64,000 bases of DNA from Methylotuvimicrobium alcaliphilum 20Z (GTDB lineage: Bacteria; Pseudomonadota; Gammaproteobacteria; Methylococcales; Methylomonadaceae), in NCBI RefSeq assembly GCF_000968535.2, contig NC_016112.1, positions 3,782,001 through 3,846,000 of the forward strand, written 5' to 3'. Positions 1 through 64,000 of this stretch are shown here, in pieces; the stretch's first letter is position 1; each line of letters opens with the position of its first letter. Position numbers and translations under genes: made by a program. A model generated the notes under the pieces. It was not told where the DNA came from. It worked only from the letters and a program-made list of their open reading frames with translations, and ran no database searches.

Positions 1-239
1 AATGGCAAGAGCCCTTGAACCTAGGCGATACCATCAACACGGCGGGCGAGGACATGTGCTGGGCCTTCACGCCGGACGGCAAGCAATTTTTCGGCGGTTG
101 GGGACCGCAAGGTTCCTATGATATGAATGTTATGTGGATCAACAAAGACGACGTACCGCTACTCAAAAACTTCGACCCGATCGGCCCGCCACCCAACTTA
201 CTAGCCAAAAACAAAGCAAAAGCCGACAAAACTGATTAA
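1..239 (+). CDS. C-terminal end of a PD40/TolB-like beta-propeller protein (partial)
   Basis: Only the C-terminus is present; the frame is open from base 3 and runs off the left edge of the window. It reads WQEPLNLG, then INTAGEDMCWAFTPDGKQFFFGG-like sequence, which fits the W..P.NLG...NT..D..P.F.PDGK.L pattern of PD40/WD40-like propeller repeats found in TolB-like and periplasmic proteins. The last ~20 residues are Lys/Ala/Asp-rich and look disordered. The TTG at 15 is not taken as a start because the similarity extends upstream of it. Function cannot be told from this fragment. Confidence 0.6.
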   Translation, partial: WQEPLNLGDTINTAGEDMCWAFTPDGKQFFGGWGPQGSYDMNVMWINKDDVPLLKNFDPIGPPPNLLAKNKAKADKTD

Positions 240-275
240 ATATCCTGTTTTGTTGACTATTAAAGCGCTCCGACC

Positions 276-480
276 TAAAACAGGCCTGTAGGTAAATACG
301 CCCTTGTAGACTCGACGGCGGCGACTGATTGCCAGGGATGGCATGAGCCCAATACCTAAATCCCATATAACTAACTTGGATAATTTAGGTGCTGGGTTCA
401 TGGCGTCCTTTGACGGGCACCCCGGCGCCGAATTTTGATCTGCGATGGGTACAATTTAGATGCTGGGTAAACGGCGGTCC
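276..480. repeat. Composite palindromic repeat with a nested hairpin element
   Basis: The 295-bp gap between the first two genes (240-534) holds no gene. It contains a degenerate repeat similar to those at 29570 and 37661. Inside it, at 348-396, is a hairpin element (CCCAATACCTAAATC ... AATTTAGGTGCTGGG) followed by TTCA. To its right are pieces of the TA-flanked family (CACCCCGGCGCCGAA) and a second partial hairpin arm. It is an eroded stack of at least three repeat types. Confidence 0.6.
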
Positions 481-534
481 TCGATAGACACATCCATACC
501 TTTTATTCTTAGGATTTGGTCGAAAATAACCTCC

Positions 535-873
535 CTATTTTTTCTTATAAAAATTAGAAGTATAGCAAGCCATCAGCGCGCCTCTAACCATTGCGGCATC
601 ATCTTTTTTATACAGTTGACTATCTTTATCGCTCATCGTAAACATGAGCCTTTTGGTCTCATCGGAAATATCCCTATTGCCGAACACAGAATCGGTCACA
701 CAATTACAATACGACCTAGCCTGCTCGACTGGGCGCGCCCGCCCTTCCTTTTGTATACAACTATCAAGAAAAGCCGACTTTACCTGAGACATACCGCTAT
801 CCTCGCCGCCGCCACCGCACGCCGACAAAGCAACCGCCCAAACAGCCATGATAACTGATTTATTTTTACTCAT
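535..873 (-). CDS. Small putative lipoprotein
   Basis: A 112-residue protein whose N-terminus is a lipoprotein signal: MSKNK, a hydrophobic stretch, then the lipobox LSAC with Gly residues after the Cys (about residue 19). The mature part carries a Y-C-N-C motif and two other cysteines that could form disulfides, and ends in a basic NFYKKK. It probably sits on the periplasmic face of a membrane. No family was recognised. A hydrophilic frame on the opposite strand (460-858) is a shadow. Confidence 0.6.
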   Translation of the reverse strand: MSKNKSVIMAVWAVALSACGGGGEDSGMSQVKSAFLDSCIQKEGRARPVEQARSYCNCVTDSVFGNRDISDETKRLMFTMSDKDSQLYKKDDAAMVRGALMACYTSNFYKKK

Positions 874-958
874 TTCATTCCTTAATTTCTTAGGCCCAAG
901 GGTTTCAATTTTAACAGCTCAGCCCTGATTGACTAACAAAAATCAAAAGTCGGAAGAG

Positions 959-1003
959 AAAAAGGGGTCAGGTTTAATTATTAATTAAACCTGACCCCTT
1001 TTT
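959..1003. terminator. Perfect inverted repeat, possible bidirectional terminator
   Basis: Two 22-bp arms (AAAAAGGGGTCAGGTTTAAT... and its complement) form a perfect hairpin that ends in a T-run on both strands. The half-motif AAAAAGGGGTCAGGT recurs at 13935, 13970 and 15596, so this is also a member of a dispersed family. A terminating role is inferred from structure. The rest of the 874-1182 gap shows no gene. Confidence 0.5.
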
Positions 1004-1182
1004 CGGGAACGCTACCCTTGGAAGCTCCCTCTTCCCGATTGAAAAACCAAGAAACTCCGGGGGAATGAAAACATCGATATTCGCTCATGGTTTGTTTTTG
1101 GATTTCTCGATTGATGCCACACGCTTCATTGTAAATATTTAACGTAGGATGCGGTGAACAGCGTGAACCGCATCAACCGCGA

Positions 1183-1500
1183 CTAAACCGGATGCTCCTT
1201 CAACCACTCCTTCAGCGCTTCATCAATTCGAGTCTGCCAGCCTGCGCCGGTGGTTTTAAAAGCGTCAATAACATCGGGCGACAGGCAGATGCTGATGGGG
1301 ATTTTGGTTTGTTCGGCTTTGGGGCGTCCGGCTGATTTTAATAATGGCGCTAATTCCTTAAATTCGGATGCCGAGCGAAATTGCGCGAGTTCTTCGTCAG
1401 TATGATGGGTGCCGTCTTCAATGGCCTGACGAGTGATTTTGGCATCTTCTTCTTCGGTATTGAGCAGGATTTTCCGTCCGGATTTAGTGGTGATATGCAT
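1183..1500 (-). CDS. brnA: BrnA-family antitoxin
   Basis: A 105-residue antitoxin of the BrnTA type II module. The C-terminal half carries the conserved GRPKAEQTKIPIS.CLSPDVIDAFK.TG.GWQTRIDEALKEWL ribbon-helix-helix signature. ATG at 1500 (MHITTKSGRK) is chosen because upstream codons in the same frame encode the C-terminal part of BrnT. In known systems BrnA neutralises BrnT and represses the operon. Here the toxin gene upstream is only a remnant, so this looks like a surviving orphan antitoxin. Confidence 0.8.
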   Translation of the reverse strand: MHITTKSGRKILLNTEEEDAKITRQAIEDGTHHTDEELAQFRSASEFKELAPLLKSAGRPKAEQTKIPISICLSPDVIDAFKTTGAGWQTRIDEALKEWLKEHPV

Positions 1501-1629
1501 AATCTCTCGGTTGTTGGCCTTGCGTAAACTGATAACGCGTATTACGTCAGTACGAACCGTGAAGGTCATGTGGTAAAGGCGTTCATCAATAAGGCCCAAC
1601 GCGTTAAAGCGGAGTTCGCCATAGCCCCC
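1501..1629 (-). pseudogene. brnT: 5'-truncated BrnT toxin remnant
   Basis: Reading toward brnA in the same frame, the codons give GELRFNALGLIDERLY, MTFTVRTDVIRVISLRKANNRE, the C-terminal strand and RVIS.RKAN motif of BrnT ribonucleases. The N-terminal half is missing: homology stops at a 27-bp hairpin (GTCGGGTTACGC... at 1632-1658) and unrelated DNA. There is no stop before the brnA ATG, so the remnant is continuous with the brnA frame. It cannot encode an active toxin. Confidence 0.75.
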
Positions 1630-1631
1630 AT

Positions 1632-1658
1632 GTCGGGTTACGCTCGCGCTAACCCGAC
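1632..1658. repeat. REP-like hairpin at the broken end of brnT
   Basis: Arms GTCGGGTTACGC and GCTAACCCGAC around a short loop. It sits exactly where similarity to BrnT ends and 20 bp from the end of the Uma2-family gene. It may be the agent or the scar of the truncation. Confidence 0.6.
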
Positions 1659-1677
1659 CTACGCGACTGAACTTTCC

Positions 1678-2232
1678 TTATTCCCACAAATGATTCAAAC
1701 TAAATGAATGCTCGGCAAATGGATCGGCGCTGACTTGATCATCATCCTTCAAACTATGCTGCAATAGCCAATGGCCTTCTTGTAAGCGATACGTTTCGAG
1801 CGTATGCAACATCGGATCGATCAACCAACAATAAAACACACCCAGACCTGCATAAATCGGCATTTTCTCGCTGCGATCGATTTTGGCGGTTGCGGGCGAT
1901 AAAACCTCGCAGACCCAATCAGGCACCATTTCAAACCAAGCCGTCTCCGGCAGTTGCGGCATGCGTTGTTTACGCCATCCCGCAAGATCCGATACCAAAA
2001 CATGGCCGCCGATGTGTAATTCCGGCTCGTCTAGAATCCACCAGCCACCCGGACTCCCTCCTCTTTGAAAAGGTCTAAACAATTCACCACCCAACGCAGA
2101 ACAAGTCAAAGCATGCTTCGGCGCGGGTCTGGGCTGCACCTCCAGACGTCCATTGATGATCTCGCCGATTACATTTTCGGGCAACGCCAGAATATCGTCA
2201 TAACTGGGTAATTTGAGCGCGGGATTTGCCAT
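1678..2232 (-). CDS. Uma2-family (DUF820) putative endonuclease, copy 1
   Basis: About 184 residues. Uma2 features visible: N-terminal LPSYDDILALPENVIGEIINGRLEVQPRP, central WWILDEPELHIGGHVLVSDLAGWR, then PDWVCEVLSPATAKIDRSEKMPIYAGLGVFYCWLIDP, which contains the (D/E)...EVLSP...D restriction-like core. ATG at 2232 (MANPALKLP) follows a good AAGTGAGG ribosome site. A second copy lies at 8656-9213 with matching upstream DNA. The two differ mainly in one short central segment (LGGELFRPFQRGGSPG here). Uma2 proteins are common beside mobile and TA genes; their biological role is not established. Confidence 0.8.
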   Translation of the reverse strand: MANPALKLPSYDDILALPENVIGEIINGRLEVQPRPAPKHALTCSALGGELFRPFQRGGSPGGWWILDEPELHIGGHVLVSDLAGWRKQRMPQLPETAWFEMVPDWVCEVLSPATAKIDRSEKMPIYAGLGVFYCWLIDPMLHTLETYRLQEGHWLLQHSLKDDDQVSADPFAEHSFSLNHLWE

Positions 2233-2336
2233 GTGTGCCTCACTTTTCCAAATCATACATCAATTAGCGTCTAACTGATCGACCGTCGGGAGTATAGCAT
2301 AACGGCATTACTCGGCATTGGGTTGGAACACTTACG

Positions 2337-2450
2337 GACCCAGCGATACGGGTTATTTAACCCGTCCCCAACGTTTCGGTTGGCATCAAACATATCGGCT
2401 TGCTTTGGCCTCGGTCGAAATATTTAGAGCAGCCTTACAAACCACGTCCT
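2337..2450. repeat. ~115-bp double-palindrome repeat (degenerate copy)
   Basis: Diverged member of the GGACGGGTTATTTAACCCGTCC ... AACGTTTCGG ... GGACGGGGTTTAAACCCCGTCC family. It lies upstream of the Uma2 gene, as does a copy upstream of the second Uma2 gene, so the two were probably duplicated together. The remainder of 2257-2599 holds the promoter region of the following TA pair. Confidence 0.7.
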
Positions 2451-2569
2451 GCCGAGACCGCCGTTTGCCGGCGTAAAATGCAAGGCCCCAATTTTCGGTT
2501 GAACGGTGACAAGCTTGGTCGATTCGCTACAATTTGTTTAGTTTGAATATCATCAAAAAATGCTATCAT

Positions 2570-2577
2570 TGATATCA
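2570..2577. promoter_or_regulatory. Candidate operator/promoter of the RHH-PIN pair
   Basis: An 8-bp palindrome TGATATCA lies 23 bp before the antitoxin ATG, in an A/T-rich stretch where ATATCAT/TATCAT is repeated (2547-2578). RHH antitoxins usually repress their own operon from such sites. The assignment is positional only. Confidence 0.35.
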
Positions 2578-2599
2578 TTCAACTTACAAGGAAGCCATC

Positions 2600-2836
2600 A
2601 TGCCAAGTCTAGTCGTTAGAAACCTTGATGATTCAATCATAAATGCGTTGAAAGAAAGAGCGGTTAAACACCATCGCTCTACTGAAGCCGAGCATCGAGC
2701 CATTTTGGCTGAAGTCCTGATGAAACCTCAACGTAAAAGCTTTGCTGAAGCTTTAGCCAACATACCTGCTGTTGGCACGGATACGGATTTTCAGCGCATC
2801 AATGACGATACTAGCGAATCCAATGTATTTGATTGA
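2600..2836 (+). CDS. FitA/VapB-like ribbon-helix-helix antitoxin
   Basis: 78 residues starting MPSLVVRNLDDSIINALKER, the RHH strand and helix of FitA-type (Arc-like) antitoxins, followed by AVKHHRSTEAEHRAILAE, a conserved second helix. The C-terminal tail (SFAEALANIPAVGTDTDFQR) would wrap the toxin. It has an AAGGAAG ribosome site and overlaps the toxin gene by 14 bp, which implies coupled translation. This is the only type II module in the first 12 kb that looks intact. Confidence 0.85.
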   Translation: MPSLVVRNLDDSIINALKERAVKHHRSTEAEHRAILAEVLMKPQRKSFAEALANIPAVGTDTDFQRINDDTSESNVFD

Positions 2837-3242
2837 TACCAACATCATCAGCGAGCTTAGAAAAGGCTATAAAGCCAATTCCGGTGTGCAAGAATTTTTC
2901 GATAAAGTCATTCAGGAGAATGTCCCCATTTACATTTCCGCCATTACGATTGGCGAATTGCGCAGAGGCGTCGATTTGATTTTCCACCGTGGCGACGAAA
3001 CACAAGGCAAACTGTTGGAAAACTGGCTCAATAGCATCCTCGATCAATATCAAGACAACATCCTGACCATTGATAGCGAAATTGCTATGCTTTGGGGAAA
3101 ATTACGCGTCCCTAGGCACGAACATGCCTTAGATAAATTGATTGCAGCTACCGGGATAATCTATGGTCTAGTCATTGTTACTAGAAACACCAAAGACTTC
3201 GAAAATACTGGTGTTCGAGTGTTAAATCCTTTTATTGAATAA
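2823..3242 (+). CDS. PIN-domain (FitB/VapC-like) toxin
   Basis: 139 residues starting MYLIDTNIISELRKG, with the first catalytic Asp of the PIN fold at residue 5. ITIGELRRGV follows at mid-protein with the conserved Glu. Near the C-terminus are DKLIAATGIIYGLVIVTRNTKDF and GVRVLNPF, the remaining acidic positions and the usual end of FitB-type proteins. Predicted Mg2+-dependent ribonuclease inhibited by the upstream antitoxin. The frame extends upstream to 2772 but the ATG at 2823 matches family length. Confidence 0.87.
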   Translation: MYLIDTNIISELRKGYKANSGVQEFFDKVIQENVPIYISAITIGELRRGVDLIFHRGDETQGKLLENWLNSILDQYQDNILTIDSEIAMLWGKLRVPRHEHALDKLIAATGIIYGLVIVTRNTKDFENTGVRVLNPFIE

Positions 3243-3312
3243 ATGGAAATAACTCGCTTATTAACTTACGGTTCAATAAGAAACTGAAGGTAATTATTCA
3301 CATCCCCCTATC

Positions 3313-3560
3313 GTTCCCACGCTCCAGCGTGGGAATGCAGCCCGAGACGCTCTAGCGTCTCGTACCGCTGGAGCGGTACTCAGGCATTCCCACGCTCTGC
3401 GTCACTGCCATTAAGTTAAGGATTTTTCCGTTCGCCCTGAGCCTGTCGAAGGGTGAATGGAAAAATCCTGGGTCGATAAGTTAAGCCGTCCATGGTTCGA
3501 CAGGCTCACCACGAACGGCTTAACTTAATGGCAGTGACGCTCTGCGTGTGAACGAGAATG
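3313..3560. repeat. CGTTCCCACGCTCCAGCGTGGGAA repeat interrupted by a MITE
   Basis: Hairpins built on TTCCCACGCTCCAGCGTGGGAA and GAGACGCTCTAGCGTCTC form a dispersed repeat also seen at 24072 and 55503. At the motif ACGCTCTGCGT it is split by the 134-bp element at 3403-3536, after which ACGCTCTGCGT is repeated. A second dispersed repeat (about 3625-3732) recurs at 12995-13084. No gene was seen in 3243-3893. Confidence 0.75.
3403..3536. mobile_element. 134-bp MITE, family 1 (11-bp TSD)
   Basis: Ends are CACTGCCATTAAGTTAAG and its complement. The interior is a long imperfect palindrome around CGTTCGCCCTGAGCCTGTCG and its near-complement. It is flanked on both sides by ACGCTCTGCGT (3392-3402 and 3537-3547). 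There is no coding capacity, so it must be mobilised in trans. Confidence 0.88.
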
Positions 3561-3893
3561 GCCGGGGAACTGAATACTCACAACTGAAGAGATTGATTCG
3601 CAAGACAGAGAATTCGAAAAAAAGCCCAAATTTGCTTAAGGGATTGGATTGGCTTGGCTTATCGATTACGACAAGCTAATGTACGCCCATTAACTTTCCT
3701 GTAACCGACAAAAAGTATTCTGACCCCTTTTTTGAGCGAGTTAATACGTCGTCTGAATTTGACATTACAAAGCAGCTTTAAGAAATAAAAAGGTTGGTGC
3801 TTCGGAAACGACTTTTGCTTACTTGCATGTTTTGTTTATCTTGACCTCGGATTAGGTCAAAGATCGAAAATGGAGGTCGTATAGTGTAAAGCA

Positions 3894-4178
3894 TCATGCC
3901 GCAGCCGTTGTGGTTGGGGGATAGTGCTCGATCGTATTCCGATAAAGGTCGATAACTGGAAAACACAGATCATAATCTCCCCAAATTAATTCACCGTATT
4001 CCACTCTAAAATCTGCAAAATGGCTCGGTTCCAAATAGGCGCGAATGTCGGGGTGATGCGAGCGGGCAAGAAATGATTTGAAGTCGATTTCTTGACTAGT
4101 GTTATCGTCAAAAATGAGCCGAATACGATATTCTCCGGTTTGCGTTGCGGAGATTATATTAATGGGGGTGTCTTTCAT
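3894..4178 (-). CDS. DUF2442-family protein
   Basis: 94 residues starting MKDTPINIISATQTGEYRIRLIFDDNT, then IDFKSFLARSHHPDIRAYLEPSHFADFRVEYGELIWGDYDLCFPVIDLY, matching small DUF2442 proteins, which often occur in TA-like loci next to DUF4160. No DUF4160 partner is visible. ATG at 4178 is preferred because it follows GGAG with good spacing. The open frame extends upstream to 4298, but those residues belong to a broken ABC ATPase. Role unknown. Confidence 0.7.
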   Translation of the reverse strand: MKDTPINIISATQTGEYRIRLIFDDNTSQEIDFKSFLARSHHPDIRAYLEPSHFADFRVEYGELIWGDYDLCFPVIDLYRNTIEHYPPTTTAAA

Positions 4179-4193
4179 TTGAGTCTCCGAGTG

Positions 4194-4366
4194 AAAGGAT
4201 ACTTCGTCCACCGCCCAGAATTCCTCTTTGCGTAGTTTGTCGGATCGATCAGGCAAGTGTAGTAGATCGCGGGTAATGTCTTCGATACAGAAAAGCATAG
4301 ACCGTTTCAGCGAGCGGCAAAAATTTTGCTGACGTTTTCGACCTTGATTAAAACTTCATCCGACAT
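4194..4366 (-). pseudogene. wzt: Truncated, frameshifted Wzt-type ABC transporter ATPase
   Basis: Starting 5 bp after the permease stop, an ATG reads MSDEVLIKVENVSKIF, the normal start of polysaccharide-export ATPases. The frame then shifts at an A/T run near 4320. It continues as CRSLKRSMLFCIEDITRDLL, HLPDRSDKLRKEEFWAVDEVSF, the typical Wzt stretch just before Walker A. Homology then stops abruptly and the DUF2442 gene begins. The P-loop, signature and Walker B are all missing, so no ATPase can be made from this locus. Confidence 0.8.
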
Positions 4367-4370
4367 GATT

Positions 4371-5219
4371 TTAAGCTCGTTCAGCAATTCTCGGCATGGT
4401 GATATGAAATGTTCTCCAGCCTAGCAAAAACACACCGACACTGAAGATCGCCATGTAAGCTATCAAATCCGGCTGCATTAAAGTGTGACCGGCTAACAGA
4501 TTTTGCGTCGCAATCAAAAGCGGGCTAAACGGGTTGGCGACATTAACGATGTTGAAAGGTTCTCGGACTGGGGGCGGATAGAGAATGGGCGCCAAAAACA
4601 TGCCGAAGGTCAGTACCATGCTCAGCATGTTGCCCATGTCGCGTAATACCAGATTGATGATTGCCATGATAAAGCCGGCCCCCAAGGCCATCAGCAACAC
4701 CGCAATCAATATCAAGGGAATAAAGACGCTGTGCCAGGAAGGTACAAAACCATACCAGATGAACACCACCGTTACCGGAATCAAACGTATCATGAAATCC
4801 AGCGACGCTTGGCCCATGGCCGCAAAGACCAGCGCTTCTTTGGGAAAGTTGATTTTCGTGACCAAAGACCCGGCATTGACCAAACTGTTGGTGCAACCGA
4901 TCAGGCAACCGGCGAATAGTTGCCAGACGGAAATGCTCCATAAAGCATGAATAACGTAGGGCAGATCGGTCGGCCCCATGTCGAATACGCGGTGCCTTGA
5001 TAAAAAAGTGAAAATGGCGACTGTGACGATTTGCGGCAGAACCGCCCAAACATAACCCAGAATCGATTGACGATAGCGGACCGAAAAGTCCCTAATGATC
5101 AATCGCCAGATCAATTCTCGACTGGCAATCAAGTCTGTGAACATCTCCTGCCAGATCCGGGTTTTATGCCCGTTTCGGCGAGCCATATAGATTTTGGTGT
5201 TATTACTTTGTATTTTCAT
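4371..5219 (-). CDS. ABC-2 type polysaccharide export permease (Wzm-like)
   Basis: 282 residues with about six membrane segments. The N-terminal LIWRLIIRDFSVRYRQSILGYVWAVLPQI is the classic entry of KpsM/Wzm/RfbA-type exporters. Later segments include FLSRHRVFDM, LPYVIHALWSISVWQLF, INFPKEALVFAAMGQASLDF, NLVLRDMGNMLSMVL and FGMFLAPILYPPP. It would pair with a Wzt ATPase to export lipid-linked O-antigen or capsule across the inner membrane. The matching ATPase directly downstream is a truncated frameshifted remnant, so this permease is probably non-functional unless another ATPase substitutes. Confidence 0.85.
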   Translation of the reverse strand: MKIQSNNTKIYMARRNGHKTRIWQEMFTDLIASRELIWRLIIRDFSVRYRQSILGYVWAVLPQIVTVAIFTFLSRHRVFDMGPTDLPYVIHALWSISVWQLFAGCLIGCTNSLVNAGSLVTKINFPKEALVFAAMGQASLDFMIRLIPVTVVFIWYGFVPSWHSVFIPLILIAVLLMALGAGFIMAIINLVLRDMGNMLSMVLTFGMFLAPILYPPPVREPFNIVNVANPFSPLLIATQNLLAGHTLMQPDLIAYMAIFSVGVFLLGWRTFHITMPRIAERA

Positions 5220-5247
5220 GCGTAATAATTTAAAGGATGTATAGCCT

Positions 5248-5330
5248 ACCAGGACGGGGTTTGCAACCCCGTTCTAAACGTTTTGACTTTGGCCGAAGTC
5301 AAAACGTTTCGGTTTGGCTCAAACATCAAA
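5248..5330. repeat. Double-palindrome repeat (partial copy)
   Basis: Reverse-orientation partial member: GGACGGGGTTTGCAACCCCG palindrome, then AACGTTTTGACTTTGGCCGAAGTC and AACGTTTCGG. It abuts the 3' end of the next gene, whose last codons lie inside it. Confidence 0.75.
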
Positions 5331-6041
5331 AAAGGTCTTTTGAAATATTTTTTGCTGCCGCGCTTGTTGATAAGGGATCAATAATTCCTTTTTCATTTGT
5401 TCATATTCGTCTTGATCGGAATAACGCATTTCAAAAAAACGCCCATCTTTATAGCCGAAAAGTATGCCGTTGGAATCGATGGCTTTAACAAAGTCTTTTT
5501 GATTTTCTTCATCCGGGTTAAGTTTTTTCATCATGTCTTTGAGACGATTGGTAGTCTCCCAAACCCCTTCAGCAAAGCCCATCAGAAAACCGGTGAGCAC
5601 ATGCATTTGCCGTTCGGATAATTCATTATCGAATGGTTGATGTATCACATTCGTATCGTATCGCGTTTCATCGGCTGGGATAATTTTCCGAAAGTAAAAC
5701 TCGACCGAGCCTCGCCAACAGGTGACATTGAGAAGATAAGCAATAGCGGCATTAGGCTGCAAAATTTTTACTGCGAATGGAAAGGAAAAAGCCCCCTTGT
5801 AGCTATCGTATATATTTCCGCTGGGCCCATAGGCGCATTCAAAGGAAGCCAGAAAAAAAGCCAGAGGTGTTGCTTTGAGTTGTTCATTGTCGCAACAATT
5901 AAGATAACTCCACCAAAATCCATAACATTCGTTAATGGAAAGGCTATGAACGCCTAATGCACAATAACAGTCGTCATCAATGCGCTTGATTCGACATTTT
6001 ATGAGTTCGTGATCTAATTCGATCCATTTGTTATTCGACAT
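5319..6041 (-). CDS. Hypothetical protein
   Basis: About 240 residues from ATG at 6041 (MSNNKWIELDHELIKC, after a weak AAGAAAG site). The open frame continues upstream to 6182 without an obvious better start. It is rich in aromatic residues and cysteines in the first half (CYCALGVHSLSINECYGFWWSYLNCC) and has a Lys/Glu-rich, probably coiled-coil C-terminus that runs into a repeat. No signal peptide, membrane segment or known motif was recognised. Confidence 0.5.
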   Translation of the reverse strand: MSNNKWIELDHELIKCRIKRIDDDCYCALGVHSLSINECYGFWWSYLNCCDNEQLKATPLAFFLASFECAYGPSGNIYDSYKGAFSFPFAVKILQPNAAIAYLLNVTCWRGSVEFYFRKIIPADETRYDTNVIHQPFDNELSERQMHVLTGFLMGFAEGVWETTNRLKDMMKKLNPDEENQKDFVKAIDSNGILFGYKDGRFFEMRYSDQDEYEQMKKELLIPYQQARQQKIFQKTFFDV

Positions 6042-6325
6042 TTTCTTTCTTGGATTTAGATTCTGGATAGTAAAATAACCCCAGCAGTCTTTGGCGACTA
6101 AAACCCGCATTTCTTTCTGGTACCTAGGGTCTTTCTTAGAACACCATACGCCGATTAGAACAGACCCGGTGTCTCGGCACAAAGCGTTTATATAGTCATT
6201 GCACTTGAGAGAACGCAGATACAGGTTTAACCGCCGGCAGGGTTTACAAACTCGTCCGCAACGCTTCCAGCCACTTGCCGTGTCCCATGATGGGTTTCCG
6301 CTTCGCTCCTACCCATCCTACGTCT

Positions 6326-6459
6326 CACTGCCATTAAGTTAAGCCGTTCGTGGTGAGCCTGTCGAACCATGGACGGCTTAACTTATCGACCCAGGATTTT
6401 TCCATTCACCCTTCGACAGGCTCAGGGCGAACGGAAAAATCCTTAACTTAATGGCAGTG
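6326..6459. mobile_element. 134-bp MITE, family 1 (12-bp TSD)
   Basis: Same ends and length as the element at 3403, in the opposite orientation. It is flanked by CATCCTACGTCT at 6314-6325 and 6460-6471. The surrounding gap (6183-6547) otherwise contains only CCCATCCTACG-type repeats. Confidence 0.88.
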
Positions 6460-6547
6460 CATCCTACGTCTGTATCGCGACATTAAGACTCTTGCGTAGG
6501 ATGGGTAGAGGCGGAAGCCGAAACCCATCGTTTTAACTTGCCGAGGT

Positions 6548-7168
6548 TCAGAGTCGATATTCGGCTAATGGATCGGAACGGGTGTTATCGCGAAATAAAC
6601 CGGAGTCGGCCTCTTCATTCATCAATACCCAGGCCACCACCTCAAGCGGGTCCTCACCTTTAGTCAATCGTTGCGTCTCCTCGCGAAATCGATCGAAAAT
6701 ACCGTCAAGCGGATCACCTGTCCGTAATCGCCGAGCACTATCGATAACCGCTACCGCGCGATTGAGCCGCGTTTGCATTAACCGAATCTGCTGCTGTTTG
6801 GTCTGCAGCGCTTCCACCAGAACACTTTGCAGGCGAGACGAATCGAGCCATTCCTCCCGCAATTGCCGCACCTTCTGCGCTATCGCTTCAGGTGTCGACT
6901 CGCCATCGTACAATCGATAGGTCACAAACACGCCATGCGCAATAACGACGAATAAGGTAAAAGTGCGCACTCGCACGCCGTCCGCGCTATAAACCAGTTT
7001 GCCATCGGCATCGAGATGTAAAATATCGAAATAGACCGCGATTCCCGAAGTTGCGCCGGCGATACAGTCACCCGGACGATAGGTCTCCAATATACAGTCG
7101 AAACGTTTAGTCTGGATTTCCAATTCCCGGCCATCCAGTTCGATGTTGAGCGAATCAAACATACCCAT
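6548..7168 (-). CDS. Hypothetical protein with C-terminal coiled coil
   Basis: 206 residues from ATG at 7168, with GGAGG 9 bp upstream. The N-terminal ~100 residues look like a compact beta-rich domain (MGMFDSLNIELDGRELEIQTKRFDC, RTFTLFVVIAHGVFVTYRLYDG). The C-terminal half is Arg/Gln/Glu-rich and helical, probably coiled coil (RQLREEWLDSSRLQSVLVEA, LQTKQQQIRLMQTRLNRAV). No signal peptide. No family was recognised. It lies between remnants of a glycan cluster but nothing ties it to them. Confidence 0.55.
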   Translation of the reverse strand: MGMFDSLNIELDGRELEIQTKRFDCILETYRPGDCIAGATSGIAVYFDILHLDADGKLVYSADGVRVRTFTLFVVIAHGVFVTYRLYDGESTPEAIAQKVRQLREEWLDSSRLQSVLVEALQTKQQQIRLMQTRLNRAVAVIDSARRLRTGDPLDGIFDRFREETQRLTKGEDPLEVVAWVLMNEEADSGLFRDNTRSDPLAEYRL

Positions 7169-7183
7169 TTCAGCAGTCCTCCA

Positions 7184-7897
7184 TCATTGCTTATTATTTG
7201 GCGTGGTCTCTGCTCGATGTAGAGCAAGTCGGATTAGGCAATAGTTGTAACCCAACATATCGCGGAGTTCCTGCGGTAGATATTGTAACAACAGTACGCG
7301 ATAATGCACTTCCCAGGGCCAAAGGCGGTTCGGGGTCGCCAAATAAACCAATCCGTCCGGTTTTAAAACGCGCCCGATTTCTGCTAAATGAACATCCGCG
7401 TCCGCTACATGTTCAATGACATGGTTGCTGATCACGATATCGAAGCTCTGTGCGTCAAACGGCAACCTCTCACCGTCTAAAGGGCAAAACGAATAACCTT
7501 CGCTTTCGCTACGTTGATCGACAAAATCCACACTCGTTACATCGAAATATTGCGCAAGATAAAAAGCAATTGAACCGTTACCGGCAGCAATTCCCAATTT
7601 GGAGATCAAAAAGGGTGTGGGGTATGCTTGGCGAGGATGTCGGCAGCAGGGAGCTGCCGCCAAGCCCCCATGGATGGGTTTACGGCGTTCCTCGGCAGGC
7701 ATACCCCACACCCTAAAATCGGCGAAACTGCTTAAACTGGAAATTGCTGCGTTACCGATATCGAGCAACTTGAGCGATGTGTTACCTGCCTTCCCCGCAT
7801 CCTCGATAACTTTGAGTATTTTTAGGGCTTTTGCCCGGCGGGCATGATCGGCAGCGAAGCCCTTATTGATTGACTGATTTGAGTTCATTTCGGACAT
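7184..7897 (-). pseudogene. SAM methyltransferase split by an in-frame palindromic insertion and C-terminally truncated
   Basis: A class I methyltransferase: LKLLDIG (motif I start) at residues ~42-48, DGERLPFDAQSFDIVISNHVIEHV (motif II region) and HLAEIGRVLKPDGLVYLATPNRLWPWEVHY (motif III region). About 54 residues (AAISSLSS ... LISKLGI) separate LDIGN from AAGNGSIAFYLAQ, so the SAM-binding glycine loop is broken. The extra DNA is the palindrome at 7612-7714 plus flanks, which by chance keeps the frame open. The C-terminus is also short. It was probably a glycan or lipid methyltransferase of the cluster that held wzm/wzt; activity is unlikely. Confidence 0.75.
7612..7714. repeat. 103-bp palindromic repeat inside the methyltransferase gene
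   Basis: Ends AGGGTGTGGGGTATGC and its exact complement. Outer imperfect arms (about 7578-7758, GCAGCAATT...AATTGCTGC) lengthen the dyad. A related copy lies at 37661-37826, where a further hairpin element is inserted at its TTTA/TTCA site. In the methyltransferase copy that site (GGGTTTACGGCG) is empty. Confidence 0.8.
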
Positions 7898-8521
7898 TTA
7901 TCGGAGACTGCCGGTCAATTGCCGATACAGCGCCGAAAACCGCTCGCCTATAATAGACCAATCGTAGAGTTGCGCCCGGCTTTGCCCGGCCGTTGCCAAA
8001 GCCTGCCGTAAGTCCGAATTGACCATGAGTCGCTCGATCGCCGCTTCAAGCTCCTCCGGTTGCTCGGGGGAAATTAACAGGCCGGTTTTGAGATGCGTGA
8101 TCACTTCGCTAATACCGCCGGTTTTCGTGCTAATTACAGCCGTTCCGCTCGCCATTGCCTCCAACAAAATAACGCCCTGCCCTTCGGTGTCTCCTTTGCC
8201 GTCGACGACAGACGGCGCGATGAATATATCGGCTGCGGCGTAATAGTCCGTTAAATCTTGATTAGGAATGCGGCCGTGAAATTTAACCCTGTCGGACAGC
8301 CCATACCGGCACGCCAATGCTTCGAGCGAATCGCGTTCGGTACCGTCGCCGATTATCCAAAGCTCGGTTTTATGTTTTAAATCGTCCGGCAACAAATGCA
8401 CGGCGCGAATTAAATCGGCCACGCCTTTTTTTTCAACCAACCGGCCGACAAACAGCAAAACCAAGGTATCGGAATTTAGCGCCGCTCCAGGATGAATGAT
8501 TTGGTAACGGCTTTTGCCCAT
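7898..8521 (-). pseudogene. N-terminally truncated GT-B glycosyltransferase (family 4)
   Basis: 207 residues covering only the C-terminal Rossmann half of a GT4 enzyme: LLFVGRLVEKKGVADLIRAV, LWIIGDGTERDSLEALA, VKFHGRIPNQDLTDYYAAAD and the nucleotide-sugar site EGQGVILLEAMASGTAVIST. Normal enzymes are ~370-400 residues. The acceptor-binding N-terminal half is gone and the sequence upstream of 8521 is repeat DNA. The ATG at 8521 may be fortuitous. It belongs to the same decayed polysaccharide cluster. Confidence 0.78.
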
Positions 8522-8655
8522 CGCTTAGCTCCGCATGCATTCCCACGGGAGCGTCAACACCATTAAGTTACCTGATTAGCAAGTTTCTTCAGCTAAAGCC
8601 CAAAAACCAGCATATCCCTAGCAGGACGGGGTTTGCAACCCCGTCCTGCTTTTCC
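8522..8655. repeat. Repeat junction replacing the glycosyltransferase 5' half
   Basis: Contains a GCATTCCCACGGGAGCG hairpin piece, CCTGATTAGCAAGTTTCTTCAGC (also at 40840, 47910 and 48120) and a GGACGGGGTTTGCAACCCCG palindrome. Three repeat families are joined end to end. Confidence 0.65.
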
Positions 8656-9213
8656 TTATTCCCACAAATGACTCAAACTAAATGAATGCTCGGCAAATGG
8701 ATCGGCGCTGACTTGATCGTCATCCTTTAAACTCTGCTGCAATAGCCAATGACCTTCTTGTAAGCGATACGTTTCGAGCGTATGCAACATCGGATCGATC
8801 AACCAACAATAGAACACACCCAGACCCGCATAAATCGGCATTTTTTCGCTGCGATCGATTTTGGCGGTTGCGGGCGATAAAACCTCGCAGACCCAATCGG
8901 GCACCATTTCAAACCAAGCCGTCTCCGGCAGTTGCGGCATGCGTTGTTTACGCCATCCTGCGAGATCCGATACCAAAACATGACCGCCGATGTGCAATTC
9001 CGGCTCGTCAAGTATCCACCAGCCGGTAGAACCACCATGTCTACCATGAAATAGTGAACCAATTTCAATACCCAACGATGAACAAGTCAAAGCATGCTTC
9101 GGCGCGGGCCTCGGCTGCACTTCCAAACGTCCATTGATGATCTCACCGACCAAATTTTCGGGCAAAGCCAGAATATCGTCATAACTGGGTAATTTAAGCG
9201 CGGTGTTTGCCAT
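8656..9213 (-). CDS. Uma2-family (DUF820) putative endonuclease, copy 2
   Basis: 185 residues from ATG at 9213 (MANTALKLPSYDDI), near-identical to the protein at 1678-2232 including the EVLSPATAKIDRSEKMP core. The copies differ sharply in one patch (SSLGIEIGSLFHGRHGGSTG here), suggesting gene conversion or a different parental allele. The ribosome site and ~200 bp of upstream DNA, including a palindromic repeat, are shared, so this is a segmental duplication. Confidence 0.8.
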   Translation of the reverse strand: MANTALKLPSYDDILALPENLVGEIINGRLEVQPRPAPKHALTCSSLGIEIGSLFHGRHGGSTGWWILDEPELHIGGHVLVSDLAGWRKQRMPQLPETAWFEMVPDWVCEVLSPATAKIDRSEKMPIYAGLGVFYCWLIDPMLHTLETYRLQEGHWLLQQSLKDDDQVSADPFAEHSFSLSHLWE

Positions 9214-9331
9214 GTATGCCTCACTTTTCCAATTGACACAATCAATTGGCGTCTTACTGATCAATCGTTGGGAGTATAGCATAACCGCATAACTCGGCAT
9301 TTGGTTGGGACACTTGCGGGCTTCCCTGTCC

Positions 9332-9455
9332 AGCGGGACGGGTTATGTAACCCGTCCCCAACGTTTCGGTTTGGCACAAACATATCGGCTTGCTTTGACC
9401 ACGGGCGCAACGTTTATGACGGGGTTACAAACCGCGTCTTGCTGAAGCTGGGGAT
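9332..9455. repeat. Double-palindrome repeat upstream of Uma2 copy 2
   Basis: GGGACGGGTTATGTAACCCGTCCC followed by AACGTTTCGGTTTGGC and a degenerate second palindrome. It corresponds to the copy at 2337-2450 beside the first Uma2 gene. Confidence 0.7.
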
Positions 9456-9519
9456 TGGGAGCGTGATATTAAAAATCACAAATCAAAGACTTGACCCCGG
9501 CTTTCTTCGTCCTGCGGGC

Positions 9520-9815
9520 TCAAATCGATTTATGCAATTCTTGCTTGATTGTCTCTCGCACCATGTCGGATAAAGTCAAACCATGGGCAAACTGTTTGAG
9601 AGCTTCATTCATTAACGTTTGATAACTGCCGCCGCTCATTTCCGCACGCGCTTTAAAATTGCCAGCGTCTCGCTATCCACTCGCATGGTGATGCGCATCT
9701 TGTTGCCATGTTGGGCCTGTAGTTTGGCCAAGGCAGGAACCTGCGAAACCGGCTTGGCGTCGGCAAAGTCCATATCAGTATAGCGCTCGTACATTGGATC
9801 AGAATTGTTGTTCAT
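9520..9815 (-). pseudogene. Frameshifted BrnA-like antitoxin
   Basis: From ATG at 9815: MNNNSDPMYERYTDMDFADA, KPVSQVPALAKLQAQHG, NKMRITMRVDSETLAILK. The frame is then lost at a TTTTAAAG run near 9655 (one base missing). The shifted frame continues ARAEMSGGSYQTLMNEALKQF and on to a stop at 9520. Together they rebuild a complete BrnA-type RHH antitoxin. It overlaps the end of the brnT-like gene. Confidence 0.75.
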
Positions 9816-10075
9816 AGCGTTTCTTCTGCGGTTGGTTGGCTTTCCATGCGGAAATCAGGCGCACACAGTCGCCTCGTAACGTCCACACCACGACTAAAAT
9901 ACGATCTTTCCCACCCATGCCCAGCGATACAAAACGCTGCTCGTCGGCAGCATCGACATGCTTCACATGTCAGCGCGTATGGGTCTAACAATACATGCTT
10001 GGCTTCCTCAAAAGTTACGCCCTCATGATTTATGGGATTAGCGGCAGCTTTGTCGGAATCGTATTCAATCTTCAT
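9799..10075 (-). pseudogene. Frameshifted BrnT-like toxin
   Basis: The first 36 residues (MKIEYDSDKAAANPINHEGV, TFEEAKHVLLDPYALT) are typical BrnT/DUF497. A single-base indel near 9966 then switches frame. The other frame continues VKHVDAADEQRFVSLGMGGK, DRILVVVWTLRGDCVRLISAWKAN, the remaining BrnT core, to a stop at 9799 inside the antitoxin start. With frameshifts in both genes this module is dead. Confidence 0.78.
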
Positions 10076-10094
10076 TGATCAATAATATGTATAA

Positions 10095-10445
10095 TTGTGC
10101 ATAAAGGCAATTCGGTTTCGAGAAGCTAGAGCTTCTCAGACTGCATTCCCAAGCAAAGAGCTTGGGAACGAGCGAATCCAGCTTTATAATCCGTTTGATT
10201 ATTTGCAAAGTGACGAGGAGATTACCGAGTATTTAACTCAAGCACTTATGGATGACGATCCGCGCGTTTTGGGGATTGCGTTAGGGTATTTGGCTAAAGC
10301 GCGCGGCATAGCAGATTTGGCTGAAAAAACAGGGCTGAATCGAGAAAGTTTATATAAAACGCTATCAGGGAAAACGCAACCGAAATGGAGCACCATTAAC
10401 CGAATTATCAAGGCACTGAATATTAGGATTCAAGCGGTAACTTAA
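10095..10445 (+). CDS. HigA-like addiction-module antidote (COG3636), 5' end replaced
   Basis: From about residue 30 the protein matches putative addiction-module antidotes: YNPFDYLQSDEEITEYLTQA, LGIALGYLAKARGIADLAEKTGLNRESLYKTLSGKTQPKWSTINRIIKAL. This is an HTH DNA-binding fold. The first ~28 residues are translated from a repeat (GCTAGAGCTTCTCAG ... CAAGCAAAGAGCTTGGGAACG), so the natural start has been lost or displaced. No HigB/RelE toxin lies beside it; it is an orphan antitoxin whose expression is uncertain. Confidence 0.6.
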   Translation: MCIKAIRFREARASQTAFPSKELGNERIQLYNPFDYLQSDEEITEYLTQALMDDDPRVLGIALGYLAKARGIADLAEKTGLNRESLYKTLSGKTQPKWSTINRIIKALNIRIQAVT

Positions 10446-10753
10446 TCTATCCTGATTAGCGGGATTGCTTCAGCTAAAGCCAAACAGCTAAGTTATTCAT
10501 CAGCGGGATGGGCAGTTTGTAGTAGCGGCTACCCGGCCGCGAACGTTGCAGGTAGATAAGCGCTTCCGGCTCCGCTTATCGCGCCTAGGTCTGCGCTCCC
10601 ACATACATAAAACGAAACCAGTGCCTATTAAAAGACCTAAAAGCTCCTTTTCTTCTCTGAAAAATGCTTAATTAAGACCTACCCCCCCCTTCTCTACATT
10701 TTAATGTCAAATTCAAGGCCTGCCCCCAATATCGCTCTACGCGGTTAACGTGA

Positions 10754-11070
10754 TCACGCAATCGCCATCAGCCCTTTTTTCTGGATAACGGTGAGCAGCC
10801 GCAAAGCCGGTCCACCAGGCTTTTTTACACCACGCTCCCAGTCAGAAACAAGATTCTTGGAAACACGAGGTAGCGTGCAAACACCGGCTGCGAGATGTGC
10901 TCACGCAAACGGATCTCCTTGATCTCTTCCGGTGTCAGTACATGAATCGGCGTCAGACACGCCTCATCAAATTCACGCATCGTCTGCTTATCGACGGCGC
11001 CAATTTCGTGCAAAGCCTCCATCGTCTCATGGATGGCGGCAAAGGCATCGCTGCGGTATTTCTTAGGCAT
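10754..11070 (-). pseudogene. Frameshifted NadS/HigA-type antitoxin
   Basis: From ATG at 11070: MPKKYRSDAFAAIHETMEAL, IDE-type linker, MREFDEACLTPIHVLTPEEIKEIRLREHISQPVFARYL, the start of an HTH of COG2944 antitoxins. One base is missing near 10870. The other frame continues RVSKNLVSDWERGVKKPGGP, ALRLLTVIQKKGLMAIA to a stop at 10754. The recognition helix is therefore out of frame. It overlaps the toxin gene by 8 bp. Confidence 0.78.
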
Positions 11071-11614
11071 CTTTCACAACCTCCTCAAACTGACCGTTTT
11101 CGATGAGCCGTTGCAAATGCTCATCGGTGAGTGCAAGAACCTGCTTAGCCATCTTCTTGAACTGGATCTCTTCATCCTCCCGGATGTTACCCTGCTCGCT
11201 CTTAGGGAATCCAAAAACGAAGAAAGCTTTGTCCTCCTTGCGGTACAACACAATGCTGCGGTATCCCTTGGACTTGCCGGCACCTGGACGCGCAATCCGC
11301 TGCTTGATTACGCCACCCCCCAGATCGGCATTGATCTGACCTTGTTCGGCACGCTCCACCGCACCCCAAAGTGCTTCGGCTGAGATTTTTTCTTTGCGGG
11401 CAAACCGCGGCTTCCTACTTAAGGCGGGACAAAAGCACTAAGGATTAACCGTTCGCCCTGAGCCTGTCGAAGGGTGGACGGTTAATCCGCCCATGGTTCG
11501 ACAAGGCTCTCCTGAGCTTAGCCGAAGGGCTCACCACGAACGGATTAACCTTAAGCTGTCCCGTGTTAAGTGAGTAGCCCAAACCGCTCAAACCAGGCAT
11601 TTTTAAAAACTCAC
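11063..11614 (-). pseudogene. RelE-like (NadT/COG4737) toxin disrupted by a family-2 MITE
   Basis: The 3' part (11063-11400) encodes FARKEKISAEALWGAVERAEQ, INADLGGGVIKQRIARPGAG, KSKGYRSIVLYRKEDKAFFVFGFPKSE, typical of COG4737 toxins. Its 5' part (FKNAWFERF) lies beyond the 171-bp element at 11409-11579, and CAAACCGC is duplicated at the junctions. Removing the element and one copy of the duplication restores WFERFARKEKIS. The 5' fragment also needs one T removed to read from a GTG at 11614. The toxin is inactivated at least once by transposition. Confidence 0.8.
11409..11579. mobile_element. 171-bp MITE, family 2 (8-bp TSD)
   Basis: Ends GGCTTCCTACTTAAGGCGGG and (complement) GGCTACTCACTTAACACGGG; CAAACCGC flanks both sides. 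The interior contains the same CGTTCGCCCTGAGCCTGTCG core found in family 1, plus a ~25-bp extra piece not present in the copy at 29402. The rest of 11615-11879 shows no gene. Confidence 0.88.
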
Positions 11615-11879
11615 AAACCAAAGCACTCCATTTAGTGAGCTCATGGCATCACAATAAGCATGACACATTAAAACAAAATTATCCCCCTAACTCCATCGTC
11701 TGCTCGTGCCGACCATAGCTATCGGAACGCTCTTACTCTGCCCCGAGTGCCGCCACTAAATACCTCTAGCCTCTTGGCTGATGTAACATAAAAGGTAATT
11801 ATGGGAATCATAAATAATGTGTACCTGACCCCAGTTATTCGACCCCAGTTATTTCTCAGTTATTTCTTAATCCCACGAG

Positions 11880-12782
11880 CTACGGCTTAAATAACTGCTC
11901 CAACGTATCGACAAACAAGATACGCTCCACCCATTGATCCAACTGAGCCTTATCGGCGTGATTGATTTTTTCTTCCGCCCAAGCTGGAAGTTCGCCGAAT
12001 TTCAGTTGTAACTGCTTGGTCAATGTCTGTGTTTCGCCCTCTTGCCGCCCTTCTTTTCGACCTTCTTTTCGGCCTTCTTCTCGGCCTTCTTCTCTTAATA
12101 TCTGTGCCAATCCCATACGATCCTCCGCTTCAGGTAAATAGTCATTACGATAGGTTGCGATTTCCGCGTCGGTCAAATCCGCGTAATAATCGACAAAGTC
12201 GACGTATTTTAGTTGCTTATTCGGGTCTTGTTCCAGTAGCGCCAAGCCCAATTGCGCATCGTGGTAGATGTCCAATTTTTGACCTTTGGCATAGCGCATA
12301 TTCGGTAAGTTCAAACGCGCGACGATATTATCACTGTCGCGGTAAGCATCCGCCGAAAGGTTCTTCAGCTCACAAGCGATATAGCGAAATCTCAGATAAT
12401 TATGCCGATCGCCGCCTAAATGCAATTCGTAAGGGTGACGTCCTCGATCCAGAAAAATCACAATGGGAACCACCCTGTCGGTTTGCGCCAACTCGGCTAA
12501 ATCCAGACAATAATGCGCCAATCGATAAATCGAAAACCGCCGGGCTTCGGTTTCTTCTTCCAGAAGAAACAAAACCACTTCGCGCCGTCCATCGAGCCAT
12601 TCGACCAGTAGCGGCGTATCCAGCTCATGAAAGCGGTCGCCGAGCCGTTCTTTCAGCTGCTCCTGACGAAATGGAATGATGCGCGCTTGCGGCAAGTCGT
12701 CGGGCGTTTCCTCGGCGGCAAAAAACTGCAAGGCTTGCACGGGGTAGTCGAGAATCAGATTTTTAAAGTTTTGATCGTGCAT
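11880..12782 (-). CDS. Rpn/DUF4351-family putative nuclease
   Basis: 300 residues. The N-terminal two thirds resemble Rpn-type PD-(D/E)XK proteins (LLVEWLDGRREVVLFLLEEETEARRFSIYRLAHYCLDL, then IACELKNLSADAYRDSDNIVARLNLPNM). After YLPEAEDRMGLAQILREEG there is a charged repeat (REEGRKEGRKEGRQEGETQ), then a DUF4351-like helical end (LQLKFGELPAWAEEKINHAD). Relatives promote recombination or act in phage defence; the role here is unknown. The repeated EGR codons are a possible slippage site. Confidence 0.7.
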   Translation of the reverse strand: MHDQNFKNLILDYPVQALQFFAAEETPDDLPQARIIPFRQEQLKERLGDRFHELDTPLLVEWLDGRREVVLFLLEEETEARRFSIYRLAHYCLDLAELAQTDRVVPIVIFLDRGRHPYELHLGGDRHNYLRFRYIACELKNLSADAYRDSDNIVARLNLPNMRYAKGQKLDIYHDAQLGLALLEQDPNKQLKYVDFVDYYADLTDAEIATYRNDYLPEAEDRMGLAQILREEGREEGRKEGRKEGRQEGETQTLTKQLQLKFGELPAWAEEKINHADKAQLDQWVERILFVDTLEQLFKP

Positions 12783-13123
12783 GGTTCAGGTCTCGTTTCC
12801 ACGCTCCAGTGAACGTTATTATACATAAACTGTAGGCTAATTTTTTTGAGACGAGCGCATGATACAAACGCCAACCCGCCCGATTATCGACAAAATCATG
12901 CGTAAACACTCTCACTTCGGCATGTCTTCTTGCAAAACCGTCATCGCCGGCATGAAAATGTCAAATGTAAGGCCTGAACCCGATTTTTCCTTAAGGGATT
13001 GGCTTGGCTTATCGATTACGACAAGCTAATGTACACCCATTAACTTTCCTGTAACCGAAAAAAAGTAACCCGACCCCTTTTTTTTGACCCCTTTTTTTTG
13101 ACCCCTTTTTTTCTGTAGGCACA
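12783..13123. repeat. Gene-free stretch with a dispersed repeat and GACCCCTTTTTT tandem
   Basis: Bases 12995-13084 repeat the stretch at ~3625-3732 (TTAAGGGATTGGCTTGGCTT ... TTTCCTGTAACCGA). They are followed by three tandem GACCCCTTTTTTTT units. 12840-12990 shows no recognisable feature. Confidence 0.6.
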
Positions 13124-13160
13124 AAAAACCCCGGTTGGATAGACCTTCCGGGGTTTTGGT
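13124..13160 (-). terminator. Rho-independent terminator of pilA
   Basis: AAAACCCCGG and CCGGGGTTTT arms with a 13-base loop; in the pilA direction the stem is followed by T-rich sequence. It sits about 55 bp after the pilA stop. Confidence 0.8.
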
Positions 13161-13214
13161 TTGTGTCAGGCGTTTAGGTACGCGCAGCGTACCCTACCTG
13201 GCTAGATTTATGTC

Positions 13215-13646
13215 TTAACGACAAGAACCAGGCATCCATTTCAGCGGCGTTCCTGTACATACCCATTTTGTAATGAAACCAACATTGGCCAATGGGTCTG
13301 GTGTCAAGATAACTTGCGGTTGAGCGGCATCTGGAAAGTTTTGACCATCAGCTGTTACAGTACCATCAGCTGCTACGGCAAGTGCAGCAACGTATTCTGT
13401 TGGGTTAAAATCATCGCCACAGCTTGTATAGTCTGCCTGTGTTAAATCGGCCGATGATTGGTTGATTTCTGAAACGCAGGTTCTTGCAGTACTTGCCGCC
13501 AATACAATTTCAGAGACTTTCGCCCTATTTGTGTAATCCTGATAAGCCGGCAGCGCGACCGCCGCCAAGATACCAATGATCGCGACCACGATCATCAGCT
13601 CGATCAAGGTAAAACCTTGTTGTGTTTGTGTTTTAAAATTTTTCAT
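13215..13646 (-). CDS. pilA: Type IV major pilin
   Basis: 143 residues. A short basic leader ([11 protein letters not shown]) is followed by the prepilin peptidase site G^[27 protein letters not shown], with Phe at +1 and Glu at +5. The C-terminus has two Cys bracketing a short loop ([13 protein letters not shown]), the usual pilin D-region. The ATG at 13646 has an AAAGGTGG ribosome site 5 bp upstream, so the longer GTG frame is not used. It lies alone, with its own terminator and a sigma54-type promoter, and is likely controlled by PilS/PilR at 29843-32808. Confidence 0.93.
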
Positions 13647-13704
13647 GGTAACCACCTTTGTGTTGGTAGAAAAGTTCGAATTGACTTGAATTCAGTCAAG
13701 ATAC

Positions 13705-13720
13705 TGCATTCGCCATGCCA
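13705..13720 (-). promoter_or_regulatory. Sigma54 (-24/-12) promoter of pilA
   Basis: In the pilA direction the sequence is TGGCATGGCGAATGCA. This matches the TGGCACG-N4-TTGCW consensus at all but two positions and keeps the GG/GC spacing exactly. It lies ~59 bp before the ATG. RpoN plus PilR activation of pilA is known in other Gammaproteobacteria. Confidence 0.82.
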
Positions 13721-13749
13721 ACCTTGAGAGAAAAAGCAAATTCCCTTTT

Positions 13750-14055
13750 ATTTCAATATATTAGGCGAACACACTTTCGGTGAGCGACGTGATGCAGCCG
13801 CCCGGGCCGGAAATTCTACTCGCTAAGACTTTCTAAAAACGGCGGTTTATGACAATTTTTGTCAGTGCTGTGATTGACTTTCTTAATAACTCCGGTGAGG
13901 ATTGCGCATAAGTTGACAAGTGATACGCTTCTAAAAAGGGGTCAGGTTACTTTTTCTTGATAGCATAAAAAGGGGTCAGGTTACTTTTTCTTGATTACGA
14001 GCCATAGCGCCGTAAACAAAAAAATCAGGGTCACATCAAAAAATCAGGGTCAGGC
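13750..14055. repeat. Gene-free stretch with AAAAAGGGGTCAGGTTACTTTTT repeats
   Basis: Two direct copies of AAAAAGGGGTCAGGTTACTT (13935 and 13969) and an AAAAATCAGGGTCA pair precede the left end of the ISAs1-type element. These motifs also occur at 959 and 15596. Between 13750 and 13930 nothing was recognised beyond possible PilR-binding space. Confidence 0.55.
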
Positions 14056-15268
14056 CCAGGGCAAACGCATTAAAAATACTGTTAAAACATAGAGTTTAGA
14101 GGTATCGTATCGGAATTTTGCGTATGTTACCAACGGACTGCAGTTTAATTAAGCACTTTTCCAACGTGACTGATCCCCGAATTGAACGTAAGAAACTTCA
14201 TCAGTTGATGGATATCATTGTACTCACTGTTTGCGCCTCGTTAAGCGGTGCTGAGGGTTGGGAAGCCATTGAAGAGTTTGGCCATAATAAATTAGATTGG
14301 TTAAGGCAGTTTGTACCGTTAAAGAATGGCATTCCATCGCATGATTGCTTGGCGTATGTCATTTCTCGATTGTCACCGAAAGAATTTCAACGTTGCTTTA
14401 TAGATTGGGTGAACGCCATTCGCGAAGTAATACCCGATGAAGTGATTGCGATAGATGGCAAAACCGCACGCCGTTCGCATGACCGCAAACGCGGCCAAAA
14501 TCCGTTGCACATGGTCAGTGCCTGGGGTTGTGCGAATGGATTAGTGCTCGGCCAAGAAGCGACCGAAGAAAAGTCGAATGAAATTACCGCAATCCCGAAG
14601 CTATTGGCTTTGCTAGAACTCAAAGGTTGTATTGTGACCATTGATGCCATGGGCTGCCAGCGCACGATTGCTGAGCAAATCGTCGATCAAGGCGGTGATT
14701 ACTGTTTGGGCCTGAAAGGCAATCAAGGCGAATTGCATGAAGCCGTCGAGGATTTTTTCAACACGGCCAAGCAAGCGAATTTTAACCACGTCGAATACGC
14801 TTATCACGAAGAAATCGACAACGACCATGGGCGTTTAGAAACCCGCCGTTATTGGATTACCGAGGCGCTTTGTACGCTCCCGAAAACGGAGCTCTGGAAA
14901 GAATTACGCAGCATTGGCTTCGTGGAGCGCGAATGCCACATCGGCGATAAAGTAACAATCGAGCAGCGTTGTTTCATTAACAGCATTAAAGCCGATGCGC
15001 AGCTATTTGCGCGGGCTGTGCGCCATCACTGGGGTATTGAAAACCAATTGCACTGGCGCTTAGACGTGGTCTTTCGAGAAGATGACAACCGAATTCGAAA
15101 AGGTAATGCCGCTGCGATTATGACCACCATCCGGCATATCTGTGTCAATCTGTTCCAGCAAGAGGAATCTAAACTCAGCATGAAAAAGAAAAGACTCAAA
15201 GCCGCCTGGAACGATCGCTACCGCGCTAAATTGCTGTTAGGAAAGTAATTTTAATGCGTTTGCCCTGG
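14056..15268 (+). mobile_element. ISAs1-family insertion sequence
   Basis: 1,213 bp with perfect 20-bp terminal repeats (CCAGGGCAAACGCATTAAAA and its complement), flanked by the 8-bp duplication GGTCAGGC at 14048-14055 and 15269-15276. It carries a single intact transposase gene. The empty target reads GGGTCAGGCCTTACATTTGA, a repeat motif that recurs near 15645 and 47785. Confidence 0.93.
14124..15248 (+). CDS. ISAs1-family DDE transposase
   Basis: 374 residues from ATG at 14124. It opens with FSNVTDPRIERKKLHQLMDIIVL and GAEGWEAIEEFGHNKLDWL, the DDE_Tnp ISAs1 N-domain. Catalytic positions are visible as VIAIDGKTARRS (first Asp), GCIVTIDAMGCQ (second Asp) and HWGIENQLHWRLDVVFREDD (Glu). The frame is full length, so the element is probably active or recently active. 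Confidence 0.93.
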   Translation: MLPTDCSLIKHFSNVTDPRIERKKLHQLMDIIVLTVCASLSGAEGWEAIEEFGHNKLDWLRQFVPLKNGIPSHDCLAYVISRLSPKEFQRCFIDWVNAIREVIPDEVIAIDGKTARRSHDRKRGQNPLHMVSAWGCANGLVLGQEATEEKSNEITAIPKLLALLELKGCIVTIDAMGCQRTIAEQIVDQGGDYCLGLKGNQGELHEAVEDFFNTAKQANFNHVEYAYHEEIDNDHGRLETRRYWITEALCTLPKTELWKELRSIGFVERECHIGDKVTIEQRCFINSIKADAQLFARAVRHHWGIENQLHWRLDVVFREDDNRIRKGNAAAIMTTIRHICVNLFQQEESKLSMKKKRLKAAWNDRYRAKLLLGK

Positions 15269-15450
15269 GGTCAGGCCTTACATTTGACATCGAGGAAATC
15301 GGGCGACGGAGCCTGATCTTTCAGTTACGCATTATTTCGTTTCTAAGTCGCTTAGCCCGGTGGATGGCAAAGCTACGTCCATCAAAAAAGCCTTGGCATA
15401 AGGCATTCAAATCGTCGCATTATCAGTCTATCTATGCGAGAATTGCCGGC

Positions 15451-16584
15451 ATGGCTGAAGTTTATTCCGATGATTACGACACCCCCTGGAAAGACATACT
15501 CGAACATGCATTTCCTGAATTCATGGCCTTTTATTTTCCCAGCGCTCAAACGCAAATCGATTGGGATAAAGGATATGAATTTAAAAACACCCGTAAAAAG
15601 GGGTCAGGTTACTTTTTTTAGAAAAAAAGGATCAGTAATCGGGGTCAGACCTTACATTTGACACTTGGCGTAAAAGACTCGTGCGGGGCGGGTTATTCAA
15701 CCCGCCCCGAATGTTTCGATTTGCCTCAAACATTTCGGTTGGCTTTGGCCATAGGCGAAACGTTTCGGACGGGGTTTAAACCCCGTCCTGCTTAGAAGTT
15801 AGGCAAACGCTACGCCGATGCGCTGGTTCAAGTGACTTTATCGACAGGCATGGAAAGCTGGATTTATATTCATATCGAAATCCAAGGCCAAAAAGACCCG
15901 GCCTTTGCGCAACGCATGCTCACTTATAATTACCGGTTATTTGACCGTTATGCGCGGCCAATCGCCAGCCTTGCGGTTTTAGCCGACAACGATGCGCATT
16001 GGAAACCCGATCATTATGGCTTTAAGGTGCTGGGCTGTAGTCACCAGTTGAATTTTCCGGTTGCCAAATTATTGGAGTATGAAAGCGAACTTGAACAACT
16101 GGAAAAACATCCTAATCCTTTTGCGATTATCACGGCGGCGCACCTGCGCACACGGCAAACCAAGCATGATCCGGAATCACGCTATCGAGCCAAACAAGCC
16201 TTAGTGCGTTTACTGTACCAACAAGGCTGGGAGAAGCAGCGAATATTGGATCTCTTCGCTGTGCTGGATTGGATGATGCGTTTGCCCGATTGGCTCGAAC
16301 AGCAATTATGGCAAGATATTCAACTTATTGAAGGAGAAACTCAAATGCCCTATGTTACCAGCGTCGAACGGCTTGCCACTGAAAAAGGCATGCAAAAAGG
16401 CCGGCAACAAGAATGCCTTGCTCTGGTTACACGCCAATTACGCCGCAAATTTGGCCGCGAACCGGCCTTAGATAACGATTTGACGCAATTAAGCCTTTAT
16501 TCTTTAGCCGAGCTAGAAGAGCTGGCTGACGCCCTGTTGGATTTTAATAACATCGAAGATCTGGAAGCTTGGCTTACCCAATAA
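15451..16584 (+). pseudogene. Rpn/DUF4351-family gene split by repeat DNA
   Basis: The 5' part (15451-15593) reads MAEVYSDDYDTPWKDILEHA, FPEFMAFYFPSAQTQIDWDKGYEFKNT, the Rpn N-terminus. About 200 bp of repeats follow. The frame resumes near 15796 as GKRYADALVQV-like sequence, TLSTGMESWIYIHIEIQGQKDPAFAQRMLTYNYRLFDRY. The C-terminus (LALVTRQLRRKFG ... LEELADALLDFNNIEDLEAWL) is DUF4351. The nuclease domain is interrupted between its acidic residues and the IEIQGQ motif. The downstream part still has an ATG at 15844. Confidence 0.78.
15594..15795. repeat. Repeat block inserted into the Rpn-like gene
   Basis: Contains AAAAAGGGGTCAGGTTACTT, a GGTCAGACCTTACATTTGAC motif and one full double-palindrome repeat (GGCGGGTTATTCAACCCGCC ... 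GGACGGGGTTTAAACCCCGT). It sits between two halves of one protein, so it is a clear insertion. Confidence 0.75.
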
Positions 16585-16876
16585 GCCAGGCATGCAGGCT
16601 GTCCTATCGTTGTGGAGCGAGAAAATACTTTCACAGTCTCTCCCGTTTGGGAAAGACACACCGGAAGCTCCAGCTTCCTGAGACCGACACAACCTCCGCA
16701 CAATCCCAATCAACCTCGACTCGCTCGTTCAATTTTTCTTGATTGTCAGGAAGCTAGAGCTTCCTGAACAGGTTACCCAAGCTGGAGCTTGGGTAACAGC
16801 ATAAGCTTGGCTTACCCAATAAGCCAGGCATGCAGGCTGTCCTATCGTTGTGGAGCGAGAAAATACTTTCACAGTC
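16585..16876. repeat. AGCTGGAGCTTGGG / AAGCTAGAGCTTCC repeat block, left of the IS3 element
   Basis: One full and one partial unit of a ~235-bp repeat built from small hairpins (GGAAGCTCCAGCTTCC, AAGCTGGAGCTTGGGTAAC) and GCCAGGCATGCAGGCTGTCC. The second unit breaks off at TTTCACAGTC, where the IS3-family element begins; its other half follows the element at 18509. Confidence 0.8.
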
Positions 16877-16945
16877 CCCTCTGTGTCAATATACCTGAGA
16901 CACCGCCCCATGCATTAATTAGGGAACATTTTCGGAGAAAATCTC

Positions 16946-17440
16946 ATGACTGACACAACCGTACAAGCTATTCCTCATGCCGCGGCGAACGCGACGGACA
17001 CGCAAGACGCCCGTAGGGCGGCTGAAGTGTCCTCCGCGTTCGCCGCGGAACCTTCCCGCATCACCAGCGAAGTGCTTGAAAAGGCCGCCCGCCGGACGTT
17101 TACCGCCGAATACAAAGAGCGCATCTTGACCCAGGCTGATGCGTGTAGCGAACCGGGCTGCATCGGCAAGTTGCTGCGCACAGAGGGATTATATTCCTCA
17201 CATCTCAGCAAATGGCGCAGCGAACGTGAGCAGGCCATCCGCGCCGGTCTATCCAAGCCGCGTGGCCGCAAACCTTCGGACAAGAATCCGTTAGCCGCTG
17301 AAAATGCTCGTCTGCAAGCCGAAATTCAGCGTTTGCAGGCATGCCTAACACAGGCGGAGGCTATCATCGATGTCCAAAAAAAACTTTCGCAACTGCTGGG
17401 CTTGTGCGAGATTCCAGCCCACACCGGGAGAGCATCATGA
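16946..17440 (+). CDS. IS3-family OrfA (HTH)
   Basis: 164 residues. The central part (RRTFTAEYKERILTQADACSEPGCIGKLLRTEGLYSSHLSKWR) is the transposase_8 helix-turn-helix that binds the IS ends. A leucine-zipper-like helix follows (NARLQAEIQRLQACLTQAEAIID). An 8-A run at ~17376-17383 near the 3' end could support a -1 shift into orfB. The stop overlaps the orfB ATG (ATGA). Confidence 0.9.
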   Translation: MTDTTVQAIPHAAANATDTQDARRAAEVSSAFAAEPSRITSEVLEKAARRTFTAEYKERILTQADACSEPGCIGKLLRTEGLYSSHLSKWRSEREQAIRAGLSKPRGRKPSDKNPLAAENARLQAEIQRLQACLTQAEAIIDVQKKLSQLLGLCEIPAHTGRAS

Positions 17441-18450
17441 AGGCCACGCTTGAACTCAGCCGTGAGGTTGGCGTTAAGGCCGCCTGCGAGGCGCTCAACT
17501 TCAACCGTGCCTCGTTTTATCGCGCACAACAAGATCGCTCTTCGTGGCCGGTCGAACGTCCGCGCCCGCCGCTGGCACTGAGTACGGACGAAGAGCTACA
17601 CGTCCTGGCGCATCTGCACAGCGAGCGTTTCATGGATTGCTCGCCTTATCAGGTCTATGCGGCGCTGCTCGACGAGGGCGTTTACCTGTGCTCCATCAGC
17701 ACCCTCTATCGCATCCTGGTGCGCCACCAGGAAGTGCGCGAGCGCCGCAACCAGCTTCGTCGTCCCAACTACACCAAGCCCGAGTTACTCGCCACTGCGC
17801 CCAACCAAGTATGGTCATGGGATATCACCAAACTCAAAGGCCCGGCCAAATGGACGTATTTCTACCTCTACGTCATTATCGACATTTTCAGCCGCTGCGT
17901 GGTCGGCTGGATGGTAGCGCACCGCGAATCCACCGAGCTGGCTAAGCGACTGATTGGCGAAAGCTGTACTCGGCAAACTATCCGTGAAGGCCAATTGACT
18001 ATTCACGCCGACCGCGGCAGCAGTATGACCTCCAAAGGCGTCGAGCAACTGCTGGCTGACCTGGGCGTGACCAAAACCCATTCACGGCCCCATGTCTCCA
18101 ACGACAACCCGTATTCCGAGGCGCAGTTCAAGACCTTGAAATACCGACCGGGCTTTCCGGCTCAATTCGGCGCTATCGAAGATGCCAGAAGCTTTTGCGG
18201 AACGTTCTTCGACTGGTACAACCATGACCACTATCACTCCGGCATTGCACTGTTAACCCCGGCCAGCGTTCACAGCGGCCAAGCCGTCGAGATAGTTACG
18301 CAGCGCACGCAAGTCCTGCATGCCGCATTCGAGCGCAATCCGGAACGCTTCAAAAACCGCCAACCCCATGCCCAAGCCGTACCTGAAGCCGCTTGGATTA
18401 ACCCGCCCCCTTCACGGACGGCAAATGAGGCTCTCGACCAGGAAAACTAA
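17437..18450 (+). CDS. IS3-family OrfB DDE transposase
   Basis: 337 residues from the ATG overlapping the orfA stop. An HTH_21 region (YQVYAALLDEGVYLCSISTLYRIL) precedes the rve integrase core: WSWDITKLKGP (first Asp), LTIHADRGSSMTS (second Asp) and NDNPYSEAQFKTLKYRP (Glu). All catalytic residues are present. It may also be made as an OrfAB fusion by -1 frameshifting, because the orfB frame is open back to 17341. Confidence 0.92.
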   Translation: MKATLELSREVGVKAACEALNFNRASFYRAQQDRSSWPVERPRPPLALSTDEELHVLAHLHSERFMDCSPYQVYAALLDEGVYLCSISTLYRILVRHQEVRERRNQLRRPNYTKPELLATAPNQVWSWDITKLKGPAKWTYFYLYVIIDIFSRCVVGWMVAHRESTELAKRLIGESCTRQTIREGQLTIHADRGSSMTSKGVEQLLADLGVTKTHSRPHVSNDNPYSEAQFKTLKYRPGFPAQFGAIEDARSFCGTFFDWYNHDHYHSGIALLTPASVHSGQAVEIVTQRTQVLHAAFERNPERFKNRQPHAQAVPEAAWINPPPSRTANEALDQEN

Positions 18451-18508
18451 ACTCACAATCTACACTAATTTTTTATTATGGGTGTCTCAAAATCATTGAC
18501 ATATACCG

Positions 18509-18900
18509 GTCTCTCCAGTTTGGGAAAGACGCACCGGAAGCTCCAGCTTCCTGAGACCGACACAACCTCCGCACAATCCCAATCAACCTCGACTCGCTCG
18601 CTCGTTCAATTTTTCTTGATTGTCGGGAAGCTAGAGCTTCCTGAACAGGTTACCCAAGCTGGAGCTTGGGTAACAGCATAAGCTTGGCTTACCCAATAAG
18701 CCAGGCATGCAGGCTGTCCTGTCGTTGTGGAGCGAGAAAATACTTTCACAGTCTCTCCAGTTTGGGAAAGACACACCGGAAGCTCCAGCTTCCTGAGACC
18801 GACACAACCTCCGCACAATCCCAATCAACCTCGACTCGCTCGCTCGTTCAATTTTTCTTGATTGTCGGGAAGCTAGAGCTTCCTGAACAGGTTACCCAAG
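18509..18900. repeat. AAGCTAGAGCTTCC repeat block, right of the IS3 element
   Basis: Two ~237-bp units (18514- and 18751-) of the same repeat as at 16585, nearly identical to each other. The first is the remainder of the unit broken by the IS. Confidence 0.8.
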
Positions 18901-19930
18901 CTGGAGCTTGGGTAACAGCATATTGTAGTTTTTGCGACTAAGACTGGCCCCTGCTCGGACACTTCTGCGGGACGGGTTATTTAACCCGTCCCCAACGTTT
19001 CGGTTTGCCCTAAACATTTCGGCTGACTTCGGCCAAAGTCAAAACGTTTAGAACGGGGTTGCAAACCCCGTCCTGCTAGGCTGTCCTAACGCTAGACGAA
19101 CCGCGTAGGGTACGCTGTGCGTACCATGGTAACCCCGCGATATTCATGTGCCACCCGAACCGCCAGGGCACGGCTTTGGTACGCGCAGCGTACCCTACAA
19201 TTTATGTATAACGATGAGAGCTGGAGCTTGGGTAACAGTATATTGTAGTTTTTGCGACTAAGACTGGCCCCTGCTCGGACACTTCTGCGGGACGGGTTAT
19301 TTAACCCGTCCCCAACGTTTCGGTTTGCCCTAAACATTTCGGCTGACTTCGGCCAAAGTCAAAACGTTTAGAACGGGGTTGCAAACCCCGTCCTGCTAGG
19401 CTGTCCTAACGCTAGACGAACCGCGTAGGGTACGCTGTGCGTACCATGGTAACCCCGCGATATTCATGTGCCACCCGAACCGCCAGGACTCGGCTTTGGT
19501 AAGCGCAGCGTACCCTACAATTTATGTATAACGATGAGAGCTGGAGCTTGGGTAACAGCATATTGTAGTTTTTGCGACTAAGACTGGCCCCTGCTCGGAC
19601 ACTTCTGCGGGACGGGTTATTTAACCCGTCCCCAACGTTTCGGTTTGCCCTAAACATTTCGGCTGACTTCGGCCAAAGTCAAAACGTTTAGAACGGGGTT
19701 GCAAACCCCGTCCTGCTAGGCTGTCCTAACGCTAGACGAACCGCGTAGGGTACGCTGTGCGTACCATGGTAACCCCGCGATATTCATGTGCCACCCGAAC
19801 CGCCAGGGCACGGCTTTGGTACGCGCAGCGTACCCTACAATTTATGTATAACGATGAGAGCTGGAGCTTGGGTAACAGCATATTGTAGTTTTTGCGACTA
19901 AGACTGGCCCCTGCTCGGACACTTGGCTTC
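18901..19930. repeat. Tandem array of a 320-bp composite unit
   Basis: Units start at 18901, 19221, 19541 and 19861 (the last partial), each beginning CTGGAGCTTGGGTAACAG, and are almost identical. Each unit contains one double-palindrome repeat (GGGACGGGTTATTTAACCCG ... GAACGGGGTTGCAAACCCCG) and one GTAGGGTACGCTGTGCGTAC ... GTACGCGCAGCGTACCCTAC hairpin. Two identical 81-codon frames at 19092 and 19412 are products of the repeat, not genes. The array joins three otherwise dispersed repeat families in one unit. Confidence 0.92.
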
Positions 19931-19985
19931 GGTAAGCTGAAGCATCTTGCTAATCAGGTTTTGAGTTGCGGAGTTAAATCTCCCA

Positions 19986-20162
19986 TTAGTGAGTGTGCGA
20001 TCTGATAGCCGTGAAACCCTCGAGCATAAACGGCAATTCAGTATCTATCCTTTCTGTATGGTTGAGCTCCATGAGTTCAGGAATAATGATTTAAGGCGCT
20101 CTATTAAAGCATCCATTGTTGCCGCTTCAATTGCCAAACCTTCCACGTCCTCACTCGTAGCC
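19986..20162 (-). pseudogene. DUF1902-family fragment
   Basis: Read in reverse: VATSEDVEGLAIEAATMDAL, IERLKSL, then after a one-base slip IPELMELNHTERIDTELPFM, LEGFTAIRSHTH and a stop at 19986. This matches small DUF1902 (HicB-like) proteins. The N-terminal strand is missing: the fragment ends at the MITE beginning at 20165. It is another decayed TA-like component. Confidence 0.65.
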
Positions 20163-20164
20163 AC

Positions 20165-20298
20165 CACTGCCATTAAGTTAAGCCGTTCGTGGTGAGCCTG
20201 TCGAACCATGGACGGCTTAACTTATCGACCCAGGATTTTTCCATTCACCCTTCGACAGGCTCAGGACGAACGGAAAAATCCTTAACTTAATGGCAGTG
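20165..20298. mobile_element. 134-bp MITE, family 1 (no clear TSD)
   Basis: Same sequence and length as the others. The 11 bp on each side (CTCGTAGCCAC and AGCGTTAGGTG) do not match, so flanking DNA was probably rearranged after insertion; the DUF1902 gene upstream half is also missing here. A half-copy of the TA-flanked repeat follows at 20311-20371. Confidence 0.85.
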
Positions 20299-20584
20299 AG
20301 CGTTAGGTGAGGGATCGAACACCCGGCACCGCCATACGCTAATACCGAAATTTTAAGTGCGAAAGGTATATAAGGCTATGTTTGCGTTCCGTCAAAGATT
20401 GAGGCGCGGAGGGGGGGGGTTATGCATACTTTGGGTATGGCCGAAACGCCAAGAACAGGCCTTATAAAGCCCGTTCTTGGAATTATTAGCGAGCGCTACG
20501 GGCGAACGCCCGCTAAGGAATCGGAAAGGTTTGCGCCTTTGTAGCAATCCGGCGCATAAGAAATTCTCGGTTTCGGCTATTGGT

Positions 20585-20785
20585 TTATTTGCCGTATTTT
20601 CTACGGAATTTGTCGACTCTTCCTGCGGTGTCGACTACCCGTTGTTTACCGGTATAAAAAGGGTGGCATGCGGAGCATACCTCAACTTGAAGATCCTTAC
20701 CCAATACGGACCCGGTTTCGAAGGTATTGCCGCAACCACATGTGACTGTGATTTGTTTGTATTCTGGATGAATGTCTGGTTTCAT
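20585..20785 (-). CDS. rpmE: 50S ribosomal protein L31
   Basis: 66 residues starting [20 protein letters not shown]. It keeps the zinc-binding cysteines C16, C18, C37 and C40 (CGC and [11 protein letters not shown]), so this is the C+ form. It ends [15 protein letters not shown]. The ATG at 20785 gives family length; an in-frame upstream ATG at 20797 adds only four residues. Two GC-rich hairpins downstream (20446-20478 and 20498-20514) may end transcription although no T-run follows. Confidence 0.93.
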
Positions 20786-20916
20786 GTTTGCTTCCAAATT
20801 ACCCGTTAATGGGCCACGTACTTATTAATGAACTGCGTATGATACTGTTTATATAAGTGAATCGCAATATCAATTTTTGATCGATCCCTTATGGCATTTG
20901 CTTCTTTCTGCACGCA

Positions 20917-21141
20917 GGGCGGGTTATTTAACCCGCCCGGAACGTTTTTGATTTGGGCTAATCATTTTGGTTTGCTTTGGCCACAGGCAAAACGTTTAGG
21001 ACGGGGTTTAAACCCCGTCCTGCCAAGGAAACGCTCTCCACGCTGGGCGGGTTATATAACCCGCCCGGAACGTGTTTTGATTTGCTTTGGCCACAGTCGA
21101 AACGCTTAGGACGGGGTTTAAACCCCGTCCTGCCAAGGGAT
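20917..21141. repeat. Two tandem double-palindrome repeats
   Basis: Two copies (20917-21025 and 21045-21141) of the GGGCGGGTTATTTAACCCGCCC ... GGACGGGGTTTAAACCCCGTCC unit in direct order. They fill the gap between rpmE and the AmpG-like gene. Confidence 0.85.
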
Positions 21142-21160
21142 TTATTTTAATAAATCTCCC

Positions 21161-22528
21161 CTAGCCCCTCTTTTTCAAAGAGGGGGACTGAATATTTACT
21201 CGCGCGTAGCGCCGCATCAACACCAGCACCAATACGATTGCCGGCAATCCGACCGATGCGGAATAGATGAAAAATAATTCGTAACCGTAATGCTCGACCA
21301 CTATTCCCGAGAAGCCGCCTAAAAGTTTCGCCGGCAAGGTCATCAGCGAACTGAATAAGGCGTACTGGGTCGCGGTATAGGCCGTACTGGTCATACTCGA
21401 TAAGTAGGCTATGAACACCGAGGTCGCAATACCTCCGCTGAGATTATCGGCACTGACGGCGCCGGCGAGCAAAGCTAAGCTGGGCTCCGAGACGGCGAGC
21501 AGCACGAACAGTAAATTGGTCGCTGCGGCCATCACCGCGCCGAGCAACAAAGGCTTCATGATGCCGTAGCGGGCCACCAATACGCCGCCGATCGAGGCCC
21601 CGGCGATAGTCATGAAAAACCCGAAAATTTTGCTGATGTCGGCAATTTCTTTTTTACTGAAGCCGATATCCAAATAAAACGGGTTCGCCATCACGCCCAT
21701 CGTGATGTCGCTCATTTTATAAGTCGCGATCAGCACCAGTATCATCAAGCCGAATTTGCCGTTTCTTGTAAAAAACTCGACGAACGGGCTTAGCACCGCA
21801 TCGGAAAACCAGGCGCCCAATCGCGCCAGCCAATTTCGGCGGCCGGCGACTCCGATGGCCGCCTCCACTTGTCGCGCCAATTTCCGCGCTTCTTGATCTT
21901 CGTTAGGGAGCGGTTCGTCAATAATCAGCGTGGCCGCGACACCGACCAGCATGCAGGCTGCCATCATTTGATAGGCAATCGACCAATCGAAATACTCGGC
22001 CAGATAAAACGCGCCGGCTCCGGCCACTAGCAAGGCAATTCGATAGCCAAGCACATACATCGCCGCCATCGCGCCTTGATATTCGACGACGACCGCTTCG
22101 ATTCGATAGGCATCGATAACGATATCTTGGGTTGAGGAACAAAACGCCACCCAAACGGCGAATATCGCGATCCATTGCAATTGCGATTCGACATCGGCGC
22201 TCGCCATGCCGACTAGGCCAGCAGCAATACCCAGTTGAGCCAGTAACATCCAACTGCGCCGCTTGCCGATACACTTGGTCAACCACGGCAGCGGCAGCGT
22301 ATCGACCACCGGCGCCCAAAAGACTTTGATGGAATATGTTACGCCGACCCAGCTGAAAAAGCCGATGACGGATAATTCGACACCGACATCGCGAAGCCAT
22401 GCCGACAGTGTCGAAAAAACCAATAGAAAGGGAAGACCGGCCGAAAAGCCGAGAAAGACCATACCCAGCACGCGAGGCCGGGTATAGACGAGGAAGGCTT
22501 CGCGCCATCCGCTCTTAACAGCCGTCAT
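21161..22528 (-). CDS. AmpG-like MFS transporter
   Basis: 455 residues, ~12-14 membrane segments. The N-terminus RPRVLGMVFLGFSAGLPFLLVFSTLSAWLRD, then FFSWVGVTYSIKVFWAPVVD, RSWMLLAQLGIAAGLVGMA and AFCSSTQDIVIDAYRIE, match the AmpG group, which imports muropeptides (anhydro-GlcNAc-MurNAc peptides) for cell-wall recycling. The ATG at 22528 is chosen over an upstream TTG. Substrate is inferred by family; other AmpG-like carriers exist. Confidence 0.8.
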   Translation of the reverse strand: MTAVKSGWREAFLVYTRPRVLGMVFLGFSAGLPFLLVFSTLSAWLRDVGVELSVIGFFSWVGVTYSIKVFWAPVVDTLPLPWLTKCIGKRRSWMLLAQLGIAAGLVGMASADVESQLQWIAIFAVWVAFCSSTQDIVIDAYRIEAVVVEYQGAMAAMYVLGYRIALLVAGAGAFYLAEYFDWSIAYQMMAACMLVGVAATLIIDEPLPNEDQEARKLARQVEAAIGVAGRRNWLARLGAWFSDAVLSPFVEFFTRNGKFGLMILVLIATYKMSDITMGVMANPFYLDIGFSKKEIADISKIFGFFMTIAGASIGGVLVARYGIMKPLLLGAVMAAATNLLFVLLAVSEPSLALLAGAVSADNLSGGIATSVFIAYLSSMTSTAYTATQYALFSSLMTLPAKLLGGFSGIVVEHYGYELFFIYSASVGLPAIVLVLVLMRRYARVNIQSPSLKKRG

Positions 22529-22583
22529 GCCGGCAACCGGCAATCAAGCAGCGGAGCGTCAACGCGAAGCCGATGCGCCATGA

Positions 22584-23942
22584 TTAGCCGTTCACCAAGT
22601 AGTGAGCGAAAATACTGGCGGCATAACCGGCGGCGATCGCCGGCGTCCATTTTAGATGACTGAAGAATGTGTACTTATGGTTGGACTGCCCCATCAACGC
22701 CACACCCGCCGCCGAACCGATCGACAGCATCGACCCGCCCACACCGGCGGTCAGCGTAACCAGCAACCATTGGTACAAGTCCATTTCCAAGTCCATGTTC
22801 AATACTGCGAACATCACCGGAATGTTATCGACGATCGCCGACATCACACCAACCAGTATGTTGGCCGAAGTAAACCCAAGCCCGTCGTACATCGCCACTG
22901 ACATCAGTTCGAGATAACCGATATAACCCAAACCGCCTACCGAGAAAACCACGCCGAAGAAAAAGAACAAGGTATCCCATTCGGCATCGCGCACTTTATT
23001 GAAGATATCGAACTCGTAATTTTCGTTACTGCGATAGAGCGTGGTGATATGAAAACCGTACAACATCAAAATCGAAAGACCGAACATCATGCCCATGAAC
23101 GGCGGCAAATGCAGAAATTGCTTGAAGCTGACCGCCGAAACGATGGTCAATGCAAACAACAGACATACCGTTACCGCACCCGGTTTCAATACGACCGCCG
23201 CTTCTTGAACCGCTTCGGGCTGCTCGTCCGGTACCGCGAAATGCATGAATGCAGCCGGCACAAGGTAATTAACCACGGACGGAATAAACAACGCGAAAAA
23301 GTCGAAGAATTCCGCATAACCGGCTTGCCATACCATTAATGTAGTGATATCGCCGAAAGGACAAAAAGCGCCGCCGGCATTCGCGGCAATCACCAGGTTA
23401 ATTAAACCGATCGTGATGAATTTGTCGTTTTTCTTGCCGACCGCCAATACGACCGCACCGACCAACAAGGCCGAAGTCAGGTTATCGGCAACCGACGACA
23501 AGAAGAACGTGATGATACCGGTAATCCAAAACAGCTTACGGTAACTGAACTGTTTTCTTACCAACCAGGAACGTAGCGCTTCGAACACGTTACGCTCGGC
23601 CATCGCGTTGATATACGTCATAGCTACCAACAAAAACAGCATCAAGGCCGCATATTCTTTTAGATTATGCTCGAAGGCTTCATGCAACTCTTCGGTCGAA
23701 ACGCCTTTCGATGCCGCCAAAACCGCCGCATGCGCCCAAATAATCCCCGCCGCAAAAATGACCGGTTTGGATTTTTTCAAGCCGGTGAATTCTTCGGCCA
23801 TCACGAAACCGTAAGCGATGACGAAAATCAATACGGTATAGATACCTCGCTCGGTACCGGTTAGATCCAGGTTTTCAAACCCGCCTGCCAGCGCCAGCTC
23901 CGGCAGACACAAAGCCAACATCACAAATATAAGCCGCAACAA
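22584..23942 (-). CDS. nhaD: NhaD-type Na+/H+ antiporter
   Basis: 452 residues, with a signal-like first segment (LIFVMLALCLPELALAGG) and about 12 further membrane spans. The family motifs FFLSSVADNLTSALLVGAVVLAVG, NLVIAANAGGAFCPFGDITTLMVWQAG and IVDNIPVMFAVLNMDLEMDL are all present, including Asp/Asn pairs expected at the ion site. It exports Na+/Li+ in exchange for protons at alkaline pH. The frame begins with TTG after GGGGG; an ATG lies 21 bp further in. A useful trait for a saline or alkaline lifestyle. Confidence 0.88.
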   Translation of the reverse strand: MLRLIFVMLALCLPELALAGGFENLDLTGTERGIYTVLIFVIAYGFVMAEEFTGLKKSKPVIFAAGIIWAHAAVLAASKGVSTEELHEAFEHNLKEYAALMLFLLVAMTYINAMAERNVFEALRSWLVRKQFSYRKLFWITGIITFFLSSVADNLTSALLVGAVVLAVGKKNDKFITIGLINLVIAANAGGAFCPFGDITTLMVWQAGYAEFFDFFALFIPSVVNYLVPAAFMHFAVPDEQPEAVQEAAVVLKPGAVTVCLLFALTIVSAVSFKQFLHLPPFMGMMFGLSILMLYGFHITTLYRSNENYEFDIFNKVRDAEWDTLFFFFGVVFSVGGLGYIGYLELMSVAMYDGLGFTSANILVGVMSAIVDNIPVMFAVLNMDLEMDLYQWLLVTLTAGVGGSMLSIGSAAGVALMGQSNHKYTFFSHLKWTPAIAAGYAASIFAHYLVNG

Positions 23943-24071
23943 AAGAACCCCCTGATTAGTAAATTATCGGAAAAACGAACGTTAAAATTTTTCAAGCGGG
24001 ATATTATAACCGCATAATAAACTTTGTCATTTTATCCGTGTCGGTATAATATTGCCGGTTTGTAATTATTC

Positions 24072-24310
24072 CCCCCCTATCGTTCCCACGTTCCAGCGTG
24101 GGAACGAAGACCGAGACGCTGGATCGGTACTCAGGCGTTCCCACGCAGAGCGTCACTGCCATTATGTTAAGGATTTTTCCGTTCGCCCTGAGCCTGTCGA
24201 AGGGCGAATGGAAAAGCCTGGGTCGATAAGTTAAGCCGTCCATAGTTCGACAGGCTCACCACGAACGGCTTAACTTATATAGCAGTGACGCAGAGCGTGG
24301 GAACGATCAT
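24072..24310. repeat. CGTTCCCACG repeat interrupted by a MITE
   Basis: Same host repeat as at 3313. It is broken at the same internal motif (here ACGCAGAGCGT) by the element at 24154-24287. The gap 23943-24386 also contains the cysI upstream region; no confident promoter was identified. Confidence 0.75.
24154..24287. mobile_element. 134-bp MITE, family 1 (11-bp TSD)
   Basis: Slightly diverged ends (CACTGCCATTATGTTAAG left; AACTTATATAGCAGTG right), flanked by ACGCAGAGCGT at 24143-24153 and 24288-24298. It lies ~100 bp upstream of the sulfite reductase start. Confidence 0.87.
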
Positions 24311-24386
24311 TACCGGGGAACTGAATAGTTACGCCGATTCACTTATTCGCCCTCCTAGGGCGCTTTTCCAACAGCTCATCCTCACT

Positions 24387-26039
24387 ATGTACCAATACAC
24401 TCAAGACGATCAAACGCTCATTGATGAACGTGTCGCCCAATTCAGAGGCCAAACCGAACGCTTCCTGAAAGGAGAACTCGACGGCGATCAATTCCGCGCG
24501 CTTCGCTTAATGAATGGCTTGTACATTCAAACTCACGCGCCGATGCTGCGCGTGGCCGGCCCTTACGGTCTGCTGTCGTCCAGGCAATTGCGCAAATTGG
24601 CCGAAATCGCCCGTAAATACGACAAGGGTTATTGTCATTTTACGACGCGCCAAAACATTCAATACAATTGGCCCAAACTCGAGGAAGTCCCGGACATTCT
24701 CGCGGAACTGGCCGAGGTCCAAATGCATGCGATACAAACCAGCGGCAACTGCATGCGCAATACGACGACAGACCCCTTGTCCGGCGTGTGTAAGGATGAA
24801 ATCGAAGATCCGCGCCCCTACTGCGAAATCATTCGTCAATGGACCACACTGCACCCCGAGTTCGCGTTTTTGCCTCGCAAGTTCAAGATCGCTGTCAGCG
24901 GCGCCCTGCACGACCGGGCCGCAACGCAATTTCATGATATCGGCCTGCATTTGGTTAAAAACGATGCCGGCGAAATCGGTTTTAAAGTTTTCGTCGGCGG
25001 CGGCCTAGGCCGCACGCCTGTCATAGGACAAGTGATCCGTCCGTTTCTGGAGAAAAAACACCTACTGTCTTACCTGGAAGCGATCGTCCGTATCTATAAT
25101 CTTTTCGGACGCCGCGACAATAAGTACAAAGCCAGAATCAAAATTTTGGTTAAAGAAGAAGGCCTCGAAAAAATCACTGAACTGGTCGAGCAAGAATGGC
25201 AGTTGAACAAAGACAGTCTCGAACTGAGCGACGAGCGTATAGAATCCATTAAAGCCCAGTTCGCACCGCCGGCTTACGAAACCGATGCCGACCTTGACGG
25301 CAGTTTCAATGATCGTCTCCAAGACAATCCGACTTTTGCAACTTGGGTTCAACAGAATACGGCCGATCATCGCGTACCCGGTTATCGTGCGGCCTTTATT
25401 TCTCTGAAAGCGCCCGACGCCCCTCCCGGCGACATTACCGATGCGCAATTGGACTTGGTCGCCGATTTGGCCGACCGCTTCAGTTTCGGCGAAGTCCGCA
25501 GCACTCATAGGCAAAATTTGGTTTTGACCGATGTCAAGCAGACGGATTTGTTCACCTTATGGCAGGCGCTCGACGCCGCCAATCTGGCCACGCCGAATAT
25601 CGGCTCCGCGACCGACATCATCTGCTGCCCGGGCCTCGATTTTTGCTCGCTGGCCAACGCAGGTTCCATCGGCATTACCCGTGAAATCAATCATGCCCTG
25701 GACGATCTCGATTATCTTCACGATCTCGGCGATATCAAGATTAACATCTCAGGCTGCATGAACGGCTGCGCGCATCAAAGCGTCGGCCATATCGGGATTC
25801 TTGGCGTCGATAAAAAAGGCGAAGAATGGTATCAGATCACACTGGGCGGTTCGTCCGAAAACGATGCCGCGATCGGCGAAAGACTGGGGCCTGCGGTTGC
25901 CAAGGATCAAATCACGCGGGCCGTGCAAGACATTCTCGATGTTTACATCAAGCAAAGACAGGAAGGCGAGTCTTTCTTACATACCGTTAAACGCGTCGGC
26001 ATTACGCCCTTTAAAGAGCAAGTTTATGCAAATCATTAA
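24387..26039 (+). CDS. cysI: Siroheme/4Fe-4S sulfite (or nitrite) reductase, CysI-like
   Basis: 550 residues from ATG at 24387 (MYQYTQDDQTLIDERV). Conserved landmarks: PYGLLSSRQLRKLAEIARKYDKGYCHFTTRQNIQYNWPKLEEVP, QTSGNCMRNTTTD, FLPRKFKIAVSG, and the cluster cysteines CCPGLDFC (about 413-420) and CMNGC (458 and 462) that hold the 4Fe-4S cluster bridged to siroheme. It matches the single-subunit type found next to DUF934, as in Pseudomonas cysI. It reduces sulfite to sulfide for cysteine synthesis; nitrite reduction is possible. The frame extends upstream through a repeat but the ATG gives family length. Confidence 0.85.
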   Translation: MYQYTQDDQTLIDERVAQFRGQTERFLKGELDGDQFRALRLMNGLYIQTHAPMLRVAGPYGLLSSRQLRKLAEIARKYDKGYCHFTTRQNIQYNWPKLEEVPDILAELAEVQMHAIQTSGNCMRNTTTDPLSGVCKDEIEDPRPYCEIIRQWTTLHPEFAFLPRKFKIAVSGALHDRAATQFHDIGLHLVKNDAGEIGFKVFVGGGLGRTPVIGQVIRPFLEKKHLLSYLEAIVRIYNLFGRRDNKYKARIKILVKEEGLEKITELVEQEWQLNKDSLELSDERIESIKAQFAPPAYETDADLDGSFNDRLQDNPTFATWVQQNTADHRVPGYRAAFISLKAPDAPPGDITDAQLDLVADLADRFSFGEVRSTHRQNLVLTDVKQTDLFTLWQALDAANLATPNIGSATDIICCPGLDFCSLANAGSIGITREINHALDDLDYLHDLGDIKINISGCMNGCAHQSVGHIGILGVDKKGEEWYQITLGGSSENDAAIGERLGPAVAKDQITRAVQDILDVYIKQRQEGESFLHTVKRVGITPFKEQVYANH

Positions 26040-26481
26040 AGATAAAAAAATCACCGAAGACCATTGGCAATTTGTCGCCGATGATCAAGACATCCCGCAA
26101 ACCGGCGATATTACCGTTTCCGTATCTCGCTGGCTGAACGATAAAGACTCCTTTGCTCGGCGCGAAGGACAAACCGGTCTCAGAATTCGCTCGACCGATG
26201 CGCTTGAAGACATTGCCGGCGATTTAGCCGGAATGCCTTTGGTCGAATTGGACATCGCGATGTTCGGCGACGGGCGTTCGTTCAGTCAAGCTTGGCTGCT
26301 GCGCAACCGCTATCATTACCGCGGCGAAATTCGCGCGGTCGGTAATTACTTGATCGATCAGATATTTTATCTGCACAGAACCGGCGTCGATGCCTTTCAA
26401 TTGGATGAAAGCAGAAAGCCGGAAGACGCGCTGGCCGCATTGAACGATTTCTCGGTGGCTTATCAGCCGTCGGTGAATTAG
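26026..26481 (+). CDS. DUF934-family protein, sulfite reductase partner
   Basis: 151 residues from ATG at 26026, overlapping the reductase gene by 14 bp. It includes ITVSVSRWLNDKDSF, VELDIAMFGDGRSFSQAWLLRNRYHYRGEIRAVGNYLIDQIFYLHRTGVDAF, the DUF934 signature. DUF934 proteins are nearly always linked to CysI-type reductases and are thought to assist the enzyme or its electron supply; the mechanism is not settled. Confidence 0.85.
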   Translation: MQIIKDKKITEDHWQFVADDQDIPQTGDITVSVSRWLNDKDSFARREGQTGLRIRSTDALEDIAGDLAGMPLVELDIAMFGDGRSFSQAWLLRNRYHYRGEIRAVGNYLIDQIFYLHRTGVDAFQLDESRKPEDALAALNDFSVAYQPSVN

Positions 26482-26526
26482 CCGCTTCTCAGCTCTTATC
26501 CCGTAATTATTCCCCCTATCGTTCCC

Positions 26527-27127
26527 ACCCATGCGGGGCGGGTTATTCAACCCGCTCCGAACGTTTCGATTTGCGCCAAACATTTCGGTTTGCTTTGGCC
26601 ACGGGCGAAACGTTTCGGACGGGGTTTAAACCTCGTCCTGCTTAGAACCCATGCGGGGCGGGTTATTCAACCCGCTCCGAACGTTTCGATTTGCGCCAAA
26701 CATTTCGGCTTGCTTTGACCACGGGCGAAACGTTTCGGACGGGGTTTAAACCTCGTCCTGCTTAGAACCCATGCGGGGCGGGTTATTCAACCCGCTCCGA
26801 ACGTTTCGATTTGCGCCAAACATTTCGGTTTGCTTTGGCCACGGGCGAAACGTTTCGGACGGGGTTTAAACCTCGTCCTGCTTAGAACCCATGCGGGGCG
26901 GGTTATTCAACCCGCTCCGAACGTTTCGTTTTGCGCCAAACATTTCGGTTTGCTTTGACCACGGGCGAAACGTTTCGGACGGGGTTTAAACCCCGTCCTG
27001 CTTAGAACCCATGCGGGGCGGGTTATTCAACCCGCTCCGAACGTTTCGATTTGCTCCAAACATTTCGGTTTGCTTTGGCCACGGGCGAAAGGTTTAGGAC
27101 GGGGTTTAAACCCCGTTCTGCTTGGCG
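26527..27127. repeat. Five tandem copies of a 120-bp double-palindrome unit
   Basis: Units start every 120 bp from ~26528 (CCCATGCGGGGCGGGTTATT). Each holds GGCGGGTTATTCAACCCGCT, two AACGTTTCG motifs and GGACGGGGTTTAAACC(T/C)CG. Copies differ by a few bases; the last carries more changes and a perfect GGTTTAAACCCC centre. The array lies between the ends of the convergent DUF934 and sucD genes. Confidence 0.93.
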
Positions 27128-27190
27128 AACCATCCTATCTCTTGTGGGAGCCGCTATATCAGTCGCAGGGTGCGTATCGCGCGCCTTTTT

Positions 27191-28060
27191 CTAGCCGCAG
27201 ACTTTTTTCATGACTTCGCCTATCTCGGTGGGCGAGCTGACCATTTCGACGCCGGCCGCATTCATCGCGGCGATTTTGCTTGCCGCCGTACCTTTGCCGC
27301 CGGTCACGATCGCACCGGCATGACCCATGCGCTTGCCGGGCGGCGCTGTTTGTCCGGCGATATAGCCGACCACAGGCTTTGTGACATGCGCCTTGATGTA
27401 TTCGGCCGCCTCTTCTTCCTCGCTACCGCCGATTTCACCGACCATGACGATGCCGTGCGTTTGCTCATCGGCCTGAAACCGACTAATCACATCGATGAAA
27501 TTCATGCCGTGAATCGGATCGCCGCCGATGCCGACGCAGGTGCTTTGCCCCAAGCCTTCGCGCGTTGTTTGATGCACCGCCTCGTAAGTCAATGTCCCTG
27601 ATCGCGACACGATACCGATTTTGCCGGGCTGATGAATAAAACCCGGCATGATGCCGATTTTGCATTCGCCCGGCGTGATGATGCCGGGACAATTCGGGCC
27701 GATCAAAACCGCATCGGAACCGGCCATCGCCGCCTTGACGCGCAGCATGTGCAATACCGGAATGCCTTCGGTAATACAGACGATCACTTTGATGCCGGCA
27801 TCGAAGGCTTCCAATATCGCATCGGCCGCATAGAACGGCGGTACATAAATCACCGTAGCTTCAGCTTGCGTTCTTTGCACGGCCTGTTCGACCGTATCGA
27901 ACACCGGCAAATCGCAATGAGTCTCGCCGCCGCGCCCGGGCGTTACGCCGCCGACCAACTGCGTGCCGTATTCGAGCGTTTGCAACGAATGAAAAGTACC
28001 TTGTTTACCGGTAAAGCCCTGACAGATGACTTTCGTTGCTTTGTTCACCAAAATGCTCAT
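27191..28060 (-). CDS. sucD: Succinate-CoA ligase alpha subunit
   Basis: 289 residues. N-terminal CoA-binding domain ([42 protein letters not shown]); [32 protein letters not shown] and [15 protein letters not shown] follow; the active-site His lies in [10 protein letters not shown]. It is closer to SucD than to the malate-CoA ligase subunit MtkB because it lacks the extra residues before GPNC and keeps SRSGTLTYE. It starts within the sucC stop (ATGA overlap). With SucC it interconverts succinyl-CoA and succinate with ATP or GTP formation. Confidence 0.92.
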
Positions 28061-29223
28061 ACACCCTCCGCCAGTGCGACTACTTGTTCGGCAGCCTTTG
28101 CTAAATCATCCGCCGCCACTAAATTCAATCCCGACTCCCGCAATAATGTACGCCCCGCTTCGGCATTTGTGCCTTCAAGCCGGACCACGACAGGAACCTT
28201 GACGCTGACTTCCTTGACAGCGGCCAAAATGCCTTCGGCGATCACGTCGCACTTGACGATGCCTCCGAAAATATTGACCAACACGGCCTTGACGTTCGGG
28301 TCGGCCAGGATCAATTTAAACGCTTCGGCGACTTTTTCGGTATTCGTTCCGCCGCCGACATCAAGGAAATTAGCCGGACTCCCGCCTTTCAATTTCACCA
28401 AGTCCATCGTCGCCATCGCAAGACCCGCGCCGTTGACCATGCAGCCGATGCTGCCGTCCAAGGTGATGTAATTGAGCCCGAACTGCTGCGCCTTATGTTC
28501 CTTTTCGTCCTCCTGCCCCGGATCGCGCATCGCGGTAATATCCGGATGCACGGCGACCGCGTTGTCGTCGAAGTTGATCTTTGCATCGACAGCGACCAAT
28601 TCGCCCGAATTCGTCGTCACGAGCGGGTTGATTTCAATCTGACCGGCGTCTTTTTCAAGCAACAGCTTATAGATACCGGCCATGATTTTTTCGAGACTCT
28701 TGAATTGCGTAGACTCAAGCCCAAACGCAAATGCGACTTTGCGGCATTGATAAGGCTGAAGCCCGGCAGCCGGGTCGACTTGAAACGAAATGATGCGGTC
28801 CGGCGTTTTTTCCGCAACTTCTTCGATATCCATGCCGCCGGCCGCCGATGCGATAAATATCACGCGTTCGCTGCCTCGGTCGACCAATGCGCTTAAATAA
28901 AACTCGCGATCGATTTGCCCGGCCTTTTCGACATAAAGCGTCTCGACCGGCAAGCCTTCGGCTCCGGTTTGTTGCGTCACTAAGCGCGTACCCAACAATT
29001 TACGGCTGAATTCGGTAATCTCGTCTAAACTTTTGGCGATATGGACGCCGCCGGCCTTGCCCCGCCCGCCCGCATGAACTTGCGCCTTGACGACCCAAGC
29101 ATTGCCGCCGAGTTCGCGCGCGACTTGTTCGGCATGTCCCGCCGTTTCCGCCGGACTGCCTTCCGGCACTGGAATGCCATAGAGTTTAAACAACTGTTTG
29201 GCCTGGTATTCATGGATGTTCAT
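28057..29223 (-). CDS. sucC: Succinate-CoA ligase beta subunit
   Basis: 388 residues, exactly the family length. Features: [20 protein letters not shown], the ATP-grasp segment [27 protein letters not shown] near the nucleotide site, [18 protein letters not shown] and [32 protein letters not shown]. First gene of sucCD. A family-2 MITE and other repeats lie upstream (29402-29760), so the promoter must be within or before them. Confidence 0.92.
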
Positions 29224-29401
29224 CGTTATTTTCCGGTGGTTATAAAATTACCTGATATCTTGCTTACATTTCGATCCAATTTGAAAATATAGCTTTCCGA
29301 ATTAGACCGGTAAACAGACGCCCGTATTTTTCTTGCTTCTCGAACCTGTTTACTATGAAAGTTTGTAAATTTGGACTCTTTATCTAATTTTTCGACATGA
29401 A

Positions 29402-29548
29402 GGCTACTCACTTAACGCGGGACAGTTTAAGGTTAATCCGTTCGTGGTGAGCCTGTCGAACCATGGGCGGATTAACCATCCACCCTTCGACAGGCTCAGG
29501 GCGAACGGTTAACCCTTAGTGCTTTTGTCCCGCCTTAAGTGGGAAGCC
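29402..29548. mobile_element. 147-bp MITE, family 2 (8-bp TSD)
   Basis: Ends GGCTACTCACTTAACGCGGG and (complement) GGCTTCCCACTTAAGGCGGG; GACATGAA is repeated at 29394-29401 and 29549-29556. Same family as the element that disrupts the toxin gene at 11409. Confidence 0.88.
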
Positions 29549-29569
29549 GACATGAAAAACAATGTCGAT

Positions 29570-29760
29570 TCCGAAGAGGGTGCGGTTGCTCGATCGACAG
29601 GCGTCGGCGACAAGGATAGCCGCCGTCGAGCCTACATGGACGTATTCACCCAGCACCTAAATTCCATAGCCCATTGGCCATGGTTAACTACCTTTGATAA
29701 TTTAGGTGCTGGGTTCACGGCGTCCTGTCGAGCGAGTGACCGCACCCTCCGCCACGCCTC
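29570..29760. repeat. GAGGGTGCGGTTGCTCGAT palindrome with nested hairpin element
   Basis: Outer arms GAGGGTGCGGTTGCTCGATC and its near-complement at 29725-29755. At the internal TTCA the 65-bp hairpin (29649-29713; CCCAGCACCTAAATT ... AATTTAGGTGCTGGG) is inserted, with TTCA on both sides. A related nested pair lies at 38878-39045. Confidence 0.8.
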
Positions 29761-29842
29761 GAACTGTCATTTGCCGGGGCGATGACCGGGCCTTCATGAA
29801 TGTTACTGTAGGTTTATTTTAACCAAGCCGCAATAAAACACC

Positions 29843-31474
29843 ATGCTTAATGAACTCAAACCGGAAAACAAATCCGATATTATTTATCCTTGTCCTTTTT
29901 CGATGGGATACGGCATCCCACGTCGACAAGCCTGGCTGCTATTAAAAGTCTTTCTGACTTACCGGCTGATTCTGGCCTGCTTATTCCTGATGTTGTTTTA
30001 TAGCCGACTCGGTCCCGCTACAGGCGAGCGTCACGACGAATACTTGTTTATCGTCAGTGGCAGCGGTCATTTAGCGCTGACGATCATTTCCGGCTTTTGT
30101 TTGTTGCGGCGATCGATTAGCTATACCGTTCAGGCTCAAACGCTCATTTTCACCGACATTATCATCATTACGCTAATCATGCACGCTTGCGGCGGCATCA
30201 ACAGCGGCGTCGGAATCTTACTCGCCGCATCGATCGCCGCAAGCGGACTTTTAATCGGCGGACGATGCGCGCTGCTATTCGCCGCCATTGCTAGTTTGGC
30301 CATCCTTGCCGAGCAGATTTATGCGTACCAAACCCATAGTTTCAGAGATACCGCCTATACCTATGCCGCTATGCTCGGCGCCTCATTCTTTACGATCGCA
30401 ATGCTGGCCTATGCACTCGCGCAACGCACCGAGCAGTCCACCGCGCAGCAAAAAACCATCAACCAACTCGAGGAGCTCAGCAAATACATCATTCAACATT
30501 TACAATCGGGCATTATCATCACCGATCGCGACCATCAAATACGGATGAGTAACGAAGCCGCCGCAAGGCTTACCCAATGCTCAACAATGCCTGATCGTCT
30601 ACATGCTATTTCTCCCTATTTAGCGGAAGCTTTCTCGTACTGGCTGAACGACCCTAGCCAGGATTTCGCCGTGATTCCCTTAACGGACGGCAGCGAGATG
30701 CAAACCCGGTTTACGGCGCTCCCGACCCGGCACGAAGCGCTCAACATGATCATTCTTGAAGATATCGCGTTTTACAATCAGCGTTTGCAACAAAGCAAAC
30801 TCGCCTCGCTTGGGCAATTAACCGCCAGCATCGCTCATGAAATTCGCAACCCGCTCGGCGCCATCAGCCATGCAGGACAACTGCTGGCGGAAAACATCGA
30901 ATTATCGGACGAAGACCGGCGCCTAACCGAAATTATTAGAAATCATTCGACTCGCGTGAACAAGATTATCGAGGATATTTTACAATTGTCCCGGCGTAGC
31001 GCTTCGTTACGTAAAAAAGTCGACTTGATTCAATGGCTAGACGACTACATTGAACAGTTCTGTGCTGAAAACGGTTTCACTCGCGATCTTTTCACCATGA
31101 CGAGCGAATCGGAGCAAGCGCAAGCATTGGTGGACAAAGGCCATTTAAAACAAATTCTCGACAATCTGTGCCAAAATGCCTTGAAATACGGCAGCCCCGA
31201 AAAAAAAACCATCTCATTGGCGATCCGCCAACACGAACAAATGCTCTGCATCGAAGTAATAGACTCCGGCCCCGGCATCGACCCGAGTCACCGCAAGCAT
31301 CTGTTCGAACCTTTTTTTACAACTTCGGCGCAAGGAACCGGTCTGGGGCTTTATATTTCGAAGGAATTAGCCGAACTGAATCAGGCCAGGCTAAGCTATC
31401 ATATTACCGACCAGAGCCAAAGTTGCTTCCGGCTCTGTTTACCGAACGCCGAACAAACTTTGATTGAAATATGA
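29843..31474 (+). CDS. pilS: Sensor histidine kinase PilS
   Basis: 543 residues. The first ~200 hold about six membrane segments (from AWLLLKVFLTYRLILACLFL to MLGASFFTIAMLAYALA), then a coiled linker (TAQQKTINQLEELSKYIIQH) and a PAS-like region. The H-box is LASLGQLTASIAHEIRNPLG with the phospho-His at ~332. The ATPase domain shows QNALKYGSP (N), DSGPGID (G1) and GTGLGLYISKELA (G2). Overlaps pilR by 4 bp. It senses pilin level in the membrane and phosphorylates PilR. Confidence 0.9.
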   Translation: MLNELKPENKSDIIYPCPFSMGYGIPRRQAWLLLKVFLTYRLILACLFLMLFYSRLGPATGERHDEYLFIVSGSGHLALTIISGFCLLRRSISYTVQAQTLIFTDIIIITLIMHACGGINSGVGILLAASIAASGLLIGGRCALLFAAIASLAILAEQIYAYQTHSFRDTAYTYAAMLGASFFTIAMLAYALAQRTEQSTAQQKTINQLEELSKYIIQHLQSGIIITDRDHQIRMSNEAAARLTQCSTMPDRLHAISPYLAEAFSYWLNDPSQDFAVIPLTDGSEMQTRFTALPTRHEALNMIILEDIAFYNQRLQQSKLASLGQLTASIAHEIRNPLGAISHAGQLLAENIELSDEDRRLTEIIRNHSTRVNKIIEDILQLSRRSASLRKKVDLIQWLDDYIEQFCAENGFTRDLFTMTSESEQAQALVDKGHLKQILDNLCQNALKYGSPEKKTISLAIRQHEQMLCIEVIDSGPGIDPSHRKHLFEPFFTTSAQGTGLGLYISKELAELNQARLSYHITDQSQSCFRLCLPNAEQTLIEI

Positions 31475-32808
31475 AACACCCCTTGACTTTAGTCGTCGAC
31501 GACGAGCCGGATATCCGAGAGCTGTTAAGCATTACGCTCAAACGCATGAACATCGACACCTTGTGCGCGGAAAATGTCGACTCGGCTCGGCAGTTGTTAC
31601 AACAACATCCGTTCGATCTTTGCCTGACCGACATGAAGCTACCCGACGGCAACGGGCTCGAATTGGTCGAATACCTCCAAAGCACGGGCAGCACGATTCC
31701 GATTGCCGTAATTACCGCACACGGCAACATGGATACTGCGATCAAGGCAATGAAAGCCGGGGCCTTCGACTTTATCTCAAAACCGGTCGATTTACCGGTA
31801 CTTCGGCAAATCGTCACGAAAGCCTTACAACTAGCCCCCGATGCCGATACCAAGGAAAGGCGCACACGACATATTTTATTGGGCGAATCGGAGCCGATGC
31901 GCCAAGTCCGGTCTAAAATCGACAAGCTGGCACGTAGTCAGGCGCCTGTTTATATCAGCGGCGAATCGGGGTCGGGTAAGGAATTGGTGGCGCGCTTGAT
32001 TCATCAACAAAGCCCGCGTAGCGACAAGCCTTTTGTTGCCGTAAACTGCGGCGCGATCCCGCCCGAACTTATGGAAAGCGAGTTTTTCGGACATAAAAAA
32101 GGCAGTTTCAGCGGTGCAATTGCCGATAAAAAAGGTTTATTTCAAGCAGCCGAGGGCGGTACGCTATTTCTCGATGAAGTCGCCGATCTGCCTCCTTCGC
32201 TGCAAGTCAAATTACTCCGCGCGATTCAGGAAAAAAAAGTACGCGCAGTCGGCGAACAACACGAAACACCGGTCGATGTCCGCATCCTGAGCGCCACGCA
32301 TAAAGATTTGAATCAATTGGTTCAGGAAGGGGTTTTTCGGCAAGATTTATACTACCGGATCAATGTCATCGATCTCAATATTCCGCCGCTTCGCGAACGA
32401 GGCAATGATATCGCGCAACTAGCCGAACATATTCTAGCCTCGTTAAATAGTAACAACGCTTTTCAAGTCCGGCTTTCGCAATCGGCGTTGACTGCATTGA
32501 AACATTATCATTTTCCGGGCAATGTTAGGGAGCTCGAGAATATTCTGGAGCGCGCCGTTGCGCTCAGCGACGGCAAAACGATCGATGCGGACGATTTAAA
32601 TCTACCGATTAATCCGGAAATCGTCCCTGATGCGCCAGCGTTCGATCCGTCAAAAGCGTCGTTGGAAGATTATTTGGAAGATATCGAGCGAACCGCCATT
32701 ACCATCGCACTCGAAAATAACCGATGGAATAAAACCGCAGCAGCAAAAGAGCTGGGGTTATCGTTCCGATCATTGCGTTACCGGTTAAAAAAACTGGGCT
32801 TGGACTAG
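31471..32808 (+). CDS. pilR: Sigma54-dependent response regulator PilR
   Basis: 445 residues. Receiver domain with DDE near the start and phospho-acceptor D54 (CLTDMKLPDGNG); AAA+ domain with Walker A GESGSGKE (~164-171) and Walker B GGTLFLDEVADLP; C-terminal Fis-type HTH (NRWNKTAAAKELGLSFRSLRYRLKK). The sigma54-contact loop, usually GAFTGA or GSFTGA, reads GSFSGA (~211-216), a mild deviation. It should activate the sigma54 pilA promoter at 13705. Confidence 0.9.
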   Translation: MKHPLTLVVDDEPDIRELLSITLKRMNIDTLCAENVDSARQLLQQHPFDLCLTDMKLPDGNGLELVEYLQSTGSTIPIAVITAHGNMDTAIKAMKAGAFDFISKPVDLPVLRQIVTKALQLAPDADTKERRTRHILLGESEPMRQVRSKIDKLARSQAPVYISGESGSGKELVARLIHQQSPRSDKPFVAVNCGAIPPELMESEFFGHKKGSFSGAIADKKGLFQAAEGGTLFLDEVADLPPSLQVKLLRAIQEKKVRAVGEQHETPVDVRILSATHKDLNQLVQEGVFRQDLYYRINVIDLNIPPLRERGNDIAQLAEHILASLNSNNAFQVRLSQSALTALKHYHFPGNVRELENILERAVALSDGKTIDADDLNLPINPEIVPDAPAFDPSKASLEDYLEDIERTAITIALENNRWNKTAAAKELGLSFRSLRYRLKKLGLD

Positions 32809-32879
32809 GCCTTTCGAAAAAAGCCCTTTTCGCCAATTCCAGTGTTCTCGCTTTTTAATCTCAACATGTCTTGGAAAGT

Positions 32880-32995
32880 GTTGCCGACCATAGGTTATAA
32901 AGCGCCAGGCGTAGAGTGCGCATCGCGCACCTATGTCGGGACCTCTCGTCGGTTAGGCACCGTGGAAAGGTGCGCGATGCGCACCCTACAATGCT
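32880..32995. repeat. Palindromic repeat after pilR
   Basis: Arms built on GTGCGCATCGCGCACC and GGTGCGCGATGCGCACCCTAC around TAGGCACCG; a hairpin of >40 bp arms with mismatches. It lies between convergent pilR and the next gene and could serve as a terminator. Confidence 0.65.
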
Positions 32996-33058
32996 ATCCA
33001 TTGAACGGCTAGCAAACCCCAACCGTAAACCGCCCGACCGAGGTGATGCGGCAGCCTA

Positions 33059-33508
33059 TTAGGCCCGGTATTTATCCATTTGCAGCAAACTGTCCAAAGC
33101 CGTTTTGATTTTGGCATTGGCTTCATCGTCCAATTCGCTGTTTTTATAGACTTTATCGAGCAAGCCTTCTTTGACCATGGCCTCTTTTATCCAACGCTTG
33201 GCAAAGCGGTAATTGGTCGGAATACTGGCCGTTTCGCCGGTCGCAGGATCGCGCAAACCGCTTTTGCTTACGGGCGATTCATTTTTTTCAGGCGCCTTCG
33301 CCACTGGCTCTGGCGCTTTTTTAGCAGTTCGCTGCGCCGGTTTATTTTCGACAACTTTCACTTCAGCGGGTTTAGCGGTTTCGGCTTTCGCCGGATGCGA
33401 ATCCTCTTTTGACTTAATGGCTTTCATATCGGCCACTTGATCGCCAACCACCGCGTAAACGACATAAGCTACAAAAATCGTCGTTAAAATAAACAATATT
33501 TCCGCCAT
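33059..33508 (-). CDS. Membrane-anchored hypothetical protein
   Basis: 149 residues. A single N-terminal membrane helix (MAEILFILTTIFVAYVVYAVV) is followed by GDQVADMKAI and a 60-residue Lys/Ala/Pro/Glu-rich linker. The small C-terminal domain reads SGLRDPATGETASIPTNYRF, AKRWIKEAMVKEGLLDKVYK, NSELDDEANAKIKTALDSLL. GGAGGAAGG precedes the ATG. The linker suggests it spans the periplasm or tethers a cytoplasmic domain. Its first 25 residues resemble the 30-residue protein just upstream. Family unknown. Confidence 0.65.
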   Translation of the reverse strand: MAEILFILTTIFVAYVVYAVVGDQVADMKAIKSKEDSHPAKAETAKPAEVKVVENKPAQRTAKKAPEPVAKAPEKNESPVSKSGLRDPATGETASIPTNYRFAKRWIKEAMVKEGLLDKVYKNSELDDEANAKIKTALDSLLQMDKYRA

Positions 33509-33615
33509 ATTCCCTTCCTCCAGTTAATTAATTTAGTTGCCAAGTGAATCCGCCATTCGGCATGATCATTGGCAGTTTGTTATTATCTTTTTCATCGTTT
33601 AAAAAAGCCGTGGAC

Positions 33616-33708
33616 TTATTCGTTATTTTTCTTAACCTTGTCACCGACCACCATATAGACGACATACGCGACAAATATCGTCGTTAAAATATAAAACCCC
33701 GTTGCCAT
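33616..33708 (-). CDS. 30-residue membrane protein
   Basis: A very short gene: MATGFYILTTIFVAYVVYMV, VGDKVKKNNE. It has GGAG 6 bp before the ATG. It is one membrane helix with a basic tail. The core ILTTIFVAYVVY.VVGD is shared with the N-terminus of the downstream protein (33059-33508), in the same strand and order, so the two are probably paralogous or work together. The shared motif and ribosome site support that it is real. Confidence 0.65.
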   Translation of the reverse strand: MATGFYILTTIFVAYVVYMVVGDKVKKNNE

Positions 33709-33835
33709 CGATTACTCCATTTTAATTTGTTATTCTATTTTCGCCGAAAAACAGGCCTTTTTTAATAAAAAACCAAGCGTTTCGGGATAACAGCGAATAT
33801 ACCAGAAGCCGCGCGACCGGGTAAACCGTAAATCC

Positions 33836-35056
33836 TTACCAACAGACCTGCCCTTTGGCCAAGCGCGGCAAGTCATCCCTTAATCCCATGGCATGACGGT
33901 TCAAATAATCTTTCAACGCCGTAGTATGATTGATACGGTTCATGCCGAACGAACGTAGTTTGGCGAACATAGGATTGCCGACCGCATAGGTTTTATTGAT
34001 TAAATCCATACTCGCCATCATCATTAAGTTATCGCCTTTACGCCAGCGCTCATAATGCCTTAGATATTGAACACCCGATAACGGCCGCCCCGACCGTTGA
34101 GTGTCTATGACGGCTTCGGCCAAGGCTGCGGCATCCAACAAGCCGGCATTGGCGCCTTGTCCGGCCAAAGGATGCATCGCATGCGCCGCGTCGCCCACCA
34201 ATGCCAAATGACTGTCGGTATAGCGGTCGGCAAATTGAAATTTCAGCGGAAAGGCCGCGCGCGGGCCGATCTTGAGCATGTCGCCTAGAATACCGCCCGA
34301 TGCTTGTTGCAACAGCCTTAAAAACTCATCATCGGGCAATGCCAAATAATTCCGCGCAGTCTCGGTCGATAAGGTCCAGACGATCGAACACTGACCATCG
34401 AAAAGGGGTAAAAAAGCCAAGGGGCCTTCTTCGAGAAACCGTTGCCATGCTGTCGCTTGATGCTCGAGCTCGGTTTGCACGGTCGCGACCAAACCGTCTT
34501 GTCGATAGGGCCAACCCGTCACGCCGATACCGGCCATAGACCGCAAGGCCGATTCGCGCCCATCGGCGGCAACCACCAAAGGCGCTTCAAAACTTTGCCC
34601 ATCCGTCAATCTTAGGCGCCTGCCGTTTTCGATCGATTCCATACGCTCGATTTCGGCAGGCGTGATGCATTGAACGGTCGGCAAGCCGTCCAAGATGTCC
34701 CAAAGCGCCGCGACCGTAATTCGGTTTTCGACGATATGTCCCAATTCGGGGAACACCGTATCGGCGCAATCGAAATGCAAATAGCCATCGGAGCGGCCAT
34801 CCCAGACACGCATGTCCTTGTAAGGCGCGGCGCCTTTTTGCACGATTCCGCGCCAAGCACCGACGCCCTCCAGAATGGCCTGAGAGGCTTTGGTCAACGC
34901 CGATACGCGGATATCCCGCAGGCTTTCGTCCCATTGCCGCTCCGGACTGCGCCTGTCCAATAACAAGGTTTCGACCCCGCCATGCCCTAGCGCACAAGCC
35001 AAGGCCGCACCGACCATGCCGCCGCCGACCACTATCACTTCCGCTTGCATCGTCAT
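33836..35056 (-). CDS. ubiI: UbiH/UbiI/UbiF-family FAD monooxygenase
   Basis: 406 residues. FAD-binding GGGMVGAALACAL at the N-terminus, LVVAADGRESALRSMAGIGV (DG motif) and LVGDAAHAMHPLAGQGANAGLLDAAALAEAV (GD motif and ubiH signature). Second of two adjacent ubiquinone hydroxylase genes after pepP, in the position of ubiI in E. coli, which places a hydroxyl on the quinone ring. The exact ring position cannot be told from sequence, so the symbol is by position. Confidence 0.78.
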   Translation of the reverse strand: MTMQAEVIVVGGGMVGAALACALGHGGVETLLLDRRSPERQWDESLRDIRVSALTKASQAILEGVGAWRGIVQKGAAPYKDMRVWDGRSDGYLHFDCADTVFPELGHIVENRITVAALWDILDGLPTVQCITPAEIERMESIENGRRLRLTDGQSFEAPLVVAADGRESALRSMAGIGVTGWPYRQDGLVATVQTELEHQATAWQRFLEEGPLAFLPLFDGQCSIVWTLSTETARNYLALPDDEFLRLLQQASGGILGDMLKIGPRAAFPLKFQFADRYTDSHLALVGDAAHAMHPLAGQGANAGLLDAAALAEAVIDTQRSGRPLSGVQYLRHYERWRKGDNLMMMASMDLINKTYAVGNPMFAKLRSFGMNRINHTTALKDYLNRHAMGLRDDLPRLAKGQVCW

Positions 35057-35061
35057 CCGCC

Positions 35062-36273
35062 TTATCTCCTGTTGCCGACGCGCGGCAGTCTGCCGGCCAA
35101 GCCCATCGCATGGCGTGTCAATAACGATTTACCGCCGGGCAATATATCGAGCAATGCCAAACCCAAATTTCTGGCGGCCGCCAAGGCCAACCAGTCATTC
35201 GAAAAAATCCTGACTACGTTATCGGTAAAGCCGATTATTTTATTCAGATCCTTGCGCCTGGATTGATCATAGCCCTTCAAGAACATCGAGTCGCCGATAT
35301 CGCGCTTGCGCTTGGCTTGTTCGATCAGCATCTCAGCTAACTGCACGACATCGCGAAGCCCCAGATTGAAGCCTTGTCCTGCAACCGGGTGTAATTGATG
35401 CACCGCATTTCCGATGATCACGGCGCGCCCTTTCACCATCGTTTCGGCCTGTACCAAGGTCAGCGGGAAGGCCCTGCGCGGAGCCGCCAAACTCAACTCA
35501 CCCAGGCGATAGCCGAAACACTCTTGCAATCGTTCGATGAATTCCTTATCGGAAACCGACATCAAGCTTTCCGCATCCCTGTGCGTATTGGTCCAAACCA
35601 CGGCGCATTGACTTCCTTCGATCGGCAATAAAGCCAAGGGCCCGGAAACGGTAAAGCGTTCGAAAGCGGTATTACGATGCGGCAATGAGCAATTTACGGT
35701 CGTCACCAACGCCGTTTGCCCGTATTCGGTCGTTTGCCGCCCAATATCGAGCAATTTCCGCACCGAGGAATTACCGCCGTCGGCGCCGATCAGTAGCTTG
35801 GCAGTCAAGGTTATTGATTCGTCACGGTATTCGAGATTCGCGCCAATATCGCTATCGGTACTGGCCAAACCCGCCAATCGAGCCGGACTGAGTTTGGTAA
35901 CCCCGGCCCGTTCGACCAAGTCCGCGACATGGTTTTCGATATCGCGGGCCTTGATCACATAGCCCAGCGCCTTGACGCCTTCCTTTTTCGCCGACAGGCG
36001 GGTTTTCCCGAAATGCCCGCGATCGGACACATGAATATTCTCGATCGGCGCGGCCTTATCGGAAACCCCCTGCCACGCTCCGAGCGCATCCAGCATCGTC
36101 ACGGTGCCGGCAGCCAATGCCAAGGCTCGATCGCCGGCCCATGAATTTTGTAATTGCTCGCGGCTCTGCGCTTCGACCATGGCGATTTCGAGTCCCGAAC
36201 CTTGCAATGCCAAGGCCAGGCAATTACCGGCCAATCCGCCGCCGATAATCAATGCATCGTATTGAGTTCGCAT
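35062..36273 (-). CDS. ubiH: 2-octaprenyl-6-methoxyphenol hydroxylase
   Basis: 403 residues. GGGLAGNCLALALQGSGLEIAMVEA (FAD dinucleotide fold), LIGADGGNSSVRKLLDIG, and GNAVHQLHPVAGQGFNLGLRDVVQLAEML, where Asn replaces the usual Asp of the GD motif and HQLHPVAGQGFN is typical of UbiH. It overlaps pepP by one base, so the two are co-translated. It adds a ring hydroxyl during aerobic ubiquinone synthesis. Confidence 0.88.
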   Translation of the reverse strand: MRTQYDALIIGGGLAGNCLALALQGSGLEIAMVEAQSREQLQNSWAGDRALALAAGTVTMLDALGAWQGVSDKAAPIENIHVSDRGHFGKTRLSAKKEGVKALGYVIKARDIENHVADLVERAGVTKLSPARLAGLASTDSDIGANLEYRDESITLTAKLLIGADGGNSSVRKLLDIGRQTTEYGQTALVTTVNCSLPHRNTAFERFTVSGPLALLPIEGSQCAVVWTNTHRDAESLMSVSDKEFIERLQECFGYRLGELSLAAPRRAFPLTLVQAETMVKGRAVIIGNAVHQLHPVAGQGFNLGLRDVVQLAEMLIEQAKRKRDIGDSMFLKGYDQSRRKDLNKIIGFTDNVVRIFSNDWLALAAARNLGLALLDILPGGKSLLTRHAMGLAGRLPRVGNRR

Positions 36274-37583
36274 CAGGCCGCCTGCATCAACGCTTCGATG
36301 GCTTCAACGCTTTTCGGCACGCCGCCGGTCAATATTTCGTGCCCGTCTTGCGTCACCAGCACATCGTCTTCTATTCTGATCCCGATACCCCGCCATTGTT
36401 CGTCGACTTGCTCGCAATCCTTAGGAATATAAAGGCCGGGTTCTATTGTCAACACCATGCCCGGCTCCAATATCCGCCATTCGTCCTTGACCTTGTAATC
36501 GCCGACATCGTGTACGTCCATGCCGAGCCAATGCCCGATTCGGTGCATATAGAATTTTTTATAGGCTTCGTCCTTGATCAGTTTCGCCACGCGCCCTTTC
36601 AGCAAACCCAATTTAACCAAGCCTTTAGTCAAGGTTTTTACCGATGCCTCATGAGCCTGATTCCAAGGATTGCCGGGCTTGATCTCGGCCAAGGCCGCCG
36701 ACTGAGCATCGAGCACCAGTTGATAAAGCAGCTTTTGCGGCTCGGAAAAACGCCCGGAAACGGGAAAAGTGCGCGTGATATCGGCCGCATAGTGATCGCA
36801 TTCGGCACCCGCATCGATCAATAACAAATCGCCGTCGGCCAATTTAGACGTATTTTCGGTGTAATGCAGCACGCAAGCATTCTTACCGGCGGCTACGATC
36901 GAAGGATAGGCGACCGCCCTTAACCCTTGCTGTAAAAAATGATAAATGATTTCGGATTCGATTTGATATTCGTATAAGCCGGCGCGGCATTTTTGCATCG
37001 CTTTGACATGCGCATCGGCGGAAATTTCAGCCGCCTTACGCATCAGTTTGATTTCGGCCTCGCTTTTGAACAAGCGCATCTCATGCAAGATATGTTCGAG
37101 CGATACCAATTCCAACGGCGCATTGACGCCGGCCCGCGATTGATTGCGCAAATGGTGCACCCATTCGAGCAGGCGGTGATCCAAATCGCTATCCCGGCCC
37201 ATCGGATAATAAACCTTTTCTTTATTTTCAATGAGTCCGGGCAGTATTTCATCGATATCGTCGATCGGAAATGCATCGTCGGCGCCGTAATCGGTCGTTG
37301 CTCCGATCAAACCGGCGTGCGCACCTTCCCAAAGCGCTTTTTTCTCATCGTATTCGCGGCAAAAAAGCAAATATTGTCCTTGCTGCCGACCGGGGATGAA
37401 TACCGCAAGCGCATCCGGTTCGTTAAATCCGGTCAGATAATAAAAATCGCTGTCTTGACGAAACGGGTAATGCACATCCCGATTACGGGTTTGCGCCGAG
37501 GCGCTGGGTATCAACCCGATATTACCCTTGCCGATCTGTTGCATTAACCGCTTACGGCGTTTTTTAAATTCTGCTTGCTTCAT
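36273..37583 (-). CDS. pepP: Xaa-Pro aminopeptidase P
   Basis: 436 residues. The creatinase-like N-domain has VHYPFRQDSDFYYLTGFNEP. The M24 metal site is complete: DAGAECDHYAADITRTFPVSG (two Asp), HRIGHWLGMDVHDVG (His), EPGLYIP (Glu) and GIGIRIEDDVLVT (Glu). It removes N-terminal residues preceding proline using two Mn2+. First gene of pepP-ubiH-ubiI; ygfB, normally just upstream, is separated by ~550 bp of repeats. Confidence 0.92.
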   Translation of the reverse strand: MKQAEFKKRRKRLMQQIGKGNIGLIPSASAQTRNRDVHYPFRQDSDFYYLTGFNEPDALAVFIPGRQQGQYLLFCREYDEKKALWEGAHAGLIGATTDYGADDAFPIDDIDEILPGLIENKEKVYYPMGRDSDLDHRLLEWVHHLRNQSRAGVNAPLELVSLEHILHEMRLFKSEAEIKLMRKAAEISADAHVKAMQKCRAGLYEYQIESEIIYHFLQQGLRAVAYPSIVAAGKNACVLHYTENTSKLADGDLLLIDAGAECDHYAADITRTFPVSGRFSEPQKLLYQLVLDAQSAALAEIKPGNPWNQAHEASVKTLTKGLVKLGLLKGRVAKLIKDEAYKKFYMHRIGHWLGMDVHDVGDYKVKDEWRILEPGMVLTIEPGLYIPKDCEQVDEQWRGIGIRIEDDVLVTQDGHEILTGGVPKSVEAIEALMQAA

Positions 37584-37660
37584 CTTTTCTGTCGTTCTCG
37601 ATTTTTACTGTGAAAGAGGGTGATCATACCCCCTTTATACTCAAAAATTAGCTAACTTTA

Positions 37661-38130
37661 TGAAGGTATGGGGTGTGGCTAGCGAGGATGACGGCAGCAG
37701 GGAGCGCTGCCGTCAAGCCCCCATGGATGGGTTCACCCAGCACCTAAATTCCATAGTCCATTGGCTATGGTTAACAATCCTGGATAATTTAGGTGCTGGG
37801 TAAACGGCGGTCCTCGATAGACACATCCCATGCCTTTCATTCTTAGACGGTTTTTCAATCAAAAGGCAGTAAAGCAGTCGCTACTCGACTAATGAAGTAT
37901 CGGCGACAGGCATGAACCGCTCTTTCGATAAATAGCATCCGGGCCGGTTAACTGGATCGGATGCGTGTTTTATACCCATCGCAGATGAAAATTCGGTGCC
38001 GGGGTGTCCGTCAAAGGACGCCGTGAATACATCCCTGTAGGCTCTATGCCAGCTCCATGCTGGCAAAGCCTTTGCCGCACACCCCGGCGCCTCCTCAGGT
38101 GCTGCCGAAATTTGAAATGCGAAAGGTATA
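37661..38130. repeat. Repeat block inserted between ygfB and pepP
   Basis: Left: a copy of the GGGGTGTGG palindrome with a 65-bp hairpin element at 37736-37800 (TTCA left, TAAA right). Right: a full 160-bp TA-flanked element at 37971-38130, with ends TATACCCATCGCA and (complement) TATACCTTTCGCA. The piece between contains no gene. This block interrupts an operon that is contiguous in many Gammaproteobacteria. Confidence 0.85.
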
Positions 38131-38133
38131 TCT

Positions 38134-38664
38134 TTAATGAGTGGTACGGCTAATGGAACCGGATAATTCAGTACGTATTAACTGTACCGCAACTCGTAAG
38201 TATTCTTGAATTTCAGCAAAGGCTTCTTGGCCCTCTTCGCTATCATCATCGTCAGAGATGGCTTCCAGCTTGGTGATTTCGACAATATCCTTCACTATTT
38301 CGCCGACATCCCCAGTCCAATTTGAAGACGATTGACTAAATCCGATACCGAATAAAAAACCTTGGCACCAATCGCGCATCGCTTCAACGGCTTCGCTTAA
38401 GTTCTCCTCGTCGACATCCGGCAACATTAAATCGAAGGTATAATCGTCATCCGTCAATAACGATCTGGTTTGTTCGAACAAATCCCCTAACACAACATTT
38501 CCGCCAGATGCGGCGGATCCTTCTCCGAATAGCTCATCCAGCCAATTTGATTGACTGGCTCTTACATCAACACACAACATTCCGGTTGCAATGCCATGCG
38601 CTTCTGCTGCCGTCACCTCGGCACCCTGTTCCCGTAGCGTCTGATCGATTGTCTGATAAATCAT
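38134..38664 (-). CDS. ygfB: YgfB/YecA (UPF0149) family protein
   Basis: 176 residues from ATG at 38664 (MIYQTIDQTLREQGAEVTAA). AEAHGIATGMLC is the family hallmark, followed by acidic helical sequence and EAMRDWCQGFLFGIGFSQSS, IVKDIVEITKLEAISDDDDSEEGQEAFAEIQEYLRVAVQLI. A longer frame to 38691 begins with a non-conserved MESVFFNKK. In pseudomonads YgfB tunes regulators such as AlpA; its role here is unknown. Confidence 0.85.
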   Translation of the reverse strand: MIYQTIDQTLREQGAEVTAAEAHGIATGMLCVDVRASQSNWLDELFGEGSAASGGNVVLGDLFEQTRSLLTDDDYTFDLMLPDVDEENLSEAVEAMRDWCQGFLFGIGFSQSSSNWTGDVGEIVKDIVEITKLEAISDDDDSEEGQEAFAEIQEYLRVAVQLIRTELSGSISRTTH

Positions 38665-38877
38665 TTTCTTGTTAAAAAATACGGATTCCAAAAAATTAAC
38701 CGGCTTATGCTAACATTGATTGGACGAATGGATAATACTGAGAGAAAGTTATTTTTAGCAAACCGTCATTTTCAGTACAATTAGCCAAGTTGCACATTTT
38801 GTCTTCTTGAGTTTATTCGCACGGTAAATTCGGCTCCTTCGCCGCTAAGGATTTAGTCGTAAATAACTCCCCTATTT

Positions 38878-39045
38878 TACGGAGGGTTCGGTTGCTCGAT
38901 TGGCAGGTGTCTGCGGCAGAAAAAGCCGCCGTCAAGCCTACAAGGACGTATTCACCCAGCACCTAAATTCCATAGCCCATTGGCTATGGTTAACTATTGT
39001 GGATAATTTAGGTGCTGGGTTCACGGCGTCCTGCCAAGCGAGTTA
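38878..39045. repeat. Palindromic repeat with nested hairpin element, upstream of zapB-like gene
   Basis: Outer arms GAGGGTTCGGTTGCTCGATT ... CGAGTTACCGAATCC. The 65-bp hairpin lies at 38955-39019 with exact TTCA on both sides. The host sequence without it would read CGTATTCACGGCGTCC. The rest of the 38665-39174 gap should hold the divergent promoters of ygfB and zapB-like; none was confidently identified. Confidence 0.8.
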
Positions 39046-39174
39046 CCGAATCCTTAACAAAGCACATAGCTCCAGGACGTTATTTATCACGAAATCCTAA
39101 CCCCATTGAAAAAGGCAGGTGTATAAAAACCGAAATTAACCAAGCGATGACTACACTTTATCTACTTAAATATT

Positions 39175-39402
39175 ATGCCAAAAGCTGAAAACGACCATTC
39201 ACTCGAATTAAAAGACTTGGAAGAAAAGCTTGATCTTTTGATCGAACAATACAATGCGATCAAAAATGAAAACCATTTGCTCAAAGTTAAGCAAGCGGAA
39301 CTTGTCAAGCAAAAAGCCAAGTTGCTTGAAAAAACCACATTAGCCAAAACCCGAGTCGAAGCGATGATCTCCCGTTTAAAATCCATGGAGCATGGCACAT
39401 GA
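39175..39402 (+). CDS. ZapB-like coiled-coil protein (TIGR02449)
   Basis: 75 residues, nearly all one coiled coil: LELKDLEEKLDLLIEQYNAI, KNENHLLKVKQAELVKQKAKLLEKTTLAKTRVEAMISRLKSME. It matches the small TIGR02449 proteins that precede zapA. It ends in ATGA overlapping zapA, which implies coupled translation and a role at the division ring. Confidence 0.85.
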   Translation: MPKAENDHSLELKDLEEKLDLLIEQYNAIKNENHLLKVKQAELVKQKAKLLEKTTLAKTRVEAMISRLKSMEHGT

Positions 39403-39707
39403 GCAGAACACCTTCCGCTGTCACACTTGAAATTCTCGGCAAGGAATACAAAATCGCTTGCGAACCCGAGGAGCAAGACGGACTGATAGAATCCGCACGG
39501 CAACTCGACAGAAAAATGCGCCAAATAAGGGACTCCGGCAAAGTCAGCGGTGCCGATCGCATTGCCGTCATGGCGGCGTTGAACATGGCTCACGAGCTCC
39601 ATCTAGCTGAGTCCCGGAACCGCGAATTGGAATTACATTTGGCGGATAGCCTGATAAAAATGAGTAATAAAATAGAAAACGTTTTGGAAATTACAGAAAC
39701 GCGTTAA
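39399..39707 (+). CDS. zapA: Cell division protein ZapA
   Basis: 102 residues. VTLEILGKEYKIACEPEEQDGLIESARQLDRKMRQIRDSGKVSGADRIAVMAALNMAHEL is the ZapA FtsZ-binding fold; the rest is a coiled-coil tail. ZapA cross-links FtsZ filaments at mid-cell. It is followed directly by 6S RNA, the conserved arrangement in Gammaproteobacteria. Confidence 0.93.
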   Translation: MSRTPSAVTLEILGKEYKIACEPEEQDGLIESARQLDRKMRQIRDSGKVSGADRIAVMAALNMAHELHLAESRNRELELHLADSLIKMSNKIENVLEITETR

Positions 39708-39714
39708 AATGAAG

Positions 39715-39905
39715 TCCTGTATCTCCTGCAGCGTTCGAGGGTGGGCTGGGTGTTTCCTGAACCTATATTTACCCCGGGAACAAATGTTCGAACTTGGTGT
39801 GCATACCCGCTTTACGCGGGAAGCCTGAAAGGTCGTCTGCGTTCCCACTTGAACCATTGGTTCAAGGACGATAGCTCATTACGGCGCAGGTGGGAGATAC
39901 TGCCC
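39715..39905 (+). ncRNA. ssrS: 6S RNA
   Basis: Located right after zapA, where 6S RNA lies in most Gammaproteobacteria. The ends pair (GTATCTCC at 39719 with GGGAGATAC at 39892). The conserved hairpin CTTGAACCATTGGTTCAAGG is at 39848-39867, matching the E. coli 3' domain, and a large internal bulge lies between. It binds sigma70 RNA polymerase as a promoter mimic in stationary phase. Ends are approximate. Confidence 0.9.
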
Positions 39906-39925
39906 CTATTGCCTTTCCTATATCC

Positions 39926-40384
39926 ATGAACTACTGGTTAATGAAATCCGAACCTAACGAGTTCGGTATCGACGATTTATTCAATAGACCCCATCAGACC
40001 GAACCCTGGGACGGCGTCAGAAACTACCAAGCCAGAAATATGATGCGCGATCAAATGAAGATCGGCGATTTGGCTTTCTTTTATCATTCCAACTGCGATA
40101 TCCCCGGCATCGTCGGGATCATGAAAATTAGCCGAGAAGGCTACCCCGACCCTTTCGCATTCGACCCCGACGACAAACACTTCGACCCGAAAAGCTCGCC
40201 CGACAATCCGCGATGGTTCATGGTGGATGTTCAATACGTAAAAAAACTATCCCGCACGATCCCGTTACAAGAACTGAAACAATACTCCGAGCTGGAAGAC
40301 TTCGCCCTAGTCAGACGCGGCAATCGCCTATCGATCATGCCGGTTTCGAAAACGCAATGGGATTTCATATTGGGGCTTGAATGA
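39926..40384 (+). CDS. EVE-domain protein
   Basis: 152 residues: MNYWLMKSEPNEFGIDDLFN, WDGVRNYQARNMMRDQMKIGDLAFFYHSNCDIPGIVGIMKI, DPDDKHFDPKSSPDNPRWFMVDVQYV and LVRRGNRLSIMPVSKTQWDFIL are all EVE landmarks. The aromatic pocket fits a modified base, so it may bind modified RNA or DNA. It takes the place held by ygfA after 6S RNA in enterobacteria. Confidence 0.88.
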   Translation: MNYWLMKSEPNEFGIDDLFNRPHQTEPWDGVRNYQARNMMRDQMKIGDLAFFYHSNCDIPGIVGIMKISREGYPDPFAFDPDDKHFDPKSSPDNPRWFMVDVQYVKKLSRTIPLQELKQYSELEDFALVRRGNRLSIMPVSKTQWDFILGLE

Positions 40385-40531
40385 AACGATAGTGTTTGGG
40401 CTATGCTGGATTGTGAAGATGAGGCTCACGCAAAGACGCGAAGGGATAATGAATGATGAATGTGCTGCTATATCACTCTTTCGTAAAAGCAATAAACCTG
40501 TATGCCTAAAACTTATCACGCAAAATCAAGA

Positions 40532-40597
40532 ATGGATGTTGAGGAAATATCTGCGATTGTGGTAGACACGGCCCTCAAATTGCATCGCGATCTTCAC
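40532..40597 (+). pseudogene. GxxExxY-family protein, 5' fragment
   Basis: Reads MDVEEISAIVVDTALKLHRD then L before entering repeat DNA. This is the start of GxxExxY (PDDEXK-like) proteins, which continue LGPGLLESVYE. Flanking CTCACGCAAAGACGCGAAGG and GCGCCTTCGCGTGAGG pieces (40420 and 40995) are of the kind seen around such genes. The remaining ~100 codons are missing, replaced by repeats. Confidence 0.6.
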
Positions 40598-40860
40598 GCT
40601 CTTTCCCAAGCTCCAGCTTGGGAAAGACACACCGGAAGCTCCAGCTTCCTGTGACCGACACAACCTCCGCACATTCTCAATCAACCCCGACTCGCTCGTT
40701 CAATCCTTCTTGATTGTCGGGAAGCTAGAGCTTCCTAAACAGGTTACCCAAGCTGGAGCTTGGGTAACAGCATATTTTAGTTTTTGCGACTACGACTGGC
40801 CCCTGCTCGAACACTTGGCTTCGACAAGCTGAAGCATCTTGCTAATCAGGAGAGATAATG
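40598..40860. repeat. AAGCTCCAGCTTGGG repeat block replacing the GxxExxY gene body
   Basis: One unit of the ~235-bp hairpin repeat seen at 16585 and 18509, then the ACAGCATATTTTAGTTTTTG and GGCTTCGACAAGCTGAAGC pieces also found in the 320-bp array region. No gene was seen in 40861-41010. Confidence 0.75.
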
Positions 40861-41010
40861 AATGATGAATGCGCTGCTATCACAGCCTGATTTACCAGCA
40901 AGCTTAACGTGTTATTTCAGACTCTTGTTTATTCTTTCCTTCGCGTTGCCGCTAAACGATCCGGTTTTGACTTTTTGCTTTCCTTAGCGTCTTCGCGCCT
41001 TCGCGTGAGG

Positions 41011-41053
41011 AAAAAAAATCACATAACAAGCCGGGCAACGACTGCCGCCCGGC
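41011..41053 (-). terminator. Candidate terminator of pfp
   Basis: In the pfp direction: stem GCCGGGC ... GCCCGGC with a 10-base loop, then 9 bases and a run of eight T. It begins ~10 bp after the stop codon. Confidence 0.6.
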
Positions 41054-41063
41054 CATACAGTTT

Positions 41064-42293
41064 TTAGTGGCTCACTTCGACTCGCGCGCCTTTGCTTTGC
41101 CCGATTCCGGCGAGCATTTGCACGAACCAAGGCGTGTCGATATCGAACGGTTTGCCGCCTTTGATGCGTGGGAACTCGATCGCACGCAAGACGTTGCCGT
41201 TGTCTTCGTCATGACCGATGACGCCGGACTCGCGGCGGAATGCGCATTCGACCGCCAAATCGGCGCAGGATTTGATCAAACGGATATCATCGACGTTCGA
41301 TGCCGATGCCCGTGCGAAATATCCCGATTTTTGAATCAAGGTTTTTTCCGCGCCGATCATTTCGGCGAATTGCTCGCCGAACCATTTTCCCGGATTGACT
41401 GCATCGAGTTTGATGTGACCGAACGCATCGCGCGGAACTTCTTGGCCCTTAGCCTGCATTTCGGCGACGATCGCATCGACACCCGCGCCTTCCGAAACGA
41501 ATATATTGACGCAATCGACTTTATCCATCACTTCGCGCAAGCGCTTCGCTTCGGCTGCCAGATCGATTTCCATTTCCGGCACAAAGACGCCGTGAACTTC
41601 GTATGCCGCGCGATCGAGACCGATTTCAGGCAGCCATTCGGAGCGATCCAACAATTTGCGGTATTCCATTGCGGTCGCAGCAGTCAGCCATCCGCAATTG
41701 CGGCCCATGACTTCATGAACGATGAGCATGCGCGGATTGGCATTATATTCGGCTACAACGTTCTGAAAGTACTGCGCGCCCTGCTCTGCCGCAGTCCAAG
41801 CACCTAAGGATTGTTTAATCGGGAATACGTCGTTGTCGATCGTTTTCGGCAAACCGATGACTGTCAATCCATAATCGTTTTTCGCCAAGAAGGCCGCCAA
41901 ATCGGCTGCCGCGGTATTGGTATCGTCGCCGCCGATCGTATGCAGGACATCGACGCCGTCTTTGACTAATTGATCGGCCGCCACTTTTTGAGGGTCCTGA
42001 CCTTCTTGAACCAACCCCCGCTTGATGCAATCTTTGACGTTGGTCAGTTTGACCCGGCTGTTGCCGATCGGCGAGCCGCCGAACTTATGAAGTAACGCGG
42101 CGTTTTCGCGGATTTTCGGGGTCACGGCGTAAGAATCGCCGAGTAGCAGGCCTTTGTAACCGCTACGGTAGCAGATGATCTCGATCGAAGGGTCGATTTC
42201 GGTGTAACGCTCGATGAGACTGCCGATGGCTGAACTAAGGCAAGGCGCTAAACCGCCCGCAGTGAGAATTGCGACTTTTTTTGGTTTGTTCAT
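41064..42293 (-). CDS. pfp: Pyrophosphate-dependent phosphofructokinase
   Basis: 409 residues. The phosphoryl-donor motif reads GGDDTN at 121-126; Asp in place of the Gly of ATP enzymes marks PPi use. PKTIDND (149-155) carries the catalytic Asp and MGRNCGW (196-202) binds fructose 6-phosphate. It catalyses the reversible phosphorylation of fructose 6-phosphate with PPi. Type I methanotrophs characteristically use this enzyme in place of ATP-PFK in the ribulose monophosphate route. Confidence 0.93.
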   Translation of the reverse strand: MNKPKKVAILTAGGLAPCLSSAIGSLIERYTEIDPSIEIICYRSGYKGLLLGDSYAVTPKIRENAALLHKFGGSPIGNSRVKLTNVKDCIKRGLVQEGQDPQKVAADQLVKDGVDVLHTIGGDDTNTAAADLAAFLAKNDYGLTVIGLPKTIDNDVFPIKQSLGAWTAAEQGAQYFQNVVAEYNANPRMLIVHEVMGRNCGWLTAATAMEYRKLLDRSEWLPEIGLDRAAYEVHGVFVPEMEIDLAAEAKRLREVMDKVDCVNIFVSEGAGVDAIVAEMQAKGQEVPRDAFGHIKLDAVNPGKWFGEQFAEMIGAEKTLIQKSGYFARASASNVDDIRLIKSCADLAVECAFRRESGVIGHDEDNGNVLRAIEFPRIKGGKPFDIDTPWFVQMLAGIGQSKGARVEVSH

Positions 42294-42576
42294 GAGATTT
42301 AAGCTTTGTGGTTATAAAGTTTGTGATTATAAAAACATTATGCAGTGTAAACGCGGAAAACACTTCCTCCGCTTTTTTAAACCCGGCTCATGCCGTTTGG
42401 GAATTTAAACGACGTAACGCTTAATTATAGAGTCTGAATCGGTCGGCGGTAAATTTTAGCATAATCGAATCAAATCGCTGCCGTCGATTTAAATCTCTAA
42501 TACCCGAAAATTACCACGATAAAAGGGCCTATGAATACAGTAAAAAAGCTTCCTAAATGGTACTCCGGCTTTGCGT

Positions 42577-42862
42577 CACTTCCATTAAGTTAAACCGTCA
42601 CAAAATACGTAATGCCGGCATTCAGGCTCGAATGTGCTTCAAAAGCCTGCCATCCATGGCACCACTGCCATTAAGTTAAGGATTTTTCCGTTCGCCCTGA
42701 GCCTGTCGAAGGGTGAATGGAAAAATCCTGGGTCGATAAGTTAAGCCGTCCATGGTTCGACAGACTCACCACGAACGGCTTAACTTAATGGCAGTGATCC
42801 ATAGCACTGGATTTCGCCAGTCCATGGCGGAATGACGGGTTTCCCTTAACCTAATGGGAGTG
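42577..42862. mobile_element. Family-1-type element interrupted by a second family-1 MITE
   Basis: Outer ends CACTTCCATTAAGTTAAA and (complement) CACTCCCATTAGGTTAAG. The interior (GTAATGCCGGCATTCAGG ... CCAGTCCATGGCGGAATGAC) is the same as the element at 47550-47693 in opposite orientation. The inner 134-bp element splits it at GCCTGCCATCCATGGCAC. The outer flanks (CGGCTTTGCGT and CTGCTCTGCGT) match at 9 of 11 positions. The rest of the 42294-43012 gap contains no gene. Confidence 0.85.
42663..42796. mobile_element. 134-bp MITE, family 1 (inner, 11-bp TSD with one mismatch)
   Basis: Flanked by ATCCATGGCAC (42652-42662) and ATCCATAGCAC (42797-42807). The related element at 47550 has the uninterrupted sequence CCGCCATGGTACTGGACTGC at this place, so the insertion point is verified within the window. 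Confidence 0.9.
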
Positions 42863-43012
42863 CTGCTCTGCGTAGGAACGATGAAAAAATTACCACGATA
42901 AACGCGCCTATACTCCGATTTTTGAGACAGGCCGTCCAATTTCAGCGAAAATATAGGCAAATTCTTCCCTCCATTTATTAACCTGCCTCCATCTTTCGGA
43001 TTATCCGACCCT

Positions 43013-43816
43013 ATGCGTAAATACCAGGGACAATTAGTTCACCAAAGCTTCGATGAAGAAGGCGTCATCGAAATCGTCGAATCGGAAGGCGTTCGCGCCT
43101 TGCATTTCGGCTCGTCATCACGGCAAAGCAGTATGTTGCTGACCGACCCGGACCAATTGCATTCGCTGTATGCCCGCGCAATGATGGCCTGGCTGTTGTT
43201 TAAAGACGCCCCCGGCGATGTATTGATGATAGGCTTAGGAGGCGGGTCTTTGGCAAAGTTTTTACTGCAACGCTTCGAAGACTGTAAAATAAAGGTCGTA
43301 GAATACCGGCGCGGCGTCGTCAAAATCGCACGCAGTCATTTCGATTTACCGCTCGATTCGCGTCTGAAAATAAAAATCGGCGACGGCGGGCACTATATCC
43401 GCCAAAAGAGTCTAACGGCATCGGAAAGCTACGATTTATTGATGATCGATGCGTTCGATCACGAAGGCATGTCCGATTCGATCGGCGGCGAAGCGTTTTT
43501 CGACGGCTGCAAGACTTTGTTGAAGCCGGACGGCATGCTGATCATCAATTTATGGGGCACCGACAAAGCGCTGTTTCAGGATGTCGCTTGGCACTTAGGC
43601 CGGGTTTTCGACTGGCGTTTATTGTTTCTGCCGGTGCGCGGACGAGGCAATGTCATAGGCTTTGCTTTTAACGACCCAATGCCCTTGCCGACTCAAAAAG
43701 AACTACGAGGCCGTACGCAAGCCCTCGAGAACAATTACCATCTGGAATTTCCCGTTTTTTTACAAGATTTAAAGCGCAACAACCGTACTTTATTCAACCG
43801 GATTATCAAACCATGA
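43013..43816 (+). CDS. Spermidine synthase-like methyltransferase-fold protein
   Basis: 267 residues. The SpeE-type fold is visible in [20 protein letters not shown] (motif I), [61 protein letters not shown]. The GGGS loop and D-A-F-D match fused-MFS/SpeE relatives rather than classical spermidine synthase, and the typical Y-H-E polyamine residues are not obvious. Polyamine synthesis is therefore uncertain. It overlaps ygiQ by 4 bp. Confidence 0.75.
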
Positions 43817-45948
43817 TTGCTCCCGCTATGCCTAGCGCACCGAATCTTTTCGGCTACCGCAAATACTGGGCGCACCGTTTCGGAACGGCGCCCGAATTAC
43901 CGATGACTCGCGCTGAAATGGACGAACTCGGCTGGGATTCGTGCGACGTCATTCTAGTCACCGGCGACGCCTATATCGACCATCCGAGCTTCGGTATGGC
44001 GCTGATCGGCAGACTCCTTGAAGCACACGGTTTTCGTGTCGGTATTATTTCGCAGCCGGACTGGACTAGCGCGGAAGATTTTAAGCGCCTCGGCGCACCC
44101 AATCTTTTTTTCGGCGTGACCGGCGGCAACATGGATTCGATGGTCAACCGCTACACGTCGGACAAAAAGATCCGCTCTAACGATGCTTATACTGCGGGCG
44201 GCGAAGCCGGCAAACGACCTGATCGAGCGGTCAACGTGTATTCGCACCGCTGCCGCGAAGCTTTTAAACATGTTCCGATCGTCATCGGGGGGATCGAAGC
44301 GAGCCTACGCCGAATTTCGCATTACGATTATTGGTCGGACAAGGTCAAAAAATCGGTCTTGCTCGACTCGAAAGCCGACCTGTTGGTTTACGGCAATGCC
44401 GAACGGCAAGTCGTCGAGATCGCGCACCGGTTAGCAGGCGGCGAAGCCATCGCCGATTTGCAATTCATTCGCGGCACCGCGCATTTCGTCAAACAAATTC
44501 CCGAAGGTTGGCTCGAAAAAGACTCGACCGATGTCGACATTCCGGGCCATGTCGCGCCGCCCGCAAACCCTTATCAAGAAGAACCCGCCTGCGACAGCAA
44601 ACCGGCCGGCAATGTGATCCGTTTCGAGCGGCGCATCGGCAACGACAAACGCGCGCAGACCGTCATTCGTCTGCCGGCCTATGAGGCCGTCAAGGACGAT
44701 ACGATTCTTTACGCCCACGCATCCCGAGTGATGCACGGCGAAACCAACCCGGGCAACGCGCGCGCGTTGATTCAACAGCACGGCAACCGATTACTCTGGG
44801 TCAATCCGCCGCCGATCCCGCTCAGCACGCAGGAAATGGACGGCGTGTTCGACCTCCCCTATTCGCGCCTGCCGCATAAACGTTACGGCGATGCGAACAT
44901 TCCCGCGTTCGAGATGATTCAACACTCGGTCAATATCATGCGCGGCTGCTTCGGCGGTTGTACGTTCTGTTCGATCACCGAACACGAGGGGCGCATCATA
45001 CAAAGCCGCTCCGAAGATTCGATCATCCGTGAGATCGAAGCGATCCGCGACACCTCGCCGAATTTCACCGGGCATATTTCCGACCTGGGCGGGCCAACCG
45101 CGAACATGTACCGACTGGCCTGCAAGGATCCGAAGATCGAAGCGGCCTGCCGCAAGCCGTCGTGCGTGTTTCCCGGCATTTGCGACAATCTGAATACCGA
45201 CCATACTCCTCTGATCAAGTTGTACCGACGCGCCCGCGCGCTACCCGGCATCAAGAAAATCTTTATCGCATCGGGACTGCGCTACGATTTAGCCGTCGAG
45301 TCGCCGGAATACGTCAAGGAACTGGTCACGCACCATGTCGGCGGTTATCTAAAGATCGCACCGGAACACACAGAACAAGGTCCGTTGTCGCTTATGATGA
45401 AACCGGGCATCGGCACCTACGATCGTTTCAAGCAAATGTTCGATAAGTATTCGAAGGAAGCCGGCAAGGAGCAGTATCTGATCCCCTATTTCATCGCCGC
45501 GCATCCGGGCACGACCGACGAAGACATGCTGAATCTCGCACTCTGGCTCAAACGCAACGGTTTCCGGGCCGACCAGGTTCAAGCCTTTTTGCCGTCGCCG
45601 ATGGCGATCGCGACCGCGATGTATCATTCCGGCAAGGACACGCTGCATAAGATCGGCCGCAAGGCACCGGATATTTCGATTCCGAAAAGCGTCAAGCAAC
45701 GCCGTTTACATAAGGCTTTTTTACGCTATCACGATCCGAAAAACTGGCCGCTGCTGCGCGAAGCCTTGAAAAACATGGGGCGCGCCGACTTGATCGGCAA
45801 CGGTAAAAAGCATTTGGTACCGACGTTTCAGCCGAAAGGCACCGTCGACTCCGCCCCCGCCAAGACGCAGCGATTTACAACCAAACATACCGGCTTCGGA
45901 AATAAACAACGCAAGCAACCGGGCCGGCGAGCCGCAAAGTCTCGTTAG
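43813..45948 (+). CDS. ygiQ: YgiQ-family radical SAM protein
   Basis: 711 residues, family length. The N-terminal UPF0313 domain contains [21 protein letters not shown] and [21 protein letters not shown]. The radical SAM cluster motif is CFGGCTFC (C379, C383, C386), followed by [32 protein letters not shown] and [10 protein letters not shown]. The basic C-terminus ([16 protein letters not shown]) overlaps the stop of the convergent porin fragment (TTAG). Function of YgiQ is unknown. A partial duplicate of its 3' end is at 49031. Confidence 0.9.
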
Positions 45949-46231
45949 AAGTTATACAAAGCCCTGAAATAAATCATGTCGAAGCCGCCTTGACTGCCGT
46001 TTTCGAGATCGCGGCGGTAGCGCATGTACACCCCTCGTAGATCAAAATTCGGCACCGGGGTTACCCGCCAAAGGACGCCGTGAATACGTCCCTGTAGGCT
46101 CTATGCCAGCTCCATGCTGGCAGAGCCTTTGTCGGACACCCAGGCGCCTCCTCTAGCACTGCCGAAATTTGAAGTGCGAAAGGTATATTCCAATCCGAAC
46201 AAGGCGTCTTCGATCGGTATCCAATACAAAT
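45945..46231 (-). pseudogene. 3' fragment of a DcaP-like porin, split by a TA-flanked element
   Basis: Bases 45945-46028 and 46186-46231 match the last ~45 codons of the porin at 49177-50583, including the same stop position relative to ygiQ. The 157-bp element at 46029-46185 separates them. Similarity ends after AAATTGG at ~46231. It cannot encode a porin. Confidence 0.85.
46029..46185. mobile_element. 157-bp TA-flanked palindromic element (family 3)
   Basis: Ends CACCCCTCGTAGATC and (complement) TACCTTTCGCACTTC, with TA on each side. The intact porin reads GCGCATGTACTCCAATCCG at the same place, so the insertion duplicated TA. The interior has GGACGCCGTGAATACGTCC and GCTCTATGCCAGCTCCATGC. 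TA duplication is typical of IS630/Tc1-type elements. Confidence 0.88.
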
Positions 46232-46348
46232 TGGGTCTTCTAAAAGCCGGTTTTAATAAATCTTTGCATGATCGGATGAGTAACCTAGCCCCCTGGGGTA
46301 ATGAAATTATTCAATTGATGCGGATTGGCAACATACCCCGTCCCGCTC

Positions 46349-46431
46349 CACTGCCATTAAGTTAAGGATTTTTCCGTTCGCCCTGAGCTTGTCGAAGGGT
46401 GAATGGAAAAATCCTGGATCGATAAGTTAAG
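46349..46431. mobile_element. Truncated family-1 MITE (left 83 bp)
   Basis: Begins CACTGCCATTAAGTTAAG and stops after GATAAGTTAAG, where full elements continue CCGTCCATGG. CCGTCCCGCTC lies on both sides (46338-46348 and 46432-46442). A deletion between CCGTCC inside the element and CCGTCC of the right duplication explains the structure. Confidence 0.8.
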
Positions 46432-46455
46432 CCGTCCCGCTCAGGAAGTTGATTG

Positions 46456-47361
46456 TTATTCGTCATTTGATCTCCCTCTGGTAAGTTCTTGAATATCCTC
46501 TAGCGTTAAGTCCAGCAATTTAGCCACTTCCGCTTCCGGTATCCCATGACCGAGCATTTTCATTACCGATTCAGCTCTGGCTTTTTGATAACCGATTTGC
46601 TCACTCTCTTCTTTACCTTCCGCTCTACCCTCTTCTCTACCCTCTTCTCGCGCGGTATCGATGACATTTTTTAAATCGCGGTAGTATTTCAAGCTAGATT
46701 CATAGGCCTGGCGCTCTTCGGGCTCAAAACGGGCAATGCTGGCTTTTTCAAACAAACTCAAAAAGACTTTTTCGCGCAGGCGCGGCGGGATGTCGTCCAG
46801 TTCATGCAAATGGCGGAACAAAAAGAACCATTTGTCTTGCAGGGTGTCGAGTTGGTCTTCCGTTTTCCTGAAGTTGGGCAAGGTCAAGTAGATAAAGGTC
46901 AGCTTGTCGTAAAACACCTGATGATGCTGGTTTTTCAATTGCACACGATGGATGACTTCATCGCGCTGGGCATTGTCCTCATCATCAAACACAAAGTCCA
47001 GGATGCCGATGGTGTAGACCGCCGACAGCCTAAAATCCCAGTCGCCGCGTTGGGCTTGCTGTTGAATCGGGAAGGTGGCATAAAAGACGCTGCGGTCTTT
47101 GAAGAAGTTCTGTTTGGCTTTTTGCAGCTCGACAATAAAATATTCACCGGTCGCGCTGACGCAATTCAGGTCAAAGATGGCTTTGCGGTCCAGCGCCGTC
47201 GCGCCTTGGTACTCGTTATTACAAAACTGTAGTTCTTCAATCTGGTGCCGTTCCGGCAGCAAGGTATTCAAAAAGCTGATCAGATGTTCTTTACTTGCCT
47301 CTTCGCCAAAGGCTTTTTTAAAGCCGAAATCGGTGAATAGATTGATGTACTTTTCTTTCAT
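46456..47361 (-). CDS. Rpn-family recombination-promoting nuclease/putative transposase
   Basis: 301 residues from ATG at 47361 (MKEKYINLFTDFGFKKAFGE). PD-(D/E)XK_2 features: DFGFKKAFG, then ALDRKAIFDLNCVSATGEYFIVELQKAKQNFFKDRSVFY, with the D...ExQ catalytic strand. A charged repeat (AREEGREEGRAEGKEE) and a C-terminal HTH-like end (LLDLTLEDIQELTRGR) follow. It appears intact, unlike the Rpn-like gene at 15451. Confidence 0.85.
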   Translation of the reverse strand: MKEKYINLFTDFGFKKAFGEEASKEHLISFLNTLLPERHQIEELQFCNNEYQGATALDRKAIFDLNCVSATGEYFIVELQKAKQNFFKDRSVFYATFPIQQQAQRGDWDFRLSAVYTIGILDFVFDDEDNAQRDEVIHRVQLKNQHHQVFYDKLTFIYLTLPNFRKTEDQLDTLQDKWFFLFRHLHELDDIPPRLREKVFLSLFEKASIARFEPEERQAYESSLKYYRDLKNVIDTAREEGREEGRAEGKEESEQIGYQKARAESVMKMLGHGIPEAEVAKLLDLTLEDIQELTRGRSNDE

Positions 47362-47549
47362 GGGACAGGACAAGGTCAAGACAATACGTGACGCTCAGTT
47401 TAGCATGATTCATGCTGTGTCTTTTATTCCTGGAAAGTGTTTATAGTTTCCATATTTACGCCCTCGCCCTCCGGTTAGTGACTATCGCATTTCATTTGCA
47501 TCTGATCCGTTTTATTTACCCGGTCCTGCTCAAAACCCAAGCGCCACGA

Positions 47550-47693
47550 TACTACCATTAAGTTAAGGGGTACCCGTCATTCCGCCATGAACTGGCGCAG
47601 TCCAGTACCATGGCGGCAGGCTTTTTAAGCATATTCGAGCCGGAATTTCAGCATTACTTGGACTCTTTGGCGGCTTAATTGTTAATGGCAGTG
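47550..47693. mobile_element. 144-bp family-1-type element with alternative core
   Basis: Ends TACTACCATTAAGTTAAG and (complement) CACTGCCATTAACAATTA. Flanks AAGCGCCACGA (47539-47549) and AAGCGCCACGG (47694-47704) match at 10 of 11 positions. The core contains GTCATTCCGCCATGAACTGG in place of the CCTGAGCCTGTCG core. Confidence 0.85.
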
Positions 47694-47839
47694 AAGCGCC
47701 ACGGGGGAAAATGCCAAGCCGTGCTTGACGGTAGGTATTCCCAAGTTTGAGCTAGAGAACGAGACAGAAGCCAAAGGGTGTCAAATGTACGGCTTGACCC
47801 CAAGCTTCATACCCCTTCCCGCTTGAGACCACAACCTTT

Positions 47840-48420
47840 TATGCTGTTACCCAAGCTCCAGCTTGGGTAACCTGTTCAGGAAACTCTAGCTTCCCGCCAA
47901 TCAAGAAAGATCCTGATTAGCAAGATGCTTCAGCTTGCTGAAGCCAATTGTCCGAGCAGTGGCCGGTCGTAGCCACTTCTGCGGGACGGGTTATTTAACC
48001 CGTCCCCAACGTTTCGGTTTGCCCTAAACATTTCGGCTAACTTTGGCCAAAGTCAAAACGTTTAGGACGGGGTTGCAAACCCCGTCCTGCTAGGGATATG
48101 CTGGTTTTTGGGCTTTAGCTGAAGAAACTTGCTAATCAGGAGAAAGATTGAACGAGCGAGCGAGTCGGGGTTGATTGAGAATGTGCGGAGGTTGTGTCGG
48201 TCTCAGGAAGCTGGAGCTTCCTGTGTGTCTTTCCCAAGCTGGAGCTTGGGAAAGAGCGTGATGTGGGTTGGCCGTTTTTAGCTTGACGCGCATGGCTTAC
48301 GAACACCGTCCTGCTAGGGATATGCTGATCTTTGGGCTTTAGCTGAAGAAACTTGCTAATCAGGACTTGGATTGAAACGTTTGGAACGAAGCACATACCC
48401 CGTCCCGCTCAAGAAGTTTT
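47840..48420. repeat. Mixed repeat block upstream of hicB
   Basis: A reversed AAGCTCCAGCTTGGG unit (47840), CCTGATTAGCAAGATGCTTC, a full double-palindrome repeat (47982-48093), and another reversed unit to 48260, then pieces of both again. It is a rearranged relative of the 320-bp array at 18901. No gene is present between 47705 and 48459. Confidence 0.8.
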
Positions 48421-48459
48421 AAGATGTGCCCGTTCCCAATAAGCAATAAGGAGCCAGAC

Positions 48460-48663
48460 ATGAAATTAAAAGTAATTATTCATCCTGCGGAAGAAGGTGG
48501 TTTTTGGGCAGAAGTACCTGCAATTCAAGGGTGCGCCTTACAAGGCGATACTTTTGAAGAACTACTCTCAAATTTATATGAGGCCGTGGAAGGCTGCCTT
48601 TCTGTTGACTTGGAACAAATTGAAATCTCCAAGAATGACAGGGTGCTGGAGCTTGCCGTGTGA
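48460..48663 (+). CDS. hicB: HicB-family antitoxin
   Basis: 67 residues: MKLKVIIHPAEEGGFWAEVP, AIQGCALQGDTFEELLSNLYEAVEGCL. This is the short HicB fold (partial RNase H-like) without a separate DNA-binding domain. AAGGAG precedes the ATG. The stop overlaps the GTG start of the hicA sequence. The gene is intact although its toxin is not. Confidence 0.85.
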   Translation: MKLKVIIHPAEEGGFWAEVPAIQGCALQGDTFEELLSNLYEAVEGCLSVDLEQIEISKNDRVLELAV

Positions 48664-48866
48664 AAGCAATCTCCGGCAAACAATTTGCCAAGATTCTGTA
48701 AAATCAAGGGCGGCATTGTGTTCGGGTAAACGGTAGCCACCATGTGTACATGAATCCCGGTAATCCCGCCCGTATTTCGTTACCTATACATGGCAATGAA
48801 GATTTGAAAATCGGTTTGCTTAAGCATTTTATGAAAGTTGCAGGAATTACAGAAAATGAACTGTGA
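48660..48866 (+). pseudogene. hicA: HicA toxin with an in-frame stop at codon 14
   Basis: From GTG at 48660: MKAISGKQFAKIL, TAA at 48699-48701, then NQGRHCVRVNGSHHVYMNPG, NPARISLPIHGNEDLKIGLL, KHFMKVAGITENEL and a stop at 48866. Everything after the stop stays in frame, including the catalytic GSHH. Only one base (GAA or CAA to TAA) separates it from an intact mRNA interferase. It is probably a recent nonsense mutation; suppression or internal restart is possible but unlikely. Confidence 0.85.
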
Positions 48867-49030
48867 AACCACGTCTAATTAAAAGAACGTTAGGTTTTAC
48901 CTTCATGTTGGTTTCAAACGTATGGGACGAGGTAAACTCTTGCTTGAGAATGTCTACCGTCAAGCTCCGCTTGGCGAACGATAAGCAGAGCTTAAAGGTA
49001 AGCATTCCCAAGAAGAACTTGGGAATGAGA

Positions 49031-49180
49031 CACGGTAAAAAACACTTGATACCGACGTTCCAGCCGAAAGGCACCGTCGACACCGCACCCGCTAAGACGC
49101 AGCGATTTAAAACCAAACATACCGGCTTCGGAAATAAACAACGCAAGCAACCGGGCCGGCGAGCCGCAAAGTCTCGTTAG
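49031..49180 (+). pseudogene. Duplicated 3' end of ygiQ
   Basis: The last ~49 codons of YgiQ ([20 protein letters not shown] to [10 protein letters not shown]) with a few substitutions relative to 45809-45948. The frame extends upstream to 48863 through unrelated repeat DNA. It marks the right boundary of the 46.2-49.0 kb island. Bases 48867-49030 contain no gene. Confidence 0.85.
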
Positions 49181-50583
49181 AAGTTATACAAAGCCCTGAA
49201 ATAAATCATGTCGAAACCGCCTTGACTGCCGTTTTCGAGATCGCGGCGGTAGCGCATGTACTCCAATCCGAACAGAACCTCTTCTATCGGCATCCAAAAC
49301 AAATTGGCTTGCCATGACCCGACCCGCTTATTGGCGGTACCGGTCGTTCCCGGATTATTATCGGTCGCTGCCATCGAATACAGTAAGGTAGACCGCCATT
49401 CCGGACTCCACCAATGCCGGTAAGCCGCATAAGCGCCCCAACTCGTCTGCAGATCGATTTCGCCCCGTGTATTAATAGTCCCATCGCTAAAGGTATTGGC
49501 GGCCACATAACGACCCAAGCCGTTACCGTAAACGTAACCCAAACGGATATCGTCCTTATCCCAGGTTTTAATCAGTGCCGAACCGCTGGTCGACCAACTC
49601 AGCTTAGAATCGGTATTGTCGAGCTGCAAGCCATTGCTCAAGGTCGTTTTATCCTGCCGGATATCGCGCATCATTACCGCCATCGTCGCCGAACCCCAGT
49701 CGGCTTGATGCCGGATACGCCCGACCAAATCCGGCCAGCGATCGTCGGAAGGCAGCACTTGCCTGCCCCAAGGGTCGGTCAGCGTGGTTTCGGGATTTTC
49801 CACCGATACATCGTAGGAAAGCCAATCGCCATCCCAGCTCCAGCGAATCTGAGGCTGGCGAATGAAGCCCATGATGGTCGGGTCGACGATGACGTCCGCG
49901 GTCTCGTTCAATTGAAACGCGGACCAAGTCTGTCCGACCGTCAAACCGTTTAATTGAAAATAGGCATGGCGCAAACGAATCTGATGCGAATTTGTCAGAA
50001 TCTCGTTTCCCGGCGTTCCGGCGAAGTCTGTTTCAACCAAGGCACGGAGCATGCCGAAACGAGTGGGCGTTCGGCTTTTAATCCAGAGCCGGGTCTCGCG
50101 GACATGACTGTTAAATTGGCCGTTCTTTCCGGAACCATCGAGCGGTGCATCATAAGTTCTACGCAATGGGGTATCGGGCCACATTTGAAAAGCATCCAAT
50201 GTCAAACGTCCGCCGACCGTCAATACCGTATCCAAGGCTTTCAGCTCCAACAAGCCATTGCCCTCTTGCGTCGTTTTTTCTCCGGCAACATCGACGACAC
50301 CGGTCGCCAAGGTTTCCGTTGCACTTTCGATTGACATTGAATCGGCTGATTCGACAGGTCCTTCAGATGGAACCGGAGCTTGTTGCCGGGCTTCTAGCTT
50401 GGCTTCCAAATATTCCAGGCGTTTCATAATTTCAGAGGCTTGCTGCCGCAATTGGCGAATTTCCTCTTGCGGGTCGAGCTCTTCCGCGCCTTCCGAACTC
50501 AATGCATGGATTGTCAGCGCACCGAAAAACCAGGCGCGAGCTAAAAATCCCGAACGCTTGGCCTGTAAAACTCCATGCCGCAT
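49177..50583 (-). CDS. DcaP-like trimeric outer-membrane porin
   Basis: 468 residues. Signal peptide to about residue 32 (FFGALTIHALSSEGA), then a periplasmic coiled coil (DPQEEIRQLRQQASEIMKRLEYLEAKLEAR) and a linker. The beta-barrel starts near LTVGGRLTLDAFQMWPDTP. Barrel strands include SRTPTRFGMLRALVETDF, IRLRHAYFQLNGLTVGQTWS and a terminal aromatic strand ending [11 protein letters not shown]. DcaP porins take up dicarboxylates and similar anions; substrate here is unknown. A 3' fragment of a second copy is at 45945. Confidence 0.83.
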   Translation of the reverse strand: MRHGVLQAKRSGFLARAWFFGALTIHALSSEGAEELDPQEEIRQLRQQASEIMKRLEYLEAKLEARQQAPVPSEGPVESADSMSIESATETLATGVVDVAGEKTTQEGNGLLELKALDTVLTVGGRLTLDAFQMWPDTPLRRTYDAPLDGSGKNGQFNSHVRETRLWIKSRTPTRFGMLRALVETDFAGTPGNEILTNSHQIRLRHAYFQLNGLTVGQTWSAFQLNETADVIVDPTIMGFIRQPQIRWSWDGDWLSYDVSVENPETTLTDPWGRQVLPSDDRWPDLVGRIRHQADWGSATMAVMMRDIRQDKTTLSNGLQLDNTDSKLSWSTSGSALIKTWDKDDIRLGYVYGNGLGRYVAANTFSDGTINTRGEIDLQTSWGAYAAYRHWWSPEWRSTLLYSMAATDNNPGTTGTANKRVGSWQANLFWMPIEEVLFGLEYMRYRRDLENGSQGGFDMIYFRALYNF

Positions 50584-50600
50584 CTACCTATTTCCTTCAC

Positions 50601-51089
50601 TCAATGAATTTGAAAACGGCTGTGGCATTCGTTGCAAGTCTCTGCGACTCGATCGAGCGAGGCATTCAATTCTCTAATACGGTACGCTTTCGCCAAACGC
50701 CGAATGTCCTCGGCTTGCTCGCCCAATCGGACAGCCAACATTGAAAAAACCGCTTTTTCGTCATCATTGAGCTCAAGATAATTGTCCTTGCCGGGCAAGT
50801 CTTGTATGTAGCGGCTCACGCTTTTGATTCTGTCAGCCATTTGCAAAGCTTGCCGCCGCCGCTCGTCTTCGACCTCTAAGGCATTGAGTTTTTGATCGTA
50901 AACCTCATGACTCATCGAACGCATCAAATTGCGCAAGCAATCTCTCGCTGCCATCACCGCACACGGATCATCGAATTGACCATGAATACCAGCACCGGAT
51001 TGCCCGGTTTGGCAAGCAGATAGCACTATCAATAACTGGACACACACGAAAGTCACTAAACGTTGGAGTCTATTTCGTTCGATGCCCAT
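50601..51089 (-). CDS. Cytochrome c'-like lipoprotein
   Basis: 162 residues. Lipoprotein signal with lipobox LSAC at about residue 26 (LLIVLSACQTGQSG). The body is helical and charged. Near the C-terminus is CNECH (RVAETCNECHSRFQIH), a single CxxCH haem c site in the position used by cytochrome c'. Likely a membrane-anchored periplasmic haem protein; electron transfer or gas binding is inferred only. Confidence 0.7.
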   Translation of the reverse strand: MGIERNRLQRLVTFVCVQLLIVLSACQTGQSGAGIHGQFDDPCAVMAARDCLRNLMRSMSHEVYDQKLNALEVEDERRRQALQMADRIKSVSRYIQDLPGKDNYLELNDDEKAVFSMLAVRLGEQAEDIRRLAKAYRIRELNASLDRVAETCNECHSRFQIH

Positions 51090-51182
51090 CTCAGCCTCTT
51101 CTACAAAGCAGAACTCGGTTATTCAATCAACGAATCCAAAGGAATCGACGATTATTGTTTAGGAACCGGCATTGAAGCAGCG

Positions 51183-51728
51183 TCAATAAAACAACTCCAA
51201 AGCCAGCATTAATGCGTCTTCCCGCCCTTCTTGAGCAGGGTAATAATCTTTACGGATACCGATTTCGTTAAATCCGGTTTTTTCATACAATGCAATGGCG
51301 CCGGAATTGGAAGGGCGAACTTCCAAAAAAATGGTTTCGGTTTTGTACCATCTGGCAACCTCGATCAGATGCGTCAACATTTTACGGCCGATACCTTGCC
51401 CCTGCTCTTCCGATGCAACTGAAATATTCAAAATATGCGCTTCGCCAACCGCGATAGAAACAATGCTATAGCCCAATATTCTATCGACATCTTCACAGAC
51501 CCAACAACTGTAGCCGGCTTTGAAGCAGTCTTTAAAAACGCCTTCGCTCCATGGAAAATCGTAGTTAGTATTTTCTATCGCCAAGACGGCGCTTAAGTCT
51601 TTGCCGGTCATGCGCCGCATCCTTAACAAGTCATCCCTAGTTACTGAGTCCGGAAAGATTTTTGCGTAGAACTCACGATCGGCATCATAGACGACAATAT
51701 CTTTAAATCGTTGTAATAACTCCCGCAT
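51183..51728 (-). CDS. rimI: Ribosomal protein S18 alanine N-acetyltransferase
   Basis: 181 residues from ATG at 51728. GNAT core: MTGKDLSAVLAIENTNYDFPWSEGVF, YSIVSIAVGEAHILNISVASEEQGQGIGRKMLTHLI (acetyl-CoA loop QGQGIG), FLEVRPSNSGAIALYEKTGF. The core begins at about residue 38, so there is an unusual ~35-residue N-terminal extension (MRELLQRFKDIVVYDADREF). It acetylates the N-terminal Ala of S18. Next to udg as often seen. Confidence 0.85.
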   Translation of the reverse strand: MRELLQRFKDIVVYDADREFYAKIFPDSVTRDDLLRMRRMTGKDLSAVLAIENTNYDFPWSEGVFKDCFKAGYSCWVCEDVDRILGYSIVSIAVGEAHILNISVASEEQGQGIGRKMLTHLIEVARWYKTETIFLEVRPSNSGAIALYEKTGFNEIGIRKDYYPAQEGREDALMLALELFY

Positions 51729-51730
51729 GC

Positions 51731-52519
51731 TCAACCTTTAATCTCGTCAAATGTAGCTATGGCCAGTTTTAGATCTTGCCAGGCTTTGCGCTTTTCTAGC
51801 GGCGACCTTAACAAATCAGCGGGATGATATACCACAATTAGCGGAATGCCGTCCAATGAATGTACCGTGCCTCTGAGCTGGCCTATGTTTTTATCAGTTT
51901 TTAGCAAATTTTGTGCGGAAACGCGCCCGACCGCCAGAATAATTTTCGGCTTTAGCCAAGCAATTTGACGATGTAAATAGTCGCGACATGCTTCGACTTC
52001 GGTCGTTAAAGGATCACGGTTATTCGGCGGCCTGCATTTTAGAATATTGGTGATAAAAACGTCATCGCGCTTTAAACCAATGGCTCTTAGCATTTCGGTT
52101 AGCAATTGACCTGCCCTTCCGACAAACGGTTCATCTTGTCGATCCTCGCTTTCTCCCGGCGCTTCGCCGACGACCATCCACCCAGAGCTTGCCGAACCGC
52201 TGCCGAACACGGTTTGCGTTCGGCTCTCGCATAATGAACATTGCCTGCATGCCGCCACTTCATTCTGCAAATCCGTCCACGTTGTTTTGGAATCGGACAA
52301 TTTCGGCTGCGCTTCGACTTCAGGAACAAGGGGGAGGTCAGGCGCAACCGGTGTCGCTGTTTTTTGAACATCACCGAGTAGAGCGGATGCGGCCGTTTGC
52401 GGCGCCGCGAAATCACTTACCCCGGAGTTTATTCGATCACCAGCCGGTGCTTGACGGGAAACCCAAACATCGATCCCGATCGCTTTTAGGTAATGAAGTC
52501 GAATCTCAGTATCCAACAT
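51731..52519 (-). CDS. Family 4 uracil-DNA glycosylase
   Basis: 262 residues. A variable ~90-residue N-terminal part precedes CRQCSLCESRTQTVFGSGSA (Fe-S cysteines) and the active site GEAPGESEDRQDEPFVGRAG, then ITNILKCRPPNNRDPLTTEVEAC and the second motif VVYHPADLLRSP. It removes uracil from DNA in base excision repair. It is followed after 2 bp by rimI. Confidence 0.88.
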   Translation of the reverse strand: MLDTEIRLHYLKAIGIDVWVSRQAPAGDRINSGVSDFAAPQTAASALLGDVQKTATPVAPDLPLVPEVEAQPKLSDSKTTWTDLQNEVAACRQCSLCESRTQTVFGSGSASSGWMVVGEAPGESEDRQDEPFVGRAGQLLTEMLRAIGLKRDDVFITNILKCRPPNNRDPLTTEVEACRDYLHRQIAWLKPKIILAVGRVSAQNLLKTDKNIGQLRGTVHSLDGIPLIVVYHPADLLRSPLEKRKAWQDLKLAIATFDEIKG

Positions 52520-52593
52520 CGTTTGGAGTGTGCTCGGCGCACTGTCGTATTGAGTATAATTCGGAAGTGCGCGAGCGTATAGGAAAAGGAAGC

Positions 52594-54138
52594 TTAAACA
52601 TCGCCTTTTTGCGGATGCCGGCGCTGATTAGGCGCTTGCAATTTATTGACCGCATTGATATAGGCTTTCGCTGAAGCGATGACGATGTCGGTATCGGCAC
52701 CCAAGCCATTGACGATGCGCCCTGCCTTATCGAGGCGTATCGTAACTTCCCCTTGCGAATCGGTGCCGTTGGTAATATTGTTGACCGAATACAATTCCAA
52801 AATGGCGTGTGTATTGACTAGACTTTCAATCGCTTTCAGACTGGCGTCGACCGCACCGCTACCGTTCGAACTGCCTGTCATTTCTTGATTATCGATGCGT
52901 AAAGTAACCCGCGCCGTCGGCACTTCTCCGGTTTCGGAGCAAACACTCAATGCGATCAATTTGATGTATTCATCTTCGGCGCTGACACTGACTTCGGAAA
53001 TCAGCGCCTGCAAATCTTCGTCGAAAATTTCGTGTTTTTTATCGGCTAATTGCTTGAAACGAAAAAATGCCTCGTTCAATTCTGCTTCCGAGGTGAACTC
53101 GAAACCGAGTTCGGTCATACGGGTCTTGAAAGCATTGCGGCCGGAATGTTTACCCAACACCATGCGGTTAGCGGCCCAACCGACATCTTCGGCGCGCATG
53201 ATTTCATAAGTCTCGCGGCTTTTCAGCACGCCGTCCTGATGAATGCCGGATTCATGCGCGAAGGCATTGGCTCCGACGATCGCTTTGTTCGGCTGCACAG
53301 GGAAACCGGTTATCGTCGAGATCAAACGCGAACAAGTCATGATTTCTGTCGTATCGAGCGTCGTGTCGCACGGAAAAACATCTTGGCGCGTTCTTACCGC
53401 CATCACGACCTCTTCCAACGCGGCGTTGCCGGCACGCTCGCCGAGTCCGTTGATCGTGCATTCGACCTGGCGTGCGCCGTTCATCACCGCGGCTAAAGAA
53501 TTAGCAACAGCTAAGCCCAAATCGTTGTGACAATGCACCGAGAAAATCGCTTTATCGGAATTCGGTATCCGTTGAATCAAGTTACCGATTGTCGCGCCGA
53601 ATTGATGAGGAACACTGTAACCGACCGTATCGGGTATGTTCAGCGTCGTCGCACCGGCATCGATGACCGCCTCCAATATCCGGCACAAAAAATCTTCTTC
53701 GGAGCGCCCCGCATCCTCGGGCGAAAATTCGACGTTATCGGTATATTGCAGTGCGCGTTTCACAGCTTTAACGGCCAACTCGATCACTTGTTCCGGCTGC
53801 ATCTGCAATTTCATTTGCATATGAATCGGCGAGGTTGCAATAAAGGTATGAATGCGCGAGCTTTCAGCGGCTTTCAGAGCCATACCCGCTTTATCGATGT
53901 CTTTTTCCAATGCCCGCGCTAAACCGCAAACGGTGCTGTTTTTGACCGCTTTCGCAACCGCTTCGACCGCTTCGAAATCGCCCGGACTCGCGGCAGGAAA
54001 CCCTGCTTCGATTACATCGACCTTCATTCTTTCCAGCGCTTTTGCAATTCGGACTTTTTCATCGCGCGTCATCGACGCCCCCGGACTCTGCTCGCCATCA
54101 CGCAAAGTCGTATCAAAAATAATTAATTTGTCTTTCAT
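52594..54138 (-). CDS. leuA: 2-isopropylmalate synthase
   Basis: 514 residues from ATG at 54138, which follows GGAG with 5-bp spacing. Catalytic TIM barrel: [39 protein letters not shown]; then [26 protein letters not shown] and the C-terminal LeuA regulatory domain ([25 protein letters not shown]). Commits 2-oxoisovalerate to leucine synthesis and is normally feedback-inhibited by leucine. A candidate leader peptide lies upstream. Confidence 0.95.
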
Positions 54139-54229
54139 GAGAACTCCGTTCATCAAGAAATTTGATGTTAAGAAAACTGAATTAGTAAGGATTATGTATT
54201 ACGGGGGAGGAGAATAAAGTATGTGCCCG

Positions 54230-54337
54230 CTAGGGCAGCAGCAGAAAAAGAAGAGTCGGTTTGAACGGCGCCGAAAAAGCAGCACCGAAAACGGTGCTTG
54301 TCGAATTGCTGGCGGTAATAGAGAAGTGAAATTTCAT
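54230..54337 (-). CDS. Candidate Leu-rich leader peptide of leuA
   Basis: A 35-codon frame, MKFHFSITASNSTSTVFGAA, FSAPFKPTLLFLLLP, ending CTT CTT TTT CTG CTG CTG CCC TAG. Five of the last seven codons are Leu. It lies 92 bp before the leuA start. A strong sigma70-like promoter ends 7 bp before its ATG, so the mRNA would be leaderless. A GCACCG-TTTT-CGGTGC hairpin with T5 lies inside the frame, before the Leu codons. Attenuation by leucine supply is an inference. Confidence 0.5.
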   Translation of the reverse strand: MKFHFSITASNSTSTVFGAAFSAPFKPTLLFLLLP

Positions 54338-54344
54338 GAGTTGG

Positions 54345-54373
54345 ACTATACGCGATTGTGTTTTTTGCCTCAA
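54345..54373 (-). promoter_or_regulatory. Sigma70-type promoter for leuA leader
   Basis: TTGAGG (54368-54373) and TATAGT (54345-54350) with a 17-bp spacer. Transcription would start at or within one or two bases of the leader ATG. The rest of 54378-54563 contains a diverged GGGGGGTCGGTGGCTCGATT repeat and no gene. Confidence 0.6.
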
Positions 54374-54563
54374 GAAATTTGTTAAGGATCGAGCATGAAA
54401 TAACTTCGACACTTCTGGAAGGGGGGTCGGTGGCTCGATTGACAGGTGTCGGCGGCAGGGCAGATTTTTGCTCCTGCAAAATCTGCATTCATGCCATCCT
54501 TGGCAATCAGTCACCGAATCGCCGCAAAGCCTATTACTTGTAGCAGTTATTTTGCGCATATTC

Positions 54564-55304
54564 CTAAGTCTTTCTATGAAGTCTGCGGCGACGCATGACC
54601 AAGGTAAAAACCGGTCCGGAAATCGCATACCCTAAAGACAACAAAAACAACATGGTTTGCGGCTGCGCCATCACAAATGCAACTCCCAACATCACGGCAA
54701 TCGCGACGACAAACGGCACCTTACCCTTCCAATCTATCCCTTTGAAACTGAAATAACGAAAATTACTAACCATCAGTAAGCCGGTTGCGATCGTCAAAAC
54801 TAAGGCGGCATATTTTAGCGTATCGATATCGTAATCGTATTCGATCGAAATCCAGATAAAGCCGGCCAATATCGCGGCGGCGGCGGGACTTGGCAAACCT
54901 TGGAAATAGCGTTTGTCGTCGGTTTCGACTTGCGCATTGAAACGTGCCAATCTCAATGCGCCGCCGGCCATGTGCACGAATGCCGCAAACAGGCCTAGCT
55001 TACCCAAGCTGGAAAAAGCCCAGAGGTACATTACCAAGGCCGGAGCCGCTCCGAACGAGATCATATCGGACAAGCTATCGTATTCGACGCCGAATTTGCT
55101 TTGCGTATTCGTCAAACGCGCTACGCGCCCGTCGAGTCCATCCAAAATCATGGCGGCAAAAATCGCCACGGCTGCGGTTTCGTATCGCCCGCCCATTGCC
55201 GATGTAATCGCGTAAAAACCGGCAAACAACGCGCCTGTCGTAAACAGATTGGGTAATAAATAAATACCGCGACGGCGGGGCGTGGAAGATTTTTCAAGCG
55301 TCAT
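54564..55304 (-). CDS. pssA: CDP-diacylglycerol-serine O-phosphatidyltransferase
   Basis: 246 residues, about 7 membrane segments. The CDP-alcohol phosphotransferase motif D-G-x2-A-R-x8-G-x3-D-x3-D is present as LDGLDGRVARLTNTQSKFGVEYDSLSD. The N-terminus has RGIYLLPNLFTTGALFAGFYAI, typical of the Bacillus-type PssA. It makes phosphatidylserine, precursor of phosphatidylethanolamine. Confidence 0.9.
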   Translation of the reverse strand: MTLEKSSTPRRRGIYLLPNLFTTGALFAGFYAITSAMGGRYETAAVAIFAAMILDGLDGRVARLTNTQSKFGVEYDSLSDMISFGAAPALVMYLWAFSSLGKLGLFAAFVHMAGGALRLARFNAQVETDDKRYFQGLPSPAAAAILAGFIWISIEYDYDIDTLKYAALVLTIATGLLMVSNFRYFSFKGIDWKGKVPFVVAIAVMLGVAFVMAQPQTMLFLLSLGYAISGPVFTLVMRRRRLHRKT

Positions 55305-55502
55305 AATTTTTCATCTACTGTTGCAACATTTGCAATAAAACAATGCCGCAGATTATACAATGAGCCGAAAAAGTACTCATGAATTAATAGCGACTTGGAA
55401 AACGGACCCGGAGGCGAATCAATCGTGCTACGTAACTGCTAAACGCATACTTTGATGCATATTTCGTTTAGGATTCGGTATAAATAACGTCCCTATTTAT
55501 CC

Positions 55503-55935
55503 TTCTCACGCTCTGCGTGGGAACGCCTAAGTACCGCTCCAGCGGTACGAGACGCTAGAGCGTCTCGGTCTTCATTCCCACGTTGAAGCGCTCGTCGTTA
55601 TACATAAGTCGTAAATACCCCATCTTAGCTAATGCGACTTCGATACCATTTATTGTTACCTAACGTACCCGACTTCGAAATCGCGATCAGAGGATCGCTC
55701 CCACAGAGCATCCGGCCCCCTTGTGGGAGCGACGCCTTCGTCGCGACTATCGAAGCCACTGACGTTTAATATCCGCAATCTTATCAAACAACACAGCCGC
55801 GTAGGGTACGCTGTGCGTACCATGGTAACCCCGCGATAGTCATATGCCAACCGAACCGCCAGGACACGGCTTTGGTACGCGCAGCGTACCCTACAATTTA
55901 TGTATAACGGCGAGCGCTGAAGCGTGGGAATGATA
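55503..55935. repeat. Mixed repeats between pssA and ilvC
   Basis: A CACGCTCTGCGTGGGAACG repeat without a MITE at its ACGCTCTGCGT site (55508), a GATCGCTCCCACAGAGC ... TGTGGGAGCGACG pair, and the GTAGGGTACGCTGTGCGTAC hairpin also found in the 320-bp array (55799-55910). No gene was seen in 55305-55976. Confidence 0.75.
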
Positions 55936-55976
55936 GGGGGATGTGAATAATTACTACTATGATGCCTATTTCGTTT

Positions 55977-56351
55977 ATACCCGTTGTAGATCAAAATTCG
56001 GTGCCTGGGTGTCCGCCAAAGGACGCCGTGAACCCAGCACCTAAATTCCATAGGTCTTTGGCAATGATTCAAAATCATGGCTTAATTTAGGTGCTGGGTA
56101 AATACGTCCATGTAGGCTCTATGCCAGCTCCATGCTGGCAAAGCCTTTGTGAGCGCCATGGATGGCGCGAATGTCGATTTTGCATACGCCACGGATGGCG
56201 TGTATTAGGGCAATGCAGGGCAGAAAAATGCTCCTGCATTTTCTGCATTCATTACATCCATGTAACTCAGCAATTGCCGAGGAGCGAAAATCGACCGGAC
56301 ACCCAGGCGCCTCCTCTGACACTGTCGAAATTTGAAGTGCGAAAGGCATAA
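55977..56351. repeat. 375-bp TA-flanked element with nested hairpin element
   Basis: Ends TATACCCGTTGTAGATC and (complement) TATGCCTTTCGCACTTC. The 66-bp hairpin at 56033-56098 sits in GGACGCCG-TGAA ... TAAATACGTCC, the same site that is empty in the copies at 37971 and 46029. The right part has ~200 bp of extra inverted sequence (GGAGCATTTTTCTGCCC and relatives). Confidence 0.82.
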
Positions 56352-56443
56352 CGTCAAAGTCATTTAAGGGACAAACATTAAATAAGTACGCTACTGGACA
56401 AAAGAGCGCGTCAGTTACACGAAAACATGGCCCCGCGAAGTCT

Positions 56444-56481
56444 AAAAAAATGCGAGTGCGACATTTTTGCCGCTCTCGCAT
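56444..56481 (-). terminator. Rho-independent terminator of ilvBHC
   Basis: In the ilvC direction: ATGCGAG ... CTCGCAT with an inner GCG/CGC stem, followed by seven T. It lies ~20 bp after the ilvC stop. Confidence 0.85.
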
Positions 56482-56501
56482 ACCTCGCAAACGCTATCCG
56501 A

Positions 56502-57536
<1,035 letters not shown>

Positions 57537-57561
57537 TTATGAATAATGTTTGCTTTGAATT

Positions 57562-58053
57562 CTAGAGATGCAGTCCTTTTTCGCCCCGGCATATTCCGGT
57601 AGCGCCCGATCGGACTACTTCGATGATAGCCGTTTCATCGATGGACTTGACGAAGGCATCCAGCTTATCCGATGTTCCGGTCATTTCGATCACGAAAGTC
57701 ATCGGTGTTACATCGATTATTCGGCCGCGAAAAATATCGGCGATACGTTTGATTTCGGCGCGCGAAGCTTCGCTGGTTTTGACTTTGACCATCATCAATT
57801 CGCGTTCGATATGCGCCGATTCCGCCAAATCGATTAGCTTTACGACATCGACCAACTTATTGAGCTGCTTTGTGATTTGCTCGATGATATCATCATTGCC
57901 TCGCGTAACCAGAGTCATGCGCGACAGACTCGAGTCTTCGGTCGGCGCAACGGTCAACGATTCGATGTTGTAGCCGCGCGCCGAAAAAAGCCCGGCGACT
58001 CTCGATAATGCACCGGCTTCGTTTTCAATTAAAATTGAGATTATATGCCTCAT
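57562..58053 (-). CDS. ilvH: Acetolactate synthase small (regulatory) subunit
   Basis: 163 residues. N-terminal ACT domain ([38 protein letters not shown]) and C-terminal ACT-like half (VKTSEASRAEIKRIADIFRG). It binds valine for feedback control of the catalytic subunit. The start overlaps the ilvB stop by one base. Confidence 0.93.
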   Translation of the reverse strand: MRHIISILIENEAGALSRVAGLFSARGYNIESLTVAPTEDSSLSRMTLVTRGNDDIIEQITKQLNKLVDVVKLIDLAESAHIERELMMVKVKTSEASRAEIKRIADIFRGRIIDVTPMTFVIEMTGTSDKLDAFVKSIDETAIIEVVRSGATGICRGEKGLHL

Positions 58054-59834
58054 TATGCCAACTCCCTGTCCGTCGGTGTACCTGGGGCAACCCGCAATTT
58101 CATATCGTGATGTCCCTTACCGGACTCTATCATTGGATACACGTTTTCTGTACGGTCGGTAATGATGTCCATAAATACGGTTCTATCTTTCATCGCGAAC
58201 GCCTCTTCCAGAGCGGAACGCAAATCGGCCTTGTTCTCGACAAGCATGCCTACATGACCGTAAGCCTCGGCCAGTTTGACGAAGTCGGGCAAGGTATCCA
58301 TATACGAATTCGAATAGCGGCTTTCATAGGAGAACTCCTGCCATTGCCGCACCATACCCATGTAGCGATTATTCAAATTAATGATCTTGACCGGCGTTTT
58401 ATACTGCAGCGCAGTCGACAGCTCTTGTATGCACATTTGAATACTGGCTTCACCGGTCACGCAAGCGACATCCGCTTCCGGAAACGCCAATTTAACGCCG
58501 ATCGCAGCCGGTAATCCGAAGCCCATCGTACCCAATCCGCCCGAATTGATCCAGCGACGAGGCTTATCGAAATGATAGTACTGGGCTGCATACATTTGGT
58601 GCTGACCGACATCCGAAGTAATGTAAGCATCGCCTTTCGTTACTTCGTAAAGCTGCTCGATAACATATTGCGGCTTGATCAACGGACTTTCACGGTCATA
58701 TTCCAAGCATTGCACCGAACGCCATTTGTCGATTTGCTCCCACCATGCCGCCAAGGCTTTTTTGGATGGCTGCTTTTTGCTCTCTTTGATCTGCTCGATC
58801 ATTTGCGTCAGAACGGGTTTGACTTGTCCAACGATCGGTATATCGACTTTGACGGTTTTCGATATCGATGCCGGATCTACGTCGATATGAATAATTTTGG
58901 CGTAAGGACAAAATTCAGCCAATTTGCCGGTGACCCGGTCATCGAAACGTGCGCCGACGGCAAGAATCACATCGCTTTCATGCATGCCCATATTCGCCTC
59001 ATAGGTGCCATGCATACCCAACATCCCGATGAATTGCTTATCGGTGGCAGGATAGGCACCTAAGCCCATTAACGTATTGGTAATCGGGTAACCCAGCGTT
59101 CGAGTCAATTCGATCAATTCCCGACTTGCTTCGCCGAGGATCACTCCGCCACCCGAATAAATCATCGGACGCTGAGCGGACAAGAGCAGCTCGACAGCTT
59201 TCTTGATCTGGCCTTTATGCCCTTCGATAGCCGGGTTGTAAGAACGCATAATGACTTTACGCGGATACTTATAAGGCACTTTGATATTAGGGTCGGTAAT
59301 GTCTTTCGGCACATCGACGACAACAGGACCGGGACGCCCGGTCGATGCGACATAAAAGGCTTTTTTTATGGTTTCGGCTAGCTTAGTGACGTCTTTGACC
59401 AAAAAATTGTGCTTGACGCACGGACGACTAATTCCCACCATGTCGACTTCTTGAAACGCATCGCTACCGATGACCGGCGACGGCACCTGCCCTGAAATTA
59501 CCACCATTGGAATCGAATCCATGTAAGCGGTCGCAATACCGGTTACCGCGTTTGTAGCCCCCGGACCGGAAGTCACTAAAACGACGCCTGCTTTTCCGGT
59601 CGCTCGCGCGTAGGCATCAGCGGCATGAGTGGCGCCTTGTTCATGGCGCACCAGAATATGCTTAACGTCGTCTTGTTGAAAAATAGCGTCGTAGATATGC
59701 AGCACTGCTCCGCCGGGATAGCCGAATATATACTCCACTCCTTCGTCTTTGAGACTTTGAACCAAAATTTGTGCGCCGTTTAGCTCCACACTATTACCCT
59801 CTGCATTAACTATCAGGTGATCAATAAAACCCAT
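58053..59834 (-). CDS. ilvB: Acetolactate synthase large (catalytic) subunit
   Basis: 593 residues. ThDP-binding Glu region [36 protein letters not shown], the FAD-region motif [14 protein letters not shown], and [19 protein letters not shown]. The ThDP/Mg2+ motif reads [15 protein letters not shown], with GEAS where GDGS or GEGS is more usual. Condenses two pyruvates (or pyruvate and 2-oxobutyrate). Start at 59834 ([20 protein letters not shown]) includes a short non-conserved N-terminus. Confidence 0.93.
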
Positions 59835-59877
59835 TCGTGACTGAATCGCTTGGTTTTATTTTAAAAAAAGGTTAGAT

Positions 59878-59906
59878 AAACTACTGGTTTTGCACTTGTT
59901 CGTCAA
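59878..59906 (-). promoter_or_regulatory. Candidate promoter of ilvBHC
   Basis: TTGACG (59901-59906) and TAGTTT (59878-59883) with a 17-bp spacer, ~45 bp before the ilvB start. No leader peptide rich in branched-chain residues was found. No gene was seen in 59907-60076. Confidence 0.4.
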
Positions 59907-60076
59907 GACAAATCAAGACTTTGATGACATGAGCAGCATCGCTAAACATGACATAATCAATGGGTTATAAAGCGCGTAATTCATGGATCGAATTCAACAG
60001 CACATAACCCATAACATTGAGTACCTACCGGTATTGCTCACACCCCGCTCCACCAGCACTACCGAAACCGACTTAC

Positions 60077-60342
60077 TATACCCGTAGATCAAAATTCGGC
60101 ACCGGGGTGTCCCGCCAAAGGACCCAGCCCCTAAATTAGTAAGACTATTAACCATGACCGATGGGCTATGGAATTTAGGGGCTGGGTGAATACATCCCTG
60201 TAGGCTCTATGCCAGCTCCATGCTGGCAAAGCCTTTGCGAGCGCCATGGATGGCGTGAATGTCGATTTTGCAGGAGCAAAAATCGACCTAGCACCCCGGT
60301 GCCTTCTCAGGCACTGCCGAAATTTGAAGTGTGAAAGGTATA
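60077..60342. repeat. 266-bp TA-flanked element with nested hairpin element
   Basis: Ends TATACCCGTAGATC and (complement) TATACCTTTCACACTTC. The 64-bp hairpin at 60123-60186 (CCCAGCCCCTAAATTAG ... AATTTAGGGGCTGGG) follows AAAGGA directly; nine bases of the usual host are missing on its left. The same junctions occur in the copy at 62157, so that pair shares an ancestor. Confidence 0.82.
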
Positions 60343-60371
60343 AAACTCTCTGTCCAATTTAAATAAAGCCA

Positions 60372-61226
60372 ATGAACGCCGCCGAAAAATTACGTCTGTT
60401 ACTCGCCCGCCCCGGAATTATCGTGATGCCGGGCTGTCATGATGCATTATCTGCAAAACTATGCGAAAAAGCCGGCTTCAGCACGGCTTTTATGAGCGGT
60501 TTTGCGGTTTCGGCCGACCGCCTCGGCCTGCCGGATACGGGCCTGATTACTTATGCCGAATTGCTCGATCAGGGGCGTAATATTTGCAATGCCGTGTCGA
60601 TTCCTATCTGGGGCGACGGCGATACCGGTTTCGGAAACGCGCTCAACATCAAGAGAACCGTACAAGGTTATGCTCAAGCCGGTTTTGCCTGCATCATGCT
60701 GGAAGATCAAATCGCTCCCAAACGCTGCGGACATACCCGAGGTAAATCGGTTGTCGGGCGCGACGAAGCCGCGATGCGGATACAAGCGGCCGTCGACGCC
60801 CGTAACGAAGGCGCCGATATATTGATCATGGCACGAACCGACGCCCGAGCCACTCATGACTTGGACGAAGCGATCCTGCGCGCAAATCTGTTTCACGAAA
60901 TCGGTGCCGACATCAATTTTCTGGAAGCACCGGAAAGCGAACAAGAAATGCTCCGTTATTGTACCGAAGTACCGGGATATAAAGTCGCTAATTTGATCGA
61001 AAGCGGCAAAACACCGTTACTGCCCCACGAGCAACTCGAAGCGATGGGCTATAAAATTGCCGTTTATCCATTGACGCTGCTCAATGCTTCAATTGTCGCG
61101 ATGCAAAACGCGCTACATGGACTCAAAACCGGCCAAAACACACCGAAAACACTGAGCTTCAAGGAATTGACCGAAATCGTCGGTTTCGAGGACTACTACC
61201 GTGAAGAAAAGCGTTATCGCTTTTAG
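60372..61226 (+). CDS. Isocitrate lyase/PEP mutase superfamily enzyme
   Basis: 284 residues: PGIIVMPGCHDALSAKLCEKAGFSTAFMSGFAVSA, WGDGDTGFGNALNIKRTVQGY (Mg2+ Asp), MLEDQIAPKRCGHTRGKSVVGRDE (catalytic Cys in KRCGH), ILIMARTDARATHDLDEAI. KRCGH indicates C-C lyase chemistry (methylisocitrate lyase or oxaloacetate decarboxylase type) rather than a phosphonate mutase. No prpC/prpD neighbours are visible, so the substrate is undetermined. The stop overlaps the convergent DUF2797 gene by 4 bp. Confidence 0.8.
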   Translation: MNAAEKLRLLLARPGIIVMPGCHDALSAKLCEKAGFSTAFMSGFAVSADRLGLPDTGLITYAELLDQGRNICNAVSIPIWGDGDTGFGNALNIKRTVQGYAQAGFACIMLEDQIAPKRCGHTRGKSVVGRDEAAMRIQAAVDARNEGADILIMARTDARATHDLDEAILRANLFHEIGADINFLEAPESEQEMLRYCTEVPGYKVANLIESGKTPLLPHEQLEAMGYKIAVYPLTLLNASIVAMQNALHGLKTGQNTPKTLSFKELTEIVGFEDYYREEKRYRF

Positions 61227-62041
61227 CCTGCCTGAAATTCGATCTGATAACCTGAAAATTTTCGAACATTGATGACGCCGGTATCGAATAACAAATATTG
61301 ACCTTTTATCCCTTCCAAAACCCCTCCGACCTCGGCTTGCTTATCGAAATTAAAAGATTTTACTTTAGCCGGATAACGCTGGACAGGATAAACGATATCG
61401 ACCGACTCGGCATTCGGTAGATATTCGATCGCACTATCGCCAAAGCGCACGGTAATATCAGCCAACTCTTCCCGACACAATGCCAAAAGCTCATCGCGCT
61501 TAGCGCATAAATCAGCCGGCGTTGTATTGTTTTTGAGCATTTGCTGCCAACTGGTTTTATCGCTGACATATCGTCCAATTGCGACTTCGACCAATCCTGA
61601 CACATAGCGCGAGGCCACTTTCATAATTGGCAATGCCTGTATAGCGCCTTGATCGATCCACCGTGTCGGAATCTGCGTTTGCCGTGTAATTCCGACTTTA
61701 ATACCGGAAGCATTGGCCAAATAAACATAATGCGGCTGAAAACAAAATGTTTCACCCCACTCCGGTTCGCGGCAGGTACCTTGATGATAGTGACATTTTT
61801 CCGGCTTTAAAATACACATATCGCATTGCGCGAGCGACGCGAAACAAGGATAACAATAACCTTGGCTAAAACTTTTTTTGGTGTCCCGCCCGCAATGAAC
61901 GCAAGCAATCTTACCGGTAAAGCGCATCGTTACCGAGCGACCGATAAACTGATTCAGATCTATGCCATCCTCGCCTAAAGCTAATCGATAATTAACCGAC
62001 TCGCCTAACTCCGCTTGCATTTTCGTTAAAAAACCTAACAC
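61223..62041 (-). CDS. DUF2797-family protein
   Basis: 272 residues from a GTG at 62041. It has four paired cysteines (CVHCGRDTKKSFSQGYCYPCFASLAQCDMCILKPEKCHYHQGTC), a likely zinc site, then PHYVYLANASGIKVGITRQTQIPTRWIDQGA, a GIY-YIG-like segment (YVYLA...KVGITR). Typical DUF2797 organisation. Function unknown; nucleic-acid binding or nuclease activity is possible from the GIY-YIG resemblance. Confidence 0.83.
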   Translation of the reverse strand: MLGFLTKMQAELGESVNYRLALGEDGIDLNQFIGRSVTMRFTGKIACVHCGRDTKKSFSQGYCYPCFASLAQCDMCILKPEKCHYHQGTCREPEWGETFCFQPHYVYLANASGIKVGITRQTQIPTRWIDQGAIQALPIMKVASRYVSGLVEVAIGRYVSDKTSWQQMLKNNTTPADLCAKRDELLALCREELADITVRFGDSAIEYLPNAESVDIVYPVQRYPAKVKSFNFDKQAEVGGVLEGIKGQYLLFDTGVINVRKFSGYQIEFQAG

Positions 62042-62094
62042 TAATTATTCCCCCGACATTTGAGTCGCTTCAAATAGAGCTGATAACTTCGCGC

Positions 62095-62373
62095 GGAGCG
62101 GGTTATTTAACCCGCTCAAAACGTTTCGATTTGCTTTAGCCTCGCTCAACACATTTATACCCATCGCACTTCAAATTTCGGCATTGACGCATGGAGGCGC
62201 CGGGGTGTTCGGCAAAGGCTTTGACAGCATGGAGCCGGCATAGAGCCTACAGGGATGTATTCACCCAGCCCCTAAATTCCATAGCCCATCGGTCATGGTT
62301 AATAGTCTTACTAATTTAGGGGCTGGGTCCTTTGACGGACACCCCGGCGCCGAAATTTGACCAGCAAAGGGTA
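62095..62373. repeat. Half double-palindrome repeat and a TA-flanked element with nested hairpin
   Basis: 62095-62152 carries AGCGGGTTATTTAACCCGCT and AACGTTTCG only. From ~62157 a TA-flanked element starts TATACCCATCGCACTTC. It contains the 64-bp hairpin at 62264-62327 after TTCA and ends GAAATTTGACCAGCAAAGGG TATA. It is in inverse orientation to the copy at 60077. Confidence 0.8.
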
Positions 62374-62389
62374 TAAAACCTCGCCCTTC

Positions 62390-62869
62390 TCAATCCAAAA
62401 ACGTCGATATATCTTTTTTTGGAGAACGCAAATAACCATCGGTATTATTCTCAACCCAGCGTTCGTCGCCATTTTGCAGTCGCTCTTTTTTCCAGAACGG
62501 CGCTTTATTTTTTAGCGCCTCCATGATCTGACGACCCGCGTCGAAAGCATCGCCCCGATGCGAAGCCCAAACCGCGACCAACACAATCGGTTCATTCGGT
62601 TTAATCTCGCCAACTCGATGCACGACTAAGGCATCCAGCAAATGCCAATCGCATATCGCTTGCTTTACGATATCATCCAATTGCTTTTCGGTCATGCCCG
62701 GATAGTGCTCTAAAACCATACCGGTTACCGAATCGCCCTCGTTAAAATCCCGCATCGTCCCAACGAACACGTTAGTCGCTCCAAACTTACCCGTCCAATG
62801 CTTCGCCGAATCTTGGTACACTACAACCTCATGCCACGGATCGAATAAATCGGCACTAATTTTGATCAT
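62390..62869 (-). CDS. moaE: Molybdopterin synthase catalytic subunit
   Basis: 159 residues: GATNVFVGTMRDFNEGDSVTGMVLEHYPGMTEKQL, HRVGEIKPNEPIVLVAVWASHRGDAFDAGRQIMEALKNKAPFWKKE. These are the family motifs, including the Lys pair near KAPFWKKE. It transfers sulfur from MoaD thiocarboxylate to precursor Z. Downstream of moaD by 6 bp. Confidence 0.93.
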   Translation of the reverse strand: MIKISADLFDPWHEVVVYQDSAKHWTGKFGATNVFVGTMRDFNEGDSVTGMVLEHYPGMTEKQLDDIVKQAICDWHLLDALVVHRVGEIKPNEPIVLVAVWASHRGDAFDAGRQIMEALKNKAPFWKKERLQNGDERWVENNTDGYLRSPKKDISTFLD

Positions 62870-62875
62870 ATCGTC

Positions 62876-63115
62876 TCAGCCTCCCGTAACCGGCGGAAAA
62901 AAAGCCACTTCATCGCCGTTTTGAACCGAATGCTCAATACCGACATATTCCATGTTTACCGCGGCCAATATATTGTCCGGCATCGACCGGTTAGCATTGG
63001 CCATCGCCCAAATTTCCGCTACCGTCACTTTACCGCTCACATCAACCAGATCACCGGAGCGGCCGACACTGTCCTTCAAACTGGCAAAATAACGAACTTT
63101 AACTGACATAATCAT
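62876..63115 (-). CDS. moaD: Molybdopterin synthase sulfur carrier subunit
   Basis: 79 residues ending VAFFPPVTGG, the Gly-Gly tail that is adenylated and thiocarboxylated. VKVRYFASLKDSVGRSG is the ubiquitin-like start. An in-frame ATG two codons in (63109) may be the real start. Divergent from moaC, so the shared 66-bp gap must hold both promoters. Confidence 0.92.
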   Translation of the reverse strand: MIMSVKVRYFASLKDSVGRSGDLVDVSGKVTVAEIWAMANANRSMPDNILAAVNMEYVGIEHSVQNGDEVAFFPPVTGG

Positions 63116-63181
63116 TCACGCTACACTGAAAAGATAAGATAATGAAGGCACATAACCATTTAATCATCTCATTTAAACTCT

Positions 63182-63658
63182 ATGACCCAATTGACCCATT
63201 TTAACCAATCCGGCGAAGCCCACATGGTCGATGTCGGCAATAAGGATATAACCGAAAGAGTCGCTATCGCCGAAGGCTATATTGAAATGAACCCGACGAC
63301 ACTAACACTCATCGAGCAAGGGACACATAAAAAAGGCGATGTACTAGGCATTGCCAGGATCGCGGGCATCATGGCCAGCAAAAAGACTGCCGACCTTGTA
63401 CCATTATGCCATCCGTTGCCTATTTCGCACGTCGAAGTCAACCTTGAAATCGAAAATGACACCAGTCGAGTGTATTGCCGAACCACCGTTAAAACCCGAG
63501 GACAAACCGGGGTCGAAATGGAAGCATTGACCGCTACCCAAGTCTCGTTACTGACTGTTTACGACATGTGCAAGGCGGTGGACCGGGGCATGACCATTCA
63601 AGGCGTACGGCTACTCAAAAAATCCGGCGGCAAGTCAGGCGATTGGCTACGCCCTTGA
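63182..63658 (+). CDS. moaC: Cyclic pyranopterin monophosphate synthase
   Basis: 158 residues: [84 protein letters not shown]. All MoaC active-site segments are present. Second enzymatic step of molybdenum cofactor synthesis. Followed 39 bp later by a tungstate/molybdate-type permease gene, a functionally related neighbour. Confidence 0.95.
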
Positions 63659-63697
63659 TAATACAGCCCAACCCTACAGTCGCCATCTCATTTTTAA

Positions 63698-64000
63698 ATG
63701 TCTTATTTTAGTGAAGCGTTAGCCGCCGCGTTCCGGCTCATTATACAATTCGATCGCGACATATTTTTTATCGTTTGGACTTCGCTAAAAATTGCCTTTG
63801 TCGCCACAATCTCCGCAGGGATTGGGGCAATCGTACTAGGAATATTGGCGACGGTTAGCGACTTTCACGGGAAACGCATTCTACAACATCTGCTAAACAC
63901 CTTATCGGCAATGCCTACCGTTATGATAGGTTTGATATTGTATGGACTGCTGAATCGCCGCGGACCATTCGGCGAATACGAGCTACTTTATACTCAAACA
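63698..64000 (+). CDS. Tungstate-type (TupB/WtpB-like) ABC permease, N-terminal part
   Basis: ATG at 63698, open to the window edge (101 codons). Reads MSYFSEALAAAFRLIIQFDR, DIFFIVWTSLKIAFVATISA, GIGAIVLGILATVSDFHGKR, then HLLNTLSAMPTVMIGLILYGLLNRRGPFGEYELLYTQT. This resembles TupB-type permeases for tungstate uptake. The moaC context supports a Mo/W oxyanion role. The ATPase and binding protein would lie outside the window. Confidence 0.8.
   Translation, partial: MSYFSEALAAAFRLIIQFDRDIFFIVWTSLKIAFVATISAGIGAIVLGILATVSDFHGKRILQHLLNTLSAMPTVMIGLILYGLLNRRGPFGEYELLYTQT

Follow-up and report, generated by a model that had tools for sequence, protein, structure and literature searches.

The closest described systems to the repeat studied here are the REPs, the REPINs/BIMEs and the RAYT transposases tied to them. 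In the part of PMC3686654 that deals with REP structure, a GT(A/G)G tag is treated as defining for REPs, and the part of PMC8266576 that concerns recognition describes tests of RAYTs on REPs of the GTAG type only. The account of clustering in PMC3116915 reports ordered tandem REPIN clusters in P. fluorescens, near-identical together with their flanks, the largest holding four REPINs and a REP, and a few REP families lie inside longer palindromes according to the relevant sections of PMC3733652. Our search of the open-licence literature returned nothing on point for the present repeats in methanotrophs, for nested REP/MITE elements, or for RAYT loss and groups.

The window, i.e. the whole 64-kb stretch of DNA that was analysed, corresponds to positions 3782001-3846000 of a 4,668,296-bp Methylotuvimicrobium chromosome; the genome has one further contig, 128 kb long. 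It contains an array of five 120-bp repeats. We interpret the 120-bp unit as a REPIN-type non-autonomous mobile element, linked to a clade of RAYT genes and carried in addition as the passenger of a MITE, and the array as a local duplication of it; the probability that we attach to this reading is about 0.8. From the interpretation given in the initial annotation we retain the hairpins, whereas the transcription block gains no support from the sequence; the dispersal of the unit and its association with a RAYT clade and a MITE lay outside its view.

Anatomy of the array and of its hairpin unit

Tandem Repeats Finder places the array at 26527..27123 on the plus strand, with a period of 120, 5.0 copies and 97% matches. 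It consists of five head-to-tail REPIN-type double-hairpin units of 120 bp each, identical to one another at 110-117 of 117 positions. Thus, both the repeat search and the pairwise comparison of units bear out the five tandem units recorded initially, with an end at 27123 in place of 27127. Each unit reads hairpin A - AACGTTTCG - AACATTTCG - CGAAACGTTT - hairpin B, where hairpin A is of the GGGCGGGTTATTCAACCCGC type, hairpin B is of the GGACGGGGTTTAAACCCCGTCC type and AACATTTCG is degenerate. AACGTTT lies on the inner side of both hairpins and faces inward, AACGTTTCG and CGAAACGTTT facing each other, which agrees with the two AACGTTT-type motifs that had been placed between the palindromes. 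The two palindromes per unit are indeed two hairpins, but hairpin B is a perfect 22-bp palindrome in unit 4 only; it is CCTCGTCC in units 1-3 and CCCCGTTC in unit 5.

A covariance model, R1, built from 34 half units (alignment A2), resolves the array into five doublets on the plus strand, each made of a unit A (+) and a unit B (-): 26531..26643 (26531-26569 and 26605-26643), 26651..26763 (26651-26689 and 26725-26763), 26771..26883 (26771-26809 and 26845-26883), 26891..27003 (26891-26929 and 26965-27003) and 27011..27123 (27011-27049 and 27085-27123), the last of which carries the GCGAAAGGT variant. The array lies between two convergent genes identified by domain matches, a DUF934 gene on its left (PF06073, plus strand, ORF end 26481) and sucD on its right (CoA_binding/Ligase_CoA, minus strand, 27191-28060). 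A search of window positions 26000-28000 against Rfam returned no family at threshold, the best score being 19.3 bits against a gathering value of 50.

The whole 120-bp unit is quasi-palindromic, with a self-alignment score of 66 as against 26 (sd 7) for shuffles. As single-stranded DNA it folds at -33.0 kcal/mol, compared with -18.0 (sd 2.7) for 200 dinucleotide shuffles, none of which was as good, and the fold (z = -5.5) has an outer hairpin on either side of a middle stem; for a MITE-borne copy of the doublet, z is -6.3. The half unit that recurs across genera is composed of GC, a stem of about 9-12 pairs, a short loop, N and AACGTTT. In 34 units, two-sided changes were observed in 6 of 10 stem pairs, a count reached by 4 of 500 shuffles, while neither the 38 changed cells nor the score was attained by any of the 500. 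In a set of 26 units, some of them from other families (alignment A3), 9 of 10 pairs covary; none of 500 shuffles reached this count and slid controls gave at most 3 pairs. Together, stem covariation and single-strand folding support hairpin formation. The 26 units show no variation in GC or at four of the seven tag positions, and the remaining three positions are conserved in 24 of them. This conservation is partly circular, as is the R1 scan of RAYT loci in the genus, because the rows of A2 and A3 were picked by likeness to the probe (RAYT loci supplied 20 of the 34 in A2).

R1 finds 31 full hairpin units in the window, arranged as 13 inverted doublets and 5 singles; the earlier estimate of about sixteen full or partial units was of the right order. 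Over 664 kb of chromosome including the window, 61 R1 rows, of which 8 are partial, leave 53 halves, 31 of them in the 64-kb window versus 22 in the other 600 kb sampled, so that the window is unusually rich. The window genome holds at least 46 unit matches (40 of 124 first-look candidates were scored), and the repeat also occurs in two relatives known by name, Methylotuvimicrobium buryatense 5G and 'Methylomicrobium sp. wino1'. At E 0.001, units were detected in 70 of the 121 Methylomonadaceae genomes; a class-wide draw, with the window genome and 5G set aside, gave 4 positive genomes out of 367 at E 1e-5.

Copies outside the arrays, all located with R1, include the free doublets at 9331..9444 and 15681..15793, a doublet pair at 20912..21135 composed of a long form (20912-21025) and a short form (21040-21135), and a degenerate doublet at 2341..2456 of which the left hairpin unit alone passes, all on the plus strand. 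Single hairpin units are found at 5247..5286, 8619..8655 and 62091..62129 on the plus strand and at 48372..48410 on the minus strand. At the 5G locus L055, the doublet at 15681..15793 is missing, with 28 bp of other sequence between matching flanks, and the pair at 20912..21135 is represented by one copy between matching flanks. The region 13000-21200 is rich in mobile DNA, with an ISAs1 transposase (14118-15248), an IS3-type transposase (16946-18450) and several doublets. The doublet at 9331..9444 lies directly upstream of the second of two Uma2-family genes (regions 1678-2456 and 8656-9446), which are 7 kb apart and each have a doublet close upstream, set in similar sequence; either a segmental duplication took the REPIN along or the insertions were parallel.

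RAYT genes beside the units

Four half units, taken from the window genome only, were used as a probe against 87 Y1/RAYT transposase loci, a search that is not circular, unlike the results based on A2 and A3. At the loci of one RAYT clade from other Methylomonadaceae genera, a unit was found within 350 bp in 14 of 14 cases, and on both sides in 9, compared with 2 of the 73 remaining RAYT/Y1 loci, a set that includes repeat hits to the same genes. Membership of the clade was assigned at an identity of at least 56% to its first member and extends to some fragments. The units near these genes face them by their AACGTTT side in 26 of 36 cases and face away in 10, several of the latter being partners in a flanking doublet. 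Thus, the gene often occupies the position of the short spacer of the doublet.

In a quick tree of 82 rows, 11 clade genes and the one from outside the family form a single branch with an SH-aLRT of 100; the rows were Y1/RAYT loci including L299 and 18 from the REP_Tyr_transpos search of the genus, from which short, stop-rich and duplicate rows had been dropped, and the clade loci L217, L219 and L230 are absent from them. The first clade member matches NCBIfam REP_Tyr_transpos at 87.2 bits, over the cut-off of 80, and has TnpA_REP (4er8, E 6e-4) as its sole PDB match. HUH and Y motifs and no stop are seen in 9 of the 13 clade members listed; the motifs are NH[LI]H and Y[IL]HxNP and the HuH-Y spacing is 71-72 residues.

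In an independent test over 369 genomes of the class, one, G176 from another family, carries a clade RAYT at E 1e-30. It also has 12 units, the most among the 367 genomes other than the window genome and 5G (E 1e-5; 18 candidates scored per genome), and its RAYT gene is bracketed by two units in which the stem is largely different and fully paired, while GC and AACGTTT are kept; the window-only probe detects these two at E 1e-5 and 0.014. Within the family (121 genomes), at least 5 units are present in 14 of 15 genomes with the clade versus 28 of 106 without it (p = 8e-7), the 15 positives having been hand-picked at an identity of at least 56% with fragments included, and at most 55 candidates having been scored per genome. 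At least 10 units despite no clade gene were counted in 23 of the 106, where incomplete assemblies can hide the gene; copy number therefore does not track the RAYT tightly. Building on the observed anatomy, covariation and dispersal of the unit and on its RAYT neighbours in other genera, we suggest by analogy with TnpA_REP and GTAG REPs that the clade RAYT, an HUH/Y1 enzyme, would recognise the folded single strand and copy the doublet.

The RAYT clade was sought in six Methylotuvimicrobium genomes, four of them in one or two contigs, and was not found. Each of these genomes has between 3 and 17 REP_Tyr_transpos matches, and the cut-off is exceeded in five of the six; the RAYTs of the genus are 40-42% identical to the clade in their best full-length matches and are placed elsewhere in the tree. 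No unit-flanked RAYT was seen among the genus loci fetched, the sole unit within 350 bp of a gene being a weak G002 unit, 324-327 bp away. At the five RAYT-like loci first detected in the window genome with Pfam Y1_Tnp, the repeats are different ones and no unit of the present family reached significance; these loci seemed to argue against a REP until the unit had been followed into other genera. As the clade RAYT was not found in the genus, the REPIN looks orphaned there: a genus without it would be left with free copies, and those in the window's genus are probably leftovers. Persistence and decay of repeats after RAYT loss are expected in the discussion of this point in PMC3686654.

Other Y1 systems were also noted in the window genome. 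At L049 and L050 (4591384 and 4380648), Y1/RAYT-like genes are flanked by 30-37-bp inverted repeats that are 81-83% complementary and contain GGGGTCAG, which is also present to the left of the doublet at window position 15681; the GGGGWSAS motif of TIR-associated Y1 transposases, as given in part of PMC3733652, fits GGGGTCAG. At L251 (529841-533263), a RAYT is surrounded by several GTAGGATGGGTAGCAGCG... hairpins, which on visual inspection look like an ordinary system of GTAG REPs next to that of the AACGTT type.

Origin and gene context of the array

Among the six genomes of the genus, fivefold amplification at DUF934/sucD is seen in the window genome only. In G003 and G005 the gap has a single unit right after DUF934, without hairpin B; in G002 it has one decayed unit, closer to sucD; in G001, where the contig ends, it has at least one unit; and in M. 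buryatense 5G it has no unit and an insertion of about 2 kb. The GCGAAAGGT variant is common to array unit 5 and to the G003 and G005 units at the same locus, an indication that this lineage multiplied an old unit in situ. One older DUF934-sucD unit would thereby have become fivefold through local tandem duplication, possibly by unequal recombination or slippage. A second array at 18899..19924 (plus strand, Tandem Repeats Finder), with 3.2 copies of a 320-bp unit and an R1 doublet in each of three copies (18965-19078, 19285-19398 and 19605-19718, plus strand), and the doublet pair at 20912-21135 point the same way, to local amplification. A right-hand MITE terminus follows this second array and ends at about 19958. 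The 5G insertion (L160/L165, 2508717-2511026) has two ORFs of 264 and 190 aa that are transposase-like by eye, and the DUF934-sucD gap seems to be a recurrent target of small mobile DNA.

A function in transcription was considered, namely that the array terminates transcription from both directions or stabilises mRNA 3' ends, and was kept and amplified for blocking read-through between DUF934 and sucD. The strength of the hairpins, their position between convergent genes and the presence of a unit at DUF934/sucD in 5 of 6 genomes of the genus speak for it. An intrinsic terminator, i.e. a G+C-rich stem with a T-run, was sought on both strands of 26527-27123 and none was found. To place the repeat relative to genes, we used a crude codon-usage script as gene caller, which missed DUF934, so that the counts that follow are approximate, and sites at sequence ends were omitted (1 of 25 in 664 kb, 15 of 77 in 65 loci). 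The 24 sites in 664 kb, none of them inside called genes, comprise 8 convergent, 15 codirectional and 1 divergent, where the intergenic bases are 24% convergent, 54% codirectional and 22% divergent (p = 0.34 for convergent placement, p = 0.044 for divergent depletion). The 62 sites in 65 loci, mostly from 5G, comprise 22 convergent, 35 codirectional and 5 divergent; with the intergenic composition of the 664 kb as reference, the corresponding p-values are 0.054 and 0.0055, and with that of the 65 loci they are 0.49 and 0.046. Mapped in this way over the 664 kb and the 65 loci, placement relative to genes shows a weak divergent depletion and no significant convergent enrichment.

The two-way block of transcription proposed initially thus finds no support in the sequence, with no terminator-like site in the array and convergent placement not significantly enriched. 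The hairpins of the array lack a T-run, M. buryatense 5G does without a unit at this site, and in the relatives the units at this locus show partial decay, hairpin B being missing from two. The weak depletion from divergent regions could still accord with a terminator or stabiliser, which we regard as unlikely; overall, placement fits better with tolerance of insertions away from promoters than with a special role at convergent genes. Depletion from divergent regions is the published direction for REPs, which are mostly in unidirectional or convergent intergenic regions in the part of PMC3733652 on gene context. Secondarily, the array may be a putative 3'-end structure, an mRNA 3' shield or a protein site.

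Regular 120-bp spacing and the conserved inner AACGTTT would also suit a putative protein-binding platform, for example for gyrase, for IHF or, presumably, for a LacI-type regulator as candidate reader of GAAACGTTTC. REPs do bind IHF and gyrase, as stated in the pertinent part of PMC6006769; yet RAYT recognition explains the conserved inner motif equally, and the sequence names no binding protein, which makes such a platform distinctly improbable.

The MITE carrier and relation to known systems

A 229-bp MITE at 47912..48140 (plus strand; R1 and TIRs), with the TIR CCTGATTAGCAAG and the 8-bp duplication AGAAAGAT, carries a doublet at 47979-48092. Longer flanks that end in CCTGATTAGCAAG TIRs are common to many copies from the window genome and 5G, and the TIR motif lies within 100 bp at 51 of 77 sites in 65 pattern-fetched loci, mostly from 5G. 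With up to 2 mismatches, TIRs number 99 + 100 in the window genome and 82 + 85 in 5G, compared with 0 for the reversed control. Perfect 8-bp duplications were observed in 12 of the 12 copies inspected, from 50 TIR pairs, and one 5G MITE copy has a clean empty site in the window genome. An element of 2,071 bp in the same genome has these TIRs, together with the duplicated AAAGATTA, and encodes an IS1182-family transposase (423 bits, over a cut-off of 270). The spread of the MITE rests on these TIRs, 8-bp duplications, empty site and IS1182-transposase element; it is the carrier, not the array unit, that shares TIRs and target duplication with that element. Many copies of the doublet have spread as passengers of this IS1182-type MITE. 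Forms of 351 and 264 bp (L144, L156 and L073) have the same TIRs but contain no more than a remnant of the doublet (~TAGCAGGACGGGGTT) alongside other palindromes; the MITE exchanges its cargo.

Empty-site comparisons gave 2 absent versus 28 shared for free copies and 3 absent versus 9 shared for MITE-borne ones, counts that lean toward "shared" and are not independent, because the relatives' loci were often picked by their units and pairs were counted both ways. No movement of the free doublet was observed: two free copies differ between species, and the one examined is not a clean insertion. A free doublet in the window genome (L012, 1460-1652; genome position 914773) is flanked by the 9-bp direct repeat GGCTTTGCC, which is either due to chance or an insertion with target duplication, the latter not being expected of a RAYT. 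That the double hairpin is itself a DDE-transposase MITE, with the ends TTCTGCGGG / CCTGCTA as terminal repeats and a coincidental RAYT link, would account for this 9-bp repeat and is in keeping with the spread of the doublet inside the IS1182-type MITE, but is very improbable given the RAYT neighbourhood seen in another family as well as at all 14 clade loci, the covarying hairpins beside a fixed inner tag, MITE termini that differ in sequence and lie outside the doublet, and no common duplication at free copies whose flanks were read by eye.

The REPIN-type reading draws on two inverted imperfect palindromes with a spacer whose ends pair, on high copy number with intergenic dispersal, and on units flanking a RAYT gene, the last in other genera and G176 only. 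A GT(A/G)G tag was sought on both strands of 43 aligned units and is absent in 41; the two that hold it, from L297, have it at or in the stem, where it does not replace the AACGTT tag. Membership of the GTAG REP superfamily was rejected for want of GT(A/G)G 5' of the palindrome, and so was that of the CGTC superfamily: the units of A2 and A3 do not conform to a CGTC end, two A-T pairs, a CCA tail and no transposase, and a RAYT is linked. The element acts like a REPIN and has its structural features, yet falls outside both the GT(A/G)G and the CGTC definitions. We see about an even chance that it represents a third tag class of RAYT-mobilised gammaproteobacterial REPs (GC-hairpin-N-AACGTT(T), with its own non-GTAG RAYT clade), and that in Methylotuvimicrobium the RAYT was lost and the repeat was captured by an IS1182 MITE and reamplified. 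With a RAYT clade whose tag is clearly different and nearly invariant and whose stems covary, the question of the guide tag becomes directly testable, and a genus without this RAYT but with many copies, many of them in a DDE-type MITE, offers a natural example of a repeat outliving its enzyme. The window's genus is in industrial use, and such repeats are recombination substrates in it.

Amongst known systems, IS1182-family MITEs have the same CCTGATTAGCAAG TIR and 8-bp duplications, the MITE described here differing by its REPIN cargo. With REPINs/BIMEs, as set out in the structural part of Bertels and Rainey 2011 (PMC3116915), the element has in common the inverted palindrome doublet, the clover or long-hairpin fold, the high copy number and the RAYT tie; it differs from the REPINs/BIMEs described there by an inner AACGTTT and an outer GC with no GT(A/G)G, by a RAYT that was not found in the genus, and by being a MITE passenger. 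The GTAG and CGTC REP superfamilies, as characterised in the relevant sections of Di Nocera 2013 (PMC3733652), show the same stem-loop, unpaired end motif, dimers and gene-context preference. From GTAG REPs in that survey the element is set apart by its tag, AACGTT(T) instead of GTAG, and from the CGTC families there by having no two A-T pairs at the stem base, no CCA tail and a linked RAYT. On motif comparison alone, the clade shares its NHxH and YIHxNP motifs with TnpA_REP subclass 2.6 / RAYT group 5, as delimited in the part of PMC6006769 on this subclass, which likewise has flanking genome-recurrent hairpins without GT(A/G)G. According to the same part of PMC6006769, subclass 2.6 is found mainly in Bacteroidetes, with weaker structures and a HuH-Y spacing of about 82, whereas the genes and units described here have a spacing of 71-72 and strong hairpins.
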